Translations under genes and position numbers: made by a program
Notes under the pieces: model-generated
What the model was told of the DNA's origin: nothing
Database searches by the model: none
The model's input: the letters and a program-made list of their open reading frames with translations, nothing else
Part shown: positions 1 to 57,381 of the stretch, piece after piece
Numbering within the stretch: position 1 is the first letter of the stretch
Layout of the letters: each line of letters starts with the position of its first letter
NCBI GenBank assembly: GCA_025054835.1
Contig: JANWZQ010000139.1
Span: 1-57,381, forward strand
Length of the DNA stretch: 57,381 bases
From: Chthonomonadaceae bacterium
Lineage (GTDB): Bacteria > Armatimonadota > Chthonomonadetes > Chthonomonadales > Chthonomonadaceae
Direction: 5' to 3'

Positions 1-682
1 CTGGCAGGATCCTCCACTCCCGATCCGGACTCGCCATGCCCGGGGCACGCGGGCGCACCTGAAGCGTCAGATCCACCGCATGCCCGGGAGGCACCGCCTG
101 TGCGGGATCTCCGGAAACCTGTTGTACCACGTAGCCTGCCGGTGTGCCCGGAGAAAACGTGCGCTCTTCCTCGCTGTCGTTCCAGATACGTACTCTCTGT
201 CGCTGCACCCCGGGCGGAAAGACGACAGCTTCACTCCCGATGAGCCACTGCTCCGGACGCACGCGCACGACACCCGAGATCCGCAGCTCTTCGTCGCGCC
301 ACGCCGCTCTCTCCCACCAGTTCTGCCGCCTCTCTTCCCGGCTGCGTACTCGGAGCGTACCCGCCAGTTCCTCCCCGACGCAGTGCCGGAACGCAAACAC
401 CTGCGTCTGATGCCCCTCCACATGGGCTACAGTCAGCCCCTGCAGCTGCGCGCCACGGACGTTGCTCGTGTCCACTTCCACGCGCACCGGTGCCTGCCCG
501 AGGTTCTCCGCCGCCACGTAGAAGGTCCCGCCGGGTCGGACCATAATGGGCGCCCCTCCCGACTGGCGTTCTGCAGAGAGTGACCAGCGGACGTGCGCGG
601 CCAGCCGTCCACAGTGCGGGCAGTACGTATCGGTAGGCGCCAGCGGGGTATGGCACTGCATGCAATGCAACACGTCACTCAT
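1..682 (-). CDS. Zinc-ribbon protein, 3' end cut by window edge
   Basis: An uninterrupted minus-strand reading frame starts with ATG at 682 and runs off the left edge without a stop, so about 227 residues are visible. The first 24 residues form a zinc ribbon with C7-x2-C10 and C21-x2-C24 (C-P-H-C in the second pair). The rest looks like an extracytoplasmic-style beta-rich domain with many Val/Arg alternations and no membrane segment. There is no clear Shine-Dalgarno sequence. The frame lies downstream of groEL on the same strand, separated by a hairpin. I do not recognise the family; similar zinc-ribbon starts occur on two other proteins in this window, at 20664 and inside the ABC transporter. 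Function unknown. Confidence 0.7.
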   Translation of the reverse strand, partial: MSDVLHCMQCHTPLAPTDTYCPHCGRLAAHVRWSLSAERQSGGAPIMVRPGGTFYVAAENLGQAPVRVEVDTSNVRGAQLQGLTVAHVEGHQTQVFAFRHCVGEELAGTLRVRSREERRQNWWERAAWRDEELRISGVVRVRPEQWLIGSEAVVFPPGVQRQRVRIWNDSEEERTFSPGTPAGYVVQQVSGDPAQAVPPGHAVDLTLQVRPRAPGMASPDREWRILP

Positions 683-790
683 GCGACATCGGCAGATCCG
701 GAGGAAGTAGCGGTAGTCTATTCTCGTGGAGCGTTTTGCTTTCCTGCCAACGCGCTGCTGTTTCTACGCTCTGCAGGCCGCAGAATGTAT

Positions 791-826
791 CAACCCTCCC
801 CCATCTCGCCGGATGAAGGAGGGTTG
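791..826 (-). terminator. Hairpin after groEL
   Basis: A perfect 9-bp inverted repeat, CAACCCTCC at 791-799 and GGAGGGTTG at 818-826, sits 32 bases past the groEL stop with an 18-base loop. It is probably the groESL terminator, although no strong U-run follows on the minus strand. Confidence 0.55.
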
Positions 827-857
827 TGCAACGCAATGGACGCTGGAGAAGCGCGGC

Positions 858-2507
<1,650 letters not shown>

Positions 2508-2798
2508 TCAGCCTTCCACAATCGCGAAAATCTGGTCCTCGTCCAGGATCACGTACTCCTGACCCTCCAGCTTCACTTCCGTGCCACCATACTTGGCATA
2601 GACGACGGTATCGCCGACCTTGACGCTCAACGGCTTGACCGTGCCGTCGTCCAACAAGCGGCCGTTGCCAACCGCAACCACTTTGCCCTGCTGTGGCTTC
2701 TTCTTGGCGGTGTCGGGCAGCAGAATGCCCCCTGCCGACTTCTCCTCTTCCTCACTCGGCTTCACGACAACCTTGTCTCGAAGCGGTCGCAATGCCAT
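2508..2798 (-). CDS. groES: Co-chaperonin GroES (10 kDa)
   Basis: A 96-residue protein, typical GroES length. GroES caps the GroEL ring. The family core is visible: [20 protein letters not shown] at the start, the mobile-loop region [16 protein letters not shown], and the C-terminal [14 protein letters not shown]. The start at 2798 is fixed by a strong AGGAGGTG about nine bases upstream. It is the first gene of the groES-groEL operon. A sigma-70 promoter and a CIRCE element lie 93-153 bases upstream, indicating HrcA repression and heat induction. Confidence 0.98.
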
Positions 2799-2890
2799 GG
2801 GGAATGCACCTCCTGTCAGAGTTTTCCTCGTACGCCCCTCCGGGCGCAGGGCAGACACAGAATCGAGCAACCGTCTGTGGCCGAGCGGTT

Positions 2891-2917
2891 TTAGCGCTCT
2901 CAGCCTTCGAGTGCTAA
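2891..2917. promoter_or_regulatory. CIRCE operator (HrcA binding site)
   Basis: TTAGCGCTC, nine spacer bases, GAGTGCTAA. It matches the CIRCE consensus TTAGCACTC-N9-GAGTGCTAA with one mismatch in the left arm. It lies directly downstream of the -10 element of the groESL promoter, overlapping the expected transcription start, the standard place for HrcA repression. hrcA itself is not in this window. Confidence 0.95.
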
Positions 2918-2921
2918 AAAG

Positions 2922-2951
2922 AGAATACTCGAAGCGTTTCTGGCTTGTCAA
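2922..2951 (-). promoter_or_regulatory. groESL sigma-70 promoter
   Basis: On the minus strand, TTGACA (2946-2951) and TATTCT (2922-2927) are separated by 18 bases. The CIRCE element follows immediately. A perfect -35 with a good -10 fits a strong heat-shock chaperone promoter controlled by repression rather than by an alternative sigma factor. Confidence 0.85.
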
Positions 2952-3008
2952 GTGCCTGCAACAGTTTTTCTTGTTGCCGGCCATTCTGCAACAGGGAAGG
3001 CATGGCGC

Positions 3009-3039
3009 TTGACCGACAGATAGCATGGCAGGATATAAT
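3009..3039 (+). promoter_or_regulatory. Promoter for the TIGR03790 gene
   Basis: TTGACC (3009-3014) and a perfect TATAAT (3034-3039) are separated by 19 bases, slightly long. The expected transcript starts near 3046. This lies downstream of the ATG at 3025, so that upstream start codon would not be on the transcript. Confidence 0.6.
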
Positions 3040-3099
3040 AGGCAGCAGAACATCCAGCGCCGGGCATTGCCCTGCCACAGGGAACTCATTTCGGTGCAG

Positions 3100-4182
3100 A
3101 TGCCACACAACCGTAACGGTGGATACGTTACCCGACGGGAGTTTGCCCTCGCCTGCGTTGCGGCAGCGCACCGGGCGTACGCCGGGCCGTCGCTCGAGCG
3201 CATGCCCCCGGTGTCTATCCGACGGGTTCTCATTGTGCGCAATCTCCAGAGCCCCGACTCCGTAGCGATTGCCGGCTACTATGCCGCCCGACGGAGAGCC
3301 CCGCAGACACACGTGTGCTCCATCTCCTGCCCCACACAGGAAGAGTGTAAAAAAGAAGAGTACGACCGGACGATCCTGGCCCCGATCCGACAGTTCATCG
3401 CTTCCCGGAAGTTAGATGTAGACTACATCCTGCTGACCAAAGGGATCCCGATCCGCGTCTCCGCCGGGGGGTTCGCTGTCGATAGCATGCTCGCCACGCT
3501 GGATTGGACCCTGCTCACCGACCGTACTACCAACCCCTACTTCAACAAGACGGGGCGCTTCACGCACAGGAAGTACAACCTGTATCTGGTGACGCGACTC
3601 GACGGCTATACTCGTGCCGAATGCCTGCGTCTTGTGGACAACGCACTCAAAGCGAAGCCTGTGAAAGGTCCCTTCCTGCTGCACCCGGACTTCAAGTACC
3701 CCTCCAACTACCGGGTAGCCAACGACAGCATCCGGGAGGCCAACCGTATCCTCCGGGAGAAGGGCTTCGAGACCATCTACAACGAGAGCGGTCCGATCCC
3801 CCCAGGGCGCAATCTGGCCGGATACTTCACATGGGCCCACAACTTCCACGGGTTCGACAAAGAGGAGTACCGGCGCACCACTTTCGTGCCCGGCGCGCTC
3901 GCTGAAACGGTCGTCTCCACCAGCGGGCGCACGTTCTCCGATCCGGATGCCAGAGGACAGTCTCTGATTGCGGACCTGATCCGGCAGGGCGTCACCGGAG
4001 CGAAAGGATACGTTTCGGAGCCTTATGTGGATGCGATCGCCCGCGCGCACATCCTCTTCGACCGGTACACTTCCGGTTACACGCTGGCGGAGAGCTTCTA
4101 TGCCGCCTCCCAGTTCGTCTACTGGAAGGATGTTGTGATCGGCGACCCGATCTGTGCCCCTTACGCCCTGCCACAGACATGA
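3100..4182 (+). CDS. TIGR03790 family protein
   Basis: About 360 residues from this start. It resembles the TIGR03790 family, an uncharacterised group known mainly from Planctomycetota, Acidobacteriota and Armatimonadota. Recognisable features are the early [23 protein letters not shown] block, the [13 protein letters not shown] strand and the C-terminal GDPICAPY ending. Near the start, [13 protein letters not shown] resembles a twin-arginine export signal, although its hydrophobic core carries His and Arg. The frame is open back to an ATG at 3025, but a TATAAT box at 3034-3039 puts that codon upstream of the predicted transcript, so I prefer ATG 3100. It is a single-gene unit divergent from groES and convergent with the aldo/keto reductase. 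Function unknown. Confidence 0.85.
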
Positions 4183-4185
4183 AAA

Positions 4186-4208
4186 GACCCGGCTGTCGCA
4201 GCCGGGTC
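4186..4208. terminator. Shared hairpin between convergent genes
   Basis: Perfect 9-bp stem GACCCGGCT / AGCCGGGTC with a 5-base loop, between the TIGR03790 and aldo/keto reductase stops. On the minus strand it is followed by TTTTC, so it best terminates the reductase; it may act on both sides. Confidence 0.75.
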
Positions 4209-4238
4209 CGCAACGCCCTATGGGAATGCGGGAATTCG

Positions 4239-5207
4239 TTACCAGGCGTAGTCCTCGGGCGCGGGTTTGTGTCCGGGGAAGAGCGCGTCCAGCTGCGCGT
4301 TAAATTCCTCGGAAAGCTGAATTTCCAGCGCACGCAGCGAGCCCTCCAGCTGTTCCAGAGTGCGTGGCCCGATGATCGGCGCGGTGATCGTCGGGTTCTG
4401 CAGCATCCAGGCCAGTGCCACGTCCGCCGGTCTCTCACCGATCTCCCGGCACATCGCCTCCCACTTCTCCAGCACGTCGCGTTTGGCCTCCACCTGCTTC
4501 TGGATATGCTCGGAGGCGCGTCGCCCCTCGGAGATTTTCTGCAGGACGCCGCCCAGCAGGCCACCTGCCAGCGGGCTCCATGGGATGACCCCGACGCCGT
4601 AGTGCGCGCAGGCCGGCAGCACTTCCATCTCAATCTTCCGGTTCATCAGGTGATAGATGGATTGCTCGGAGACCAGTCCGAGGAAGTTACGACGTCGTGC
4701 AGCCTCATTGGCCTGTGCGATGTGCCACCCGCCGAAATTCGAGGAGCCCACGTAGAGGATCTTGCCCTGTTGCACCGCCCACTCGCAGAACTCCCAGATC
4801 TCATCCCAGGTAGCCTCACGGTAGATGTGATGGAACTGGTAGAGGTCAATGAAATCGGTTCTGAGGCGGCGGAGGCTGTCATCCAGCGCGCGACGCATAT
4901 GTAGCTTGGAGAGGCGCGAGGTGTTGGGCCAGTCCCCCATATCCCCGTACACTTTGGTGGCGATCACCACTTTCTCCCGCCGGCCGCCTCCCTGCGACCA
5001 CCAGCGCCCGATGATCTGTTCGGTGATCCCCTCCCCTTTCTTCCAACCGTAGACATTGGCGGTATCGAAGAAATTGATCCCCAGATCCAGCGCCCGGTCC
5101 ATGATCCGGTAGCTGTCTTCTTCGGTAGTATGGGGGCCGAAATTCATGGTGCCCAGGCACAACCGGCTCACCTTGAGGGCCGTTCTACCCAGATTGACGT
5201 ACTGCAT
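4239..5207 (-). CDS. Aldo/keto reductase
   Basis: A 322-residue NAD(P)H-dependent oxidoreductase of the aldo/keto reductase superfamily, cytoplasmic, with a TIM-barrel fold. The four catalytic residues are readable: D48 and Y53 in FFDTANVYG, K85 in VVIATKVYG, and H126 in DLYQFHH. The segment SNFGGWHIAQANE and the C-terminal IIGPRTLEQLEGSLRALE are typical of the YajO/voltage-channel-beta-like subgroup. The start at 5207 has AAGGAGGA eight bases upstream; a longer in-frame extension to 5672 lacks family similarity. It is probably monocistronic and ends before a shared hairpin. The substrate cannot be told from sequence. Confidence 0.93.
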   Translation of the reverse strand: MQYVNLGRTALKVSRLCLGTMNFGPHTTEEDSYRIMDRALDLGINFFDTANVYGWKKGEGITEQIIGRWWSQGGGRREKVVIATKVYGDMGDWPNTSRLSKLHMRRALDDSLRRLRTDFIDLYQFHHIYREATWDEIWEFCEWAVQQGKILYVGSSNFGGWHIAQANEAARRRNFLGLVSEQSIYHLMNRKIEMEVLPACAHYGVGVIPWSPLAGGLLGGVLQKISEGRRASEHIQKQVEAKRDVLEKWEAMCREIGERPADVALAWMLQNPTITAPIIGPRTLEQLEGSLRALEIQLSEEFNAQLDALFPGHKPAPEDYAW

Positions 5208-5495
5208 GGCATCCTCCTTGACGATGGATTGACCGTTGGATAAGATACAGCACGCATGTGCGCGATTCCTGCCCCGGCGGCATGACCACAGCAGGGCCCG
5301 TGTGCTCCAGATAACCGGGTAGGAATCCAGTGGAAACACCGAGAATTGGGAGATGGATGACGAATGCGGTGCAATAAAGGTGCATCCATTCGTTACATGA
5401 AGCGTATCGATGTTGTCGAACGCCACAGGTACACAGACACACGCACAGGCACGGTGCCGGACGTCCCGTCTTCCGGTGCCCCGGGAACTTTCTGC

Positions 5496-7916
5496 ATGAG
5501 AGCATACATGGCACACAGAGTGGCGCCTTGCGCGATACTGCTCTTCCTGATGGCTCTGGCGCGGGATCCATCGATGGCCCGACAGAGCCCGCGCACGCGG
5601 GTGGACTTCGCACAGGACATCCTGCCTATCTTTCGCGCCAACTGCTTCTCCTGCCACGGCGACGCGCAGCAACAGGGCGGCCTGCGTCTGGATGCCCGCT
5701 CCTTCCTGCTGCGCGGTGGGGTGAGTGGCCCGGCCCTGTTCCCCGGGAAGAGCGCGAAAAGCCTGCTGCTCACGCGTCTGACCGGACAGGATGGCCGCCC
5801 CCGTATGCCTCTGGGCTTCGCGCCTCTTTCCGAGAAACAGATTGCGTTGATCCGTCGTTGGATCGACCAGGGGGCTTCCTGGTCAGAAGGCACCACACCG
5901 CGCAAACACTGGGCTTACATCCCGCCGGTGCGCCCCCCCATTCCGCGGGTTCGGAACGCTTCCTGGGTGCGCAATCCAATCGATGCGTTCATCCTGGCGC
6001 GTCTCGAGAAAGAGGGCTTGCAACCCTCGCCGGAGGCCGACCGCATCACGTTGATCCGGCGTGTCACTCTGGACCTGATCGGCCTTCCTCCCACCCCGCA
6101 GGAAGTCGACGCGTTTCTTGCGGATCGTTCGCCCAGCGCATACGAGAAAGTCGTGGACCGTCTGCTCGCATCGCCCCATTACGGGGAGCGTATGGCTCTC
6201 CCCTGGTTGGACGCTGCCCGCTATGCCGACAGCAACGGGTTCCAGCAGGACGGTGACACGCACCAGTACATCTGGCGGGACTGGGTGGTGCGTGCCCTTA
6301 ACGCCAACATGCCCTTCGACCAGTTCACGATCGAGCAGCTGGCCGGGGATCTTCTGCCCAACGCCACCGACGCGCAGAAGATCGCTACTGGATTCAATCG
6401 GTGTCACATGCTTAATGGCGAGGGCGGCGCCATCCCGGAAGAACAGCGCCATGTGATCTTGTTCGACCGGGTCGATGTGACTGCGACCAACTGGTTGGGA
6501 GCTACCATGGCCTGCGCACAGTGCCACGATCACAAGTACGACCCGATCACACAGAAGGACTACTACCGCTTCATGGCTTTCTTCAACAACGTTCCGGAGA
6601 GCGGCGTGCCCCCATCCGGAGGGCAGTACCGGATCGCTGAACCCTACCTGACAGTACCCACCCCCGAGGAGGCCGAGACCCTGCGTCAGATGGAGACCCG
6701 GGTGGCCGAGGCGCGGGCCAGAGTGGAAGCGCTTGCGCAGGCCGGTGGCCCTGCACTGGAGGAGGCAAAAGCCCGGCTGACCGCTCTGGAGAAAGAGCGG
6801 GATACGTTCCGCGCCAACCTGCCCCGTGTCATGATCATGTCGGATGCCCGCCCCCGCAAGACCTACATTCTCAACCGGGGTAACTACGAGGCGCCCGGCG
6901 AGGAAGTGACTCCCGATACCCCGGCGTTTCTGCCCCCCATGCCTCCCGGCGCCCCACGGAACCGTCTGGGACTGGCGCAGTGGCTGGTCAGCCCCGATCA
7001 TCCATTGACGGCTCGCGTGCAGGTGAATCGCCTCTGGCAACTCTTCTTTGGGCGCGGGCTGGTCAAGACCTCGGAGGACTTCGGCACACAGGGCGAACGC
7101 CCGACGCACCCGGAGTTGCTGGACTGGCTGGCTGTGGAATTTCGTGACGGGCGCAACGGACGCCGCTGGGACATGAAGCATATCGTGCGCCTCATTGTGA
7201 CCAGCGCTACCTACCGGCAGAGCTCTCGCATGTCCCCGGCATTGCGGGCACGCGATCCGGAGAACCTGCTGTACGCGCGGGGTGCGCGCTTCCGCATGTC
7301 CTCCCTGATCCTGCGGGATGTTGCTCTGGCCTCCAGCGGACTGTTGAACCCGAAGATCGGGGGCAAGCCTGTCTACCCCTACCAGCCCACGGGCATCTGG
7401 GACGGCCTGGCGATCACTAAGGAACGTGACTTCACCTACCCGCAGTCCCGTGGGGCCGATCTCTACCGGCGCAGCATCTACACGTTCTGGCGCCGGACGG
7501 TCGCCCCGGCCAACATGTTCGATGCCTCCACACGCACCACATGCAAGGTCCGTTTGAGCATCACCAGCACACCGTTGCATGCCCTGACCACGCTCAATGA
7601 CGTGACCTGGGTGGAGGCCGGACGGGCGCTTGCCGAACGGGTGATCCGGGAGGCCGGACGGGACGCCGATTCACGGTTGAAGGAGGCGTTCCGCCGGGTG
7701 TGCGCACGCCGGCCGGACCCGCAGGAGCTGGAGGTGCTGCGCCGTAGCCTGCGCCGCGCGCTGACATTCTACCGCGTCCACCGGGCCGACGCGGAGGCCT
7801 ACCTCAAGGTCGGTGAGAGCCCGCGCGACATCAGGATTGATCCTGCGGAGCACGCCGCCTACGCCACTGTCTGTCTGGCCATCTACAATCTGGATGAGGC
7901 TCTGACACGCGAGTAG
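5496..7916 (+). CDS. Secreted cytochrome-c/DUF1549/DUF1553 protein
   Basis: About 806 residues. After a signal-peptide-like start (hydrophobic [13 protein letters not shown]) comes a PSCyt1 haem-binding domain with C50-x2-C53-H54 in [12 protein letters not shown]1549 (PSCyt2) domain follows; it carries a second CxxCH in [11 protein letters not shown], which is normal for the family. A short Ala/Glu coiled-coil segment precedes the C-terminal DUF1553 (PSD1) domain containing [20 protein letters not shown]. The frame extends upstream to 5364, but the signal peptide fixes the start at 5496 or 5508. The neighbour 16 bases downstream is DUF1501, the normal partner. Such pairs are abundant in Planctomycetota and Armatimonadota. 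Their function is not established; roles in polysaccharide or redox processes outside the cytoplasm have been proposed. Confidence 0.93.
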
Positions 7917-7931
7917 CCCTGGAGAGACAGC

Positions 7932-9398
7932 ATGCATCCGGAACTGGAAACATCTCTGGACATCTCACGAAGACACTTTTTCAGCCGTACAGCGACCGGC
8001 ATCGGAGTCGCGGCACTGGCGTTCCTGCTGGAGCAGGACGGCCTGGCGCAGCGCACTGCGCCCTCCACAACGATGCCTCCTCTGCGTGGCCTGCCCCATT
8101 TCCCACCGAAAGCCAGACGGGTGATTGTGCTCTGGCAGGGCGGGGCTCCCTCGCATGTGGATCTGTTCGACTACAAGCCCGGTCTGTACGAGAGGCGCGG
8201 TCAGCAGGTGCCGGAGTCGGTGCGATCGAAGGCGCGGCTCTCCACCATGACGGCCGGACAGAAGTCCTTCCCGGTGCTGCCGCCGCTCCGGCCATTCCGG
8301 CAGTACGGGCGATGCGGAATGTGGCTCTCGGAGATGCTGCCGCACATTGGATCCATCGCCGATGAGATCTGCCTGGTGCGTTCCATGCACACGGAGGCGG
8401 TCAATCATGCGCCGGGGGTCACCCTGTTCCTCACCGGGAGTCAGATCCCGGGTCGTCCCAGCATGGGCGCATGGGCGACCTATGGCCTGGGAAGCCTCAC
8501 CAGCGACCTGCCCGCCTTCTGTGTGATGACCTCCACAGATGCGGGCCGGACCTGCGGGCAGCTGTTCTACGATTACTACTGGGGCAGTGGCTTCCTGCCA
8601 TCCAGATATCAGGGGGTGCGCTTCCGCAGCGAGGGGGACCCGGTGCCCTACCTCGCCAATCCACCGGGAATGCCCGCACCGTTGCGTCGGGGTCAGCTGG
8701 ACGACATCGTGGCCCTCAACCGCAAACGACTGGCCGAGTTCGGGGATCCAGAGATTGAAACCCGGATCGCGCAGTATGAGATGGCCTACCGGATGCAGGC
8801 CAGTGTGCCCGAACTGCTGGACATCTCGAAAGAGCCGCCGCATGTGCTGGAGATGTACGGCCCGGACGTGCATCGCCCCGGCTCCTACGCGCGCAACTGC
8901 CTGCTGGCCCGTCGTCTGGTAGAGCGAGGCGTCCGCTTCGTGCAGTTGATGCATTCCGGGTGGGATCAGCACAGTAACCTCACCACGCAACTGGCCATCC
9001 AGTGCCGGGACACCGATCAACCCACAGCGGCTCTGGTAAAGGACCTGAAGCAACGCGGCCTGCTGGAGGATACCGTTGTGCTCTGGGCCAGTGAGTTCGG
9101 CCGCACGGTTTTCGTGCAGGGCGACGTCAACAACCCCAACGGGCATGGCCGTGACCATCTGGGCTCCTGCTACAGCATCTGGGCGGCTGGAGGTGGCTTC
9201 AAAGGGGGTCTGGTCTACGGCGAGACGGACGACTTCTGCTACAACGTCGCCGAGAACCCGGTGCACGTGCACGATTTTCAGGCCACCCTCCTGCATCTGC
9301 TCGGCATCGATCACACCCGCCTGACCTACACCTATCAGGGGCGCCAGTTCCGCCTGACGGACGTGCACGGCCAGGTGGTCCAAGCCCTTCTGGCCTAG
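7932..9398 (+). CDS. DUF1501 family protein, Tat-exported
   Basis: A 488-residue DUF1501 protein, related to the alkaline-phosphatase/sulfatase fold. The N-terminus has a clear twin-arginine signal, SRRHFFSR, followed by a hydrophobic stretch, so the folded protein is probably exported through Tat. Typical blocks are VIVLWQGGAPSHVDLFDYKP, QLMHSGWDQHSN and ASEFGRTVFVQG...NGHGRDHLG near the C-terminus, which hold the presumed metal ligands. It starts 16 bases after the DUF1549/DUF1553 gene and is surely cotranscribed with it. A strong hairpin follows. Substrate unknown. Confidence 0.94.
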   Translation: MHPELETSLDISRRHFFSRTATGIGVAALAFLLEQDGLAQRTAPSTTMPPLRGLPHFPPKARRVIVLWQGGAPSHVDLFDYKPGLYERRGQQVPESVRSKARLSTMTAGQKSFPVLPPLRPFRQYGRCGMWLSEMLPHIGSIADEICLVRSMHTEAVNHAPGVTLFLTGSQIPGRPSMGAWATYGLGSLTSDLPAFCVMTSTDAGRTCGQLFYDYYWGSGFLPSRYQGVRFRSEGDPVPYLANPPGMPAPLRRGQLDDIVALNRKRLAEFGDPEIETRIAQYEMAYRMQASVPELLDISKEPPHVLEMYGPDVHRPGSYARNCLLARRLVERGVRFVQLMHSGWDQHSNLTTQLAIQCRDTDQPTAALVKDLKQRGLLEDTVVLWASEFGRTVFVQGDVNNPNGHGRDHLGSCYSIWAAGGGFKGGLVYGETDDFCYNVAENPVHVHDFQATLLHLLGIDHTRLTYTYQGRQFRLTDVHGQVVQALLA

Positions 9399-9430
9399 TC
9401 ACCGCATCCACAGAAAAAGATGCCCGAATA

Positions 9431-9460
9431 GAAAGGCAGGAGCTGTTGCTCCTGCCTTTC
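9431..9460. terminator. Bidirectional hairpin terminator
   Basis: Perfect 12-bp stem GAAAGGCAGGAG / CTCCTGCCTTTC with a 6-base loop, between the convergent DUF1501 and PEP-CTERM genes. Each arm ends in a pyrimidine-rich TTTC in its own direction, so it can serve both genes. Confidence 0.85.
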
Positions 9461-9484
9461 TACGCGCAATCCAGCCAGAGAGCC

Positions 9485-10435
9485 TCAGGCCTGCTGCTTC
9501 ACCGAACGACGTCCCCGAAGCACCGCAGGAACGCCGCACAGCAGTCCGGCGCCCATCACGAGCAGGGCACCCGGTCCCGGCACCACCGCGATCCGTACCG
9601 GGTTGCCGGATATGAAGTGGAAGTCTCCGCTGTAGAGCCCGCCAACAACGCCATGGGTGCCCTCATAGATCCCGAGCGCCTGCGTGTCTGACGCGCGCCA
9701 GGTAGAGTGCAGATCTGTGCGGCTGTCGCCCGGCGCGATGAACTGGCCAAACCAGTTCCCGTCAAACTGAACCAGTCGCAGGGAGTTGCCCTGCTCGTTT
9801 ACCATCGAGCTAGCGTACCAGGTAGTGGAGACGAAGTTCTCCGTCATGTTGTTGGTCACCGTCATGGTGACCTGTGCCGTCTGCCCGGGCAGGATCTCCC
9901 CCGGTGCGACGGTCATGTCCGCGGTAACGTCCAGCTTCTGCGCCACGTGCAGCGCGATGTTGAAGCTGGCCAGCAGGTCGTTCGCCTCGGCGCTGTCCCC
10001 CCCGTACAGGTTCAGATTGGCAGAGTAGACACCATCCGCCACATCCGGAGCAACAGATCCATACCGGAACGCCGCGTTGAATTCCCACCGGGATCCAGGC
10101 GCAATGGCGTCTCCCAGTGTGTAGTCGCCACTGGTGCCATTCAAGTAGTCGTCGTAGCGAAATCCAGTAGTGGGCGTGAACAGGTCCAGGTCTGGATGCC
10201 AGTCCACGGTCTCGAGTGTGATTGCGTTCAGATGGAGGTTTCCCGCCCCTGTACTGGTCTCCAGGGTCACCCTGTACAACGACCAGGAAATAAGGAGGTT
10301 CGAGGTATCACGGAACGCGCTCTTGATGTTTCCCCAACTCAGGGAAAAATCGAATCCCTGCGCCAGGGCCTGCACAGCGGTGAGTGCTGTCAGCACCAGA
10401 GCCAGTGCCATACCTGCCCATAAACGTGTACGCAT
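9485..10435 (-). CDS. PEP-CTERM sorting-domain protein
   Basis: A 316-residue exported protein. Residues 1-25 form a signal peptide ending in ALA before QGFDF. The C-terminal 34 residues carry a PEP-CTERM-like tripartite tail: VPGPGALL, a hydrophobic segment, then basic RGRR. In PEP-CTERM proteins this tail is cut by an exosortase. The middle is a Ser/Thr/Asn-rich beta-sandwich-like region with no recognised domain. The start at 10435 has GAGAGG about eight bases upstream. No exosortase gene is seen in this window. It follows the Gfo/Idh/MocA gene by 120 bases on the same strand, so cotranscription is possible but unproven. Confidence 0.85.
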   Translation of the reverse strand: MRTRLWAGMALALVLTALTAVQALAQGFDFSLSWGNIKSAFRDTSNLLISWSLYRVTLETSTGAGNLHLNAITLETVDWHPDLDLFTPTTGFRYDDYLNGTSGDYTLGDAIAPGSRWEFNAAFRYGSVAPDVADGVYSANLNLYGGDSAEANDLLASFNIALHVAQKLDVTADMTVAPGEILPGQTAQVTMTVTNNMTENFVSTTWYASSMVNEQGNSLRLVQFDGNWFGQFIAPGDSRTDLHSTWRASDTQALGIYEGTHGVVGGLYSGDFHFISGNPVRIAVVPGPGALLVMGAGLLCGVPAVLRGRRSVKQQA

Positions 10436-10555
10436 CCTGGTTCCTCTCTTTTGTTTTCGCGCCCGGGACTTGCGTGCACTCTGTTACTGCCCGGTGGCGC
10501 TCACGTAACAGGAGATGCACAATCCATGCCAACCTTCCCTGTCACGTTGCGTATT

Positions 10556-11743
10556 TCATACCTTCGAGATCCTCTCTCTTTCTCCGCCCGCCTGCGCCGA
10601 GCGCTGACAGGCCGTGATGACCCGCTGAACGGCCAGACCATCGGCAAAGTCCGGGGACCACGGTGCCATCGCGCGTCCTTGCAGGCACGCTGCCACGTTG
10701 GATACAAAATCGAACAGGCTCTGAATGTGAAAGTGCAACCAGCCCACCGTGTTCTTCGTGACTCCGAGCGCGTAGGGCTTCGGGTAACGCGTCACCGTTT
10801 CGATCCGGGTGTATCCCCGCGCGCCCCCCAGCTCTTGTTCCGGGGTTGTGGCATCATAGGCGTCCAGATAGTTGGGATCCATCAGGTTGAAACGGAGCGC
10901 CCCCCGGGACCCGTGCAACTCAATCCGGAGCTCATCCTGCGCCCCGGTCGCCAGTCGCGACGCCTCCAGAGTTCCCGAAGCGCCTCCCTCCAGATGGGCA
11001 CGCACGTACGCGATATCATCCACCTCCACCGGGCGCGGCTGGCCTGTACGCGGGTCGGGACGTTCCGGGATCACGGTCTGCAGATCGGCACTGACTGCAA
11101 CGAAATCCCCTCCCCGCCCTGCTCCAGTACCCGGTCCCACCAGAAATCGGACCAGATCGATGATGTGCGCACCCAGATCCATAATGGCGCCACCCCCGCT
11201 CCGATCCCGGTCCAGACGCCATGAGTAGGGGCGCGCCGGGTCGATATACCCGGAGTGCAGGTAGGCGGCGCGAAATTGATACAGGTCGCCCAGAAATCCC
11301 TGCTCGATCATCTGTCGGGCCCGCATCGTTGCCGGCACGAAGCGATAGTTGAAGGTCATTTGCTGCACGGTGGGCACGGTGGCCGCAAGCGCCCTGATCT
11401 CCTCGGCCTCCGCGACCGTGCGCGCAAGGGGCTTGTCGCAGTAGATGTGCTTGCCCGCTCGCAGTGCCGCCAGGGCAACGTCCCGATGCGTATCGTTGGG
11501 TGTGCAGATGTGGAGGATCTGGATGTCGTCCCGCTCCAGCAGAGCGTGAAAGTTGGTCGTGCAGAACGCGTACCCCGCCTGTGCCATCGCCCGCTGTCCG
11601 CTGGCCTCCGTGGCCGTGCAAACGCCGATCAGGCGGGTGCGCGCAGGCAGAGGGTCGTAGAACAGAGGCAGGGAGAGGTGCGCCAGCGTATGCACTCTGC
11701 CGATGAAGCCATACCCGACCATGCCAACACCCAGCGTCATCAT
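10556..11743 (-). CDS. Gfo/Idh/MocA family oxidoreductase
   Basis: A 395-residue NAD(P)-dependent oxidoreductase. The Rossmann dinucleotide motif is at the start (GVGMVGYGFIGRVH). The family EKP-type motif appears as HIYCDKPLART, with the Lys expected in catalysis. A later GGAIMDLGAHIIDLVRF block matches the C-terminal GFO_IDH_MocA_C domain, with the usual His. These enzymes oxidise or reduce sugars and cyclitols; the substrate is not predictable here. The start at 11743 (two ATGs in tandem) has AAAGGAG about 11 bases upstream. It differs in sequence from the second family member at 37186-38418. Confidence 0.93.
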   Translation of the reverse strand: MMTLGVGMVGYGFIGRVHTLAHLSLPLFYDPLPARTRLIGVCTATEASGQRAMAQAGYAFCTTNFHALLERDDIQILHICTPNDTHRDVALAALRAGKHIYCDKPLARTVAEAEEIRALAATVPTVQQMTFNYRFVPATMRARQMIEQGFLGDLYQFRAAYLHSGYIDPARPYSWRLDRDRSGGGAIMDLGAHIIDLVRFLVGPGTGAGRGGDFVAVSADLQTVIPERPDPRTGQPRPVEVDDIAYVRAHLEGGASGTLEASRLATGAQDELRIELHGSRGALRFNLMDPNYLDAYDATTPEQELGGARGYTRIETVTRYPKPYALGVTKNTVGWLHFHIQSLFDFVSNVAACLQGRAMAPWSPDFADGLAVQRVITACQRSAQAGGERERISKV

Positions 11744-11804
11744 CTGTTCGAATCTCCTTTCCGCAGGCGTTCTCGGGGATATGCCGTATCATCCCGGCCA
11801 TGTC

Positions 11805-11830
11805 TGTTACCGCGCGCGGGTCGGGTAACA
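11805..11830. repeat. Palindrome in divergent intergenic region
   Basis: TGTTACC, 12 spacer bases, GGTAACA: a perfect 7-bp inverted repeat between the divergent Gfo/Idh/MocA and TPR genes. Arm length and spacing fit an operator for a dimeric regulator. No regulator gene is adjacent, so this is only suggestive. Confidence 0.35.
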
Positions 11831-11970
11831 ACACGTGACGAAATCCCCGTAACCGTAAGCAGCACGACACGTCGAAAGCAAGTAGAGAGCGAGGCCAGCT
11901 CCCCGTACCCACGATCGGATCTGTCACAGTCTTTCTGCAGAAGCGTAGTACCCGGTTGGAGATCAATCCG

Positions 11971-14205
11971 ATGCGATGCCCGACATATCCTCTTCTCTTC
12001 GTGGCTTTGTGCCTGTGCGCCGCTTCTGTCACAGCGCAGCAGACCCCTGCCGAACAGCTGGCCGAGGCGTCCGCTCTGTTCGACGCCCGGAAGTACGCCG
12101 AGGCCGCCACGCGACTGGATCTTTTCCTCGCGTCGCACCCGAAGCACCCGAAGGCAGGCGCAGCCGCACTGGTGCTGGGCCGCTCCCGTGCAGAGTTGAA
12201 GCAGTACGACCGGGCCATTGCAGCCTATGAGAAGGCCATTGCCAGCAAAGACCCGGAGGTCGTTCCCACGGCACAGGTGCTCCTCGGGGAAGCCGCCATG
12301 CAGACGAAACAGTGGAACAGAGCGGTCGAGGCGCTGGGAGCGGCGGTCAAAGCGGAGCTCAAACCGGCGCAGGCTGTCATGGCGTTCTACTGGCTTGGCG
12401 AGGCGCACTTCCAGTTGCAGAACTACCCGCAGGCAGAGCAGGCCTATCTCCGTGTGCTGAACGACTTCCGACGCAGCGACGTAGCGGACCGCGCGCTGTT
12501 CGGCGCAGCTCTGTCCGCATTGCGCCAGGGCAAGGAGGATCTAGCCCGACAGCGGTTTCAGGCTCTGATCGAGCGTTATCCAGAGAGCGAAGACCGTCTT
12601 CAGGCGCAGCTGCTGCTGGCGCAGCTGCAACTGAAGGCGAAGCAGTTGCCGGCCGCACGCGCCGGCTTCGAGGCGGTTCTCCGGCACCGGTCGGTCAGCA
12701 GCATACCCGGTGCAGTGCGCGCCGCAGAGGATGGCCTGATCCAGACTCTGCAGGAACTCAAGGATGAACCCGCTCTCTGTGCTCTTCTGGAAACAGTGAT
12801 CCCGAAGCTCCCGGCAAACGACCCGCAGAAGTTCCGCGCTCATCTCACGCTGGCACACAGCCGGTACCGGCAGAAGCAGTACGCGCAGGCGTTGAGCGCC
12901 TATGAGGATGCCTCTCGATCTGCAGAGGAGAGTGTCGCTGCCGAGGCGATGTACTGGCAGGGCAACACGCTGGCGGCACTGGATCGCCCGGGAGAGGCCG
13001 CGCAGGCCTACGCCCGTTTCGTCATGCGCCATCCGAAGCACCCGAGAGCCCCCACCGCCCTGCTCCGACAGGCTGAGGCGCTGGTCCGGGCGCAACGCAC
13101 CGAGGAAGCCGTTCCGGTCTACCAGATCCTGATCACGCGTTACCCGCAGAGCCCGGAGGCCGATAGAGCCCGACAGGAGGTCTCTACGCTGACCGACAGG
13201 ATCACAGACCCGGATCGTCTGCTGGCCGCTGTGAAGGCCACCACAGGCCCCGAGCGTGCGCGCGGTCTGGTGCGTGTGGCGCGCCTCTACCTCGCGGAGC
13301 GTCAGATCGCCCGCGCGCTGCCGTTGCTGGAAGAGGCGTTACGCGCCAACCCTGCCCCGGAGGTCGCTGCCGAAGCCCACTACCTGCAGGGCCTGACGTA
13401 TGAAACACAGGACAAGCCTGCGCAGGCGGTCGCCGCACTGACACAGGCCCTGCAGTTGCATCCCGGAGCGGAGTGGGCACGCGAGGCACGTGTACGCCTG
13501 CCCGCCCTGTACCTGGAACTGGGGCAACCCGCCAGCGCAGAGAAGGCCGCACTGGCTGCACTGGAAACTCGACCCGACACGAAGGCCGCACATCAGGTTC
13601 AGCTGGCCCTGATACAGGCATACACAGACCAGAAGAAGTGGGATCTGGCACTGGACGCTTCGCAGAAGCTGCTGGAGGGTAACCCGCCGCCGGGCGTTGC
13701 CGCCGCGGCACTGCTGGCGCGCGCATGGGCGTTCGCCCGGCAGGGCAAAACCGGGGAAGCGCAAGAGCACTGGAAGCGGCTCGTCCGGGAGTACCCGCAG
13801 AGCGAGCACGCACCGGAAGCGCTCCTGCGTATCGGTGACACTCTAATGCAGGCGGAGAAGTACGCGGAGGCGCAGGAACACTACTCCCGGGTGGTTCTCC
13901 GGTATCCGGATGCCCCGCAGCAGCCTGAGGCGCGCTACAAACTGGGCAGCGCACTGTACAATCAGGAGAAATATGCGGAAGCTGCCGCCGAGTACGAGGC
14001 CGTGATCGGCCTCAAGAATGCCGACAACTACCTGCCCGAGTCGCTCTACTGGGCCGGTCTGGCGCGCGAGAAGTCCGGCGAGAAGGAAGCCGCCGTCCGC
14101 CATCTCACACGCCTCATCCGGGAGTTTCCCAGACATTCACGCGTTGCGAACGCCCGTGTGCGTCTCGCCGCGCTCAACGCTATCAAAGACAGTAGAAACA
14201 ACTGA
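11971..14205 (+). CDS. Secreted tetratricopeptide-repeat protein
   Basis: About 744 residues, almost wholly tandem TPR helices rich in Ala, Gln, Glu and Arg. Repeats such as AEATRAEAL-type helices recur about every 34-37 residues. Late repeats are the most canonical, for example YPQSEHAPEALLRIGDTLMQ. The N-terminus PLLFVALCLCAASVTA is a signal peptide cleaved before QQ. ATG 11971 has GGAG nine bases upstream and is preferred to an in-frame TTG at 11956. Periplasmic TPR proteins of this kind resemble CpoB/YbgF partners of Tol-Pal systems. It heads a four-gene set with ExbB-, ExbD- and TonB-like VWA proteins, so it probably acts as the periplasmic scaffold of that machine. Confidence 0.88.
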   Translation: MRCPTYPLLFVALCLCAASVTAQQTPAEQLAEASALFDARKYAEAATRLDLFLASHPKHPKAGAAALVLGRSRAELKQYDRAIAAYEKAIASKDPEVVPTAQVLLGEAAMQTKQWNRAVEALGAAVKAELKPAQAVMAFYWLGEAHFQLQNYPQAEQAYLRVLNDFRRSDVADRALFGAALSALRQGKEDLARQRFQALIERYPESEDRLQAQLLLAQLQLKAKQLPAARAGFEAVLRHRSVSSIPGAVRAAEDGLIQTLQELKDEPALCALLETVIPKLPANDPQKFRAHLTLAHSRYRQKQYAQALSAYEDASRSAEESVAAEAMYWQGNTLAALDRPGEAAQAYARFVMRHPKHPRAPTALLRQAEALVRAQRTEEAVPVYQILITRYPQSPEADRARQEVSTLTDRITDPDRLLAAVKATTGPERARGLVRVARLYLAERQIARALPLLEEALRANPAPEVAAEAHYLQGLTYETQDKPAQAVAALTQALQLHPGAEWAREARVRLPALYLELGQPASAEKAALAALETRPDTKAAHQVQLALIQAYTDQKKWDLALDASQKLLEGNPPPGVAAAALLARAWAFARQGKTGEAQEHWKRLVREYPQSEHAPEALLRIGDTLMQAEKYAEAQEHYSRVVLRYPDAPQQPEARYKLGSALYNQEKYAEAAAEYEAVIGLKNADNYLPESLYWAGLAREKSGEKEAAVRHLTRLIREFPRHSRVANARVRLAALNAIKDSRNN

Positions 14206-14209
14206 GCCA

Positions 14210-14228
14210 TGGACGGTGTTCCCGTCCA
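14210..14228 (+). other. Stem-loop between TPR and exbB-like genes
   Basis: Perfect 7-bp stem TGGACGG / CCGTCCA with a 5-base loop in the 57-base gap. No U-run follows, so it is more likely an RNA-processing or attenuating hairpin that sets different expression of the two genes than a full terminator. Confidence 0.4.
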
Positions 14229-14262
14229 CGATCGCGATATCCACTGGAACAGGTAACCAACG

Positions 14263-14898
14263 ATGCTCGATCTATTCAAACAGGCAGGCTGGGTCGCATG
14301 GCCCCTGGGCTTCTTTTCTGTCCTCGGTCTGGGTATCATCCTGGAACGCCTCTTCACGCTCGGTCGTCTCCGGCAGCTGGAGGAGCGTGCCTTCATGATG
14401 CTCCAGCTGGCTCTGGAGAAGGAGGATGCGGCCATGCGCCAGGACCCGCAGATCGCCCCGGCACCGGTGACACAGGTCATCAACGCGCTGGTTGACATGA
14501 AAGGGGCCAGCGAAGAAGCGCTCCAACAGGCCGCAGAAGTCGCCATCGCGATGCAACGCCAGCGCCTGCGCCGTTACCTGACCACGCTCGCAACCATCGG
14601 CAGCACGGCTCCCTTCATCGGTCTGTTCGGCACCGTGCTGGGCATCATGACTGCGTTTCAGGCGCTCAGCAGAACGCAGAACAGTCAGGAGCTCGCTGCC
14701 GGTATCTCGGAGGCCCTGAGCGCAACCGCCGTCGGCTTGCTGGTCGCCATTCCTGCGATTATCGCCTACAACATGTTCCAGGGGCGCGTACAGGCACAGT
14801 TGCTCCAGATCCACAACCACGTGGCCCGGCTCATGCCCCTCCTGCACTCTGGAGCGCGCACTTCCGACAGTGCCCTGCACGTAAGGCAGGAGGTGTGA
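14263..14898 (+). CDS. MotA/TolQ/ExbB-type proton channel protein
   Basis: A 211-residue inner-membrane protein with the three membrane segments of the family. TM1 is at about residues 6-27 ([19 protein letters not shown]). TM2 follows the cytoplasmic loop near residue 105 (the [20 protein letters not shown] motif that identifies TolQ/ExbB). TM3 is near 150-175 ([20 protein letters not shown]). ExbB/TolQ form the pentameric channel that converts proton flow into force on a TonB or TolA partner. ExbD follows after one base and a TonB-like VWA protein after that, so the whole unit is present without a classic TonB or TolA. Confidence 0.95.
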
Positions 14899-14899
14899 C

Positions 14900-15358
14900 A
14901 TGCACGGAACCCATGTCAGCGAGGAAGAGCCGATCGCGGAGATCAACATGATCCCCATGATTGATGTCGCGCTCACGCTGCTGATCATTCTCATGGTGAC
15001 CACGGTCTTCATTCAGAAACCCGGTGTTGCCCTGAAGTTGCCGGAAACCGTGACCCGTGAGGGCGCCGTTGAGACCGTCAAGGATCTGACGATCATCATC
15101 GACGCACAGGGAGCAACCTATGTGGACGCGCAACCGATTGACGCGGACGCGCTTCAGGCGCGCCTCCGGGCACTGGCGGCGACCAACAGAGAGGCCAGAG
15201 TGCTCATCAAGGGCGACCGGAACGCACAGTACGCCCGGATCATGGATGTTATGGATATGGTGCGCCTGGCCGGCCTGACGCGGGTCGTGTTCCCCACAGA
15301 CCCGAAGACCCTTCGTGGAGAGGCAGCGCCTGTCCCGGCCTCTCCACCGACGCCCTGA
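14900..15358 (+). CDS. ExbD/TolR family biopolymer transport protein
   Basis: A 152-residue single-span protein. The N-terminal cytoplasmic stretch AEINMIPMIDVALTLLII leads into the membrane helix, and D22 is the conserved proton-carrying Asp of ExbD/TolR. The periplasmic part ends with a typical ExbD strand and helix arrangement (VLIKGDRNAQYARIMDVMDM). It begins one base after the exbB-like stop and the next gene starts 18 bases downstream, so all three are cotranscribed. It is the stator partner inside the ExbB channel. Confidence 0.95.
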   Translation: MHGTHVSEEEPIAEINMIPMIDVALTLLIILMVTTVFIQKPGVALKLPETVTREGAVETVKDLTIIIDAQGATYVDAQPIDADALQARLRALAATNREARVLIKGDRNAQYARIMDVMDMVRLAGLTRVVFPTDPKTLRGEAAPVPASPPTP

Positions 15359-15376
15359 GAACTCCGGGGGTGCCCC

Positions 15377-17017
15377 ATGCGTGTCGAACGATGGTACTGG
15401 CTCATTGTATTCTGCTGGATCTCTTTTCTGATCCATCTGACCGTCGCCTACCGCACCGGTAAGCTGATACCGGACATCTCCTACCGACCGCCTGCCGAGA
15501 TCGAGGTTGCGCTTGCTCCGTTACCGGAACCACCGGCCCCTGCGCCACAGGAACCCGCACGTCCCACGCCGCCGGAGAAACCGAAGCCTGTCCCGCGCAA
15601 GGTGATCCCCCCGGCTCCCGTGATGCCTCCGACCCCTGCAGAACGGCCCACGACGCGCCTGCCTCAACCGGATGACGATCGGGGCGACCTCCGGCAGAAG
15701 GAACTGCCCCGTGTGGTGACTGAAGAACCGGTTCCCACTCGACCCAACGCAGAGCCCGGTGGATTCGACCCATCCCGGGAAGAGAAGCCGATCACGCTCG
15801 GCTCACCCCTCCAGCCACAGGCGGAGCGCGTGCGTCTGGTGCAGCGGGATCGTTCTCTGCCACCTCTCCCCGGAGGGGGTACGCCATCTCCTGCACCGAT
15901 CCCGGGTGGCAAAGGGGGACTGGATGCGCCGGAAGCCCCTCCCGAGGACGTGGTCTACAACGGCGGTGGCGCGGGAGGATTGGAGCTGCCGCGCGTTGCG
16001 CCCCGTATTGGCGGGGGTGGAGGTCGATCGCTCCTGTCGGTAGAGAACCCTCTGGCGAAAGACGTCCTACCGGAAGAAAAGCCGGGGCTCGGGCCGGGAC
16101 TGGGGGGTGGTGAGGGCGCCGGGACCGGCGGGGGTGTGGGTTTCGGTCGCGGCCGGGGTATCGGCACACGTCCGGACGGGCGTGACGCCCTGGCAACCCT
16201 CAGAGCAAAACCCGGCTCCGGTGTCGGCGCGGGCCAGGGAAGTGGTATCGGCACGGCGCCGCCCGGAGGTGGCACTGGAACCGGCGCGGAGATCCCCGGA
16301 ACAGGGGGCGAAGGACTGGGATACGGGCGTGGCAAGGGTGTTGGCATCGGAGACAGTGGCGGCCGGGGCGTAGCAGGTCTGGACCGGGGCATCCCCTTTG
16401 GAGACATCACCGGCCTGCTCAAAGGCGACCCGGAGGGAGGTGGCGGGAAAGAGAGCGGACCGGGGGGACCGGGACGCGGCGGTGTGTTCGGTACCCGACC
16501 TGCAGGCACCGGCGGAGAGCGCATCTCCATCGTGTACGTGCTGGATGTATCCGGGAGCATGCGCCGGGGCGACAAGATCGGTAAGGCCAAGGAGGCGTTG
16601 AAGAAGGCACTCTCCGAGCTGAAAGCGGCCGACAGGTTCAACATCGTCTCCTTCGCTGGCACCGCCGAAACGATGTCCCGCACCATGGTGTCAGCCACCA
16701 GGCAGGAACTCCAGCGCGCCATGGAATATGTGGACGCGCTCTCTCTACGCGACGGCACGAACATTGAAGCTGCCATGGAAGCAGCTCTGCAACACAAGGA
16801 CATCACGCATGTGTTCCTGCTGTCGGACGGGGAGCCAACGGTTGGTCTGACCGACCCGGCGCAACTGCGCGCGTTCATCAAAGAACGCAATACGCAGAAG
16901 GCCTCCATCACTGCGCTGGCGCTCGGGCTCGGAGAAGATTTCCCCGGCATTCCTCTCCTCCGGGCAATTGCCGCAGACAACAACGGAAAATTCAGTTATG
17001 TGAACCTGGCCCGATAG
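15377..17017 (+). CDS. Membrane-anchored TonB-like protein with C-terminal VWA domain
   Basis: A 546-residue protein with an unusual layout. Residues 7-25 are one membrane helix after a short basic N-terminus. Residues 38-100 are Pro/Glu/Lys-rich like the TonB or TolA spacer. Residues about 170-380 are Gly-rich with no recognised fold. The C-terminus (about 385-546) is a von Willebrand A domain with a complete metal-ion-dependent adhesion site: D390-x-S392-x-S394 in DVSGSM, T461 in DGTN, and D484 in LSDGEPT. The SD-like GGGGGTG precedes ATG 15377. Position after ExbB and ExbD suggests the VWA domain replaces the TonB C-terminal domain as the periplasmic effector. That role is inference. Confidence 0.9.
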   Translation: MRVERWYWLIVFCWISFLIHLTVAYRTGKLIPDISYRPPAEIEVALAPLPEPPAPAPQEPARPTPPEKPKPVPRKVIPPAPVMPPTPAERPTTRLPQPDDDRGDLRQKELPRVVTEEPVPTRPNAEPGGFDPSREEKPITLGSPLQPQAERVRLVQRDRSLPPLPGGGTPSPAPIPGGKGGLDAPEAPPEDVVYNGGGAGGLELPRVAPRIGGGGGRSLLSVENPLAKDVLPEEKPGLGPGLGGGEGAGTGGGVGFGRGRGIGTRPDGRDALATLRAKPGSGVGAGQGSGIGTAPPGGGTGTGAEIPGTGGEGLGYGRGKGVGIGDSGGRGVAGLDRGIPFGDITGLLKGDPEGGGGKESGPGGPGRGGVFGTRPAGTGGERISIVYVLDVSGSMRRGDKIGKAKEALKKALSELKAADRFNIVSFAGTAETMSRTMVSATRQELQRAMEYVDALSLRDGTNIEAAMEAALQHKDITHVFLLSDGEPTVGLTDPAQLRAFIKERNTQKASITALALGLGEDFPGIPLLRAIAADNNGKFSYVNLAR

Positions 17018-17047
17018 CGCATCGGTCCGCACCCTGCTCCGGTTCTC

Positions 17048-17074
17048 GCGCCTGCTGCATCCGCAGTCAGGCGC
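17048..17074 (+). terminator. Hairpin ending the TPR-ExbB-ExbD-VWA module
   Basis: Outer stem GCGCCTG / CAGGCGC and inner stem CTGC / GCAG with one bulged base and a 4-base loop, 30 bases after the VWA stop. The sequence TCTTCGT follows. This separates the module from dxs. Confidence 0.6.
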
Positions 17075-17102
17075 TCTTCGTATGATGAGTAGCGCGCTCC
17101 AA

Positions 17103-17131
17103 TTGACACCGGGAGCGCAAACAGGTAAAAT
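17103..17131 (+). promoter_or_regulatory. dxs promoter
   Basis: TTGACA (17103-17108), 17-base spacer, TAAAAT (17126-17131). Near-consensus sigma-70 promoter. The expected start near 17138 gives a leader of about 24 bases to the first ATG. Confidence 0.8.
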
Positions 17132-17161
17132 GGGCGCCATTGTAGACGCACAGGGAGGTAG

Positions 17162-19192
17162 ATGCCTCTTCCTGTATCCATTCCTGCAGAGGATGTGCAT
17201 CGTATGTCGTCATTGCTGTCACGTATCCAGAGTCCTGCAGATCTGAAGTCGCTCACCCGGGAGCAGTTAAAGCAGGTGGCCGCCGAGCTGCGTCAGTCGA
17301 TCATCGACAACCTGTCCAAGACTGGTGGTCATTTTGCTTCCGATCTGGGCGCTGTAGATCTGATCCTGGCGCTGCACACGGTCTACTCGGTTCCCAGAGA
17401 CAAAATCATCTGGGACACGGGGCATCAGTGTTACGCGCACAAGATGCTGACCGGGCGTCTGGATCGTTTCAACACCCTGCGTCAGTACGGAGGCATCAGT
17501 GGCTTCCTCCGCCGTGAGGAGAGCGAGTACGACCTCTTTGGCGCCGGGCACGCAGGGACCTCCATCTCGGCAGCCTACGGGTTTGCCGTGGCCCGCGACC
17601 TTGCCGGCCGCACAAAGGAAGAGCACGTCCTTGCGGTCATTGGCGACGCCGCTCTGACCGCTGGCCTGGCCCTGGAGGGTCTGCATAACGCCGGACATAG
17701 TGGGCGCAACTTCGTGGTGGTGCTCAATGACAATGAGATGAGCATCGCCGAGAGCGTCGGGGCCCTGGCCACCTATCTGGCCAAGTTGCGCGTCTCACCT
17801 TTCTACCAGCGCATGGAGGCTGAGGCACAGCACATGCTCAAAAAGATCCCGGGCACGCCCGGACGGATTGCCAACCGGGCCGCGGGATCGTTGCTCAAGC
17901 ACAACCTGACGCATCTTGTGGCGCCAGACCACTCGGGCGTGATCTTCGAGGAGCTTGGCTACGAATACATCGGTCCGGTCGATGGGCACGACATTGACCT
18001 GATGATCGATCTGTTCACACAGATCAAGGAGATGCAGGGGCCCGTGTTCGTGCACCTGCGTACGGTCAAGGGCAAGGGCTACGAGGAAGCAGAGGCCAAC
18101 GCCCGCAAGTGGCACGCGGTGACCCCGCCTATGTTCCAGCAGGCTGTTGTGCAGTCCGCTCCTGCCAGGTCGAGCGGGCAGACGTGGACCAGTGTGTTCA
18201 GCAAAACAATCATCGAACTGGCCAACGACGATCCGAAGATCGTGGGTATCACAGCGGCCATGCCAGACGGGACCGGCCTGAACAAGTTCAAAGACGCTCA
18301 TCCAGACCGCTACTTCGACACAGCCATTGCAGAACAGCATGCAGTCTGCTTTGCTGCCGGCCTTGCCGCGGAAGGGATGAAGCCCGTCACAGCTATCTAC
18401 AGCACGTTCCTGCAACGGGCCTACGACATCATCCTGCATGACGTGGCGATCCAGAACCTGCCAGTGATCTTCTGCATGGACCGTGCGGGTCTGGTAGGTG
18501 ACGACGGCCCGACGCATCATGGCGTGTTCGACATCGCCTACATGCGCCACATCCCGAACATAACGCTGCTCGCTCCCAAGGACGGCGACGAGCTGGCTGC
18601 AATGCTGCGCTACATGATCCAGGAACACGTCGTCGGGCCCAACGCGGGCCCGATCGCGGTACGCTACCCCCGTGGCAATGTGCCCGTTGTGGAATGGCAC
18701 TACGCGGAAGGAGCTCCTCCCCCCATTGAGCTGGGCAAGGCGGAGGTGCTCCTGCCAGGCAATGAGATCGCCCTGCTCGCCTACGGCAATATGGTAGTCC
18801 CCGCTTTCGAGGCGGCAAAGACGTTGCGCGCGGAAGGTGTTGACGCGGCCTGTGTGAACCTGCGCTGGGCGAAGCCACTGGACGAGTCCACTATTCTGGA
18901 CTTCGCGCGCCGCACGCGCCGCCTGATTGTGATGGAAGAGGGCGTGATCGCCGGGGGCGTCGGATCCGCCATTCTGGAGCTGCTCGCTCAGCATGGGGTC
19001 ACAGGCGTACAGGTGAAGCTGTTCGGCGTTCCCGATCGTTTCATCGAACACGGTGCCATTCCGATCCTGCATCGCCTGTGCCTGCTGACCGCGTTCGACT
19101 TCGCCGCCGCCGCCAGGGACATGCTGGGCCTGAAACAGCCCGAGCAGGAACCACTGCTCTCTCAGGAGGCGCATCAGTCCCTGACGGCTTGA
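17162..19192 (+). CDS. dxs: 1-deoxy-D-xylulose-5-phosphate synthase
   Basis: A 676-residue thiamine-diphosphate enzyme that joins pyruvate and glyceraldehyde 3-phosphate in the first step of the MEP isoprenoid pathway. Visible motifs: WDTGHQCYAHKMLTGR, the ThDP motif GDAALTAGLALEGLHNAG ending in NDNEM, the second-domain AEQHAVCFAAGLAAEG, and DRAGLVGDDGPTHHGVFD. GGGAGG stands only three to four bases before ATG 17162. ATG 17204 matches the usual family start (MSSLLSRIQSPADLKSL) and may be the true one, giving 662 residues. It is transcribed from its own promoter and ends at a strong hairpin. It feeds isoprenoids to the menaquinone side chain, whose other genes lie at 48-52.7 kb. Confidence 0.97.
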   Translation: MPLPVSIPAEDVHRMSSLLSRIQSPADLKSLTREQLKQVAAELRQSIIDNLSKTGGHFASDLGAVDLILALHTVYSVPRDKIIWDTGHQCYAHKMLTGRLDRFNTLRQYGGISGFLRREESEYDLFGAGHAGTSISAAYGFAVARDLAGRTKEEHVLAVIGDAALTAGLALEGLHNAGHSGRNFVVVLNDNEMSIAESVGALATYLAKLRVSPFYQRMEAEAQHMLKKIPGTPGRIANRAAGSLLKHNLTHLVAPDHSGVIFEELGYEYIGPVDGHDIDLMIDLFTQIKEMQGPVFVHLRTVKGKGYEEAEANARKWHAVTPPMFQQAVVQSAPARSSGQTWTSVFSKTIIELANDDPKIVGITAAMPDGTGLNKFKDAHPDRYFDTAIAEQHAVCFAAGLAAEGMKPVTAIYSTFLQRAYDIILHDVAIQNLPVIFCMDRAGLVGDDGPTHHGVFDIAYMRHIPNITLLAPKDGDELAAMLRYMIQEHVVGPNAGPIAVRYPRGNVPVVEWHYAEGAPPPIELGKAEVLLPGNEIALLAYGNMVVPAFEAAKTLRAEGVDAACVNLRWAKPLDESTILDFARRTRRLIVMEEGVIAGGVGSAILELLAQHGVTGVQVKLFGVPDRFIEHGAIPILHRLCLLTAFDFAAAARDMLGLKQPEQEPLLSQEAHQSLTA

Positions 19193-19225
19193 GTCCCTGC
19201 CATGAAACGCATTGGCGCACAGATC

Positions 19226-19254
19226 GGGCCATCCGGATTTCCTCCGGATGGCCC
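19226..19254. terminator. Hairpin between dxs and membrane protein
   Basis: Perfect 12-bp stem GGGCCATCCGGA / TCCGGATGGCCC with a 5-base loop, in the convergent gap. A weak pyrimidine-rich tract (TGTGTCTTC) follows on the plus strand. Probably serves both genes. Confidence 0.8.
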
Positions 19255-19302
19255 TGTGTCTTCGCTGTTCCGATGGATCTGGAGACCGGGGAGAAGAGAA
19301 GG

Positions 19303-20664
19303 CTATTCGTCGAACTTGTGGAAGACGTTACCGAAGTACCAACCGGCCAGAGCGATCAGACCCGCCCAGTTGATCAGCATCATTCCGACTGTGAACCCCT
19401 GCGCCGGGAAGGGCATGAGGTGCCACCACGACTGGATGTTGCCTGCTGCCAGACCGAGCCCCACACGGGTCAGCATACTGACGGCCAGCACACCAACGAT
19501 GGCCGGGTTCCCGTCCTGACGCAGGGCAGTCAGCACCGAATAGAAGATGAGCGAGACCACTGGCCCGAAAGCCACGGTGAGCACCAGCATCAGGAACACA
19601 TCGTCACTATCCTCATCCTGCCAGGGAACCACACGCATCACCGGCAGCAGCATCCCCGCGATGAAGTTGGTTAGCAGGAGCGCGATTGGAAAGCTTCCCG
19701 GGTTCTGTGTGACGGCCAGCACCCCCAGAGCCAGCAGGATCGCAAAGACGCCTGCGTAGCGCGCCACTAGATGCCACATGGTGGGTTGCGGCTCGTCCCA
19801 TACAATCTCGATGTCCTTCCCGGTTCTGGTAGCGCCAGCTGCCTCTCCCGTGGCAGCAGGCGCGCTGGTCACCTGCCCGGTTTCCGCATCGTAGTGCGTT
19901 CCCGAAACCGGGTCCACTACCTGCCCGGGATAGTACTTGGACTTTGCAGGAGTAAAAGTGCCCAGTTCAGGTACCCGGGGACCGGTGGAGCCGGGTGCCA
20001 CAGGAGGCAGGGTCACTCCCTCGGCCAGGCCATCCCTCGGGGCTGGCGCGCCGGTAGTCGGAGTCGTGGCCTGACTGCCACTGAGAAGCTCAACAGGCAG
20101 CGCTGTACGCCCCCCGGATGGTGGCGTCATTGAAGGCGATAGTGGCATCGCCGGGCGAGGTAACGGCGCGGCGGGCGCAGGCTTCTGTACCGCACGACTC
20201 ACCGGCGCGCTATCGGACCGTGCGGCGACAGGCACCGGAGGAGCCGGTGGATGCGTTCGTATCGGCGATGATGCCGGGGTGCTACGTTGAAGCGGAATGG
20301 CCGGCGCCGGAGCATGCATTCGTGCTCCGGATGTTGCGGGGGATGCGCCTGTGCGCGGTTTGACCGGACGCCGCACCCCGATGAACGCTGGGGGCGCAGG
20401 CACCTTCTGAGATGGAGGGCTGACAGGCGGCTCTGGCAGAGGCGCGTTGCTCCACGGCGTTCTAACAGCCCCGGCAGTCGCGCTTTCCGCCTGCTCCTCA
20501 ACGGGTGGCTCCTGTGTTGCCTGTGGGGCCGGTTCCTCGGAGGCTATGGCATCCGGGCCAGCAGCCGATTCACCGGGCGTTTCCACCGTGGTGGCAAACG
20601 GGCGGTGACACCAGCTGCACTGATCGGTTGTCACACTCTCCATGCCACACCATTTGCAAAACAT
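19303..20664 (-). CDS. Zinc-ribbon, proline-rich, polytopic membrane protein
   Basis: A 453-residue protein in three parts. Residues 1-20 are a zinc ribbon (C3-x2-C6 and C16-x2-C19 in MFCKWCGMES...QCSWC). Residues about 30-260 are a low-complexity Pro/Ala/Thr/Ser linker. A segment KYYPGQVVDPVSGTHYDAETGQ follows. The last 150 residues contain about four or five membrane helices (AGVFAILLALGVLAV, FPIALLLTNFIAGMLLPV, FLMLVLTVAFGPVVSLIFYSVL, and two more). The start at 20664 has GGAGG upstream. A full-consensus promoter lies 128 bases upstream. I do not recognise a family; zinc-ribbon plus Yip1-like membrane proteins are a possible comparison. Function unknown. Confidence 0.85.
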   Translation of the reverse strand: MFCKWCGMESVTTDQCSWCHRPFATTVETPGESAAGPDAIASEEPAPQATQEPPVEEQAESATAGAVRTPWSNAPLPEPPVSPPSQKVPAPPAFIGVRRPVKPRTGASPATSGARMHAPAPAIPLQRSTPASSPIRTHPPAPPVPVAARSDSAPVSRAVQKPAPAAPLPRPAMPLSPSMTPPSGGRTALPVELLSGSQATTPTTGAPAPRDGLAEGVTLPPVAPGSTGPRVPELGTFTPAKSKYYPGQVVDPVSGTHYDAETGQVTSAPAATGEAAGATRTGKDIEIVWDEPQPTMWHLVARYAGVFAILLALGVLAVTQNPGSFPIALLLTNFIAGMLLPVMRVVPWQDEDSDDVFLMLVLTVAFGPVVSLIFYSVLTALRQDGNPAIVGVLAVSMLTRVGLGLAAGNIQSWWHLMPFPAQGFTVGMMLINWAGLIALAGWYFGNVFHKFDE

Positions 20665-20791
20665 TCCCTGCTTCCTCCCCGAATATCTTCAAGGCCACCC
20701 GCTCAGCATCTCCGGACTGACGCGACCGTACCCTTACATTATGGCTAGCCGGGATCGAGGCTGAATGTAACCCCTCCTGCATTGTGGCTCC

Positions 20792-20820
20792 ATTATAGTC
20801 CGTGTCGCTCACAGTGTCAA
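20792..20820 (-). promoter_or_regulatory. Full-consensus sigma-70 promoter
   Basis: On the minus strand: TTGACA (20815-20820), 17 bases, TATAAT (20792-20797). Both hexamers and the spacing are exact consensus. It drives the zinc-ribbon membrane protein through a leader of about 120 bases. Confidence 0.85.
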
Positions 20821-20875
20821 CTTCGGCTGCCAGTGACCCTGCAGGACGCAGGGGATACTACAACACGTCTGTCCC

Positions 20876-20884
20876 TGCTATAAT
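20876..20884 (+). promoter_or_regulatory. Extended -10 promoter for addB
   Basis: TGC-TATAAT forms an extended -10 element (TGN-TATAAT) with no good -35 box upstream. Start expected near 20891, about 50 bases before the addB ATG. Confidence 0.55.
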
Positions 20885-20943
20885 ATGCACATAATCCTGT
20901 CGGTATCTATCGCCCGGTCGCTGTACGGCAGTCCCATTACATC

Positions 20944-23900
20944 ATGATCAGAGCTGCTTCCGAAGGCAGACCGCCGCTCACGCTCGTGCTCGGGCCGGCC
21001 CGCTCGGGAAAAACTCGTCTGGTGGCCGACCGTTTTCTCGAGGCGTTCGACCACGCCCTGTTCGTAACGCTCTCGCCACAGTCTGCCCGGGTACTGACCG
21101 AGCGCTTTCATGCTCTGTCTCACCGCACCCTGGAGGAGATTCAGGCGCGGATACAACCTTTCCGTGACCTTGCGCGGTGGGTGCATTCCCCGGACGCACG
21201 TGTCATCAACGCCACACTCCAGCAACTTATTCTGGCCGAACTGGTTCCCCGTTACATCCGCGCCGGGGACTATCTGGGATCGATGCGACAGGCGCCCGGC
21301 TTCGTGACAGCTCTTGCGGAAAGGATCCGGGAATGGAAACTGTGCGGCATCACTCCGGATCTCCTGGAGGCGGGGGGACACGTTGCGTTTCGTGAACCTT
21401 CCAGCAAAAGCTCTCTTAGAAAGACCGCAGAGCTGGCCCGTCTGTTCCGTGCTTACGAGCACTTCCTGCGCGCGCATCGCCTGTGCGACCCGGAGGATAC
21501 CCTGCTTCAGGCCACAGCACATCTGCGTTCCACACGCACAGCACTCCCCGGCACAACCACGCTCATTATTGTAGACGGATTCTACTGGTTCAATCGTGCC
21601 CAGCGCGACCTGCTGGCTGCCATGGCTCAGTGCGAGCCTCCCTGCCAGATCGTGGTGACTCTGCCTTACGAACCGCAGAGGAGTGTTCTTTTCGGCGCTC
21701 CAGAACGCGCCTATCAGGCATTTCACGAGGAGTTTCAGGTCTCGGAGGTCGTGCTGCCCGCCCGTACTGACAATCGCCCCGGGCCTCTGATCCGCCTGGA
21801 ACGCTATCTCTTCATGCCCCCCCGAACTTCCGCAGAGCCCCCCCCGCACGCGCAGAGCAGAACGTCGTCTGGTCCGGAGTGCGATCACATCGTACAGATC
21901 TTCGACGCGCCCAATCTGTACGCAGAGGTCGAAATGGTGGCACGCGCGTTCCTGCAACGGTACCGGACGGGCGGTTACCGGTGGGACGATTTCGGGATCA
22001 TCCTGCGCACACCGGCCGACTACGCCTCGATCCTGTCGGCGGTCTTCGAGCGCTACGCGATCCCCCTGCACACGGACAGCCCAGAGAACCTGACTGACAG
22101 CGCACGAATCCGAACGATCGTGCATCTGCTGGATATTCTGCGCTACGACTGGCGCCGTCAGGACGTGCTGCGCTTTCTGAAATCCCGGTATACCGGTCTC
22201 TCCCGGATCGACGTGGATCAGCTGCGCCGCATGGCCATGCAGCGGAGTGTACAGTCGGGACGAGAAGCATGGCTCGCGTTGATCTCGCGGGGACCCGGCA
22301 TCCCTGAGCATGTCGCCGACATGCTGCGCCGGATCGCCGCGTGGGAAGCTCGCTTGACCGATGGCGTTGTACCCTTCGGAACGCGTGCCCGTGTCCTGCG
22401 CGCCTGCCTTCAAGACCTGAAACTGGACCCCTCGCTAACAGACCGGCAGGACCTGCAGGCAGAACGCGATTGTCTGGCATGGGAGACGGCCATGGAAGCC
22501 CTCGACGCCGTCACGGAGATGGCGACCCTGGCCGAGCAGCAGAGCCTCGCATTCCCCGAATTCTACGCACAGGTCCTGCAGGTCTGGAGCCACGCCTCTT
22601 TCACCAGTGCTCCCGAAGCAGAGGCCGTACGCATTACGGAGCCCTACAGAGCGCAGGAACGCCCCTTGCGCGTAGCGGCTGTCATGGGCCTGACCGAGCG
22701 CGTCTTTCCCCGTCGGATCATCGAAGACCCGTTCCTGCGGGACGATGAACGCCGGGCGCTTCGCGATACTCTCGGCCTGGAACTGGAGTTGCAGCGGCAT
22801 CGTGCCGACGATGAGCGTTTCCTCTTCTACCTTGCAGTCACCGCACCGACAGAGTATCTGATCCTTTCGTTCTCGCGCACCACACATGAGGCCGACGCGT
22901 TGCCTTCTTTCTACCTCGATGACGTACGCCACGCCCTGCCCGGCGTTGTGATCCGCACGCGCACACTCGCCGACGTGGCGCCCCATCCCGAGGAAGCAGT
23001 CCTGCCGGGCGATCAGCTGCTGGCCGCCTGTGCCGATCTGTTTGCCCCTGAACCTGAACAGGACCCGGCGCAACGCCAGCAGCGAGAACAACGGGCAGTA
23101 GCGTTAATGAACGCCTGCCTGCAGGCGGATCCTGCCGCAGAACGGCGGATCCCTCTGCTGCTCGCCACACGTAATCTGCCTCCTGCACCTCGACTGTGCG
23201 CTCCGGATCTCCGGGACGATTTTGCCCGACGCAGAGAAACCCTGAGCGTCTCGGAACTGGAGACCTATCAGCACTGCCCCTTCCAGTACCTGCTCCAGCA
23301 TGTGCTCATGCTTCGCCCGGAAGCGTCCGGTGCCGGGCCGCGCGTCCAGGGTGAGTTGCTTCATACCGTGTTGCGGCGTTATTTCCGCCAGCGTGCCCGG
23401 AAGCAAGCTCCCCTGCCTGCCCCCCGCACACTGCACGCGGCGTTGTGCAACCTGCTGGAAGACACCCTGGAACAGATCAATCCGGATATCACGTCTCACC
23501 AGCGTCAGATGCTTCTGCGCCAGATGAAGACCGCTCTGAAGGGCTTCGCCGACCGGGAGGTACGCCTGTCAGCGCAGCACACAATGCTGCCTGCACACTG
23601 TGATCTGGCATTCGGTCTGCAACATGCCGGCAATGTATCGGTCGACGATGCAGAACGCAACCTCCTGTGGACGGAGCATGACCCCGCTTCCAGCCCCGAC
23701 CCCCTGTGGTTACAGGACCCGGAAGAGGGTGAGCGCGTCGCTGTTTGCGGCATCATTGATCGGGTCGATCTCGCTGCGGACAGCACGCGCGCGCTGGTGA
23801 TAGACTACAAGCTGGGCAAGGCTCCCGACTTCGCCAGCATACTGAGTGGCCGGAGCCTGCAGGTACCTCTGTACCTGATGGCCGTTGAGCAACTGCTGGG

Positions 23901-24288
23901 GCTCACTGCGGTTGCAGCCTGCTACGACTCGTTACAGGAGACAACGCGCAAACGGCTCTACCGCACAGAGCACGCCCATAGCCGCCAGTTCGCCCCGCAA
24001 CCAGAGTACGAAAACGGACAGACGGTTCGACCGCTCAACCGGGAGGAGTACGAGAACCTGAAGCAGACGACCCGGCAGTCGGTGCTGCAGGTCGCACGCG
24101 CCATAGCGAGCGGACGGGTAGAGCCCACCCCCGGCGCCCACTGCCGGTTCTGTGAGTACAGCGACGTCTGCCGCACGTCCGTCGCGCATGGTCACGATGG
24201 AGAGCCGCTGGACGTTGCGCCCGGGTACATGGAAAATCTTCTGCAGGAACAGACAGGATCCGCGGGAGAAACTGTCGAATCAGGGTAG
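20944..24288 (+). CDS. addB: AddB-type helicase-nuclease subunit
   Basis: A 1114-residue protein matching AddB, the nuclease and Chi-scanning subunit of the AddAB double-strand-break resection enzyme. A P-loop GPARSGKT lies at residues 17-24. The C-terminal RecB-type nuclease has H807, D939 in GIIDRVDL, and D954-Y-K956 in VIDYKLGK. Four cysteines, C778, C1067, C1070 and C1076, have the spacing (x2, x5 in the last three) of the AddB iron-sulfur cluster that staples the nuclease domain. Length is close to the usual 1150-1170. No clear Shine-Dalgarno precedes ATG 20944. The normal partner addA is not adjacent; the next gene is a small helix-turn-helix protein. PD-(D/E)XK family membership is certain, the exact AddB name slightly less so. 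Confidence 0.88.
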   Translation: MIRAASEGRPPLTLVLGPARSGKTRLVADRFLEAFDHALFVTLSPQSARVLTERFHALSHRTLEEIQARIQPFRDLARWVHSPDARVINATLQQLILAELVPRYIRAGDYLGSMRQAPGFVTALAERIREWKLCGITPDLLEAGGHVAFREPSSKSSLRKTAELARLFRAYEHFLRAHRLCDPEDTLLQATAHLRSTRTALPGTTTLIIVDGFYWFNRAQRDLLAAMAQCEPPCQIVVTLPYEPQRSVLFGAPERAYQAFHEEFQVSEVVLPARTDNRPGPLIRLERYLFMPPRTSAEPPPHAQSRTSSGPECDHIVQIFDAPNLYAEVEMVARAFLQRYRTGGYRWDDFGIILRTPADYASILSAVFERYAIPLHTDSPENLTDSARIRTIVHLLDILRYDWRRQDVLRFLKSRYTGLSRIDVDQLRRMAMQRSVQSGREAWLALISRGPGIPEHVADMLRRIAAWEARLTDGVVPFGTRARVLRACLQDLKLDPSLTDRQDLQAERDCLAWETAMEALDAVTEMATLAEQQSLAFPEFYAQVLQVWSHASFTSAPEAEAVRITEPYRAQERPLRVAAVMGLTERVFPRRIIEDPFLRDDERRALRDTLGLELELQRHRADDERFLFYLAVTAPTEYLILSFSRTTHEADALPSFYLDDVRHALPGVVIRTRTLADVAPHPEEAVLPGDQLLAACADLFAPEPEQDPAQRQQREQRAVALMNACLQADPAAERRIPLLLATRNLPPAPRLCAPDLRDDFARRRETLSVSELETYQHCPFQYLLQHVLMLRPEASGAGPRVQGELLHTVLRRYFRQRARKQAPLPAPRTLHAALCNLLEDTLEQINPDITSHQRQMLLRQMKTALKGFADREVRLSAQHTMLPAHCDLAFGLQHAGNVSVDDAERNLLWTEHDPASSPDPLWLQDPEEGERVAVCGIIDRVDLAADSTRALVIDYKLGKAPDFASILSGRSLQVPLYLMAVEQLLGLTAVAACYDSLQETTRKRLYRTEHAHSRQFAPQPEYENGQTVRPLNREEYENLKQTTRQSVLQVARAIASGRVEPTPGAHCRFCEYSDVCRTSVAHGHDGEPLDVAPGYMENLLQEQTGSAGETVESG

Positions 24289-24342
24289 CAGAACCAGCAA
24301 TAACGTACAGGACGTGTTGCGCCCATCTATTCAGGAGAGGTC

Positions 24343-26342
<2,000 letters not shown>

Positions 26343-26354
26343 CCGGAGCAGAGT

Positions 26355-26759
26355 ATGGCCACAACCTTTCCTCTGGAGCTGGTGACCCCGGAACGCATGC
26401 TCTTCTCCGATCAGGTGCAGATGGTGCGCGCGCCGGGAGTGGAAGGGTCTTTTGGTGTCCTGGCCCACCACGCCCCGATGCTTACCGAGCTGACTACCGG
26501 ATTGATCAAGCTGGTTCTGGCGGATGGACGTGAGGCGTTCATTGCCACAAGCGGCGGGTTCCTGCAGGTGACGCGGGAGAAAGTGATCATCCTGGCGGAT
26601 ACCGCGGAACTCTCCGAGGAGATTGACATTGAACGCGCGCGAGCGGCAGCGGAACGTGCCCGCCAGCGCCTCGCCATGCCCGGCACCAGTGGTGAAGAGG
26701 AGCGGCTTGCGCTGGAACGTGCCCTCAACCGGATCCGCGTCGCACAGATGCGCTCCTGA
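26355..26759 (+). CDS. atpC: F1 ATP synthase subunit epsilon
   Basis: A 134-residue epsilon subunit, normal length. The N-terminal beta-sandwich contains FPLELVTPERMLFSDQV and the GSFGVLAHHAPMLTEL segment. The C-terminal two-helix part is ERARAAAERARQRLA and EERLALERALNRIRVA, which can inhibit ATP hydrolysis. It follows atpD by 12 bases and ends 25 bases before a hairpin, so the operon is only atpD-atpC. Confidence 0.96.
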   Translation: MATTFPLELVTPERMLFSDQVQMVRAPGVEGSFGVLAHHAPMLTELTTGLIKLVLADGREAFIATSGGFLQVTREKVIILADTAELSEEIDIERARAAAERARQRLAMPGTSGEEERLALERALNRIRVAQMRS

Positions 26760-26784
26760 GCAGACAGAACAAATGTCCGGAGGA

Positions 26785-26808
26785 TGGGCTATACCGGTGT
26801 ATAGCCCA
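26785..26808. terminator. Hairpin after atpC
   Basis: Perfect 10-bp stem TGGGCTATAC / GTATAGCCCA with a 4-base loop CGGT, between atpC and the convergent alkyltransferase-like gene. Likely acts on both strands. Confidence 0.8.
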
Positions 26809-26829
26809 CCCCCGCTGTTACGCACTGCC

Positions 26830-27195
26830 TCAGTCCCCTTCCCGGAACAGTCCCCCGCCTTCGTCCTCGAAGAAAGGGTGCCACTGACAGCGCGCCATGT
26901 CCACCCGGGCTACCGGTCCGGGTAGAAACGTCACACCCTCTGCCTGTAACTTCCAGTGCTGCTCCTGCGCCAGCAGGGGGCTGCGCCGATGAATGGGCAG
27001 GTACCCGCCAGCACCGACTACCCGGTGCCACGGCACATCCGGAGGCGCGATCGCCATTGCCATGCCCACCTGCCGGGCCGTCAATGCGACTTCGGTCACG
27101 CACTCTGCTACCTGACCGTAGGTCACAACCCGGCCCCGGGGCACCGTACGCACAAACGCGTAGACCGGCGCGTAAAGGTCATGTGCGTCGCTCAT
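26830..27195 (-). CDS. Alkyltransferase-like (ATL) DNA-binding protein
   Basis: A 121-residue protein of the O6-alkylguanine-DNA alkyltransferase fold. The catalytic motif PCHRV is replaced by PWHRV, with Trp56 instead of the acceptor Cys. This defines the ATL group, which binds alkylated guanine and hands it to nucleotide-excision repair without removing the alkyl group. The helix-turn-helix with the Arg finger is at [10 protein letters not shown] (R41). ATG 27195 overlaps the ilvD stop in ATGA, so translation is coupled; an upstream in-frame start would lie well inside ilvD. The pairing with ilvD has no obvious metabolic link. A helper uvrA/uvrC is not in the window. Confidence 0.88.
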
Positions 27196-28877
27196 GCGTC
27201 CAGATCGGTCACCGCACCACGGCTGCTGCAACTGACCTGCCGGGCGTACTTGGCGAGGACCCCCCGGGTGTAGCGCGGGGGTGGAGGTGCCCACCGCGCT
27301 CGCCGCTGCTGCAACTCGGCCTCCGACACATGGAGTTGCAGCAGGCGCGCATCCGCATCCACTGTGATACGATCCCCCTCCTCAACCAGCGCAATCGTGC
27401 CGCCCACTGCGGCTTCTGGAGCCACATGCCCGACCACCATGCCGTAGGTGCCTCCGGAGAAGCGCCCATCGGTGATCAGGGCGACCTGATCGCCCAGTCC
27501 GGCGCCGATGATCGCAGCGGTAGGTGCCAGCATCTCCCGCATGCCCGGCCCACCTTTCGGTCCCTCGTAGCGAATCACCAGCACATCGCCGGGGTGGATC
27601 CGCCCCCCGTAGATTGCTTCAGCGGCCTCCTCCTCGCTGTTGAACACGCGAGCCGGCCCGGTGAGCCGGGGCACTCTGACTCCCGAGATTTTGGCGACCG
27701 CACCTTCCGGGGCGAGATTGCCCCGCAGGATGGCCAGGTGCCCCTGAGGATACAGAGGATCGCTCCATGGACGCACCACATCCTGCCCGTCCGGGGGCGT
27801 ATCCGGTACATCGGCCAGCACCTCCGCGAGCGTCCTGCCAGTGATGGTCATGCAGTCCCCGTGCAGGAGCCCCTGCGAGAGCAGCATCTTCATGATCAGC
27901 GGCACTCCCCCCACACGGTGCAGATCCGTGGCCACATACCGTCCAGAAGGCTTGAGGTCGCAGAGCACGGGGACGCGCGCGCGGATCCGCTCGAAATCGT
28001 CCAGGGTCAGGGGCACGCGGGCGGCATGGGCAATCGCCAGCAGGTGCAGCACCGCATTGGTAGACCCCCCGAGTGCCATCACGACCGCAATGGCGTTCTC
28101 GAAGGCTTTGCGGGTCAGCATCTGCTCGGGAAGCCGATTGTCCCGGATCGCTTCGGCCAGAACGCGTGCCGACTCAGCCGCGCTCTCGGCCTTCTCGGAA
28201 CCTTCTGCGGCCATAGTGGAAGAGTAAGGCAGGCTTAACCCCATCACTTCGATCACCGAGGACATGGTGTTGGCCGTGTACATGCCCCCGCAGGAGCCGG
28301 GCCCCGGACACGCGTTGCGTTCGATGCCCAGAAGATCCTCATCAGAGAGCTTACCCGCGCTGTGTGCCCCGATGGCTTCGTAAACGCTCACGATATTGAG
28401 CGCTCGATCTTCTTTGTAGCACCCCGGCCTGATGGTCCCACCGTAGACGAAAATGGCAGGGATGTTGAGCCGGGCGATGGCGATCATGGCGCCCGGCATG
28501 TTCTTGTCGCAGCCACCGATCGCCAGCAAGCCGTCCATACTCTGCGCGTTGACCGCGGTCTCAATAGCGTCCGCGATCACCTCGCGCGAGGCCAGCGAAT
28601 ACTTCATGCCCTCCGTGCCCATGGAGATGCCATCGCTGACAGTGATGGTACCGAACATCTGAGGCATGCATCCGGCGTCACGCAATGCGGCCTCGGCACG
28701 CAGAGCCAGATCGTTCAATCCCAGATTGCACGGGGTAATGGTGCTGTATCCATTTGCGATGCCCACAATGGGCTTTCCAAAGTCCTCATCGCGGAACCCG
28801 ACGGCGCGCAACATGGCCCTGGCGCCTGCGCGCGCGTATCCCTCGGTGACTACGCGACTGCGTCTGTTGTACGGCAT
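27192..28877 (-). CDS. ilvD: Dihydroxy-acid dehydratase
   Basis: A 561-residue iron-sulfur dehydratase that turns 2,3-dihydroxy-3-methylvalerate and dihydroxyisovalerate into the 2-oxo acids of isoleucine and valine synthesis. The family motifs [13 protein letters not shown] and [17 protein letters not shown] hold cluster cysteines; [19 protein letters not shown] lies near the end. Length is normal. The start at 28877 has AGAAAGGA upstream. It is the middle gene of a minus-strand set: the beta-helix gene ends 33 bases upstream and the ATL gene overlaps its stop. No other ilv genes are present. Confidence 0.97.
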
Positions 28878-28910
28878 AACGATCCTTTCTGTAGCATAAA
28901 GGTCCTTCGC

Positions 28911-31250
28911 TCACTTTTCCGCCACCACAATACGCGTGGGAAATGCGTTGTCGTCAATGAAGCGCGTTCCCCCGACGACCAGCCCGGCTCGGAATTCAAT
29001 CTCACCCGGAGTCTCCACGCGCACCCATGCTGTGACCGTTATCTGTTCACCCGCTCCCAGCCACGGCCGATCGAAACCGAACAACCAGGGCCAGGAACCC
29101 GGATGATGCTTCCCGGGTGCCCCGGAAGTGACGCGCAGATGCAGAGCGCCTTTCTGCTCCTGGATGCCCAGGTTCCAGTAGGCCTGCGCTTCCTCGTAGC
29201 CGCGCGCATCGGGGCGCAATTCTGGCAATGCAGGCGTCTGCATCAACGGCACAGGATAGGGCAGGTCGTTGCGCACCTCCAGCGTGATACGCAGCAGTTC
29301 CCCTGTCCGCAGGCGCAGTGGCTCAAAGCGAGCGGACAGCAGACGTGGGCGTCTCTCTGGAGGCACCTGTACAGCATACTCGACTGGCCCTGTTGCCGGG
29401 GCATCGGGCCGTTCGATCAGAATGTTGTAGTGTGTCGTCAGGATCAGGTGCTCCGGCGCACGAAACACCAGTCTCTCCGGAGCAGCAGAGAGCAACGTGA
29501 CGGGCTGGCCGTTCAGCAGCACACGCGCTGGCGGGTTCGCGTGCGGGGTTATCAGGTGCACGCCCTCCACAGTGATCGGCTCACCGGGCGCTGCAACCGG
29601 GGGGTGTATTCCCGTGATCCTCGGAACATCCACAGGCCACAGGATCTGTGCCGGAAGGATCAGGTCGGTCTGCATGCCGTCGTAGACCCGCAGTGTGACC
29701 CGATCCGGTGCGGGTCGGAGCCAGAAGTCCTCCGGCATCCAGAAGGTCAGTCTACCACGACCGACGTGCCGCACCCACACAGGAACTCCGTCCATTTCCA
29801 GCACAGTCGGTGTCGATCGGGGTTGTATGGCGCGATGACGAATGGTGTTCCACGTGCCCGGGCGCAGGGCCACTGCACTCTTCGGAACCTCTTTCTGCAC
29901 AGCTGCCAGCGTGCGCGTCACACTGTTTTTCTCTTCGACAGGCGAAGCGTCATCAGCCTGTACTGTCACACACGCGCCGTTTGCAGTAACGAAAAGATTG
30001 TTGACGAGCCGTGCCGGGGTCTTTCGTAACAGGAGCCCTACCCGCGCGCCGAGAAACACATTCCCCGCCAGGCGATAGGGGCCGGAAGGCGTTCGATCCC
30101 GCCCGTTCTGACGCAGGTAGATTAACGGTGCATCCGGGTTGCGCAGAGCTCCGAACAGATTGTTCTCGAATACTCCATCCTGCCCGTTCTCGATCTCAAC
30201 CGCACGGGTGGTACAGTGCAACGCGATGTTGTTGCGCACGATGGTTCTCCGGGAGTAACCAAGCCAGAGCCCGTAGTTGGAGAAGGAACAGTTGTTCCCC
30301 TCGATCCGGGTGTCGTCCACAAAATCGACCTCGATGGCGTTGTTCGGGCTGAAGGAACAATCGTTGTTGCGCAACACGTTGCGGTGGGACCCGTTGCGTA
30401 CCGGCGTGGCCACGCCCGTGGACGGGTCAAGCGGCCCCTCGTTGGCCCGAATGAAAATCCCATCGCCGCTGAAACGCAGGTCATTGGCTTCAATCAGGTT
30501 TTCATTGGAGTTATGATCCAGAGCGACCGCCTGCGCATCGTTGGTCTGCCATCCAGACAGCGCCTGCCAGAGCACGCCCTGTCCGGTGGTGCACCAGATG
30601 GCTCGATTACGCCGGAAGATGTTACGCGAAGCCGACCAGAAGTGCACTCCCCAGTTGTTGTTGAACGAGAAGTCACTGTCTTCGATCACGTTGTCGTCGG
30701 AGCGCACCACGTCGATCCCGTCCCACTGGTACAGCGCGCGGCACCGTCTTACGACACACTCCCGGCTATCCCGCACCAGAATACCTCCACCATGCTCGTC
30801 CTCCGGTTCCCGACCACTCTGATCGATCACCGTGCCGGCGGGCAGGTTGCCGTTGCGCGAGGCGGTACATCCCTCCAGCGTTACCCCGACACAGCGCTCC
30901 AGCACTATGCCCCAGCGCATCCCGGTCACATCGGCGTTTTTGACCGTGACGTTGCGCGCGTCTACGATACGGATACCGATCCCTCTGCGTTGCCCCGGCC
31001 CGACGATCCGCACCCCGCTCAGGTCCAGCACGAAGTTCCTGCCAGAAATCTGCAGGATCCCGCCGCCACGGTCCTCTACCCGGTACTCTCCCGGAGCGAT
31101 CCGCACCGCATGCGTCAGCCGCATCCCCGACGTCAGCGGTTGCAGCGATTGCGGGCCCGTGGCCATCCCCGCGGCAACCGTCAGCACGCACCACACTGCC
31201 AGCAACTCACCTCTCCCTGCGCCGAACTGCACGTCAGCACACAAGTCCAT
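28911..31250 (-). CDS. Right-handed beta-helix protein with IPT/TIG domain
   Basis: A 779-residue probable exported protein. The start has a weak signal-like segment (LLAVWCVLTVAAGMA). Residues about 85-450 are a right-handed parallel beta-helix of NosD/pectate-lyase type, with repeated N-N-x-x-R/E-G-N turns such as NVLRNNDCSFSPNNAIEVDF. Residues about 545-625 fit an IPT/TIG immunoglobulin-like domain (ITGIHPPVAAPGEPITVEG). The last 150 residues are a further beta-sandwich. GGAGG precedes the start at 31250 by ten bases. Polysaccharide binding or cleavage is likely, but no catalytic residues can be named. It is first in a three-gene run with ilvD and ATL. Confidence 0.85.
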   Translation of the reverse strand: MDLCADVQFGAGRGELLAVWCVLTVAAGMATGPQSLQPLTSGMRLTHAVRIAPGEYRVEDRGGGILQISGRNFVLDLSGVRIVGPGQRRGIGIRIVDARNVTVKNADVTGMRWGIVLERCVGVTLEGCTASRNGNLPAGTVIDQSGREPEDEHGGGILVRDSRECVVRRCRALYQWDGIDVVRSDDNVIEDSDFSFNNNWGVHFWSASRNIFRRNRAIWCTTGQGVLWQALSGWQTNDAQAVALDHNSNENLIEANDLRFSGDGIFIRANEGPLDPSTGVATPVRNGSHRNVLRNNDCSFSPNNAIEVDFVDDTRIEGNNCSFSNYGLWLGYSRRTIVRNNIALHCTTRAVEIENGQDGVFENNLFGALRNPDAPLIYLRQNGRDRTPSGPYRLAGNVFLGARVGLLLRKTPARLVNNLFVTANGACVTVQADDASPVEEKNSVTRTLAAVQKEVPKSAVALRPGTWNTIRHRAIQPRSTPTVLEMDGVPVWVRHVGRGRLTFWMPEDFWLRPAPDRVTLRVYDGMQTDLILPAQILWPVDVPRITGIHPPVAAPGEPITVEGVHLITPHANPPARVLLNGQPVTLLSAAPERLVFRAPEHLILTTHYNILIERPDAPATGPVEYAVQVPPERRPRLLSARFEPLRLRTGELLRITLEVRNDLPYPVPLMQTPALPELRPDARGYEEAQAYWNLGIQEQKGALHLRVTSGAPGKHHPGSWPWLFGFDRPWLGAGEQITVTAWVRVETPGEIEFRAGLVVGGTRFIDDNAFPTRIVVAEK

Positions 31251-31325
31251 GGCCTTGATTCCTCCGAAAGGTGCCCCATTCCTGCCTGTAACGTCGGGTA
31301 CAATAAGTCCGGAGGTGAGCTGCCG

Positions 31326-32528
31326 GTGCTACCCGAACCAGCGAACAGGCGCGAGAGCGCGGATCCAATTGGCGTAGCAGCGCCCGAGGGAACTACGGAC
31401 CGTTATGCGGACGACGCTGCGATCCTGGCCGCTGCCCGAGAAGTCGCGGCCACGGTTCTCGGCCCGGCTGCAACGCAGAGCGATCTGGCCTCCGGCCCGA
31501 ACGTGGCGAACTTCCGTGCGCTTGCGGAGGCAGGTCTTCTGGGCCTGACACTGCCACGCGCGTGGGGTGGACTGGGCGCATCTACCGAAACACAGCGCGA
31601 ATACACCGAGATCCTGGCGTCCTACTGCGGCGTGACCACCTTTGTGCAGGCGCAGCACCATGGTCCTTCCCGGATGATCCTGGGATGCCCCAACGACACC
31701 CTCAAGCGATTTCTTCTACCCGATCTTGCGTCCGGGCGCCGGATGTGCGCGATCTCCTTCGCGCACCTGCGCCGTCCCGGTCCACCGGTGTTGCGTGCGG
31801 AACCGGTTGCGGGTGGTTACCGGCTTTACGGGAAGGCGCCCTGGGTTACCGGCTATGGACTGATGGATCAGGTCGTGTTCGGTGCTACACTGCCCGACGG
31901 CCGCTTCGTGTACCTCTGGTCTCCCTTTCATCGGGACGATTTCGCGGAACTGTTCGCCGACATTGCGCCTCCCGACGGCCACTGGGGCACCCTGCACGCC
32001 TCACCGCCACTGGCGCTCTGCGCGATGAACGCCTCCGCCACCGTGGAGATCACGCTCGACGGCTGGTTCATCCCCGAGGATCACTGGCTTCAGGAGTCCG
32101 ACCGGGAAACCATGCGACGCAATGACTGCAACGGCGTGCTTCAGGCCACCGCCATGCCCATGGGCTGTGCTGCGGGGAGCGTGCGCCTGCTGAATGAGCT
32201 GGCGGAACAGCGCGCCCTGCCCGCCATTCGCCGTGCCGCACGTTCCCTGAGCTGCGAGTGGGAAGAGGTCAAAGCGCAGGTGCGAGAGTGGAGCCAGAAG
32301 CTGGATGCGCCGGACTTCTTCGTACATGCCGTGCGTATCCGGGCGCACAGCATTGTTCTGGCAGTGCGTGCGGCCCATGCCGCGGTAGCTGCTGCCAGTG
32401 GCTCCGCAAACCTGCTGACACATCCGGCCCAACGCCTGTTGCGCGAGGCCCTGTTCTACACCGTGCAGGCGCAAACTCAGGAGGTGATGGACGCCACGCT
32501 CGGATTGCTGGAGCATCCTGCCGTCTGA
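31326..32528 (+). CDS. Acyl-CoA dehydrogenase family protein
   Basis: About 400 residues, starting with GTG at 31326 nine bases after GGAGGT. The open frame continues far upstream, but that part is the reverse strand of the beta-helix gene. The N-terminal helical domain (EAGLLGLTLPRAWGGLGAS, residues about 55-75) and the middle FAD-binding beta-domain (MCAISFAHLRRPG and GYRLYGKAPWVTG) match acyl-CoA dehydrogenases. The C-terminal domain is more divergent and I cannot point to the catalytic Glu with confidence, so the substrate may not be a fatty acyl-CoA. mutS2 follows 72 bases later on the same strand. The beta-helix gene diverges 75 bases upstream. Confidence 0.85.
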   Translation: MLPEPANRRESADPIGVAAPEGTTDRYADDAAILAAAREVAATVLGPAATQSDLASGPNVANFRALAEAGLLGLTLPRAWGGLGASTETQREYTEILASYCGVTTFVQAQHHGPSRMILGCPNDTLKRFLLPDLASGRRMCAISFAHLRRPGPPVLRAEPVAGGYRLYGKAPWVTGYGLMDQVVFGATLPDGRFVYLWSPFHRDDFAELFADIAPPDGHWGTLHASPPLALCAMNASATVEITLDGWFIPEDHWLQESDRETMRRNDCNGVLQATAMPMGCAAGSVRLLNELAEQRALPAIRRAARSLSCEWEEVKAQVREWSQKLDAPDFFVHAVRIRAHSIVLAVRAAHAAVAAASGSANLLTHPAQRLLREALFYTVQAQTQEVMDATLGLLEHPAV

Positions 32529-32600
32529 ACTCTCCTGCGTTCCCGCCCTCACCTGACATGCCCGGCCGCGTCCCGGTCCTGCATGGCGCCATGTGCCACC

Positions 32601-34985
32601 ATGGACGAGCACTCACTACGTGTACTGGAGTACCATAGAATCATTGAGCGGCTCATGCAGCACACCAGCAATCGCATTGGCCGCGATTTTGCGCGGGACC
32701 TGCTCCCCCTCCCCTATCCGGAGACGGTGACCCGGAGATTGCAGGAGACGCGTGAGGCGCGCCTGCTGCGCGAGACCGACAGCGGGCTCCCTCTGGGCGG
32801 TATTCATGACATTCGTGACCTGCTTGAGCGCGCTCGCATCGGAACCCGTCTCGCACCTCATGAGTTGCTGGCAGTCCGCGATACCGTCAGTGCGGGTAAG
32901 CGCCTGCGACAGTACCTGCTGAACCGGCAGGAGAAAGTGCCCCTGCTGGCCGAGACAGCCAGCAACATCCCCGTGTTGAACCTGATCGAACAACGCATAT
33001 CCGACTGCATCAGCGACGGAGGTGAAGTGCGTGACACGGCATCCCCCGAACTGGCGCGTGTGCGCAACCAGTGGAAGGTGACATCGGCGCGCCTGCAGGA
33101 CCGCCTGCACGCGCTGCTCAACAATGAGCGATACCGCCCCATGGTCCAGGAGGCCGTGATCACCATGCGCGAGGGGCGCTACTGCATCCCTGTCAAAGCC
33201 GAGTTTGCCCGGGCATTCGGAGGCATCGTACATGGCGCATCCTCGTCCGGTGCAACGGTGTTCCTCGAGCCTCATCAGACCGTTGAACTGGGCAACACCC
33301 TCAAACAGTTGCAATTGCAGGAGGAGCAGGAAGTTGAACGGATCCTGCGCGATCTTTCCGGGCTCGTTGGTAGCTTCCACGATGAGGGTCAACGACTTGC
33401 CTCTCTGCTGGGCCACCTGGACGTGGTCCACGCCAGAGCCATTCTGGCAGCCGAGATGGATGCCAGCGAGCCCCGATTGAACCGGCGCGGGTTTGTCCGT
33501 CTGGTGCAGGCGCGACATCCTCTGCTGACCGGTGCGGTCGTGCCCATTGACATTGAACTGGGCGACCGTTTCACCACGTTGCTGATCACCGGGCCCAACA
33601 CCGGCGGCAAAACCGTGACACTCAAGACGCTGGGCCTGCTGACGTTGATGACGCTGGCGGGCTTTCAGATCCCGGCCAGTCCGGAAAGTGAGATTGCACT
33701 GTTCGAACAGGTGTTCGCCGATATCGGCGACGAGCAGGATATTCAACAGAGCCTCTCCACCTTCTCGGCACATCTGAAGAACATCGTGCAGATCCTGCGC
33801 ACTCTGGGTGACAATGCGCTGGTTCTTCTGGACGAGGTAGGCGCCGGTACCGACCCGGCAGAGGGGGCAGCTCTGGCCCGGGCACTGCTGGACTACCTGA
33901 TGATGCACAACGCCCGTGTGGTCGCCACCACACATTACGGTGAGCTCAAAGAGTATGCTTACACGCGCCCGGGCGTCGAGAATGCCTCGGTAGAGTTCGA
34001 CCGTGAGACGCTTTCGCCAACCTATCGGGTATTGCTGGGCGTGCCCGGCTCGTCGCACGCATTCTACATCGCAACCCGGATCGGCCTGCCCGAGGAAATC
34101 GTGGAAACAGCGCGCTCCTACCTGTCGCGCCGGGAAATGGAGATCGGTGAGCTCCTGCAGCAGATCGAGCAGAGCCGCAAGGCCGCAGCAGAAGCAGAAG
34201 CAACGGCACAGCGTGACCGCGAAGAGGCTGCGCGCCTGCGTGCGGAGTATCAAACCCGGGTCCAGCAGATCGCGGAAGTGCAACGCACCGTGCGCAGTCA
34301 GGCGCAGGAGGAAGCCCGCCAGATCCTGCGTCGTGCGGAAGAACGCGCCGAGAACATCGTGAAAGAGCTGCAGCGTATGAACAAGGGCGCACGCAAGGGG
34401 GCGTCAGCCCGACAACGCCTCAATGCTCTGCGTGCGGAGACCTACGCCGCCTTACGTCATGAGGAACCCGTGGAGGAAGAAGCGCTCGCCCCCGCCGGGA
34501 ACGAAGCCGGAGTCGAACCGGTATACCGGCCAGGGGATACTGTGCGCGTGATCGGGTGGAACATGGATGCTCAGGTACTGGACGGCGTGCGGGACGGGCT
34601 TGTGGAGGTGCAGGTAGGCGCGATGCGTGTCAAACTTCCCGTGGAGCAACTGCGCCCGACAAAACCGAGGCAGGAGACCACCAGACCGGCTGCCATCGCA
34701 TCGGGCGCCGCGCAGATTGCGTTGCAAAAAGCGCTGCATATCTCCCCGGAGCTGAATCTGGTGGCCCTGCGTGCAGACGAAGCGCAGTCCCTGCTGGATA
34801 AGTACGTGGATGACGCGCTGGCCGCCGGGCTGTCGTCGGCGCGGATCGTGCATGGCAAGGGCAGCGGCGTGCTGCGCCGGGTAGTGCACGACTTCCTGAG
34901 CGGGCACCCTGGCGTTGCAGCACTGCGACCGGGCAACGAGGCCGAAGGCGGCGACGGCGTCACACTGGTGACGTTCAAAACCTAG
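32601..34985 (+). CDS. mutS2: Endonuclease MutS2
   Basis: A 794-residue MutS2 protein: an N-terminal core without the mismatch-recognition domain, the ABC-type ATPase (P-loop GPNTGGKT at 331-338, then a DEVGAGTDPAEGAALA Walker B region), a long coiled coil (about 510-600) and a C-terminal Smr nuclease domain (about 715-794, IVHGKGSGVLR). In the Smr LDLRG motif this protein reads LNLVA, which may affect nuclease activity. MutS2 suppresses homologous recombination and, in some bacteria, rescues stalled ribosomes. ATG 32601 matches the family start (SLRVLEYHRIIERL); ATG 32583 is an alternative. Its stop overlaps the convergent DUF3866 stop in a shared CTAG. Confidence 0.94.
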   Translation: MDEHSLRVLEYHRIIERLMQHTSNRIGRDFARDLLPLPYPETVTRRLQETREARLLRETDSGLPLGGIHDIRDLLERARIGTRLAPHELLAVRDTVSAGKRLRQYLLNRQEKVPLLAETASNIPVLNLIEQRISDCISDGGEVRDTASPELARVRNQWKVTSARLQDRLHALLNNERYRPMVQEAVITMREGRYCIPVKAEFARAFGGIVHGASSSGATVFLEPHQTVELGNTLKQLQLQEEQEVERILRDLSGLVGSFHDEGQRLASLLGHLDVVHARAILAAEMDASEPRLNRRGFVRLVQARHPLLTGAVVPIDIELGDRFTTLLITGPNTGGKTVTLKTLGLLTLMTLAGFQIPASPESEIALFEQVFADIGDEQDIQQSLSTFSAHLKNIVQILRTLGDNALVLLDEVGAGTDPAEGAALARALLDYLMMHNARVVATTHYGELKEYAYTRPGVENASVEFDRETLSPTYRVLLGVPGSSHAFYIATRIGLPEEIVETARSYLSRREMEIGELLQQIEQSRKAAAEAEATAQRDREEAARLRAEYQTRVQQIAEVQRTVRSQAQEEARQILRRAEERAENIVKELQRMNKGARKGASARQRLNALRAETYAALRHEEPVEEEALAPAGNEAGVEPVYRPGDTVRVIGWNMDAQVLDGVRDGLVEVQVGAMRVKLPVEQLRPTKPRQETTRPAAIASGAAQIALQKALHISPELNLVALRADEAQSLLDKYVDDALAAGLSSARIVHGKGSGVLRRVVHDFLSGHPGVAALRPGNEAEGGDGVTLVTFKT

Positions 34986-36133
34986 CCTGGATCCTCTCCG
35001 GCCTTGCGGTTCAGCAGTCGGATCTCTGCCAGCTGTGCGGCCAGCAACCCCGCTGCTGCTGCTGCCAGGAAGAAGGGACGCTCCTCCTCTACCGTTCTCC
35101 CCATCGTCGTCACCTCCAGTCCGGAGGCAAGCAGGGCATCCAGACCGCGCCCGGCGTCCACCGTGATCACCTGATGCGTCTCCTCGATACGGTGCTCCTG
35201 CAATACCCGGACCAGTTCCTGCTGTTGAGTTTTCGGAAGGCGTGGCAGAGGAACCAGCGCGTGGGCGCGTGCCACCGTGCAGAGCGTCGTCACGGTGTGG
35301 TGGCTCAAACCGCGGTGCCGGGTGCGCGGATCCGCGAAACTGATCCGGGCGGCCACAATCGGCACTCCCCCCAGAGAGGCCGCCGCGTTGACCGCAATTC
35401 CCTGATCGATCCCGGAGAAACCGAGGGGCGTGTCCGTCCCCACGTTGCCCGGCCCCTGCGCCACCACGACAATATCGGCTCCGGCCACTTCTTTGGCCGC
35501 AGCCAGAGCCGAATAGAGGTTGACAGCCTCCAGATCACCGCCGAACGCCTGACCGGCGGTGATGGTAGTGTCCAGCAGGCCGCATCGCCGCATTTCCGGT
35601 ACCAGCCGGCTCAACGCTATGGGGAGTGCGGCCCCCTCCGTCATCACATAGACGATACGGCCCGGGCGCGGGTAGTGACAGGCAGATAACGCCCATCGAG
35701 CCGCCGCGCAGATCGCCGGGACCTGACTGTGCAGTTCCGCACAGACTACCGGCAGGTCATCCAGACCCGCGAAGAGACGCATCGCGTCGTGATGGGGGCT
35801 CTCCGGGGCCTCGACGGTCAACACCGGGGTCTGCAGGGGCGTGTAGCGCAACTTGAGGATGTGCCCGGCAGGAGGATCGAGCGGAGGTTGCGGGTCGGAA
35901 GAGATGACGAAGTCATAGCCTCCGGTGCCCAGTTGCATTTCCACAGCAACGGTGTTCAGGCGGACACGATCGCCCGGGCGCACACGACCGTTGAGCGTTG
36001 TGAAATTCAGTGCCCGGCGCGTGCTCCCGTCAGAGGCCTCCTGCTCCCTGCCCTCTGTCCTGACGCGCACCTCCTGCACGCCGGGCCGTTCCAATTCGAC
36101 TGCCTCTATGACTCCTCGCAGTCGTCCTTGCAT
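34982..36133 (-). CDS. DUF3866 family protein
   Basis: A 383-residue soluble protein matching DUF3866, known from Actinomycetota, Firmicutes and Armatimonadota. A small N-terminal beta-domain (about 1-90, with RRALNFTTLNGRVRPGDRVRLN) precedes a larger alpha/beta part with VVVAQGPGNVGTDTPLGFSG and ADPRTRHRGLSHHTVTTL blocks. There is no known function. It is the last of four genes in a minus-strand run, 12 bases after the SIS gene. Whether it shares their sugar role is unknown. Confidence 0.88.
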   Translation of the reverse strand: MQGRLRGVIEAVELERPGVQEVRVRTEGREQEASDGSTRRALNFTTLNGRVRPGDRVRLNTVAVEMQLGTGGYDFVISSDPQPPLDPPAGHILKLRYTPLQTPVLTVEAPESPHHDAMRLFAGLDDLPVVCAELHSQVPAICAAARWALSACHYPRPGRIVYVMTEGAALPIALSRLVPEMRRCGLLDTTITAGQAFGGDLEAVNLYSALAAAKEVAGADIVVVAQGPGNVGTDTPLGFSGIDQGIAVNAAASLGGVPIVAARISFADPRTRHRGLSHHTVTTLCTVARAHALVPLPRLPKTQQQELVRVLQEHRIEETHQVITVDAGRGLDALLASGLEVTTMGRTVEEERPFFLAAAAAGLLAAQLAEIRLLNRKAGEDPG

Positions 36134-36145
36134 TCCCGGCTCTCG

Positions 36146-37183
36146 TTACCGCGTCAGTGTGACCTTCGTCAATCCGCGGGGCCGATCGGGGTTCAGCCCG
36201 CGTGCCTGCGCCAGATGGCAGGCCCAGAGTTGCCCCGGCACGATATATAGCAGGGGGCTGAGCAATTCGTCGACCTCCACAGGGATGGCTATCGGGCGAC
36301 GCGCCAGATCGAGGATCTCCGGAGAGCGCGCAAACACAACCATCTCCGCATTACGCTCCCGCAGCTTCAACGCCAGCTCGACCATTGAGGGATAGGCCCG
36401 GCCATCTGGCGCGTAGAGAAAGCAGGGAAAGCCATCGCGAACGATGGCGACGGGACCGTGCAGAAAGTCGGCCATGGAGTAAGCCTTGGCAACAAGGTAG
36501 CTGGTCTCGGTCATCTTGAGCGCGGCCTCAAGCGCCGTCGCCTGGTTGAGCCCCCGGGCCAGCACGGCACACTCCGTGATGTAGCGGTAACGTTCCACCC
36601 ACTGCGCGATGGGCTCGTCCAGCGATAGCACCGACCGGATCAGGTCAGGGAGAGCGCGCAACCCCTGCAGGATCCCCGCATGATTGCTCCACTGTCCGGC
36701 CAGCAGCGCGACCAGCGCCAGTGACGCTGTGTAGGTCTTGGTCGCGGCCACTGCACGCTCCTCCCCTGCGTGACAGAGCAGTGTGAAGTCGCTCACGGAG
36801 GTCAGGGGTGAACTGGGAACGTTGGTGATACAGGCTGTGAGCGCGCCCGCAGCGCGCGCCGAAGAGAGTGTTTGTACGACATCCGTCGCCTGACCGGATT
36901 GAGAGATGCCCAGCATCAGACAACCGGTCAGGTGCATCTGAGCGTCATACAGGGTGAATACGGAGGGCGCTGCCAGAGCGACCGGTATGCCCATCACGAT
37001 CTCGAAGAGGTACTTGGCGTAGGTCGCCGCATGGTCCGAAGTGCCCCGCGCCGCAATGATCACGTGCCGTATCTCGCGCTCGCGCAGGGCACTGACGAGC
37101 GCCGCAACCGCCGCGTGTTCCTGTTCGAGCGTGGCAGCAATCGCCTGCGGCTGCTCATATATCTCTTCCAGCATGATGGGCAT
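36146..37183 (-). CDS. Double-SIS-domain sugar isomerase/deaminase-like protein
   Basis: A 345-residue protein made of two SIS (sugar isomerase) domains, like the C-terminal half of GlmS but without the N-terminal glutaminase. Marks are IIAARGTSDHAATYAKYLFE, the SQSGQATDVVQTL phosphosugar-binding loop, and the C-terminal GPVAIVRDGFPCF. Such proteins are fructosamine/glucosamine-6-phosphate deaminases or isomerases (NagB-II, AgaS, FrlB types). ATG 37183 begins two bases after the stop of the upstream oxidoreductase with GAGGT nine bases before it; an earlier in-frame codon at 37210 would overlap that gene. Probable role: amino-sugar catabolism with the neighbouring oxidoreductase. Confidence 0.9.
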   Translation of the reverse strand: MPIMLEEIYEQPQAIAATLEQEHAAVAALVSALREREIRHVIIAARGTSDHAATYAKYLFEIVMGIPVALAAPSVFTLYDAQMHLTGCLMLGISQSGQATDVVQTLSSARAAGALTACITNVPSSPLTSVSDFTLLCHAGEERAVAATKTYTASLALVALLAGQWSNHAGILQGLRALPDLIRSVLSLDEPIAQWVERYRYITECAVLARGLNQATALEAALKMTETSYLVAKAYSMADFLHGPVAIVRDGFPCFLYAPDGRAYPSMVELALKLRERNAEMVVFARSPEILDLARRPIAIPVEVDELLSPLLYIVPGQLWACHLAQARGLNPDRPRGLTKVTLTR

Positions 37184-37185
37184 GT

Positions 37186-38418
37186 TCAGGTGACCTCGGG
37201 TAACTTCCACGGCTCGCGGTAGTGTGGCGTCATGAGCTGATTGGCTTCTGCATCATCCATAATCCGCCAGTTGCAGGCGTCGAAGTGTAGCTTCCGTCCC
37301 ACTCTCAGAGCGATGTGTGCCAGATTGAGCGCCGTGTGGAGCGGCAGATGCCTCGGAAAGCTGCAAGAGCACTCGCGCCGTGATTTGATGCTATCCAGAA
37401 ATTCACGCTCGTGGCCGGGCGAGCGCTCGGTTGTCACCGGATAGGTCTCTCCTGTCACCGGTTGCCCCTCCCGGTCTCGTACCTCGCACAACGTGTAGCT
37501 GGCCAGCAACGTCGCCTCTTTGCCATGAAACACGATACCCAGTTGCCGCCCTCGCCCTCCAGGACCAACGCCGAAATGGAAGGCGTTATGTTGCATCAGC
37601 GACCACGTCATGATCCGATCGGGGAACTCCCATACCACTTCCATGGTGTCGGGCACGTCTGCAATCGAGGTGGTGGCGAACCGCCCTCCGGAGGCCATTA
37701 CTGCTGTGGGGAAGGGCAGATCGAGTGCCCAGAACGGCAGGTCCACAATGTGTGGCCCGAGCTCATGCAACCACGAGTCCACATAGTCCCGGAAGTAGCG
37801 GTGCATGCCATCGCGGAAGCGACCGATGTTGAAAGGCACTGCAGGGGCCGGCCCCAGCCAGAAGTCCCAGTCCAGACCGTCCGGGGGCGGACTGTCCGGC
37901 GGAGATCCCAGTCCTTCCGAGTCATCATTCATGGCACAGAAGTTCCGCACCACAGAGATCGGCCCCAGTCGGCCGGAGCGCACCACGTCCACACAACGAT
38001 GGTAGTTTTCTGTGGCATGGATCTGCGTGCCCACCTGCGTGACGCGCCCGTATCTGCGTGCTGCCTCAGCCATCGCCCGGCCTTCTGCAGGGAAGCGGCA
38101 CATCGGCTTTTCGCAGTAGACGTCTTTACCCGCCTGCATCGCCTCAATGGCCATGAGCGCGTGCCAGTGTGGTGGCGTACAGATCACCACCGCATCGATT
38201 GCCGGATCCGCCAGCAGGTGCCGGTAGTCATGGTAGCCTCTCGCCTGCCCGCCTGTCCTGGCAACCGCACGCTCGACATGCGGCCGGTACACATCGCACA
38301 CCGCTACGATTGCAACGTCCTCATGCCGACCGAACCAGTCCATGAAGGTGTGGTAGCCGCGACCGCCCACGCCGATAATCGCCAGATGGATCTTCTCGTT
38401 GGCCGATACTTTTCTCAT
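37186..38418 (-). CDS. Gfo/Idh/MocA family oxidoreductase
   Basis: A 410-residue NAD(P)-dependent oxidoreductase. The Rossmann start is LAIIGVGGRGYHTF. The EKP motif occurs in KDVYCEKPMCRF. A PPPDGLDWDFWLGPAP segment and SWLHELGPHIVDLPFW are typical of the large subgroup common in Planctomycetota and Armatimonadota. Substrates in the family are sugars, cyclitols or N-acetylated sugars. ATG 38418 overlaps the esterase stop in ATGA, showing coupling. The SIS gene follows within two bases, so all are one operon. No Tat signal is present, unlike many relatives, so it is probably cytoplasmic. Confidence 0.94.
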   Translation of the reverse strand: MRKVSANEKIHLAIIGVGGRGYHTFMDWFGRHEDVAIVAVCDVYRPHVERAVARTGGQARGYHDYRHLLADPAIDAVVICTPPHWHALMAIEAMQAGKDVYCEKPMCRFPAEGRAMAEAARRYGRVTQVGTQIHATENYHRCVDVVRSGRLGPISVVRNFCAMNDDSEGLGSPPDSPPPDGLDWDFWLGPAPAVPFNIGRFRDGMHRYFRDYVDSWLHELGPHIVDLPFWALDLPFPTAVMASGGRFATTSIADVPDTMEVVWEFPDRIMTWSLMQHNAFHFGVGPGGRGRQLGIVFHGKEATLLASYTLCEVRDREGQPVTGETYPVTTERSPGHEREFLDSIKSRRECSCSFPRHLPLHTALNLAHIALRVGRKLHFDACNWRIMDDAEANQLMTPHYREPWKLPEVT

Positions 38419-39992
38419 TGCGCCTGCCGCCTCTCGACCTGTCTGCGCATTGCCCCCTGCTGCAGTTCCACGGACCTGAACTGCCTATTCGCAGGCGGGC
38501 GAGCGAAATCCTGCCCCGCAGCTCGCAACGCCCGACGGTAACGTTCCGCCATCTGGCGCCCCATGCGCGCGCGCAACTCCGGAGTCAGCATGGAACCGTG
38601 GTCACCGGGCACGATTTCCACAACAGCGTCGGCATTGAGGCGCTTCAGATCCTGCTGGAGCAGCTTTACCGCGCCTTCCAGATAGAACGTATCCTGATCA
38701 CCCATGTAGATGTGGATCTTGCCGCGCAGTTTCGGCTCCAGCTCCGGCCAGCGCGTGCGCAGGATCAGGCCGATATCGTACTTCTTCCAGGCCTCTGCCA
38801 CCTCCGAATGAATTGCCCCGGTGTCCCGATCCCACAGACGCATGGGCTCGCCATCGGCCCCACGAGGGCTGAACACGTATTCGAAGGAGCCAAGCTGTTC
38901 CCCGCGAATGGGGCGTTCCATGTCGCTGAAGTCTTTAAAGAAGAGCACCGGGGTACTGCCCTCGCGCGCCAGGGGGCGTCGGCGGCCCGCCCGATCGTAG
39001 AACATGTTTTCGCCGGGCTGGTAGAGGTTGATCTGCAGGAAATCGCGGAAGTCCACCGGGTCCGGCGCGGTCGCCCAGCATCCGCCGAAGAAGTCCGGGT
39101 AGGTGATCTGCAACCAGAGGCTCGACCAGCCGCCACTGGAGTGCCCGGTCACGAAACGGCCCTCCGGCCTTCCCACTCCGCGGAAGCGTTTCTCAATCAC
39201 CGGGATCAGTTCCGTTGTCAACGCCTGCCCCCAGGGCCCGTTGTTCGCGCTATCCGCAAAAACACTGTGTCCTCCCGGGCAATCAGGATCCAGCCTGACA
39301 ACGATGAAGGGCTCTCCACCCCGCAGGGTCTCTGCGATGCCACCATGGTGACGTCCTCCGAACCCCGGCACCTCATACAGAACCGGGAATTTCCGGTCCG
39401 GATCCCGTTCCCATTCTGCTGGCAGGCTGACAGCGGCGTTCAGGGTCGTCGTGCGTCCATAGAACCGGGAGAGCATCTGCGACACAACCCGCACCTCCCT
39501 GAGTCGGGGCGTCTCACGCAAACGCCGTTCCCGCACTACTCGATCACAGACCAGCTGGATCGTTCTGTCCTCCGCCGGGTCCAGACGCATCCGAGCAGCT
39601 TCCGAGTAGAGATTGCCCGGGCTCTCCCCGATGGATCGCCCGCCCAGATTACGGTCGATCACAGCCTGCACGCGATACTCTCCCGGGGGCAACTGTGAGA
39701 GCTTGCCCGGGAAACCCGTTGCGGTCTCATCGATTACCATAGGACTGCCCGGAGGCACGTCACGGAACTTCTGCGAGTACATGGGTTCGGGATGAAACCA
39801 GTCGGGGCCAAGGCGCGGCTGCTCCGCGTGTCGGGAGAGATAGACCACGACCTTTCCGGTGAACGGTCCAGCAAACACCGATTCAGGATAAGTCACTGAG
39901 AATCGGAGCGCCAGGGCCTGTGACAATCCCGATAGGATGAGCCACAGGAGCGCAATACCGGCACGCAGCAACCAGCACGCAGAGGTTTGCAT
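38415..39992 (-). CDS. Secreted esterase (alpha/beta-hydrolase)
   Basis: About 525 residues from ATG 39992, which has AAAGGATG upstream. The N-terminus CWLLRAGIALLWLILSGLSQALA is a signal peptide. A beta-rich N-terminal region (about 30-210) precedes the hydrolase domain of the putative esterase (EstD/Fes-like) family. The nucleophile is S285 in GHSSGG, with an upstream VLYEVPGFGGRHHGG oxyanion-side loop and a late GDHGSM that likely carries the catalytic His. Probably an exported esterase acting on acylated sugars or polysaccharides. First gene of a four-gene operon with Gfo/Idh/MocA, SIS and DUF3866 proteins. A frame extension to 40145 lies upstream of the signal peptide and is rejected. 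Confidence 0.88.
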   Translation of the reverse strand: MQTSACWLLRAGIALLWLILSGLSQALALRFSVTYPESVFAGPFTGKVVVYLSRHAEQPRLGPDWFHPEPMYSQKFRDVPPGSPMVIDETATGFPGKLSQLPPGEYRVQAVIDRNLGGRSIGESPGNLYSEAARMRLDPAEDRTIQLVCDRVVRERRLRETPRLREVRVVSQMLSRFYGRTTTLNAAVSLPAEWERDPDRKFPVLYEVPGFGGRHHGGIAETLRGGEPFIVVRLDPDCPGGHSVFADSANNGPWGQALTTELIPVIEKRFRGVGRPEGRFVTGHSSGGWSSLWLQITYPDFFGGCWATAPDPVDFRDFLQINLYQPGENMFYDRAGRRRPLAREGSTPVLFFKDFSDMERPIRGEQLGSFEYVFSPRGADGEPMRLWDRDTGAIHSEVAEAWKKYDIGLILRTRWPELEPKLRGKIHIYMGDQDTFYLEGAVKLLQQDLKRLNADAVVEIVPGDHGSMLTPELRARMGRQMAERYRRALRAAGQDFARPPANRQFRSVELQQGAMRRQVERRQAQ

Positions 39993-40037
39993 GCACGCAT
40001 CCTTTCTGCAGGAGGTCATCAGGCCTATTATGTGCCC

Positions 40038-40060
40038 CTGCATGCGTTTTTTGTATGCAG
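40038..40060. repeat. Inverted repeat in esterase/GNAT divergent gap
   Basis: CTGCAT, 11 bases including a T-run, ATGCAG, midway between the divergent esterase and GNAT genes. It could be an operator for either gene; there is no supporting regulator. Confidence 0.25.
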
Positions 40061-40129
40061 TACGCAGGATCCCTGACTGCCGGGCAGAAAATGGCTCCCG
40101 TATCCGTACGCCGATCGGGGGGAAAGCAT

Positions 40130-40774
40130 ATGCCCGGAGAACCACTCGTTGTTCATGAAATCCATTCGGAACAGGACCCTCTATGGCCTCAGTGGCAGGC
40201 CATCTATCGGGAAAGTTTCCCGGACCATGAGCGCATGAGCGAGGCCTTTTTCACGGAAAAGCTGCGGGCCCACTCAACCGGCCCTGCCCGGGACTTTCAC
40301 CTTCTTGCCATGGCCTCACCCGCAGGAGAGGTAGCAGGGATCGCCTGTTATGAGTTGCGCCGGCTGTCCCGCGCAGGCGTGTTGTGGTACCTGGCAACTC
40401 GCGCGCACCAGCGCAATCGGGGTTACGGCGCCATGCTGTACGCAGAGATCACCCGTCGGCTCCGCAGCGCAGGAGCAAGTGCTCTGTTTCTGGAAGTAGA
40501 GATTCCGGAAATCGTTGCCGCACAGGGGGAAGACCGGGCACAATGGGCCGCACGCCGGATCGCGTGGTACCAGCGTCAGGGCGCGCTGCTGCTAACCGGC
40601 ATCCATTACCTGCAGCACGTCGATCAACCCTTTCCCCCGGTTCCCATGCACCTCATGGTGCATCCTCTGGAGCCTCTGGATGCGTCACGAGCCTGCGCGA
40701 TGGCAGCAGATCTTTTCGGAAGCGCTCTGACGCAGATCGGGCCGCCGGGCCTGCAGGGACAGAAAGTACCGTGA
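40130..40774 (+). CDS. GNAT family N-acetyltransferase
   Basis: About 214 residues. The acetyl-CoA-binding core is visible at LWYLATRAHQRNRGYGAMLYAEI, with the R-x-x-G-x-G/A pattern as RNRGYGA. A following strand and helix (ALFLEVEIPE...RRIAWYQRQGA) complete the fold. ATG 40130 has GGGGGAAAG just upstream and is preferred to the in-frame ATG at 40055. It is a single gene, convergent with the ABC exporter with only ten bases between stops and no visible hairpin. The acyl acceptor is unknown. Confidence 0.88.
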   Translation: MPGEPLVVHEIHSEQDPLWPQWQAIYRESFPDHERMSEAFFTEKLRAHSTGPARDFHLLAMASPAGEVAGIACYELRRLSRAGVLWYLATRAHQRNRGYGAMLYAEITRRLRSAGASALFLEVEIPEIVAAQGEDRAQWAARRIAWYQRQGALLLTGIHYLQHVDQPFPPVPMHLMVHPLEPLDASRACAMAADLFGSALTQIGPPGLQGQKVP

Positions 40775-40784
40775 TACAGCATCG

Positions 40785-43061
40785 TCAGACAGCGCGCAGC
40801 TGATTGATCTCCGTCTGGATCCGCACCAGCCTGGCATACTCGCCGTCCCGCGCCATCAGCTCATCGTGCGTGCCCACCTCCACGATTTTCCCCTCCTTCA
40901 GCACCACCAATCGGTCGGCATTGCGCAGAGTGGAAAGCCGGTGTGCGATCGCAAACGTGGTTCGGTTCCGGACCAGACGCGCGATGGCCTCCTGGATCTG
41001 CTTCTCCGTCTCCGTGTCCACGCTGGCCGTTGCCTCATCCAGAATGAGGATCCTCGGATCATGCAGAATGGCCCGCGCAATCGAGATGCGTTGCCGTTCC
41101 CCTCCGGAGAGTCGTTGCCCGCGTTCCCCGACCTGTGTGTCGTAGCCATCCGGAAACTTGAGAATGAAGTGGTGGCAGTTAGCGGCCTTCGCAGCCTGCA
41201 TGATCTCCTCCGGGGTCGCATCGGGTCTGGCGTAGGCGATGTTGTCCCGAATGGTTCCCGGAAACAGGAAGGGCTCCTGCAGCACAATTCCCAGCTGCCG
41301 GCGGAAGTCCTCGCGGCTGATCTGGCGGATGTCCACCCCATCCACAAGGATCCGCCCCTCTGTCACGTCGTAGAAACGCGCCAGCAGGTTGATCAGCGTG
41401 GATTTGCCTGCGCCACTGTGCCCGACCAGCCCGATCATCTCGCCGGGTTTCACATCCAGCGAGAAGTTGTCCAGCACGTAGCGCGCCCGATCATAGGTGA
41501 ACGACACGTTCTCGAACTGCACTCGACCCTGAATACAGGGCATCCGGACCGGCCTGTCCGCCTCTTTCACGTCGGGTTCCGTATCCAGGATCTCGAAGAC
41601 GCGCTCGGCAGCCGTTAATGATCGGGTTGACCAGTCCACCACGCGGCTGAAGTTCTGGAAGGGCTGGTAGAACTGCATCAGGTAGCCGTTGAACGCCGTG
41701 AGCGTTCCCAGCGTCATAGTGCCCTGAAGTACCTTGTGCCCACCCACCAGCCAGATGATGTAGGAACCGACGGACATCAGCACCGTCAGCAACGACCAGA
41801 AGAAGGCCCAGTAGGCATTGGCGGCGTAGCTGGCCTCGAAAACGCTCTGGTTCCTCCCGCGAAACCGCTCGATCTCGCGCTTCTCCTGCGCGAACGCCTT
41901 GATCACGCGCATGCCGGTGAGACTGGCGTTCAGGGTCGCATACATGCGGCTGATCCGATGCCAGACGTGATGGTACTTGCGCCGGGCGCGCGGCATAAAC
42001 CAGTGAGAGAGGAAAAAGATCAATGGCCCCGGCGTGAGCATCCAGAGAGCCAGTTCCCAGTTCATCCGGAACAGGATGAATCCGATGCCGAACAGCGTCA
42101 GCAGGTTCGACACAAACCAGGGGATCCCATCGGCCAGAAAATCCCACAGGTTGTCCGCATCATTGGTCACGCGCGACATGAGCGACCCGGTGCTGCGCCG
42201 GTCGTAGTAGCTCAGCGAAAGCTGATTGTACTTGTGGTAGAGCGCGACGCGAATATCCATGGTGACGCGCCCCCCCAGGAAGGGGTTCAACCGGCGTTGC
42301 GCATAGATCAGGCCAGCGTGGATCAGGCGGGTCAGCGCCAGCAGGCCCACCAGGCCGACCAGGGCGCGCAGGCCTGTCCCTACATCGGGCCGCGGGGCGC
42401 CTGGTGTCGCGTAAGGCGCCAGCACATCCACCATACGTCCGATGATCGCCGGGGGCGCCAGATCCATCAGCGTGATCCCCAGGATCACCAGCACACTACC
42501 CGTTGCCTGCCACCTGTAGGGACGCAGGAACTGAAGCAGGCGTACCATGACGGCGCGCTTGTCAATACAGGCCCGGCAGACCTCGCTGTCGTCCGGAAGG
42601 GGGCGTTTGCACTTCGGGCAGTACCTGCGTTTGTCCTCCACGGGTACAGGGGGAACCGGTTCCCCCCGGGCCAGCGCATCGATCTGCCGGGCGATCGTGC
42701 TGGCGTCCGCGACGCTTGCCTGTGAGAATCGAATCACCGGGATCGTCTCCCGGTCAGTGCGGATGTTGAGCAGGCCATTGCCCACCAGCATCTCTGTCCG
42801 GGCCTCCCGCACGTCTCCCAGAGGCACTACCATGCGCAGGCGTACTCCCTCCGCGGCATCCGATGTGAGCACGCAGATTCGGCCCGCGTCGACAACCAGC
42901 CACTCTCTCCCGAAAGTGCCGTCCACCCTGAGGTCTGTTTCGAAGGCTATCCGGTTGTGATCCCCGTTGCTCCCGTTACGCTCCACGCGTCCTTGCAGAC
43001 CGGTATTGGTAGATCGGAGCATCTGCTCCACTTCCCGCGGTAACTCATCCAGCAATGGCAT
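40785..43061 (-). CDS. ABC exporter half-transporter with zinc-ribbon extension
   Basis: A 758-residue half-transporter in three parts. Residues 1-140 are a beta-rich domain of PH-like appearance that I cannot assign. Residues 148-165 are a zinc ribbon (C148-x2-C151 and C162-x2-C165). From about 175 comes a normal type-1 exporter membrane domain with six helices, then an ATPase with P-loop GHSGAGKST, signature LSGGERQR and Walker [13 protein letters not shown]. Half-transporters of this kind export lipids, peptides or drugs as dimers. The N-terminal 170 residues are absent from standard MsbA-type exporters. It is last in the rhomboid-DUF5693-csaB run, after a 172-base gap. Confidence 0.93.
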
Positions 43062-43233
43062 CGAGATAGATCTTCCTCCACGAAATGGAAAGGACGTATA
43101 ACGCCGGTAGAGTCATCACTGAAGGCACATGCTCTGTTCCGGCAAGATACCCCGAAAAGTCCGGGACCCCGATCGTAACGCAGATGGCACGAGGGCGTGA
43201 TGGTTGCAGAGACTGTTCGTAGCGCTGATCAGT

Positions 43234-43791
43234 TTACGGTGTGGAAGCGGTCTGTGTTCCCGCCCGAGGGCGTACAGGCCGATAGATGGCCGGTCCGGGG
43301 TAGGTCAGAATGACGTCATGGTCGAGCTGCAGGGTCAGTGTGTCCGGTTTCCAGAGCACGTTCGTGCGGTACCGAGCCTTCCCCACATGGAGGTCGAGAT
43401 TGCGATGGCTGCGCACTCGGTAGGTGCCCTGCCAGTACACGGTAGCTTCCCGTCCGTCACGACTCCAGACCACACGGTCCACGCTTGCGTCCGGGAAGGG
43501 CATGATGAAGGGTACCGCGGCAGTCTCGAGACGCAGACGCGTCTCACCGGACAGCCGACGCCCCTGAAAGGTGACTCGTTGCGAGAGCAGGCCTCGAGCG
43601 TCAGTCCCCGGAGAGGCCCCATCAATCATCTGCAACTCCCAGGATCCCTCCAGAACGCGTGCCGTAACCCGGGTGGCGGCAGGGCGCGTAGACTGCCTGA
43701 CACCCCACCCTATCCAGGCAAACACTGCGCTCCCCGCAACCACCGCAAATGCCTGCCAGTTCCACTTTCCTGCACGTTTGCGATCTGTCAA
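43234..43791 (-). CDS. Small membrane-anchored hypothetical protein, TTG start
   Basis: A 185-residue protein starting with TTG at 43791, supported by GGGAGGG about eight bases upstream. Residues about 13-30 (WQAFAVVAGSAVFAWIGWG) form one membrane anchor. The rest is a beta-rich domain with repeated aromatic and charged strands (VTFQGRRLSGETRLRLE). No family recognised. It lies between csaB (103 bases upstream) and the ABC exporter on the same strand, so an envelope role is plausible but unproven. Confidence 0.7.
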   Translation of the reverse strand: MTDRKRAGKWNWQAFAVVAGSAVFAWIGWGVRQSTRPAATRVTARVLEGSWELQMIDGASPGTDARGLLSQRVTFQGRRLSGETRLRLETAAVPFIMPFPDASVDRVVWSRDGREATVYWQGTYRVRSHRNLDLHVGKARYRTNVLWKPDTLTLQLDHDVILTYPGPAIYRPVRPRAGTQTASTP

Positions 43792-43894
43792 CCGATGCGA
43801 CCCTCCCGAACTACTGGAGCCGTATCCTGACCCTCTCTGATTTTCGGGAGAGCCCGGTCCCGGGCGCAGGTCTGGTGGGATGCCGGGCGCCAGG

Positions 43895-45034
43895 CTAGAA
43901 CCGGAGTGTCAGCAACGGGTTGCGTACTGCCCCGTGAGCGAAGAGCCCGAGAGCACGATCGGCGTTGCGCAGGGCGCGTTCCTCCAGGTCTGGTAGTCTG
44001 GCACACAACGCTGCTACGCGCTCCGGGCGCTCCACGATCCCGGCAGCCACCCTGTCGGCAACACGCTCCGGGTCGAACTCGCGCCAGTGCTCCATCGCGT
44101 CGCGCATGCCCAGCGCCTCCATCAGACCGGTCACCTTGGGATCGTAGGCGAGTGCGAATGGCGGCACGCCCATGCGCGCTGCAAAGATCAGAGCGTGCAG
44201 ACGCATGGCCACCACTGCCTGCATCCGCCCGACCAGGCCAAGCAGCACCTGCGGCGGGTAGGGCCGTCCCAGGACCGGATAAGCCTCCGGCCTGCCAGTA
44301 GCCTGAGCGACCCGCTCAGCAAAAACCACATCCTGAGGTACATGCATGGGCAGAAGGAGCACACGCGCCCCGCAACGCGCGGAGAGTGCGGTAAGCAGCC
44401 GCGCATACTCCGGTATCAGGAAAGATTCCGCGTGCCCCCACGCGCGCAGAGCCACTCCAACAAAGGCGTCCGCAGGAGATAGTCCCTCCGCCCGGAACAC
44501 GGCATCCACAATCTCAGCGCTCGCTGGACGTAGCGCAAATGCCGGATCTGCAGTGACCTCAATCGGGGGCCGTGTGACCCCGATCGAACGCAGCAGGGAT
44601 GCGGAGGCTTCATCCCGTACTGTGATACAGGCACAACGGTTCGCCACAATCCGCACCAGACTGCGCGATATCGATCGGCGCAACGGGCCGATCCCCTGCG
44701 CGTAGAACATCACCGGTACTTGATGACTGAGCGCGATCCGCGCTACCCACAGATAGTACAGCAGCGAACGCACGCTGGTCGCATCCTGTAGCAGGCTCCC
44801 CCCTCCAGAAATCAGCAGATCACTCTCCCGGATTGTCCGGCGCATCGCCGGCAGGTTCATGCGGTCTACTGTCTCGATGCCATGTAGACGCGCGGTCTCT
44901 TCGGGATGATGCGCCAGCGCGATCAGCTCCACACGGCCACCGGCGCGTTGCGCAAATGCCTCCCGGATGCCAGCCAGAACCGCCTCATCGCCTGCGTTGC
45001 CAAATCCGTAGTATCCAGAAAGAACAAATCTCAT
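43895..45034 (-). CDS. csaB: Polysaccharide pyruvyl transferase CsaB
   Basis: About 379 residues. CsaB adds ketal-linked pyruvate from phosphoenolpyruvate to the secondary cell-wall polymer, creating the binding site for SLH domains of surface-layer proteins. Family marks: FVLSGYYGFGNAGDEAVL at the start, LLISGGGSLLQDATS, and the C-terminal GMRLHALIFAARMGVPPFALAYDPKV. ATG 45034 follows a GTG at 45040 in frame; either may be used, and no strong Shine-Dalgarno decides. DUF5693 lies 57 bases upstream, the usual neighbour in Firmicutes and cyanobacteria. No SLH-domain protein is in this window. Confidence 0.93.
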   Translation of the reverse strand: MRFVLSGYYGFGNAGDEAVLAGIREAFAQRAGGRVELIALAHHPEETARLHGIETVDRMNLPAMRRTIRESDLLISGGGSLLQDATSVRSLLYYLWVARIALSHQVPVMFYAQGIGPLRRSISRSLVRIVANRCACITVRDEASASLLRSIGVTRPPIEVTADPAFALRPASAEIVDAVFRAEGLSPADAFVGVALRAWGHAESFLIPEYARLLTALSARCGARVLLLPMHVPQDVVFAERVAQATGRPEAYPVLGRPYPPQVLLGLVGRMQAVVAMRLHALIFAARMGVPPFALAYDPKVTGLMEALGMRDAMEHWREFDPERVADRVAAGIVERPERVAALCARLPDLEERALRNADRALGLFAHGAVRNPLLTLRF

Positions 45035-45091
45035 ACTCACTCTGCCCGTATATGCTGTCGCATCATCGCCATCACTTGCCCGCGTGCACGC

Positions 45092-47272
45092 TCATGTATC
45101 CAGTACGCAACCGGCAGAGGATTTTAGCGCCGCAGCGTCCACGTTCACACCGTGGTGCCCCTGCGAACGGAACCAGATGGTCTCGACAGCCACGAAGACC
45201 AGAAGCCCCAGAAGCCCCCCCAGAATAACGCCCAGACTGCCCCGCCACAGGGAGACAATCAACGGGGAATGGATATGGCAGAACGTGTTGAGCAGAGACA
45301 CCTGTCCGAGACTACCCGCCACCATACAGGGAACAGCCAGATAGCAACGCCCACGCCACCACCAGAGCAGACCGAGCAGCAATGCCGGGTGACCAATCAG
45401 AAACTCCTTGGTACGCGGGCGCACAGGCAGTACCCGATCGAGAAAAGCCCGGGCCTTCAGCTCCAGCCCCGATACCCCGAACCCGACGTCGTTACCCGTG
45501 CGGATCAACAGCAACGCGAACGCCACCAGCACAACAATTCCCGTCAGCAGCAGCCCGGCACGCACCGGCTCTCCCGCAACAGTGCGCAGGCGCCTCCCGG
45601 CCCGTGCCAGGAACTGCCCCGCGCTCTCGCTGGAGCGCGCCGCGCCGCCTACCGCTGCCAGCAGGGCCACAATCAGCAGGGGAACTGCATGTTGCGCCTT
45701 GATGCCGAGAAACTGACTGGTCTGCGTCATGAATACCCTTGAGGATAGCAGTCCGACCACATGCGTCACGCCGATCAGGGTCACTGCACAGGCCAGCAGG
45801 AAGCCCGACAGGGCGCGCATCACGCACTCCGAAAGGCGCAGCACCCGCCCCGGCTCCGCCCCGGGCCACACGGTCAGGCAGGCAATTGCAGGAAAGAGGA
45901 TTCCTGCCAGCAGGGCAACTCCCCTGACGCCGAGATTGCCGGGCATCAACACGCTCCCCATGCAAATGGCGCCCAGCAACAGCAGTACCTGCCAGTTCGA
46001 CCGGGTAGATAGCGGACAGATCCTGTTCAACAACCAGACTGCTCCAGCAGCTACCCCGAGCGCAATCCATGCCCGGATCACCACAGGCACCCCGGTCTCC
46101 GCGAAAGGGCGTGAGGCTCCCAGCCCCATACCGCCTGCCGTGAGAGCACGTCCGCGTTGCAGGCCGCGCGCGATCCGCCCCACGAACTGTGCATTGCGCG
46201 CTACCGGGTCCTCGCCAGCAAGCGGCAGCAGACGCACGTAGAGAAAGCGGATATTGCGTTCTCTGGCCGCGCGCACGAAGCGATCTACAATCTCCGCTTC
46301 ATCCAGCAGCGCTGCCTCCGTAGCCAGGACGGCATGCACGCGCACGAAGCCGCCGACGAGTTCTGTTGAGAGACGTGTGTCTCCTTTTTGCTTGCCAAAC
46401 TCCACCGCGCCGTAGTGCAGGCCTGTTGGTTGCAACCCTGCCTGCGGGGATTCATCCGGAGTGCGCAAGAGATGTGCAACCGCCGGTTCTACCCCCCGGT
46501 AGCCCAGCACTTCCTCACCACTGAATATGACCGTGGTTGCCCCCTGCGCCTGCAGGTCACGCAACACGCGCTCGGCGGTCGCCGCACGGACTCCCGCAAA
46601 GTTGGCGATGCGCCCGGCGATGCGTAAGCCCGAAGCGCGCGCCACCGCAACAGCCTCCGCGGGCAACCCCAGCCCGAGCCGTTCCAGAGAGGGGTATGCC
46701 ACAGGCGTCGCAACTGCTGCAGGGTCCGGAGGAGCCACAGAGAAATCTGGCAGGAAAAGCGTGCGCCATTCCGCCGATCTCTCCGGGTGCCCCTCCATCT
46801 GACGCAAGGCCAGCGCCCGCTGGATCCGCATGTAGTCTGAACGTCGGCGTACCCGGACAACCGTCACCTCACGGGTTTCTGGCCCGGGGTCCTGTTCTGC
46901 TCCCTCCTCTGGCCCCGCGTTCCGTGCTGGCTGTGCCGAGGGCTCTGCTGTATTCGTGGCATCCACGCGGATTCGCCCTGCCCGCAGCAGAGTGGCAAGG
47001 GTCTCTTCCTCAATGATCAGGGCACGAACCCCCTGCGCTTTGAACACAGACAGTATTTCCTGCACGGGCCTTCCGGTAACCCCGGCAAGCTCGACCACGG
47101 CCGTCCACTCCACACCAATCTCCACACGACGATTGGCCATCTCAACACGGAAACGCAGAGCGGCAGCCAGGAGTCCTGCTACCGTGGCGGTAGCGATCAG
47201 AGCCATCAGAACCCATGCGAGAAAACGTGAGGCAGTGTCTGTTGCTCTTGCAGGCCTGAAACCCGGGATCAT
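45092..47272 (-). CDS. DUF5693 family polytopic membrane protein
   Basis: A 726-residue protein. A membrane anchor near residues 17-42 is followed by an extracytoplasmic domain of about 350 residues; its EIGVEWTAVVELAG and EILSVFKAQGVRALIIEEETLA segments match DUF5693. The C-terminal half has around eight membrane helices ending near LLVFVAVETIWF. Genes of this family regularly sit next to csaB; their job is unknown, but transport or assembly of the cell-wall polymer has been suggested by context. ATG 47272 overlaps the rhomboid stop in ATGA. An acidic insertion around residues 110-135 (Glu/Pro-rich) looks like a linker. Confidence 0.9.
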   Translation of the reverse strand: MIPGFRPARATDTASRFLAWVLMALIATATVAGLLAAALRFRVEMANRRVEIGVEWTAVVELAGVTGRPVQEILSVFKAQGVRALIIEEETLATLLRAGRIRVDATNTAEPSAQPARNAGPEEGAEQDPGPETREVTVVRVRRRSDYMRIQRALALRQMEGHPERSAEWRTLFLPDFSVAPPDPAAVATPVAYPSLERLGLGLPAEAVAVARASGLRIAGRIANFAGVRAATAERVLRDLQAQGATTVIFSGEEVLGYRGVEPAVAHLLRTPDESPQAGLQPTGLHYGAVEFGKQKGDTRLSTELVGGFVRVHAVLATEAALLDEAEIVDRFVRAARERNIRFLYVRLLPLAGEDPVARNAQFVGRIARGLQRGRALTAGGMGLGASRPFAETGVPVVIRAWIALGVAAGAVWLLNRICPLSTRSNWQVLLLLGAICMGSVLMPGNLGVRGVALLAGILFPAIACLTVWPGAEPGRVLRLSECVMRALSGFLLACAVTLIGVTHVVGLLSSRVFMTQTSQFLGIKAQHAVPLLIVALLAAVGGAARSSESAGQFLARAGRRLRTVAGEPVRAGLLLTGIVVLVAFALLLIRTGNDVGFGVSGLELKARAFLDRVLPVRPRTKEFLIGHPALLLGLLWWWRGRCYLAVPCMVAGSLGQVSLLNTFCHIHSPLIVSLWRGSLGVILGGLLGLLVFVAVETIWFRSQGHHGVNVDAAALKSSAGCVLDT

Positions 47273-48129
47273 GGCCAGGGCTCCGGCGGATACGGATAGT
47301 CCGCAGCCTGCGGGCGTGTGTTCAGCAGTCGCCGGCCGCCCATGAGCAGAATAAGCAGTGCTCCTGTGACGAACCCGCCAATGTGCGCCAGATAGGCTAC
47401 CCCTCCACCCCGGGTCAGCATCTCCCCTCCGAAGAGTTGCGTGTGCAACACCTGCAGCAACACCCAGAAGCCAATGACCAGAACGGCAGGCACCTCCATC
47501 AATGTGCTCAGAATGCCAAACAGGGGAACGATGCTCAGAATGCGGGCGTGCGGATAGAGGAGCAAATAGGCCCCCATCAACCCGGCCACAGCCCCGCTTG
47601 CGCCCACGGTGGGCACGGTAGACGTCGGGTCACTGGCAATGTGCACTGCGGCGGCCCCGACCCCGCTCAGCAGGTAGAACATCACGAAACGCGCTCTCCC
47701 CAGCACGTCCTCGATGTTGTTGCCAAACACCCAGAGATAGAGCATGTTGCCCCCGATGTGCAGCCAGCTGGCGTGCAGGAACATGGAGGTGAAAACTGTC
47801 AACCATGCCGGATGCGTCAGTTGCGGGAGAACAAGAGCAGCTCCCCGATCCGGAGGTAGCCCGGTGACATACGCCGGGACCAGCGCGTAGCGCAGTGTGA
47901 GGATGCCAACGGTGTCGCGCACACGCACCGGCACGCCATACGGATTGGCGGCAATCCGTTCGATGAGCACCGGTGTGAATGTGTCATACAGGAAGACAAG
48001 CGTGTTGATCAGGATCAACACAACGCAGATGACCGGGAAGTGCCGTGTCGGGTTGCGGTCGGTCAGAGGTATCAAAGCGACTGCTTCCTCAAGGGTGGCG
48101 GCTGCGCCATATGGGAGAGATTGTGACAT
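47269..48129 (-). CDS. Rhomboid family intramembrane serine protease
   Basis: A 286-residue protein with six predicted membrane helices. The catalytic dyad is S178 in GASGAVAG and H249 in YLAHIGGFVTG; H119, H124 and N128 in LHASWLHIGGNM are the usual rhomboid residues of TM2. A long periplasmic loop between TM1 and TM2 is present. Rhomboids cut transmembrane anchors within the membrane. It is the first gene of the DUF5693-csaB set and overlaps DUF5693 by four bases, so its substrate may be an envelope protein of the same operon. It diverges from ubiD by 170 bases. Confidence 0.95.
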   Translation of the reverse strand: MSQSLPYGAAATLEEAVALIPLTDRNPTRHFPVICVVLILINTLVFLYDTFTPVLIERIAANPYGVPVRVRDTVGILTLRYALVPAYVTGLPPDRGAALVLPQLTHPAWLTVFTSMFLHASWLHIGGNMLYLWVFGNNIEDVLGRARFVMFYLLSGVGAAAVHIASDPTSTVPTVGASGAVAGLMGAYLLLYPHARILSIVPLFGILSTLMEVPAVLVIGFWVLLQVLHTQLFGGEMLTRGGGVAYLAHIGGFVTGALLILLMGGRRLLNTRPQAADYPYPPEPWP

Positions 48130-48212
48130 GAAATGCCCCGAAAACGCAACTCCGAACGGGGCCCACGCCGGTTGTCAGTATCTCGAGAGGGCATGGCCCC
48201 CGCGGGGCTTAA

Positions 48213-48241
48213 TTGACTTCCCTCTGACCTGCAGGTATACT
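48213..48241 (+). promoter_or_regulatory. Promoter of the ubiD-mqn operon
   Basis: TTGACT (48213-48218), 17 bases, TATACT (48236-48241). Near-consensus sigma-70 promoter about 59 bases before the ubiD start. Confidence 0.75.
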
Positions 48242-48299
48242 TTTCACCGGCCTGCCGCGTATATTAGTGATGAGTGATATATCGTGAAGGCGGAGCTCT

Positions 48300-49757
48300 A
48301 TGGCGTACCGTGACTTTCAGGACTTCCTGCAGCGGCTGGAGGCAGAAGGGGAGCTGAAGCGAATTTCAGTTCCTGTGGACCCGTATCTGGAGATCACCGA
48401 GGTGGCCGACCGGGTGATGAAGATGCCCGGGGGCGGCCCCGCACTGCTCTTCGAGAACCCCGGAGGCAAACAGATCCCTCTGGCAATCAATGTGTTCGGG
48501 TCCCGTAAGCGCATGAGCATGGCGCTCGGCGTCCAGGACCTCGAGGAGATCGCCTGCGAGATCGAAGACCTGCTCAAACCGGAGGTCCCGCGCGGCATCT
48601 GGAACGCGGCTCGCGAACTGCTGCCGAAGCTGGCTGTCCTTACAAAGGTTCCGCCCCGTTATGAAAAGGGAGAAGGACGCTGCCAGGAGGTCGTGCTGAC
48701 CGGAGACGATGTGGATCTGGATCGCTTTCCCATCCTGCACTGCTGGCCGCAGGACGGGGGGCGCTACATCACGCTGCCACTCGTGTTCACGCACGATCCC
48801 AACAACGGAAAGCGCAACGTCGGGATGTATCGCGTGCAGGTGTTCGACAAGCGCACCACCGCGATGCACTGGCAGATGCACAAGGTCGGTGCGGAGCATG
48901 CGCGCCTGAGTGCAGAACAGCGCAAAAAGATCGATGTGGCCATTGTGCTCGGAGGTGACCCGGCCCTGACCTATGCCGCAACGGCGCCGTTGCCACCGGG
49001 CATTGATGAGATGCTATTTGCGGGATTCCTGCGCAAGAAGCCGGTACGCCTCGTCCGGGCCAGGACGGTCGATGTGGATGTCCCGGAAGATGCTGAGATC
49101 GTGATCGAGGGGCAGATCGACCCGCTGGAGTTGCGCATGGAAGGTCCTTTCGGAGATCACACGGGCTATTACTCTCTGGCGGACATGTACCCGGTGCTGC
49201 ACGTTACAGCGATCACACATCGCCGGAACCCGGTGTACCCGGCCACGATCGTGGGGCGCCCCCCTATGGAAGATGGCTGGCTGGGCAAGGCCACGGAACG
49301 GATCTTCCTGCCCTTGCTCCGGCTCACCCTGCCGGAGATCGTGGATATGAACCTGCCCGTGGAAGGCATTTTCCACAACATTGCGCTCGTCTCCATTCGC
49401 AAGCGGTATCCCGGCCATGCCTTCAAAGTCATGCACGCGCTCTGGGGTCTGGGACAGGCGATGTTTACCAAGATGATTTTTGTGTTCGATCATGATGTCA
49501 ATGTGCAGGATATCAAGGAGTGCCTGTGGCGGCTCGGCAACAACATCGATCCGGAGCGTGACATGTGTCTGGTGCGTGGCCCCATTGATGTGCTGGACCA
49601 CGCCTCTCGCGCCGTTGGCTTCGGCTCCAAAATTGGCTTTGATTGCACGCGTAAGCTGCCCGCGGAGGGTTTCCATCGGGAGTGGCCCGACGTCATTGAG
49701 ATGACTCCTGAAATCAAGCGGCGCGTGGACGCTCTGTGGAACCAGCTCGGCCTGTAG
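48300..49757 (+). CDS. UbiD family decarboxylase (menaquinone route)
   Basis: A 485-residue UbiD-type prenylated-FMN decarboxylase, normal length. Visible marks: the N-terminal LQRLEAEGELKRIS, the FPILHCWPQDGGRYITLPLVFTHDP region split across the flavin site, the E-x-x-E-type loop in EGPFGDHTGYYSLADMYP, and KVMHALWGLGQAMFTKM. In this context the enzyme probably decarboxylates the 1,4-dihydroxy-6-naphthoate-type acid or its prenylated form in futalosine-dependent menaquinone synthesis (MqnL-like). UbiX, which makes the prenyl-FMN cofactor, lies two genes downstream. GGAG precedes ATG 48300. Confidence 0.94.
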   Translation: MAYRDFQDFLQRLEAEGELKRISVPVDPYLEITEVADRVMKMPGGGPALLFENPGGKQIPLAINVFGSRKRMSMALGVQDLEEIACEIEDLLKPEVPRGIWNAARELLPKLAVLTKVPPRYEKGEGRCQEVVLTGDDVDLDRFPILHCWPQDGGRYITLPLVFTHDPNNGKRNVGMYRVQVFDKRTTAMHWQMHKVGAEHARLSAEQRKKIDVAIVLGGDPALTYAATAPLPPGIDEMLFAGFLRKKPVRLVRARTVDVDVPEDAEIVIEGQIDPLELRMEGPFGDHTGYYSLADMYPVLHVTAITHRRNPVYPATIVGRPPMEDGWLGKATERIFLPLLRLTLPEIVDMNLPVEGIFHNIALVSIRKRYPGHAFKVMHALWGLGQAMFTKMIFVFDHDVNVQDIKECLWRLGNNIDPERDMCLVRGPIDVLDHASRAVGFGSKIGFDCTRKLPAEGFHREWPDVIEMTPEIKRRVDALWNQLGL

Positions 49758-49799
49758 AAGCGTCCAACAGAGCAATTCATGCGCATACAGGAGCAGTCC

Positions 49800-50420
49800 A
49801 TGTTTCCTCCTGAGGATCGTTTGCAGGGTACAACCGAACCGGCACCTACAGGAGCACACCCGTTGTTCATCACAGACATGCAATGGGGTGAGCAACCCGT
49901 TCGCCTGACCGCTCTGGCAGTACGCGAGCTGCCGCAGGACGCGCCAACCACTTCGGTGCACATTGTGGCGTTCCAGGGCGAGCGTGTTCTGGTGGTCCGT
50001 GACCGGCGTGGCGCGTTCGGATTTCCCGGCGGGCGACTGGAGGAGGGAGAGAGCTACGAGGCTGCTCTTGAACGGGAAGTCTACGAAGAAGCCAGAGCGC
50101 GCCTGAAGCCCGAGAAGATCCTGTTCGCTGTGCTGAAGATCGAGTGGACTCAACGGCTCGCGCACCGTACCTACCCGTATGACTACTCCTACATGGCCAT
50201 GTACACCGGGCAGATCCGCGCTCTCGAACCCATTGGCGCCGACCCGGCCGGTGTGATCACCGGGCGCGATCTGTTCACATGCGCGGACTGTGAGCGCCTG
50301 CTGCCGGAGAACAACAGGATCCTGTTGCGTCAGGCCCTGTGTGCCCTGTCCGCCCGACCGGAGGCCTATCGGCGCACTCTGCGCGCCTTCGCCGCAATGC
50401 TGCGGGAGGGTCGCAAGTGA
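49800..50420 (+). CDS. Nudix hydrolase
   Basis: About 206 residues. The Nudix box runs GGRLEEGESYEAALE then REVYEEAR, matching G-x5-E-x7-R-E-x-x-E-E but with Arg where the final Gly normally is. Nudix enzymes cleave nucleoside-diphosphate-linked compounds; the true substrate here is unknown. ATG 49800 has CAGGAG eight bases upstream and is preferred to ATG 49779. The stop overlaps the ubiX GTG start in GTGA, so it is translated with the menaquinone genes. A Nudix gene is not a standard part of the futalosine pathway. Confidence 0.88.
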   Translation: MFPPEDRLQGTTEPAPTGAHPLFITDMQWGEQPVRLTALAVRELPQDAPTTSVHIVAFQGERVLVVRDRRGAFGFPGGRLEEGESYEAALEREVYEEARARLKPEKILFAVLKIEWTQRLAHRTYPYDYSYMAMYTGQIRALEPIGADPAGVITGRDLFTCADCERLLPENNRILLRQALCALSARPEAYRRTLRAFAAMLREGRK

Positions 50421-51031
50421 CCCTGGCTTCCCCACAGACCGGGCGTCTGGTTGTGGCCATTACCGGAGCGAGCGGCGCTCCTTACGCGCTCCGCTTTCTG
50501 GAAGAGGCTACCAGACACTATGCCGAGATCTATCTGATGCTCTCGGATCAGGCCCTGCAGGTCATCTGTCTGGAGACAGAGCGCCGGGTCACACCACGCA
50601 CTCTGTCCGCGGAGGCTTTGCTGGGGCACCCCTGTCCCGGTCTGCGTATCCTCGATAAGAAGAACTACTTCTCGCCTCCGGCCAGCGGCTCTTTCCGTCA
50701 TGATGGGATGGTCATCGTGCCCTGCTCCATGGGCACGGCGGCCCGGATCGCCAATGGGGTCAGCGATGACCTGATCACACGCGCTGCCGATGTCTGCTTG
50801 AAGGAACGCCGCCGGCTGGTGCTGGTGCCGCGCGAAATGCCCTGGAACCTGATCCACCTGCGCAACCTGACACAGCTGGCCGAGGCCGGCGCCGTGATCC
50901 TGCCGGCCTCCCCGGGTTTCTACCACAGGCCACACACGATCGACGACCTGGTCAACCATGTGGTCGCACGCATTCTGCAGCAACTGGGGATCGAGCAACA
51001 TCTGGTGCCGCAATGGCAATATGAGGAGTGA
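50417..51031 (+). CDS. ubiX: UbiX flavin prenyltransferase
   Basis: A 204-residue protein starting with GTG at 50417; GGGAGGG lies six bases upstream. UbiX joins FMN and dimethylallyl phosphate to make the prenyl-FMN cofactor for UbiD. The FMN-binding start is VVAITGASGAPYALRFLE. VIVPCSMGTAARIANGVSDDLITRAADV and LVPREMPWNLIHLRNL are diagnostic. The open frame extends upstream to 50339 but only as read-through of the nudix gene. The stop overlaps the next gene's region. Confidence 0.96.
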   Translation: MTLASPQTGRLVVAITGASGAPYALRFLEEATRHYAEIYLMLSDQALQVICLETERRVTPRTLSAEALLGHPCPGLRILDKKNYFSPPASGSFRHDGMVIVPCSMGTAARIANGVSDDLITRAADVCLKERRRLVLVPREMPWNLIHLRNLTQLAEAGAVILPASPGFYHRPHTIDDLVNHVVARILQQLGIEQHLVPQWQYEE

Positions 51032-51036
51032 ACACG

Positions 51037-51906
51037 GTGCGTGCGTTCTGGCGGCAGATGCGCCTGATCCTGGACATGATCAAGTTCGAGCATACGATCT
51101 TCGCACTTCCCTTTGCGTTGATCGGAGCGATCCTGGCGGCGGGTAGAAACTGGCCCTCGGCGCGCGAGCTTGGCTGGATCCTGACCGCGATGGTCGGTGC
51201 GCGCAGCGCTGCGATGTCTTTCAACCGTCTGGTGGACGCCCCATTCGATGCGCAGAACCCGCGCACAGCCCGACGCCATATACCGGCCGGGTTGCTGTCG
51301 CGCACCCATGTCTGGACGTTCTTCATCGCATCCACCGCTCTCTTCTTCCTGGCTGCATGGCAATTGAGCCCGCTCTGCCTGTGGCTGGCTCCGATCGCCC
51401 TGCTGGTGATCTGCGGCTACTCCTACACCAAGCGGTTCACGCCCCTGTGTCATCTGTTTCTCGGCTTCGCCATCGGGATTGCGCCCATTGGCGCCTGGAT
51501 CGCTATTCGCGGGACCCTCGACCCGGTCCCTCTGCTACTGGGCGCGGCCGTGATGCTCTGGATCGGCGGATTTGACATCATCTACGCCCTGCAGGACTAT
51601 GAGTTTGACCTGCGCTCGCCCCTGCATTCCCTGCCGAAGCGTCTGGGCAAGGCGGGCGCACTCCGGGTCTCGCGCGCGATGCACGCCATGATGTTGCTGC
51701 TTCTGGTCGCTGCAGGCGTGTTGCAGGGCCTGCATGCGCTCTACTTCCTCGGGGTGGCCGTTGTTGCCGCGCTCATTGCCTACGAACAGAGCCTGGTGCA
51801 CCCCGATGACCTGAGCCGGGTCGACATGGCGTTTTTCACATTGAACGGATGGGTCAGCGTGAGCCTGCTCGCGTTCGTCTTGCTGGACAGAGTGGTTCTG
51901 CACTGA
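51037..51906 (+). CDS. mqnP: UbiA-family prenyltransferase, MqnP type
   Basis: About 289 residues, polytopic. The two Asp-rich prenyl-diphosphate sites are visible: FNRLVDAPFDAQNPRTARR in the first loop and DIIYALQDYEFD in the second. NPRTARR after the first site is typical of the MqnP/menaquinone-related UbiA group. A GTG at 51037 has AGGAG eight bases upstream; GTG 51028, overlapping the ubiX stop in GTGA, is an alternative. Eight or nine membrane helices. Expected role: prenylation of 1,4-dihydroxy-6-naphthoate in the futalosine route, with isoprenoid from the MEP pathway (dxs). Confidence 0.93.
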   Translation: MRAFWRQMRLILDMIKFEHTIFALPFALIGAILAAGRNWPSARELGWILTAMVGARSAAMSFNRLVDAPFDAQNPRTARRHIPAGLLSRTHVWTFFIASTALFFLAAWQLSPLCLWLAPIALLVICGYSYTKRFTPLCHLFLGFAIGIAPIGAWIAIRGTLDPVPLLLGAAVMLWIGGFDIIYALQDYEFDLRSPLHSLPKRLGKAGALRVSRAMHAMMLLLLVAAGVLQGLHALYFLGVAVVAALIAYEQSLVHPDDLSRVDMAFFTLNGWVSVSLLAFVLLDRVVLH

Positions 51907-51916
51907 GAGGATCGCA

Positions 51917-52702
51917 ATGCCATTCCGGATCGGCAGTGTACCTTACCTGAACGCCAAGCCGCTGGTGGACTGGTTCCACAGCGACACATGCACGGTACAG
52001 GCGCAGGTGACCTATGACGTACCTTCGCGACTGGCCCGGATGCTCCGGGAGGATGCGGTGGACGTGGCCAACGTCTCCATATTCGAAGCGTTCCAGAACC
52101 CGGAGCTGGCGCTCGTACCGGGCATCGCCATTGCGGCGTTCGGTCCGGTGAAAAGCGTCCGGCTCTTCTCGAAAGTACCTCTGGACCGCGTCCGCTCCGT
52201 TGCACTGGACACCAGTTCGCTCACGTCGGCGGCGCTCACACGCATCCTCCTCAAAGAACAGTTCGGGGTTACTCCCTGTTACGTGCATCATCCACCGGAT
52301 CTCGCAACCATGTTGCGCACCTGCGACGCCGGTTTGATCATTGGCGACCTGAAGCTGTTCGCTCTGATCCCGGAGATACAGGTGTATGACCTCGGACAGG
52401 GGTGGCTGGACCTGACCGGTCTGCCCTTCGTATACGCCGCATGGCTGGCTCGCCGGGACCGTATCTCTCCCGATCTGATTGCTGCACTGGAACAGGCCAG
52501 AGCATGGGGGATGGAAAGACGGGAACAACTGGCACAGAAGTGGGCTCGCATCATGGATCTGCCACTGGATCGTTGCCGGGACTATCTGCTGCATGTGATG
52601 CACTATGAACTCGGCCCGGAGTACCGGGAAGGCCTGCAGCTGTTTCAACGCAAGTGCTACGAGCACGGACTGATCCATACATTGCTACCTCTCAGTGGTT
52701 GA
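51917..52702 (+). CDS. mqnA: Chorismate dehydratase MqnA
   Basis: A 261-residue MqnA protein, first enzyme of the futalosine pathway: it dehydrates chorismate to 3-[(1-carboxyvinyl)oxy]benzoate. The family start RIGSVPYLNAKPLVDWF, the SRLARMLREDAVDVANVSIFEAF segment and GLPFVYAAWLARRD near the C-terminal third all match. It is ten bases after the mqnP stop. mqnB, mqnC, mqnD and mqnE are not in the window and must lie elsewhere if the pathway is complete. Confidence 0.95.
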   Translation: MPFRIGSVPYLNAKPLVDWFHSDTCTVQAQVTYDVPSRLARMLREDAVDVANVSIFEAFQNPELALVPGIAIAAFGPVKSVRLFSKVPLDRVRSVALDTSSLTSAALTRILLKEQFGVTPCYVHHPPDLATMLRTCDAGLIIGDLKLFALIPEIQVYDLGQGWLDLTGLPFVYAAWLARRDRISPDLIAALEQARAWGMERREQLAQKWARIMDLPLDRCRDYLLHVMHYELGPEYREGLQLFQRKCYEHGLIHTLLPLSG

Positions 52703-52708
52703 AAGGTC

Positions 52709-53836
52709 GTGGTTCCTGCCGGATCCAGTGAGCTACGTGTGGCCATGATGGTACGTCCGGCGGCAGGAGGAATTCGCAGTCACGTGGCTACCCTGCTGAC
52801 ACTCCTGCCCGCCTCTCGCTTCCGCATCGACCTGATGGCCCCCCACGACTTCACCCTGCCGGATTTTGTCCCGGAAGTTCCGCATTGCGTCGTGCCACTG
52901 CACGCCCGTACGAACCCGCTGGCCGACTGGCGTGCCCTTCGGGAATGCACGCAAATACTGGCCCGGCACCGTTATCACCTGCTGCATGCGCATGGCCTGC
53001 GCGCCGGGTTGATCGGGGCGATGGCGGCACGACAGGCCGGGATCCCCACCGTATGTACCGCACACAACCTGATTGCCCCTCCCTCGCTGCTAGAGCGTTT
53101 GTTCTTCTGGCTCACTGTCCGCCAGGTACACTGCTGGATCGCAGTCTCTCAGGCCGTGCGGGATCAGCTGGTCGCCATCGGAGCGCCCCACGACGCTATC
53201 CGGGTCATCCCGAATGGTGTGGACCTCGCGCGTTGCGTGCCACGCTATCCCGGCTCTGCAGTGCGCACGCAGTATGGCGTTCCACAGGAGGCCCCGCTGA
53301 TCGTGGCGCTCGGCCGCCTCTCCCGTGAGAAGGGGTTTGATGTCCTGATCGAGGCGATGCGTGGCGTGTGGGCGCAAATCCCGGAGGCACATCTGGTCCT
53401 CGCGGGAAGCGGGCCGGAGGAGATGACGCTCCGGCGCCTGACACAGGGAAACCATCGGATCGTGATGCCCGGCTTTGTGGAGTCGTCCTGTGACCTGCTT
53501 GCGGCGGCCGACGTCGTGGCCGTGCCTTCCCGACTGGAAGGACAGGGTCTGACAGCGCTGGAGGCCATGGCAGCACGGAAGCCCGTTGTGGCCACACAGG
53601 TAGGCGGCCTGACGGAGACCGTTCTCGAAGGGGTGACCGGGCGTCTGGTTCCTCCAGAGAACCCGACCGCACTCGCCAGCGCACTGTTGGAGCTACTGGC
53701 AGATCCGGCGCGGCGCGCAACCATGGGGGAAGCAGGACGCCGACGTGTGGAACGAGAGTTCCCGGCGACGCGCATGGTAGCGCAGGTAGAGACCGTGTAC
53801 CGCGACGTACTGGAACAGAACGAGCAGCAATGCTGA
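52709..53836 (+). CDS. Glycosyltransferase family 4 protein
   Basis: About 375 residues with a GT-B fold. The N-terminal domain has the acceptor-side loop MVRPAAGGIRSHVATLL and HAHGLRAGLIGAMAARQAG. The C-terminal donor domain begins ALGRLSREKGFDVLIEAM and carries the E-x7-E pair in EGQGLTALEAMAARKPVV. GT4 enzymes build lipopolysaccharide, glycolipids or other glycans. The frame starts with GTG at 52709; an ATG at 52745 is an alternative and better fits the fold start. The stop overlaps rsmG by seven bases. A link to menaquinone is not expected; it probably shares only the transcript. Confidence 0.92.
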   Translation: MVPAGSSELRVAMMVRPAAGGIRSHVATLLTLLPASRFRIDLMAPHDFTLPDFVPEVPHCVVPLHARTNPLADWRALRECTQILARHRYHLLHAHGLRAGLIGAMAARQAGIPTVCTAHNLIAPPSLLERLFFWLTVRQVHCWIAVSQAVRDQLVAIGAPHDAIRVIPNGVDLARCVPRYPGSAVRTQYGVPQEAPLIVALGRLSREKGFDVLIEAMRGVWAQIPEAHLVLAGSGPEEMTLRRLTQGNHRIVMPGFVESSCDLLAAADVVAVPSRLEGQGLTALEAMAARKPVVATQVGGLTETVLEGVTGRLVPPENPTALASALLELLADPARRATMGEAGRRRVEREFPATRMVAQVETVYRDVLEQNEQQC

Positions 53837-54540
53837 GCGAGACGCAACGAACGCAACTGATCGCAGGAGCCCGGGCATGGGGGGTAACACTGGATGACCG
53901 GGCGGTAGCTCGCTTTGATCAGTTCGCCCGCATGCTGCACGCGGCCAATCAGGAGTTCAATCTCACGCGGATTCGGCCGGAGGATATTGTCCCGCTGCAT
54001 TTCCTCGACTCTCTATCGGTACTGGCCGTATGGCACCCTGCAGAGGGCGCACGTGTGCTGGACGTGGGCACCGGGGCCGGATTTCCCGGGTTGCCGCTGG
54101 CAATCGCCTGCCCGCAACTGGATATCACGTTGCTGGACGGTACGCGGAAACGCCTGGCATTTGTGGATACCGTGATCGCAGCACTGGAGCTGGATCACGT
54201 GCGCACACTGCACGGGCGCGCAGAAGAGATCGTCCGTCTTCCCGCCTACTGCGAGCAGTTCGATGTGACAACCGCACGTGCCGTGGCAAAAATGCCCCGG
54301 CTGGTGCAGTGGTTGCTGCCACTCACGCGCCCGGGGGGCCTGGCCATCGCGCTCAAAAGCCGGGATCTGCAGGATGAGCTAGAACAGGCCCTGCCGGTGG
54401 TCCGTGCGCTTGGTGCTCGGGTCGAGCGGGTGGCGGAATTGACGTTGCCGGGAACAGAAATCCTGCGCAAGCTGGTCTGCCTGCGCAAACACAGAACCCC
54501 CTCTCGAACAACGCGGGGCCTCCAGAGGAGATCCCCCTGA
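53830..54540 (+). CDS. rsmG: 16S rRNA (guanine527-N7)-methyltransferase RsmG
   Basis: A 236-residue SAM-dependent methyltransferase acting on G527 of 16S rRNA. FDQFARMLHAANQEFNLTRI, the SAM motif VLDVGTGAGFPGLPLAIACP, and ARAVAKMPRLVQWLLPL are diagnostic. ATG 53830 overlaps the glycosyltransferase stop by seven bases. The last 15 residues are basic and extra to the usual length. Convergent with hppA, with 45 bases between stops and no clear hairpin. Confidence 0.96.
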   Translation: MLSETQRTQLIAGARAWGVTLDDRAVARFDQFARMLHAANQEFNLTRIRPEDIVPLHFLDSLSVLAVWHPAEGARVLDVGTGAGFPGLPLAIACPQLDITLLDGTRKRLAFVDTVIAALELDHVRTLHGRAEEIVRLPAYCEQFDVTTARAVAKMPRLVQWLLPLTRPGGLAIALKSRDLQDELEQALPVVRALGARVERVAELTLPGTEILRKLVCLRKHRTPSRTTRGLQRRSP

Positions 54541-54585
54541 AAGCCCCTGTTGCTCTCGAGACCGGGTTGAGGTTTGGAGAGAGAG

Positions 54586-57153
54586 CTACTGCCCGGAAGC
54601 GATCTCTGGCTTCGGACTGCCCGGCGTGAGCGTGTCCATGGTCGGCATCTGATCCACGATGCTTCCTCGCTTGCTCCAGAAGATGGCGCCTGCGAGGAAC
54701 GCCACCGCGATGATCACCACCAGCAGTCGTGCGGTCACCGGAATATCCTGGATCACCACGCCCGCAATCAGGATGCCGGTCAGGTTCATCACCTTGATGA
54801 GCGGGTTGAGCGCGGGGCCAGCCGTGTCCTTGAACGGATCACCTACTGTATCACAGATGACGCCCGCTTTGTGGTATTCCGTGCCCTTGCCTCCGAAGAG
54901 ACCATCTTCTATCTTCTTCTTGGCGTTGTCCCATGCGCCGCCCGAGTTAGACAGCAACACGGCCATCAGTTGCCCGCTGATGATTGCACCGGCCAGGTAC
55001 CCCCCGAGCGCGGCCGCACCCACATCCGGCCGACGGAAGCCAAGGCCGAAGCCGACCAGGATGGGCAGAGCAATGGCCAGAATACCGGGGCCAATCAGCT
55101 CCTTCTGAGCCGCAGCGGTTACGATGGCCACGCAACGCGCGTAGTTGGGGCGACTTGTCCCTGCCATGATCCCGGGATCCTCACGGAACTGCCGGCGCAC
55201 TTCCTCGATCAGATGGAACGCCGCGCGCCCCACCGCGTTGATGGAGAACGCAGAGAAGAGGAAGGGAGCGGCGCCACCAATGAGCAGCCCGATGAACACT
55301 TCCGGAACGTCCAGAGGAATGCCCACGATTTTGCCACGCCCCAGCTCCGATGCCATGCTGCTCCATTGCGCGGTCTCTGTAGGCGGCAGCAGGTTGGCAT
55401 CAGTCATGAACGAGCGGAACAGAGCGACCGCTGCGATGACCGCCGTGGCGATGGCGAAGCCCTTCGTCAGGGCCTTGGTTGTGTTGCCCACTGCATCCAG
55501 CCGCCCGACGATCCGGTCACCGGAGAGGCCTCCTGCTGCAACGGTCTGCCCGCTGGCCCGGTCCTCTTCCAGCACACCCGACATCTCGAAGATCCCGTTC
55601 GCGTTGTCGGTGATCGGGCCGAAGGTGTCCATGGCCAGAATGTAGCCCGTGGTGGTCAGCAGGCCCAGACCCGCCAGCGCGATGCCATAGGCGGCCAGCA
55701 ACGTGTTGCCCGCGAAGACCAGCAGGGCGGCCAGAATGGTCAGACAGATGGCCACCACGCTCCATACCGAGGACTCCAGACCGTAGGAGAAGCCACTGAT
55801 GATCATCGTGGCGGGTCCCGTCTTGGAGTTATAGGCCACCTCGGTAACCGGCTTCTTCTGCGTCGATGTGAAGTACTCGGTGAGCGCGCCGATCACAACG
55901 GCCAGCACAATCCCGACAAAGGTACACAGGAAGAAGCGCCACCATTCGTAGATCTGATTGCCACTGCCGTCTGGCAACGGGATCTCCACTCCTCGCCCGA
56001 ACCAGAGATACGACCCGACGCCAAACAGGATGACCGCAAGGATCGCGCTCACGCGGAAGCCCTGATTGATGGGTTGCATGGGATCCAGATCCTCGCGGTC
56101 CTGCCCCTTGACGGCGAACACCCCGATGATGGAGGCCAGCACCCCCACCGCGCGCACGATCAACGGGTACATCACCAGTTGCAGCGCGCTGTCACGGAGG
56201 AGCACGTTGGTCTGCCACTGCGTCATGGGAATGACAGCCGCGCCCAGAATGATGGCCGCCACCAGAGTTACCTCATAGCTTTCAAACACGTCGGCGGCCA
56301 TGCCGGCGCAATCGCCCACGTTATCGCCCACGTTATCCGCGATGGTCGCCGGGTTGCGCGGGTCGTCCTCCGGAATGCCCGCCTCGACCTTCCCCACCAG
56401 GTCGGCCCCCACATCGGCGGCTTTGGTGAAGATGCCGCCACCAACACGCATGAAGAGAGCCGCCAGCGATCCGCCAAAGCCGAAGCCGACGAGAATAAGC
56501 ATCGCTTTCTCGCGGTAGATGAGAAAGACGAGACAGGCCCCGATCAATCCCAGACCGACCGTCATCATGCCAGAGACCGCACCGGCCCGGAAGGCTGTCT
56601 CCAGAGCGCCCTTGAATGTGGTGCGCGCCTGATTGGCTGTACGCTGGTTGCCAATCGTCGCCATGCCCATCCCGACGTAGCCAGCAATGTACGAGGCAGC
56701 AACGCCCGCGATGAAGAAGATCGCTACGCCAATGGCCTCCCGGATGCCGTACCCGAGAGCCTCCTGCCCCCGGTACAGCAGGAACAGACCGATAGCGATG
56801 ATCACAACCAGCAGCAGCATCGCCTTGATCTGCTGCTGCAGGTACGCCAGCGCACCGTCCCGAATGGCCCTGCCGACCTCTTCCATGCGTGACGTGCCGG
56901 GGCTCTGACTGGCAACGCTACGATACCAGTACCATCCCATGAAAACCGACAGCAGCCCGGAGAGAAACACAATCCAGATCAGCAGCACGTCCTGCTGGCG
57001 GAATTGCGGCAGAGCAACCGCCTCTGCGGCGTGCGCCGCGCGTGCGGAGAACAGCAAACTCAGAACCAGTGGGAATGCAAACAAGCGTGAAACAAGCAGA
57101 TTTTTTCCAGGGAGTGCCATGGCGCTCCATTGCCCGGTTCGGCGACTGTTCAT
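54586..57153 (-). CDS. hppA: Membrane H+-translocating pyrophosphatase, K+-independent
   Basis: An 855-residue polytopic enzyme that couples pyrophosphate hydrolysis to ion pumping. The catalytic signature is intact: TKAADVGADLVGKVEAGIPE and DNVGDNVGDCAGMAADVFE. The motif GNTTKA puts Lys at residue 560 where K+-dependent enzymes have Ala, so this is the K+-independent, proton-pumping class. Residues about 20-42 form a signal-peptide-like start ending in AHA that many relatives lack. ATG 57153 has AAGGAGGA about ten bases upstream; ATG 57120 is an alternative. Its own promoter lies 88-118 bases upstream. It would use pyrophosphate from biosynthesis to support the proton gradient. Confidence 0.97.
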   Translation of the reverse strand: MNSRRTGQWSAMALPGKNLLVSRLFAFPLVLSLLFSARAAHAAEAVALPQFRQQDVLLIWIVFLSGLLSVFMGWYWYRSVASQSPGTSRMEEVGRAIRDGALAYLQQQIKAMLLLVVIIAIGLFLLYRGQEALGYGIREAIGVAIFFIAGVAASYIAGYVGMGMATIGNQRTANQARTTFKGALETAFRAGAVSGMMTVGLGLIGACLVFLIYREKAMLILVGFGFGGSLAALFMRVGGGIFTKAADVGADLVGKVEAGIPEDDPRNPATIADNVGDNVGDCAGMAADVFESYEVTLVAAIILGAAVIPMTQWQTNVLLRDSALQLVMYPLIVRAVGVLASIIGVFAVKGQDREDLDPMQPINQGFRVSAILAVILFGVGSYLWFGRGVEIPLPDGSGNQIYEWWRFFLCTFVGIVLAVVIGALTEYFTSTQKKPVTEVAYNSKTGPATMIISGFSYGLESSVWSVVAICLTILAALLVFAGNTLLAAYGIALAGLGLLTTTGYILAMDTFGPITDNANGIFEMSGVLEEDRASGQTVAAGGLSGDRIVGRLDAVGNTTKALTKGFAIATAVIAAVALFRSFMTDANLLPPTETAQWSSMASELGRGKIVGIPLDVPEVFIGLLIGGAAPFLFSAFSINAVGRAAFHLIEEVRRQFREDPGIMAGTSRPNYARCVAIVTAAAQKELIGPGILAIALPILVGFGLGFRRPDVGAAALGGYLAGAIISGQLMAVLLSNSGGAWDNAKKKIEDGLFGGKGTEYHKAGVICDTVGDPFKDTAGPALNPLIKVMNLTGILIAGVVIQDIPVTARLLVVIIAVAFLAGAIFWSKRGSIVDQMPTMDTLTPGSPKPEIASGQ

Positions 57154-57177
57154 TGTGGTGCCGATCCTCCTTCTGTG

Positions 57178-57199
57178 ACCCGCAGATGGTTGCGCGGGT
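57178..57199 (-). other. Small hairpin in hppA leader
   Basis: ACCCGC / GCGGGT stem with a 10-base loop just upstream of the hppA Shine-Dalgarno in the leader RNA. Could tune translation. Weak evidence; no known riboswitch pattern. Confidence 0.3.
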
Positions 57200-57241
57200 A
57201 CGATGTGTGTATCAAGGTCTCCCCTGATGCAGGTTCAGGAA

Positions 57242-57271
57242 ATTATGGGCCTATGTCAACGACCGCGTCAA
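57242..57271 (-). promoter_or_regulatory. hppA promoter
   Basis: On the minus strand: TTGACG (57266-57271), 18 bases, CATAAT (57242-57247). Leader of about 80 bases to ATG 57153. A second TTGACA inside the spacer is too close to the -10 to serve it. Confidence 0.65.
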
Positions 57272-57312
57272 GCTTCACGCGGGCAGCTCAGAGAAGGTAG
57301 AGCGGACGCTGA

Positions 57313-57381
57313 TTAGACACCCTCCAGCGCCTGATCCAGGTCCCGGATCAGGTCGGCCGGGTCTTCTAATCCGATGTGCAG
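57313..57381 (-). CDS. C-terminal end of a PLP-dependent transsulfuration enzyme
   Basis: A minus-strand frame enters from the right edge and stops with TAA at 57313-57315; 22 residues are visible. The sequence LHIGLEDPADLIRDLDQAL matches the highly conserved C-terminus of the Cys/Met-metabolism PLP enzymes (cystathionine gamma-synthase/lyase, O-acetylhomoserine sulfhydrylase), normally LSVGLEDPEDLIADLDQAL. Too short for the track of long frames. Which family member it is cannot be told. It would be upstream of hppA on the same strand, but hppA has its own promoter in between. Confidence 0.75.
   Translation of the reverse strand: MHIGLEDPADLIRDLDQALEGV

Follow-up and report, generated by a model that had tools for sequence, protein, structure and literature searches.

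What a Nudix hydrolase does inside an operon for menaquinone synthesis is the question raised by this locus. The cellular source of dimethylallyl monophosphate (DMAP) for the flavin prenyltransferase UbiX is poorly settled, and the only candidates named in the literature cited are ThiM and Nudix enzymes of a general kind, both in E. coli. We analyzed a window of 57,381 nucleotides (contig JANWZQ010000139.1 of a Chthonomonadaceae bacterium), in which an earlier note, made from the letters alone, had placed ubiD, nudix, ubiX, mqnP and mqnA in this order behind one promoter-like site. Open reading frames and family scans confirmed this order, as well as the overlap of the nudix stop with the ubiX start in GTGA (positions 50417-50420); the ubiX/mqnP junction is a GTGA overlap, too. 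The features are the following:

48213..48241, + strand: promoter-like site TTGACT-17-TATACT upstream of ubiD, from a consensus scan only (10/12 positions)
48300..49757, + strand: ubiD-family menaquinone decarboxylase (TIGR03701, 639.5 bits; cut-off 495.9)
49779..50420, + strand: Nudix hydrolase of a UbiX-linked subfamily (PF00293, 43.4 bits; cut-off 21.1)
50417..51031, + strand: ubiX flavin prenyltransferase, GTG start (TIGR00421, 204.4 bits; cut-off 108.9)
51028..51906, + strand: UbiA-like prenyltransferase, probable mqnP (TIGR01475, 313.5 bits; cut-off 180.8)
51917..52702, + strand: mqnA, chorismate dehydratase by name (PF02621, 191 bits; cut-off 26)

The promoter match alone is weak evidence, because the scan found four such sites in the 6.1 kb scanned versus 1.2 +/- 1.1 in shuffled sequences. 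The matches of the prenyltransferase to MqnP-specific (exception) models are below cut-off. Elsewhere in the same genome, there are an mqnC-like gene (full-length MqnC match, 344 bits, below the cut-off of 428.1) and a second PF02621 gene, which, like the operon mqnA, scores above the cut-off and which we take to be mqnD. The genome also contains ispH, so that dimethylallyl diphosphate (DMAPP) should be available, and a search of this genome for the HK family (ThiM) gave no match above the cut-off.

The start of the Nudix protein is likely to be the ATG at 49800 rather than 49779, because AGGAG precedes it and because codon 8 of the longer open reading frame aligns with the starts of relatives. 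Its domain score, catalytic residues and fold place the protein in the Nudix superfamily. Its Nudix box retains the GX5EX7REUXEE pattern, and the replacement of the final Gly by Arg, which the earlier note had pointed out, was confirmed. The absence of this Gly characterizes the entire subfamily and is no sign of decay: among the 24 subfamily members, the final Gly of the 23-residue consensus is present in none, and the catalytic residues are kept in all. This Gly is not catalytic, and an alignment showed that human NUDT15 also lacks it; therefore, its absence is no argument for inactivity. The predicted structure (AF2, pLDDT 89.7) aligns with that of B. subtilis RppH (4jzv) over 151 residues (Z 14.9, rmsd 3.3). 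RppH also comes first in the fold ranking (Foldseek E 1.6e-8), and NudC is among the fold relatives; AtNUDX1 with geraniol ranks 16th and RhNUDX1 with geranyl diphosphate 20th. Assignment to a prenyl-diphosphate type of Nudix by fold search was thus rejected, as the neighbors are generic Nudix proteins only. Equivalog models were not reached either, neither that of RppH/YtkD, the best NCBIfam match (32.2 bits versus a cut-off of 154.4), nor that of MutT (22.2 versus 97.9).

When 61 relatives were searched, the Nudix protein was found in another 15 genomes of its family (f1), with identities of 52-63%, so that 16 of 17 f1 genomes carry it, G008 being the sole one without. A profile built from 17 members was then run over 291 genomes of the phylum, and 24 strong matches were obtained (at least 146 bits; the next match has 52 bits), 16 of these in f1 and eight in a distant family (f15). 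Among the 291 genomes, ubiX could be placed in 209, and for 23 of the 24 strong Nudix members the next gene downstream, in the same orientation, is ubiX. Co-occurrence with ubiX, which had been suggested as a check on the role of the protein, thus proved to be a very strong association in this phylum-wide survey. The exception is G075, in which ubiX is not detectable in the genome or in the contig piece that carries the Nudix gene. The gap between nudix and ubiX is -8 to +56 nt in the 22 measurable pairs, with overlap in 11 of these; it should be noted that taking the ubiX start closest to the end of nudix favors short gaps, and that L073, with a frameshifted ubiX, was excluded.

The other operon genes are less constant. 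Altogether, 80 neighborhoods were examined (one without ubiX), versus 209 phylum genomes with ubiX. Of the 23 nudix-ubiX pairs, 14 have ubiD adjoining and 19 have mqnP next downstream. The pair is retained without mqnP in L082, L154, L157 and L158; in the last three, the 5-9 kb retrieved around the pair contain no ubiD, mqnP or mqnA, and nudix-ubiX stands alone there. Because the contiguity of ubiD and mqnP varies and the pair can stand alone, ubiX is the only constant partner, and the stable unit is nudix-ubiX, not the Nudix gene together with the whole menaquinone operon. An apparent UbiD-Nudix fusion in G067 (a 678-aa open frame) was rejected, as the part before the Nudix domain is an out-of-frame reading of ubiD. 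The association survey covers this phylum; one contig scan beyond it yielded only weak, incomplete matches, at two loci.

An important feature of this locus, which weighs more than the association itself, is that another phosphohydrolase can take the same place. In two sister families of the same taxonomic order (f2 and f3), the slot between ubiD and ubiX is occupied by a phosphatase of the PAP2 superfamily, which is unrelated to Nudix, in all 13 genomes that have ubiX. Three of these proteins were scored against PF01569 and gave 78-90 bits (cut-off 27.2); the SR-x5-H-x3-D motif is kept in 13 of 13, along with PSGH in 12 and LSGH in one. A profile of the 13 proteins, run over the 291 genomes, gave scores of at least 267 bits to these 13 and to no others, the next match having 132 bits, and none of the 17 f1 genomes reached E 1e-15. 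Accordingly, the Nudix is present in 16/17 f1 versus 0/14 f2/f3 genomes, and the slot-type PAP2 in 0/17 versus 13/14. Among the 31 genomes of the order, 16 have the Nudix only, 13 the slot PAP2 only, two neither and none both. The two genomes with neither are G008, in which UbiX is present and the gap holds a proS-like gene (by sequence), and G019, an incomplete genome in which ubiX is not detectable. Fisher tests (16/17 versus 0/13 and 0/17 versus 13/13) ignore shared ancestry and were not used as proof.

The UbiX tree bears on how the two genes came to alternate. The Nudix-linked ubiX genes fall in two UbiX clades: the UbiX proteins of f1 share one supported clade with 9 of the 13 PAP2-linked ones (26 rows, 97/87), and the Nudix-linked UbiX proteins of f15 make up a second group (94/79). 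The remaining four PAP2-linked rows are placed elsewhere, partly on long branches. Because f1 and most PAP2-linked UbiX proteins share a clade, the exchange between Nudix and PAP2 appears most simply to have occurred in place, with the other operon genes keeping their order.

From these observations, i.e., the gene pairing, the intact catalytic motif and the exchange within the slot, we infer a substrate, a product and a transfer to UbiX, and we moderately favor the conclusion that the Nudix is a dedicated supplier of UbiX. The proposed steps are: (i) the Nudix enzyme would hydrolyze DMAPP from the MEP pathway to DMAP and phosphate; (ii) UbiX would couple DMAP to reduced FMN, yielding prenylated FMN; (iii) the neighboring UbiD would use prenylated FMN to decarboxylate a prenylated naphthoate on the way to menaquinone by the futalosine route. 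Since two unrelated phosphohydrolases alternate in one slot beside UbiX, conversion of DMAPP to DMAP is the best-fitting step that they could share. The earlier note had suggested such a supply of DMAP by the Nudix; its idea gains from the association with ubiX (23/24) and from the PAP2 exchange, which supports a diphosphate-to-monophosphate reaction, and the substrate itself is still a prediction. There are biochemical precedents: E. coli NudJ is reported to form DMAP from DMAPP in vitro, and activity on DMAPP is reported for NudB, NudF and NudI as well (PMC12359138); PMC6058358 cites NudB as giving DMAP. For several UbiX proteins, DMAP and not the common diphosphate is the substrate (PMC6541611).

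Several observations count against a role in DMAP supply. Some UbiX proteins, those of E. coli K12 and A. niger, take DMAPP directly (PMC6541611). The residue at position 181 of PaUbiX is said to block or bind the beta-phosphate, and it is not the sole determinant of specificity (PMC6541611). Phe at this position was taken as the mark of a DMAP-dependent UbiX. Its equivalent is F in 11 and H in five f1 proteins (H in the window), T in six and F in one in f15, T in nine, H in two and S in two beside PAP2, and T in 29, F in 10, S in three and M in one at 43 loci elsewhere. This residue does not separate loci with a phosphatase from those without, and its use to predict DMAP dependence was rejected. 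At many loci of the phylum neither gene accompanies ubiX, and most other families have UbiX with neither of them: no match to the Nudix or PAP2 subfamily was found next to ubiX at 43 loci in other families, nor in the slot at three loci of genus g53 (f15). Either UbiX at such loci accepts DMAPP itself, or its DMAP has another source. In the ubiD-ubiX gap of L186 and L188-L190, the slot holds open reading frames that, read by eye, are unlike Nudix or PAP2. The generic fold, the Nudix of G075 without a detectable ubiX and the UbiX of G008 without either gene also weigh against the proposal.

Other functions of the Nudix were considered in view of the same data. It could be a housecleaning enzyme, or an RNA or nucleotide hydrolase, that is in the operon by chance, as would fit the RppH fold match and the YtkD family match, the latter below its cut-off. 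In PMC6112128, the Nudix of the tubercidin cluster, which adjoins a UbiD-family gene, is described as hydrolyzing a nucleotide; therefore, proximity to prenylated-FMN genes is no proof of substrate. However, a tight and exclusive pairing with ubiX in two families, combined with the exchange for PAP2, is not expected of a housecleaning gene, and we consider this explanation unlikely. Trimming of longer prenyl diphosphates, for MqnP or for the general balance of prenyl diphosphates, with the tie to ubiX being a matter of operon inheritance, would agree with the frequent position of mqnP downstream, with the activity of E. coli NudB also on geranyl and farnesyl diphosphate (PMC6058358) and with the nearest PAP2 models, which act on long prenyl diphosphates. 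The persistence of nudix-ubiX at the four loci without mqnP argues against this function, which is about as unlikely as the preceding one. Slightly less likely still is a Nudix that splits FAD into AMP and FMN, the latter being the other substrate of UbiX: some Nudix enzymes are known to act on flavins or dinucleotides, NudC is among the fold relatives and the nudix-ubiX pairing would fit equally, but riboflavin kinase already supplies FMN, and the slot PAP2 phosphatases have no plausible FAD pyrophosphatase activity. A structural or chaperone-like partnership with UbiX that needs no catalysis is highly improbable, since the catalytic residues are kept in all Nudix members and the PAP2 motifs in the replacements, even if overlapping frames in half of the measured pairs would suit it.

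Hydrolysis of DMAPP for UbiX is the function that we retain as the most likely one. Whether it amounts to a third dedicated, operon-encoded enzyme of prenylated-FMN synthesis, a DMAPP phosphohydrolase, with the step filled at least twice by unrelated folds (soluble Nudix and membrane PAP2) in the same slot, appears to us evenly balanced. Within the open-access literature that was searched, no paper describing the nudix-ubiX gene pair was found; in the passages considered, neither the quinone-gene paper PMC4746308 nor PMC8854274 mentions a phosphatase that serves UbiX. A dedicated enzyme linked to ubiX, together with its independent replacement, would provide two concrete candidates for the DMAP source and would be of use in constructing active UbiD decarboxylases in other hosts.

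Compared to known systems, the closest fold match of the window Nudix is BsRppH/YtkD, whose equivalog cut-off it misses by far. AtNUDX1 and RhNUDX1, which are geranyl diphosphate hydrolases, have the Nudix fold in common with it and convert an isoprenoid diphosphate to the monophosphate; however, they are not its top match in fold or sequence. In PMC12359138, E. coli NudJ is depicted as feeding the synthesis of prenylated FMN, which resembles the role proposed here, whereas NudJ and NudB are general enzymes and the window Nudix belongs to a separate subfamily inside a ubiX operon; the similarity to the NudJ structure 3dku is that of a generic profile (E 1.1e-4) and covers the Nudix core only. 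For the replacing gene in f2 and f3, the nearest NCBIfam models of the three proteins tested are the PAP2 prenyl-diphosphate phosphatases YbjG and SepP (undecaprenyl-diphosphatases) and PgpB, and the best solved relative by profile is LpxE; the slot PAP2 proteins differ from the former in scoring far below the equivalog cut-offs and in their place between ubiD and ubiX. Finally, the ubiX and ubiD of the window are ordinary members of the UbiX-UbiD system, and what distinguishes this operon is the phosphohydrolase gene, Nudix or, in relatives, PAP2, added between the two.

The slot between ubiD and ubiX is occupied by a gene for a PAP2 phosphatase in the sister families f2 and f3, and by the Nudix gene in the family of the window (f1) and in the distant family f15. 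The PAP2 genes in this slot are:
L084, 9083-9880, (-)
L085, 7875-8747
L086, 7372-8031, (-)
L144-L153

The sole f1 genome without the Nudix gene, G008, has a gene in this gap that resembles prolyl-tRNA synthetase by sequence (L083, 6772-8208). At the locus L190, two short ORFs, read by eye, lie upstream of ubiX in the slot; the first appears PIN-domain protein-like, and the two are perhaps a toxin-antitoxin pair.

The menaquinone operon of the window is flanked by:
45092-48129, (-), DUF5693 protein and rhomboid protease genes, overlapping by 4 nt and divergent from ubiD
52709-54540, same strand as mqnA and close behind it, GT4 glycosyltransferase and rsmG
54586-57153, (-), membrane-bound sodium/proton pyrophosphatase (PF03030, 821.6 bits), pointing toward the operon

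Given the position and strand of the glycosyltransferase gene and rsmG, the menaquinone-gene transcript may continue beyond mqnA.
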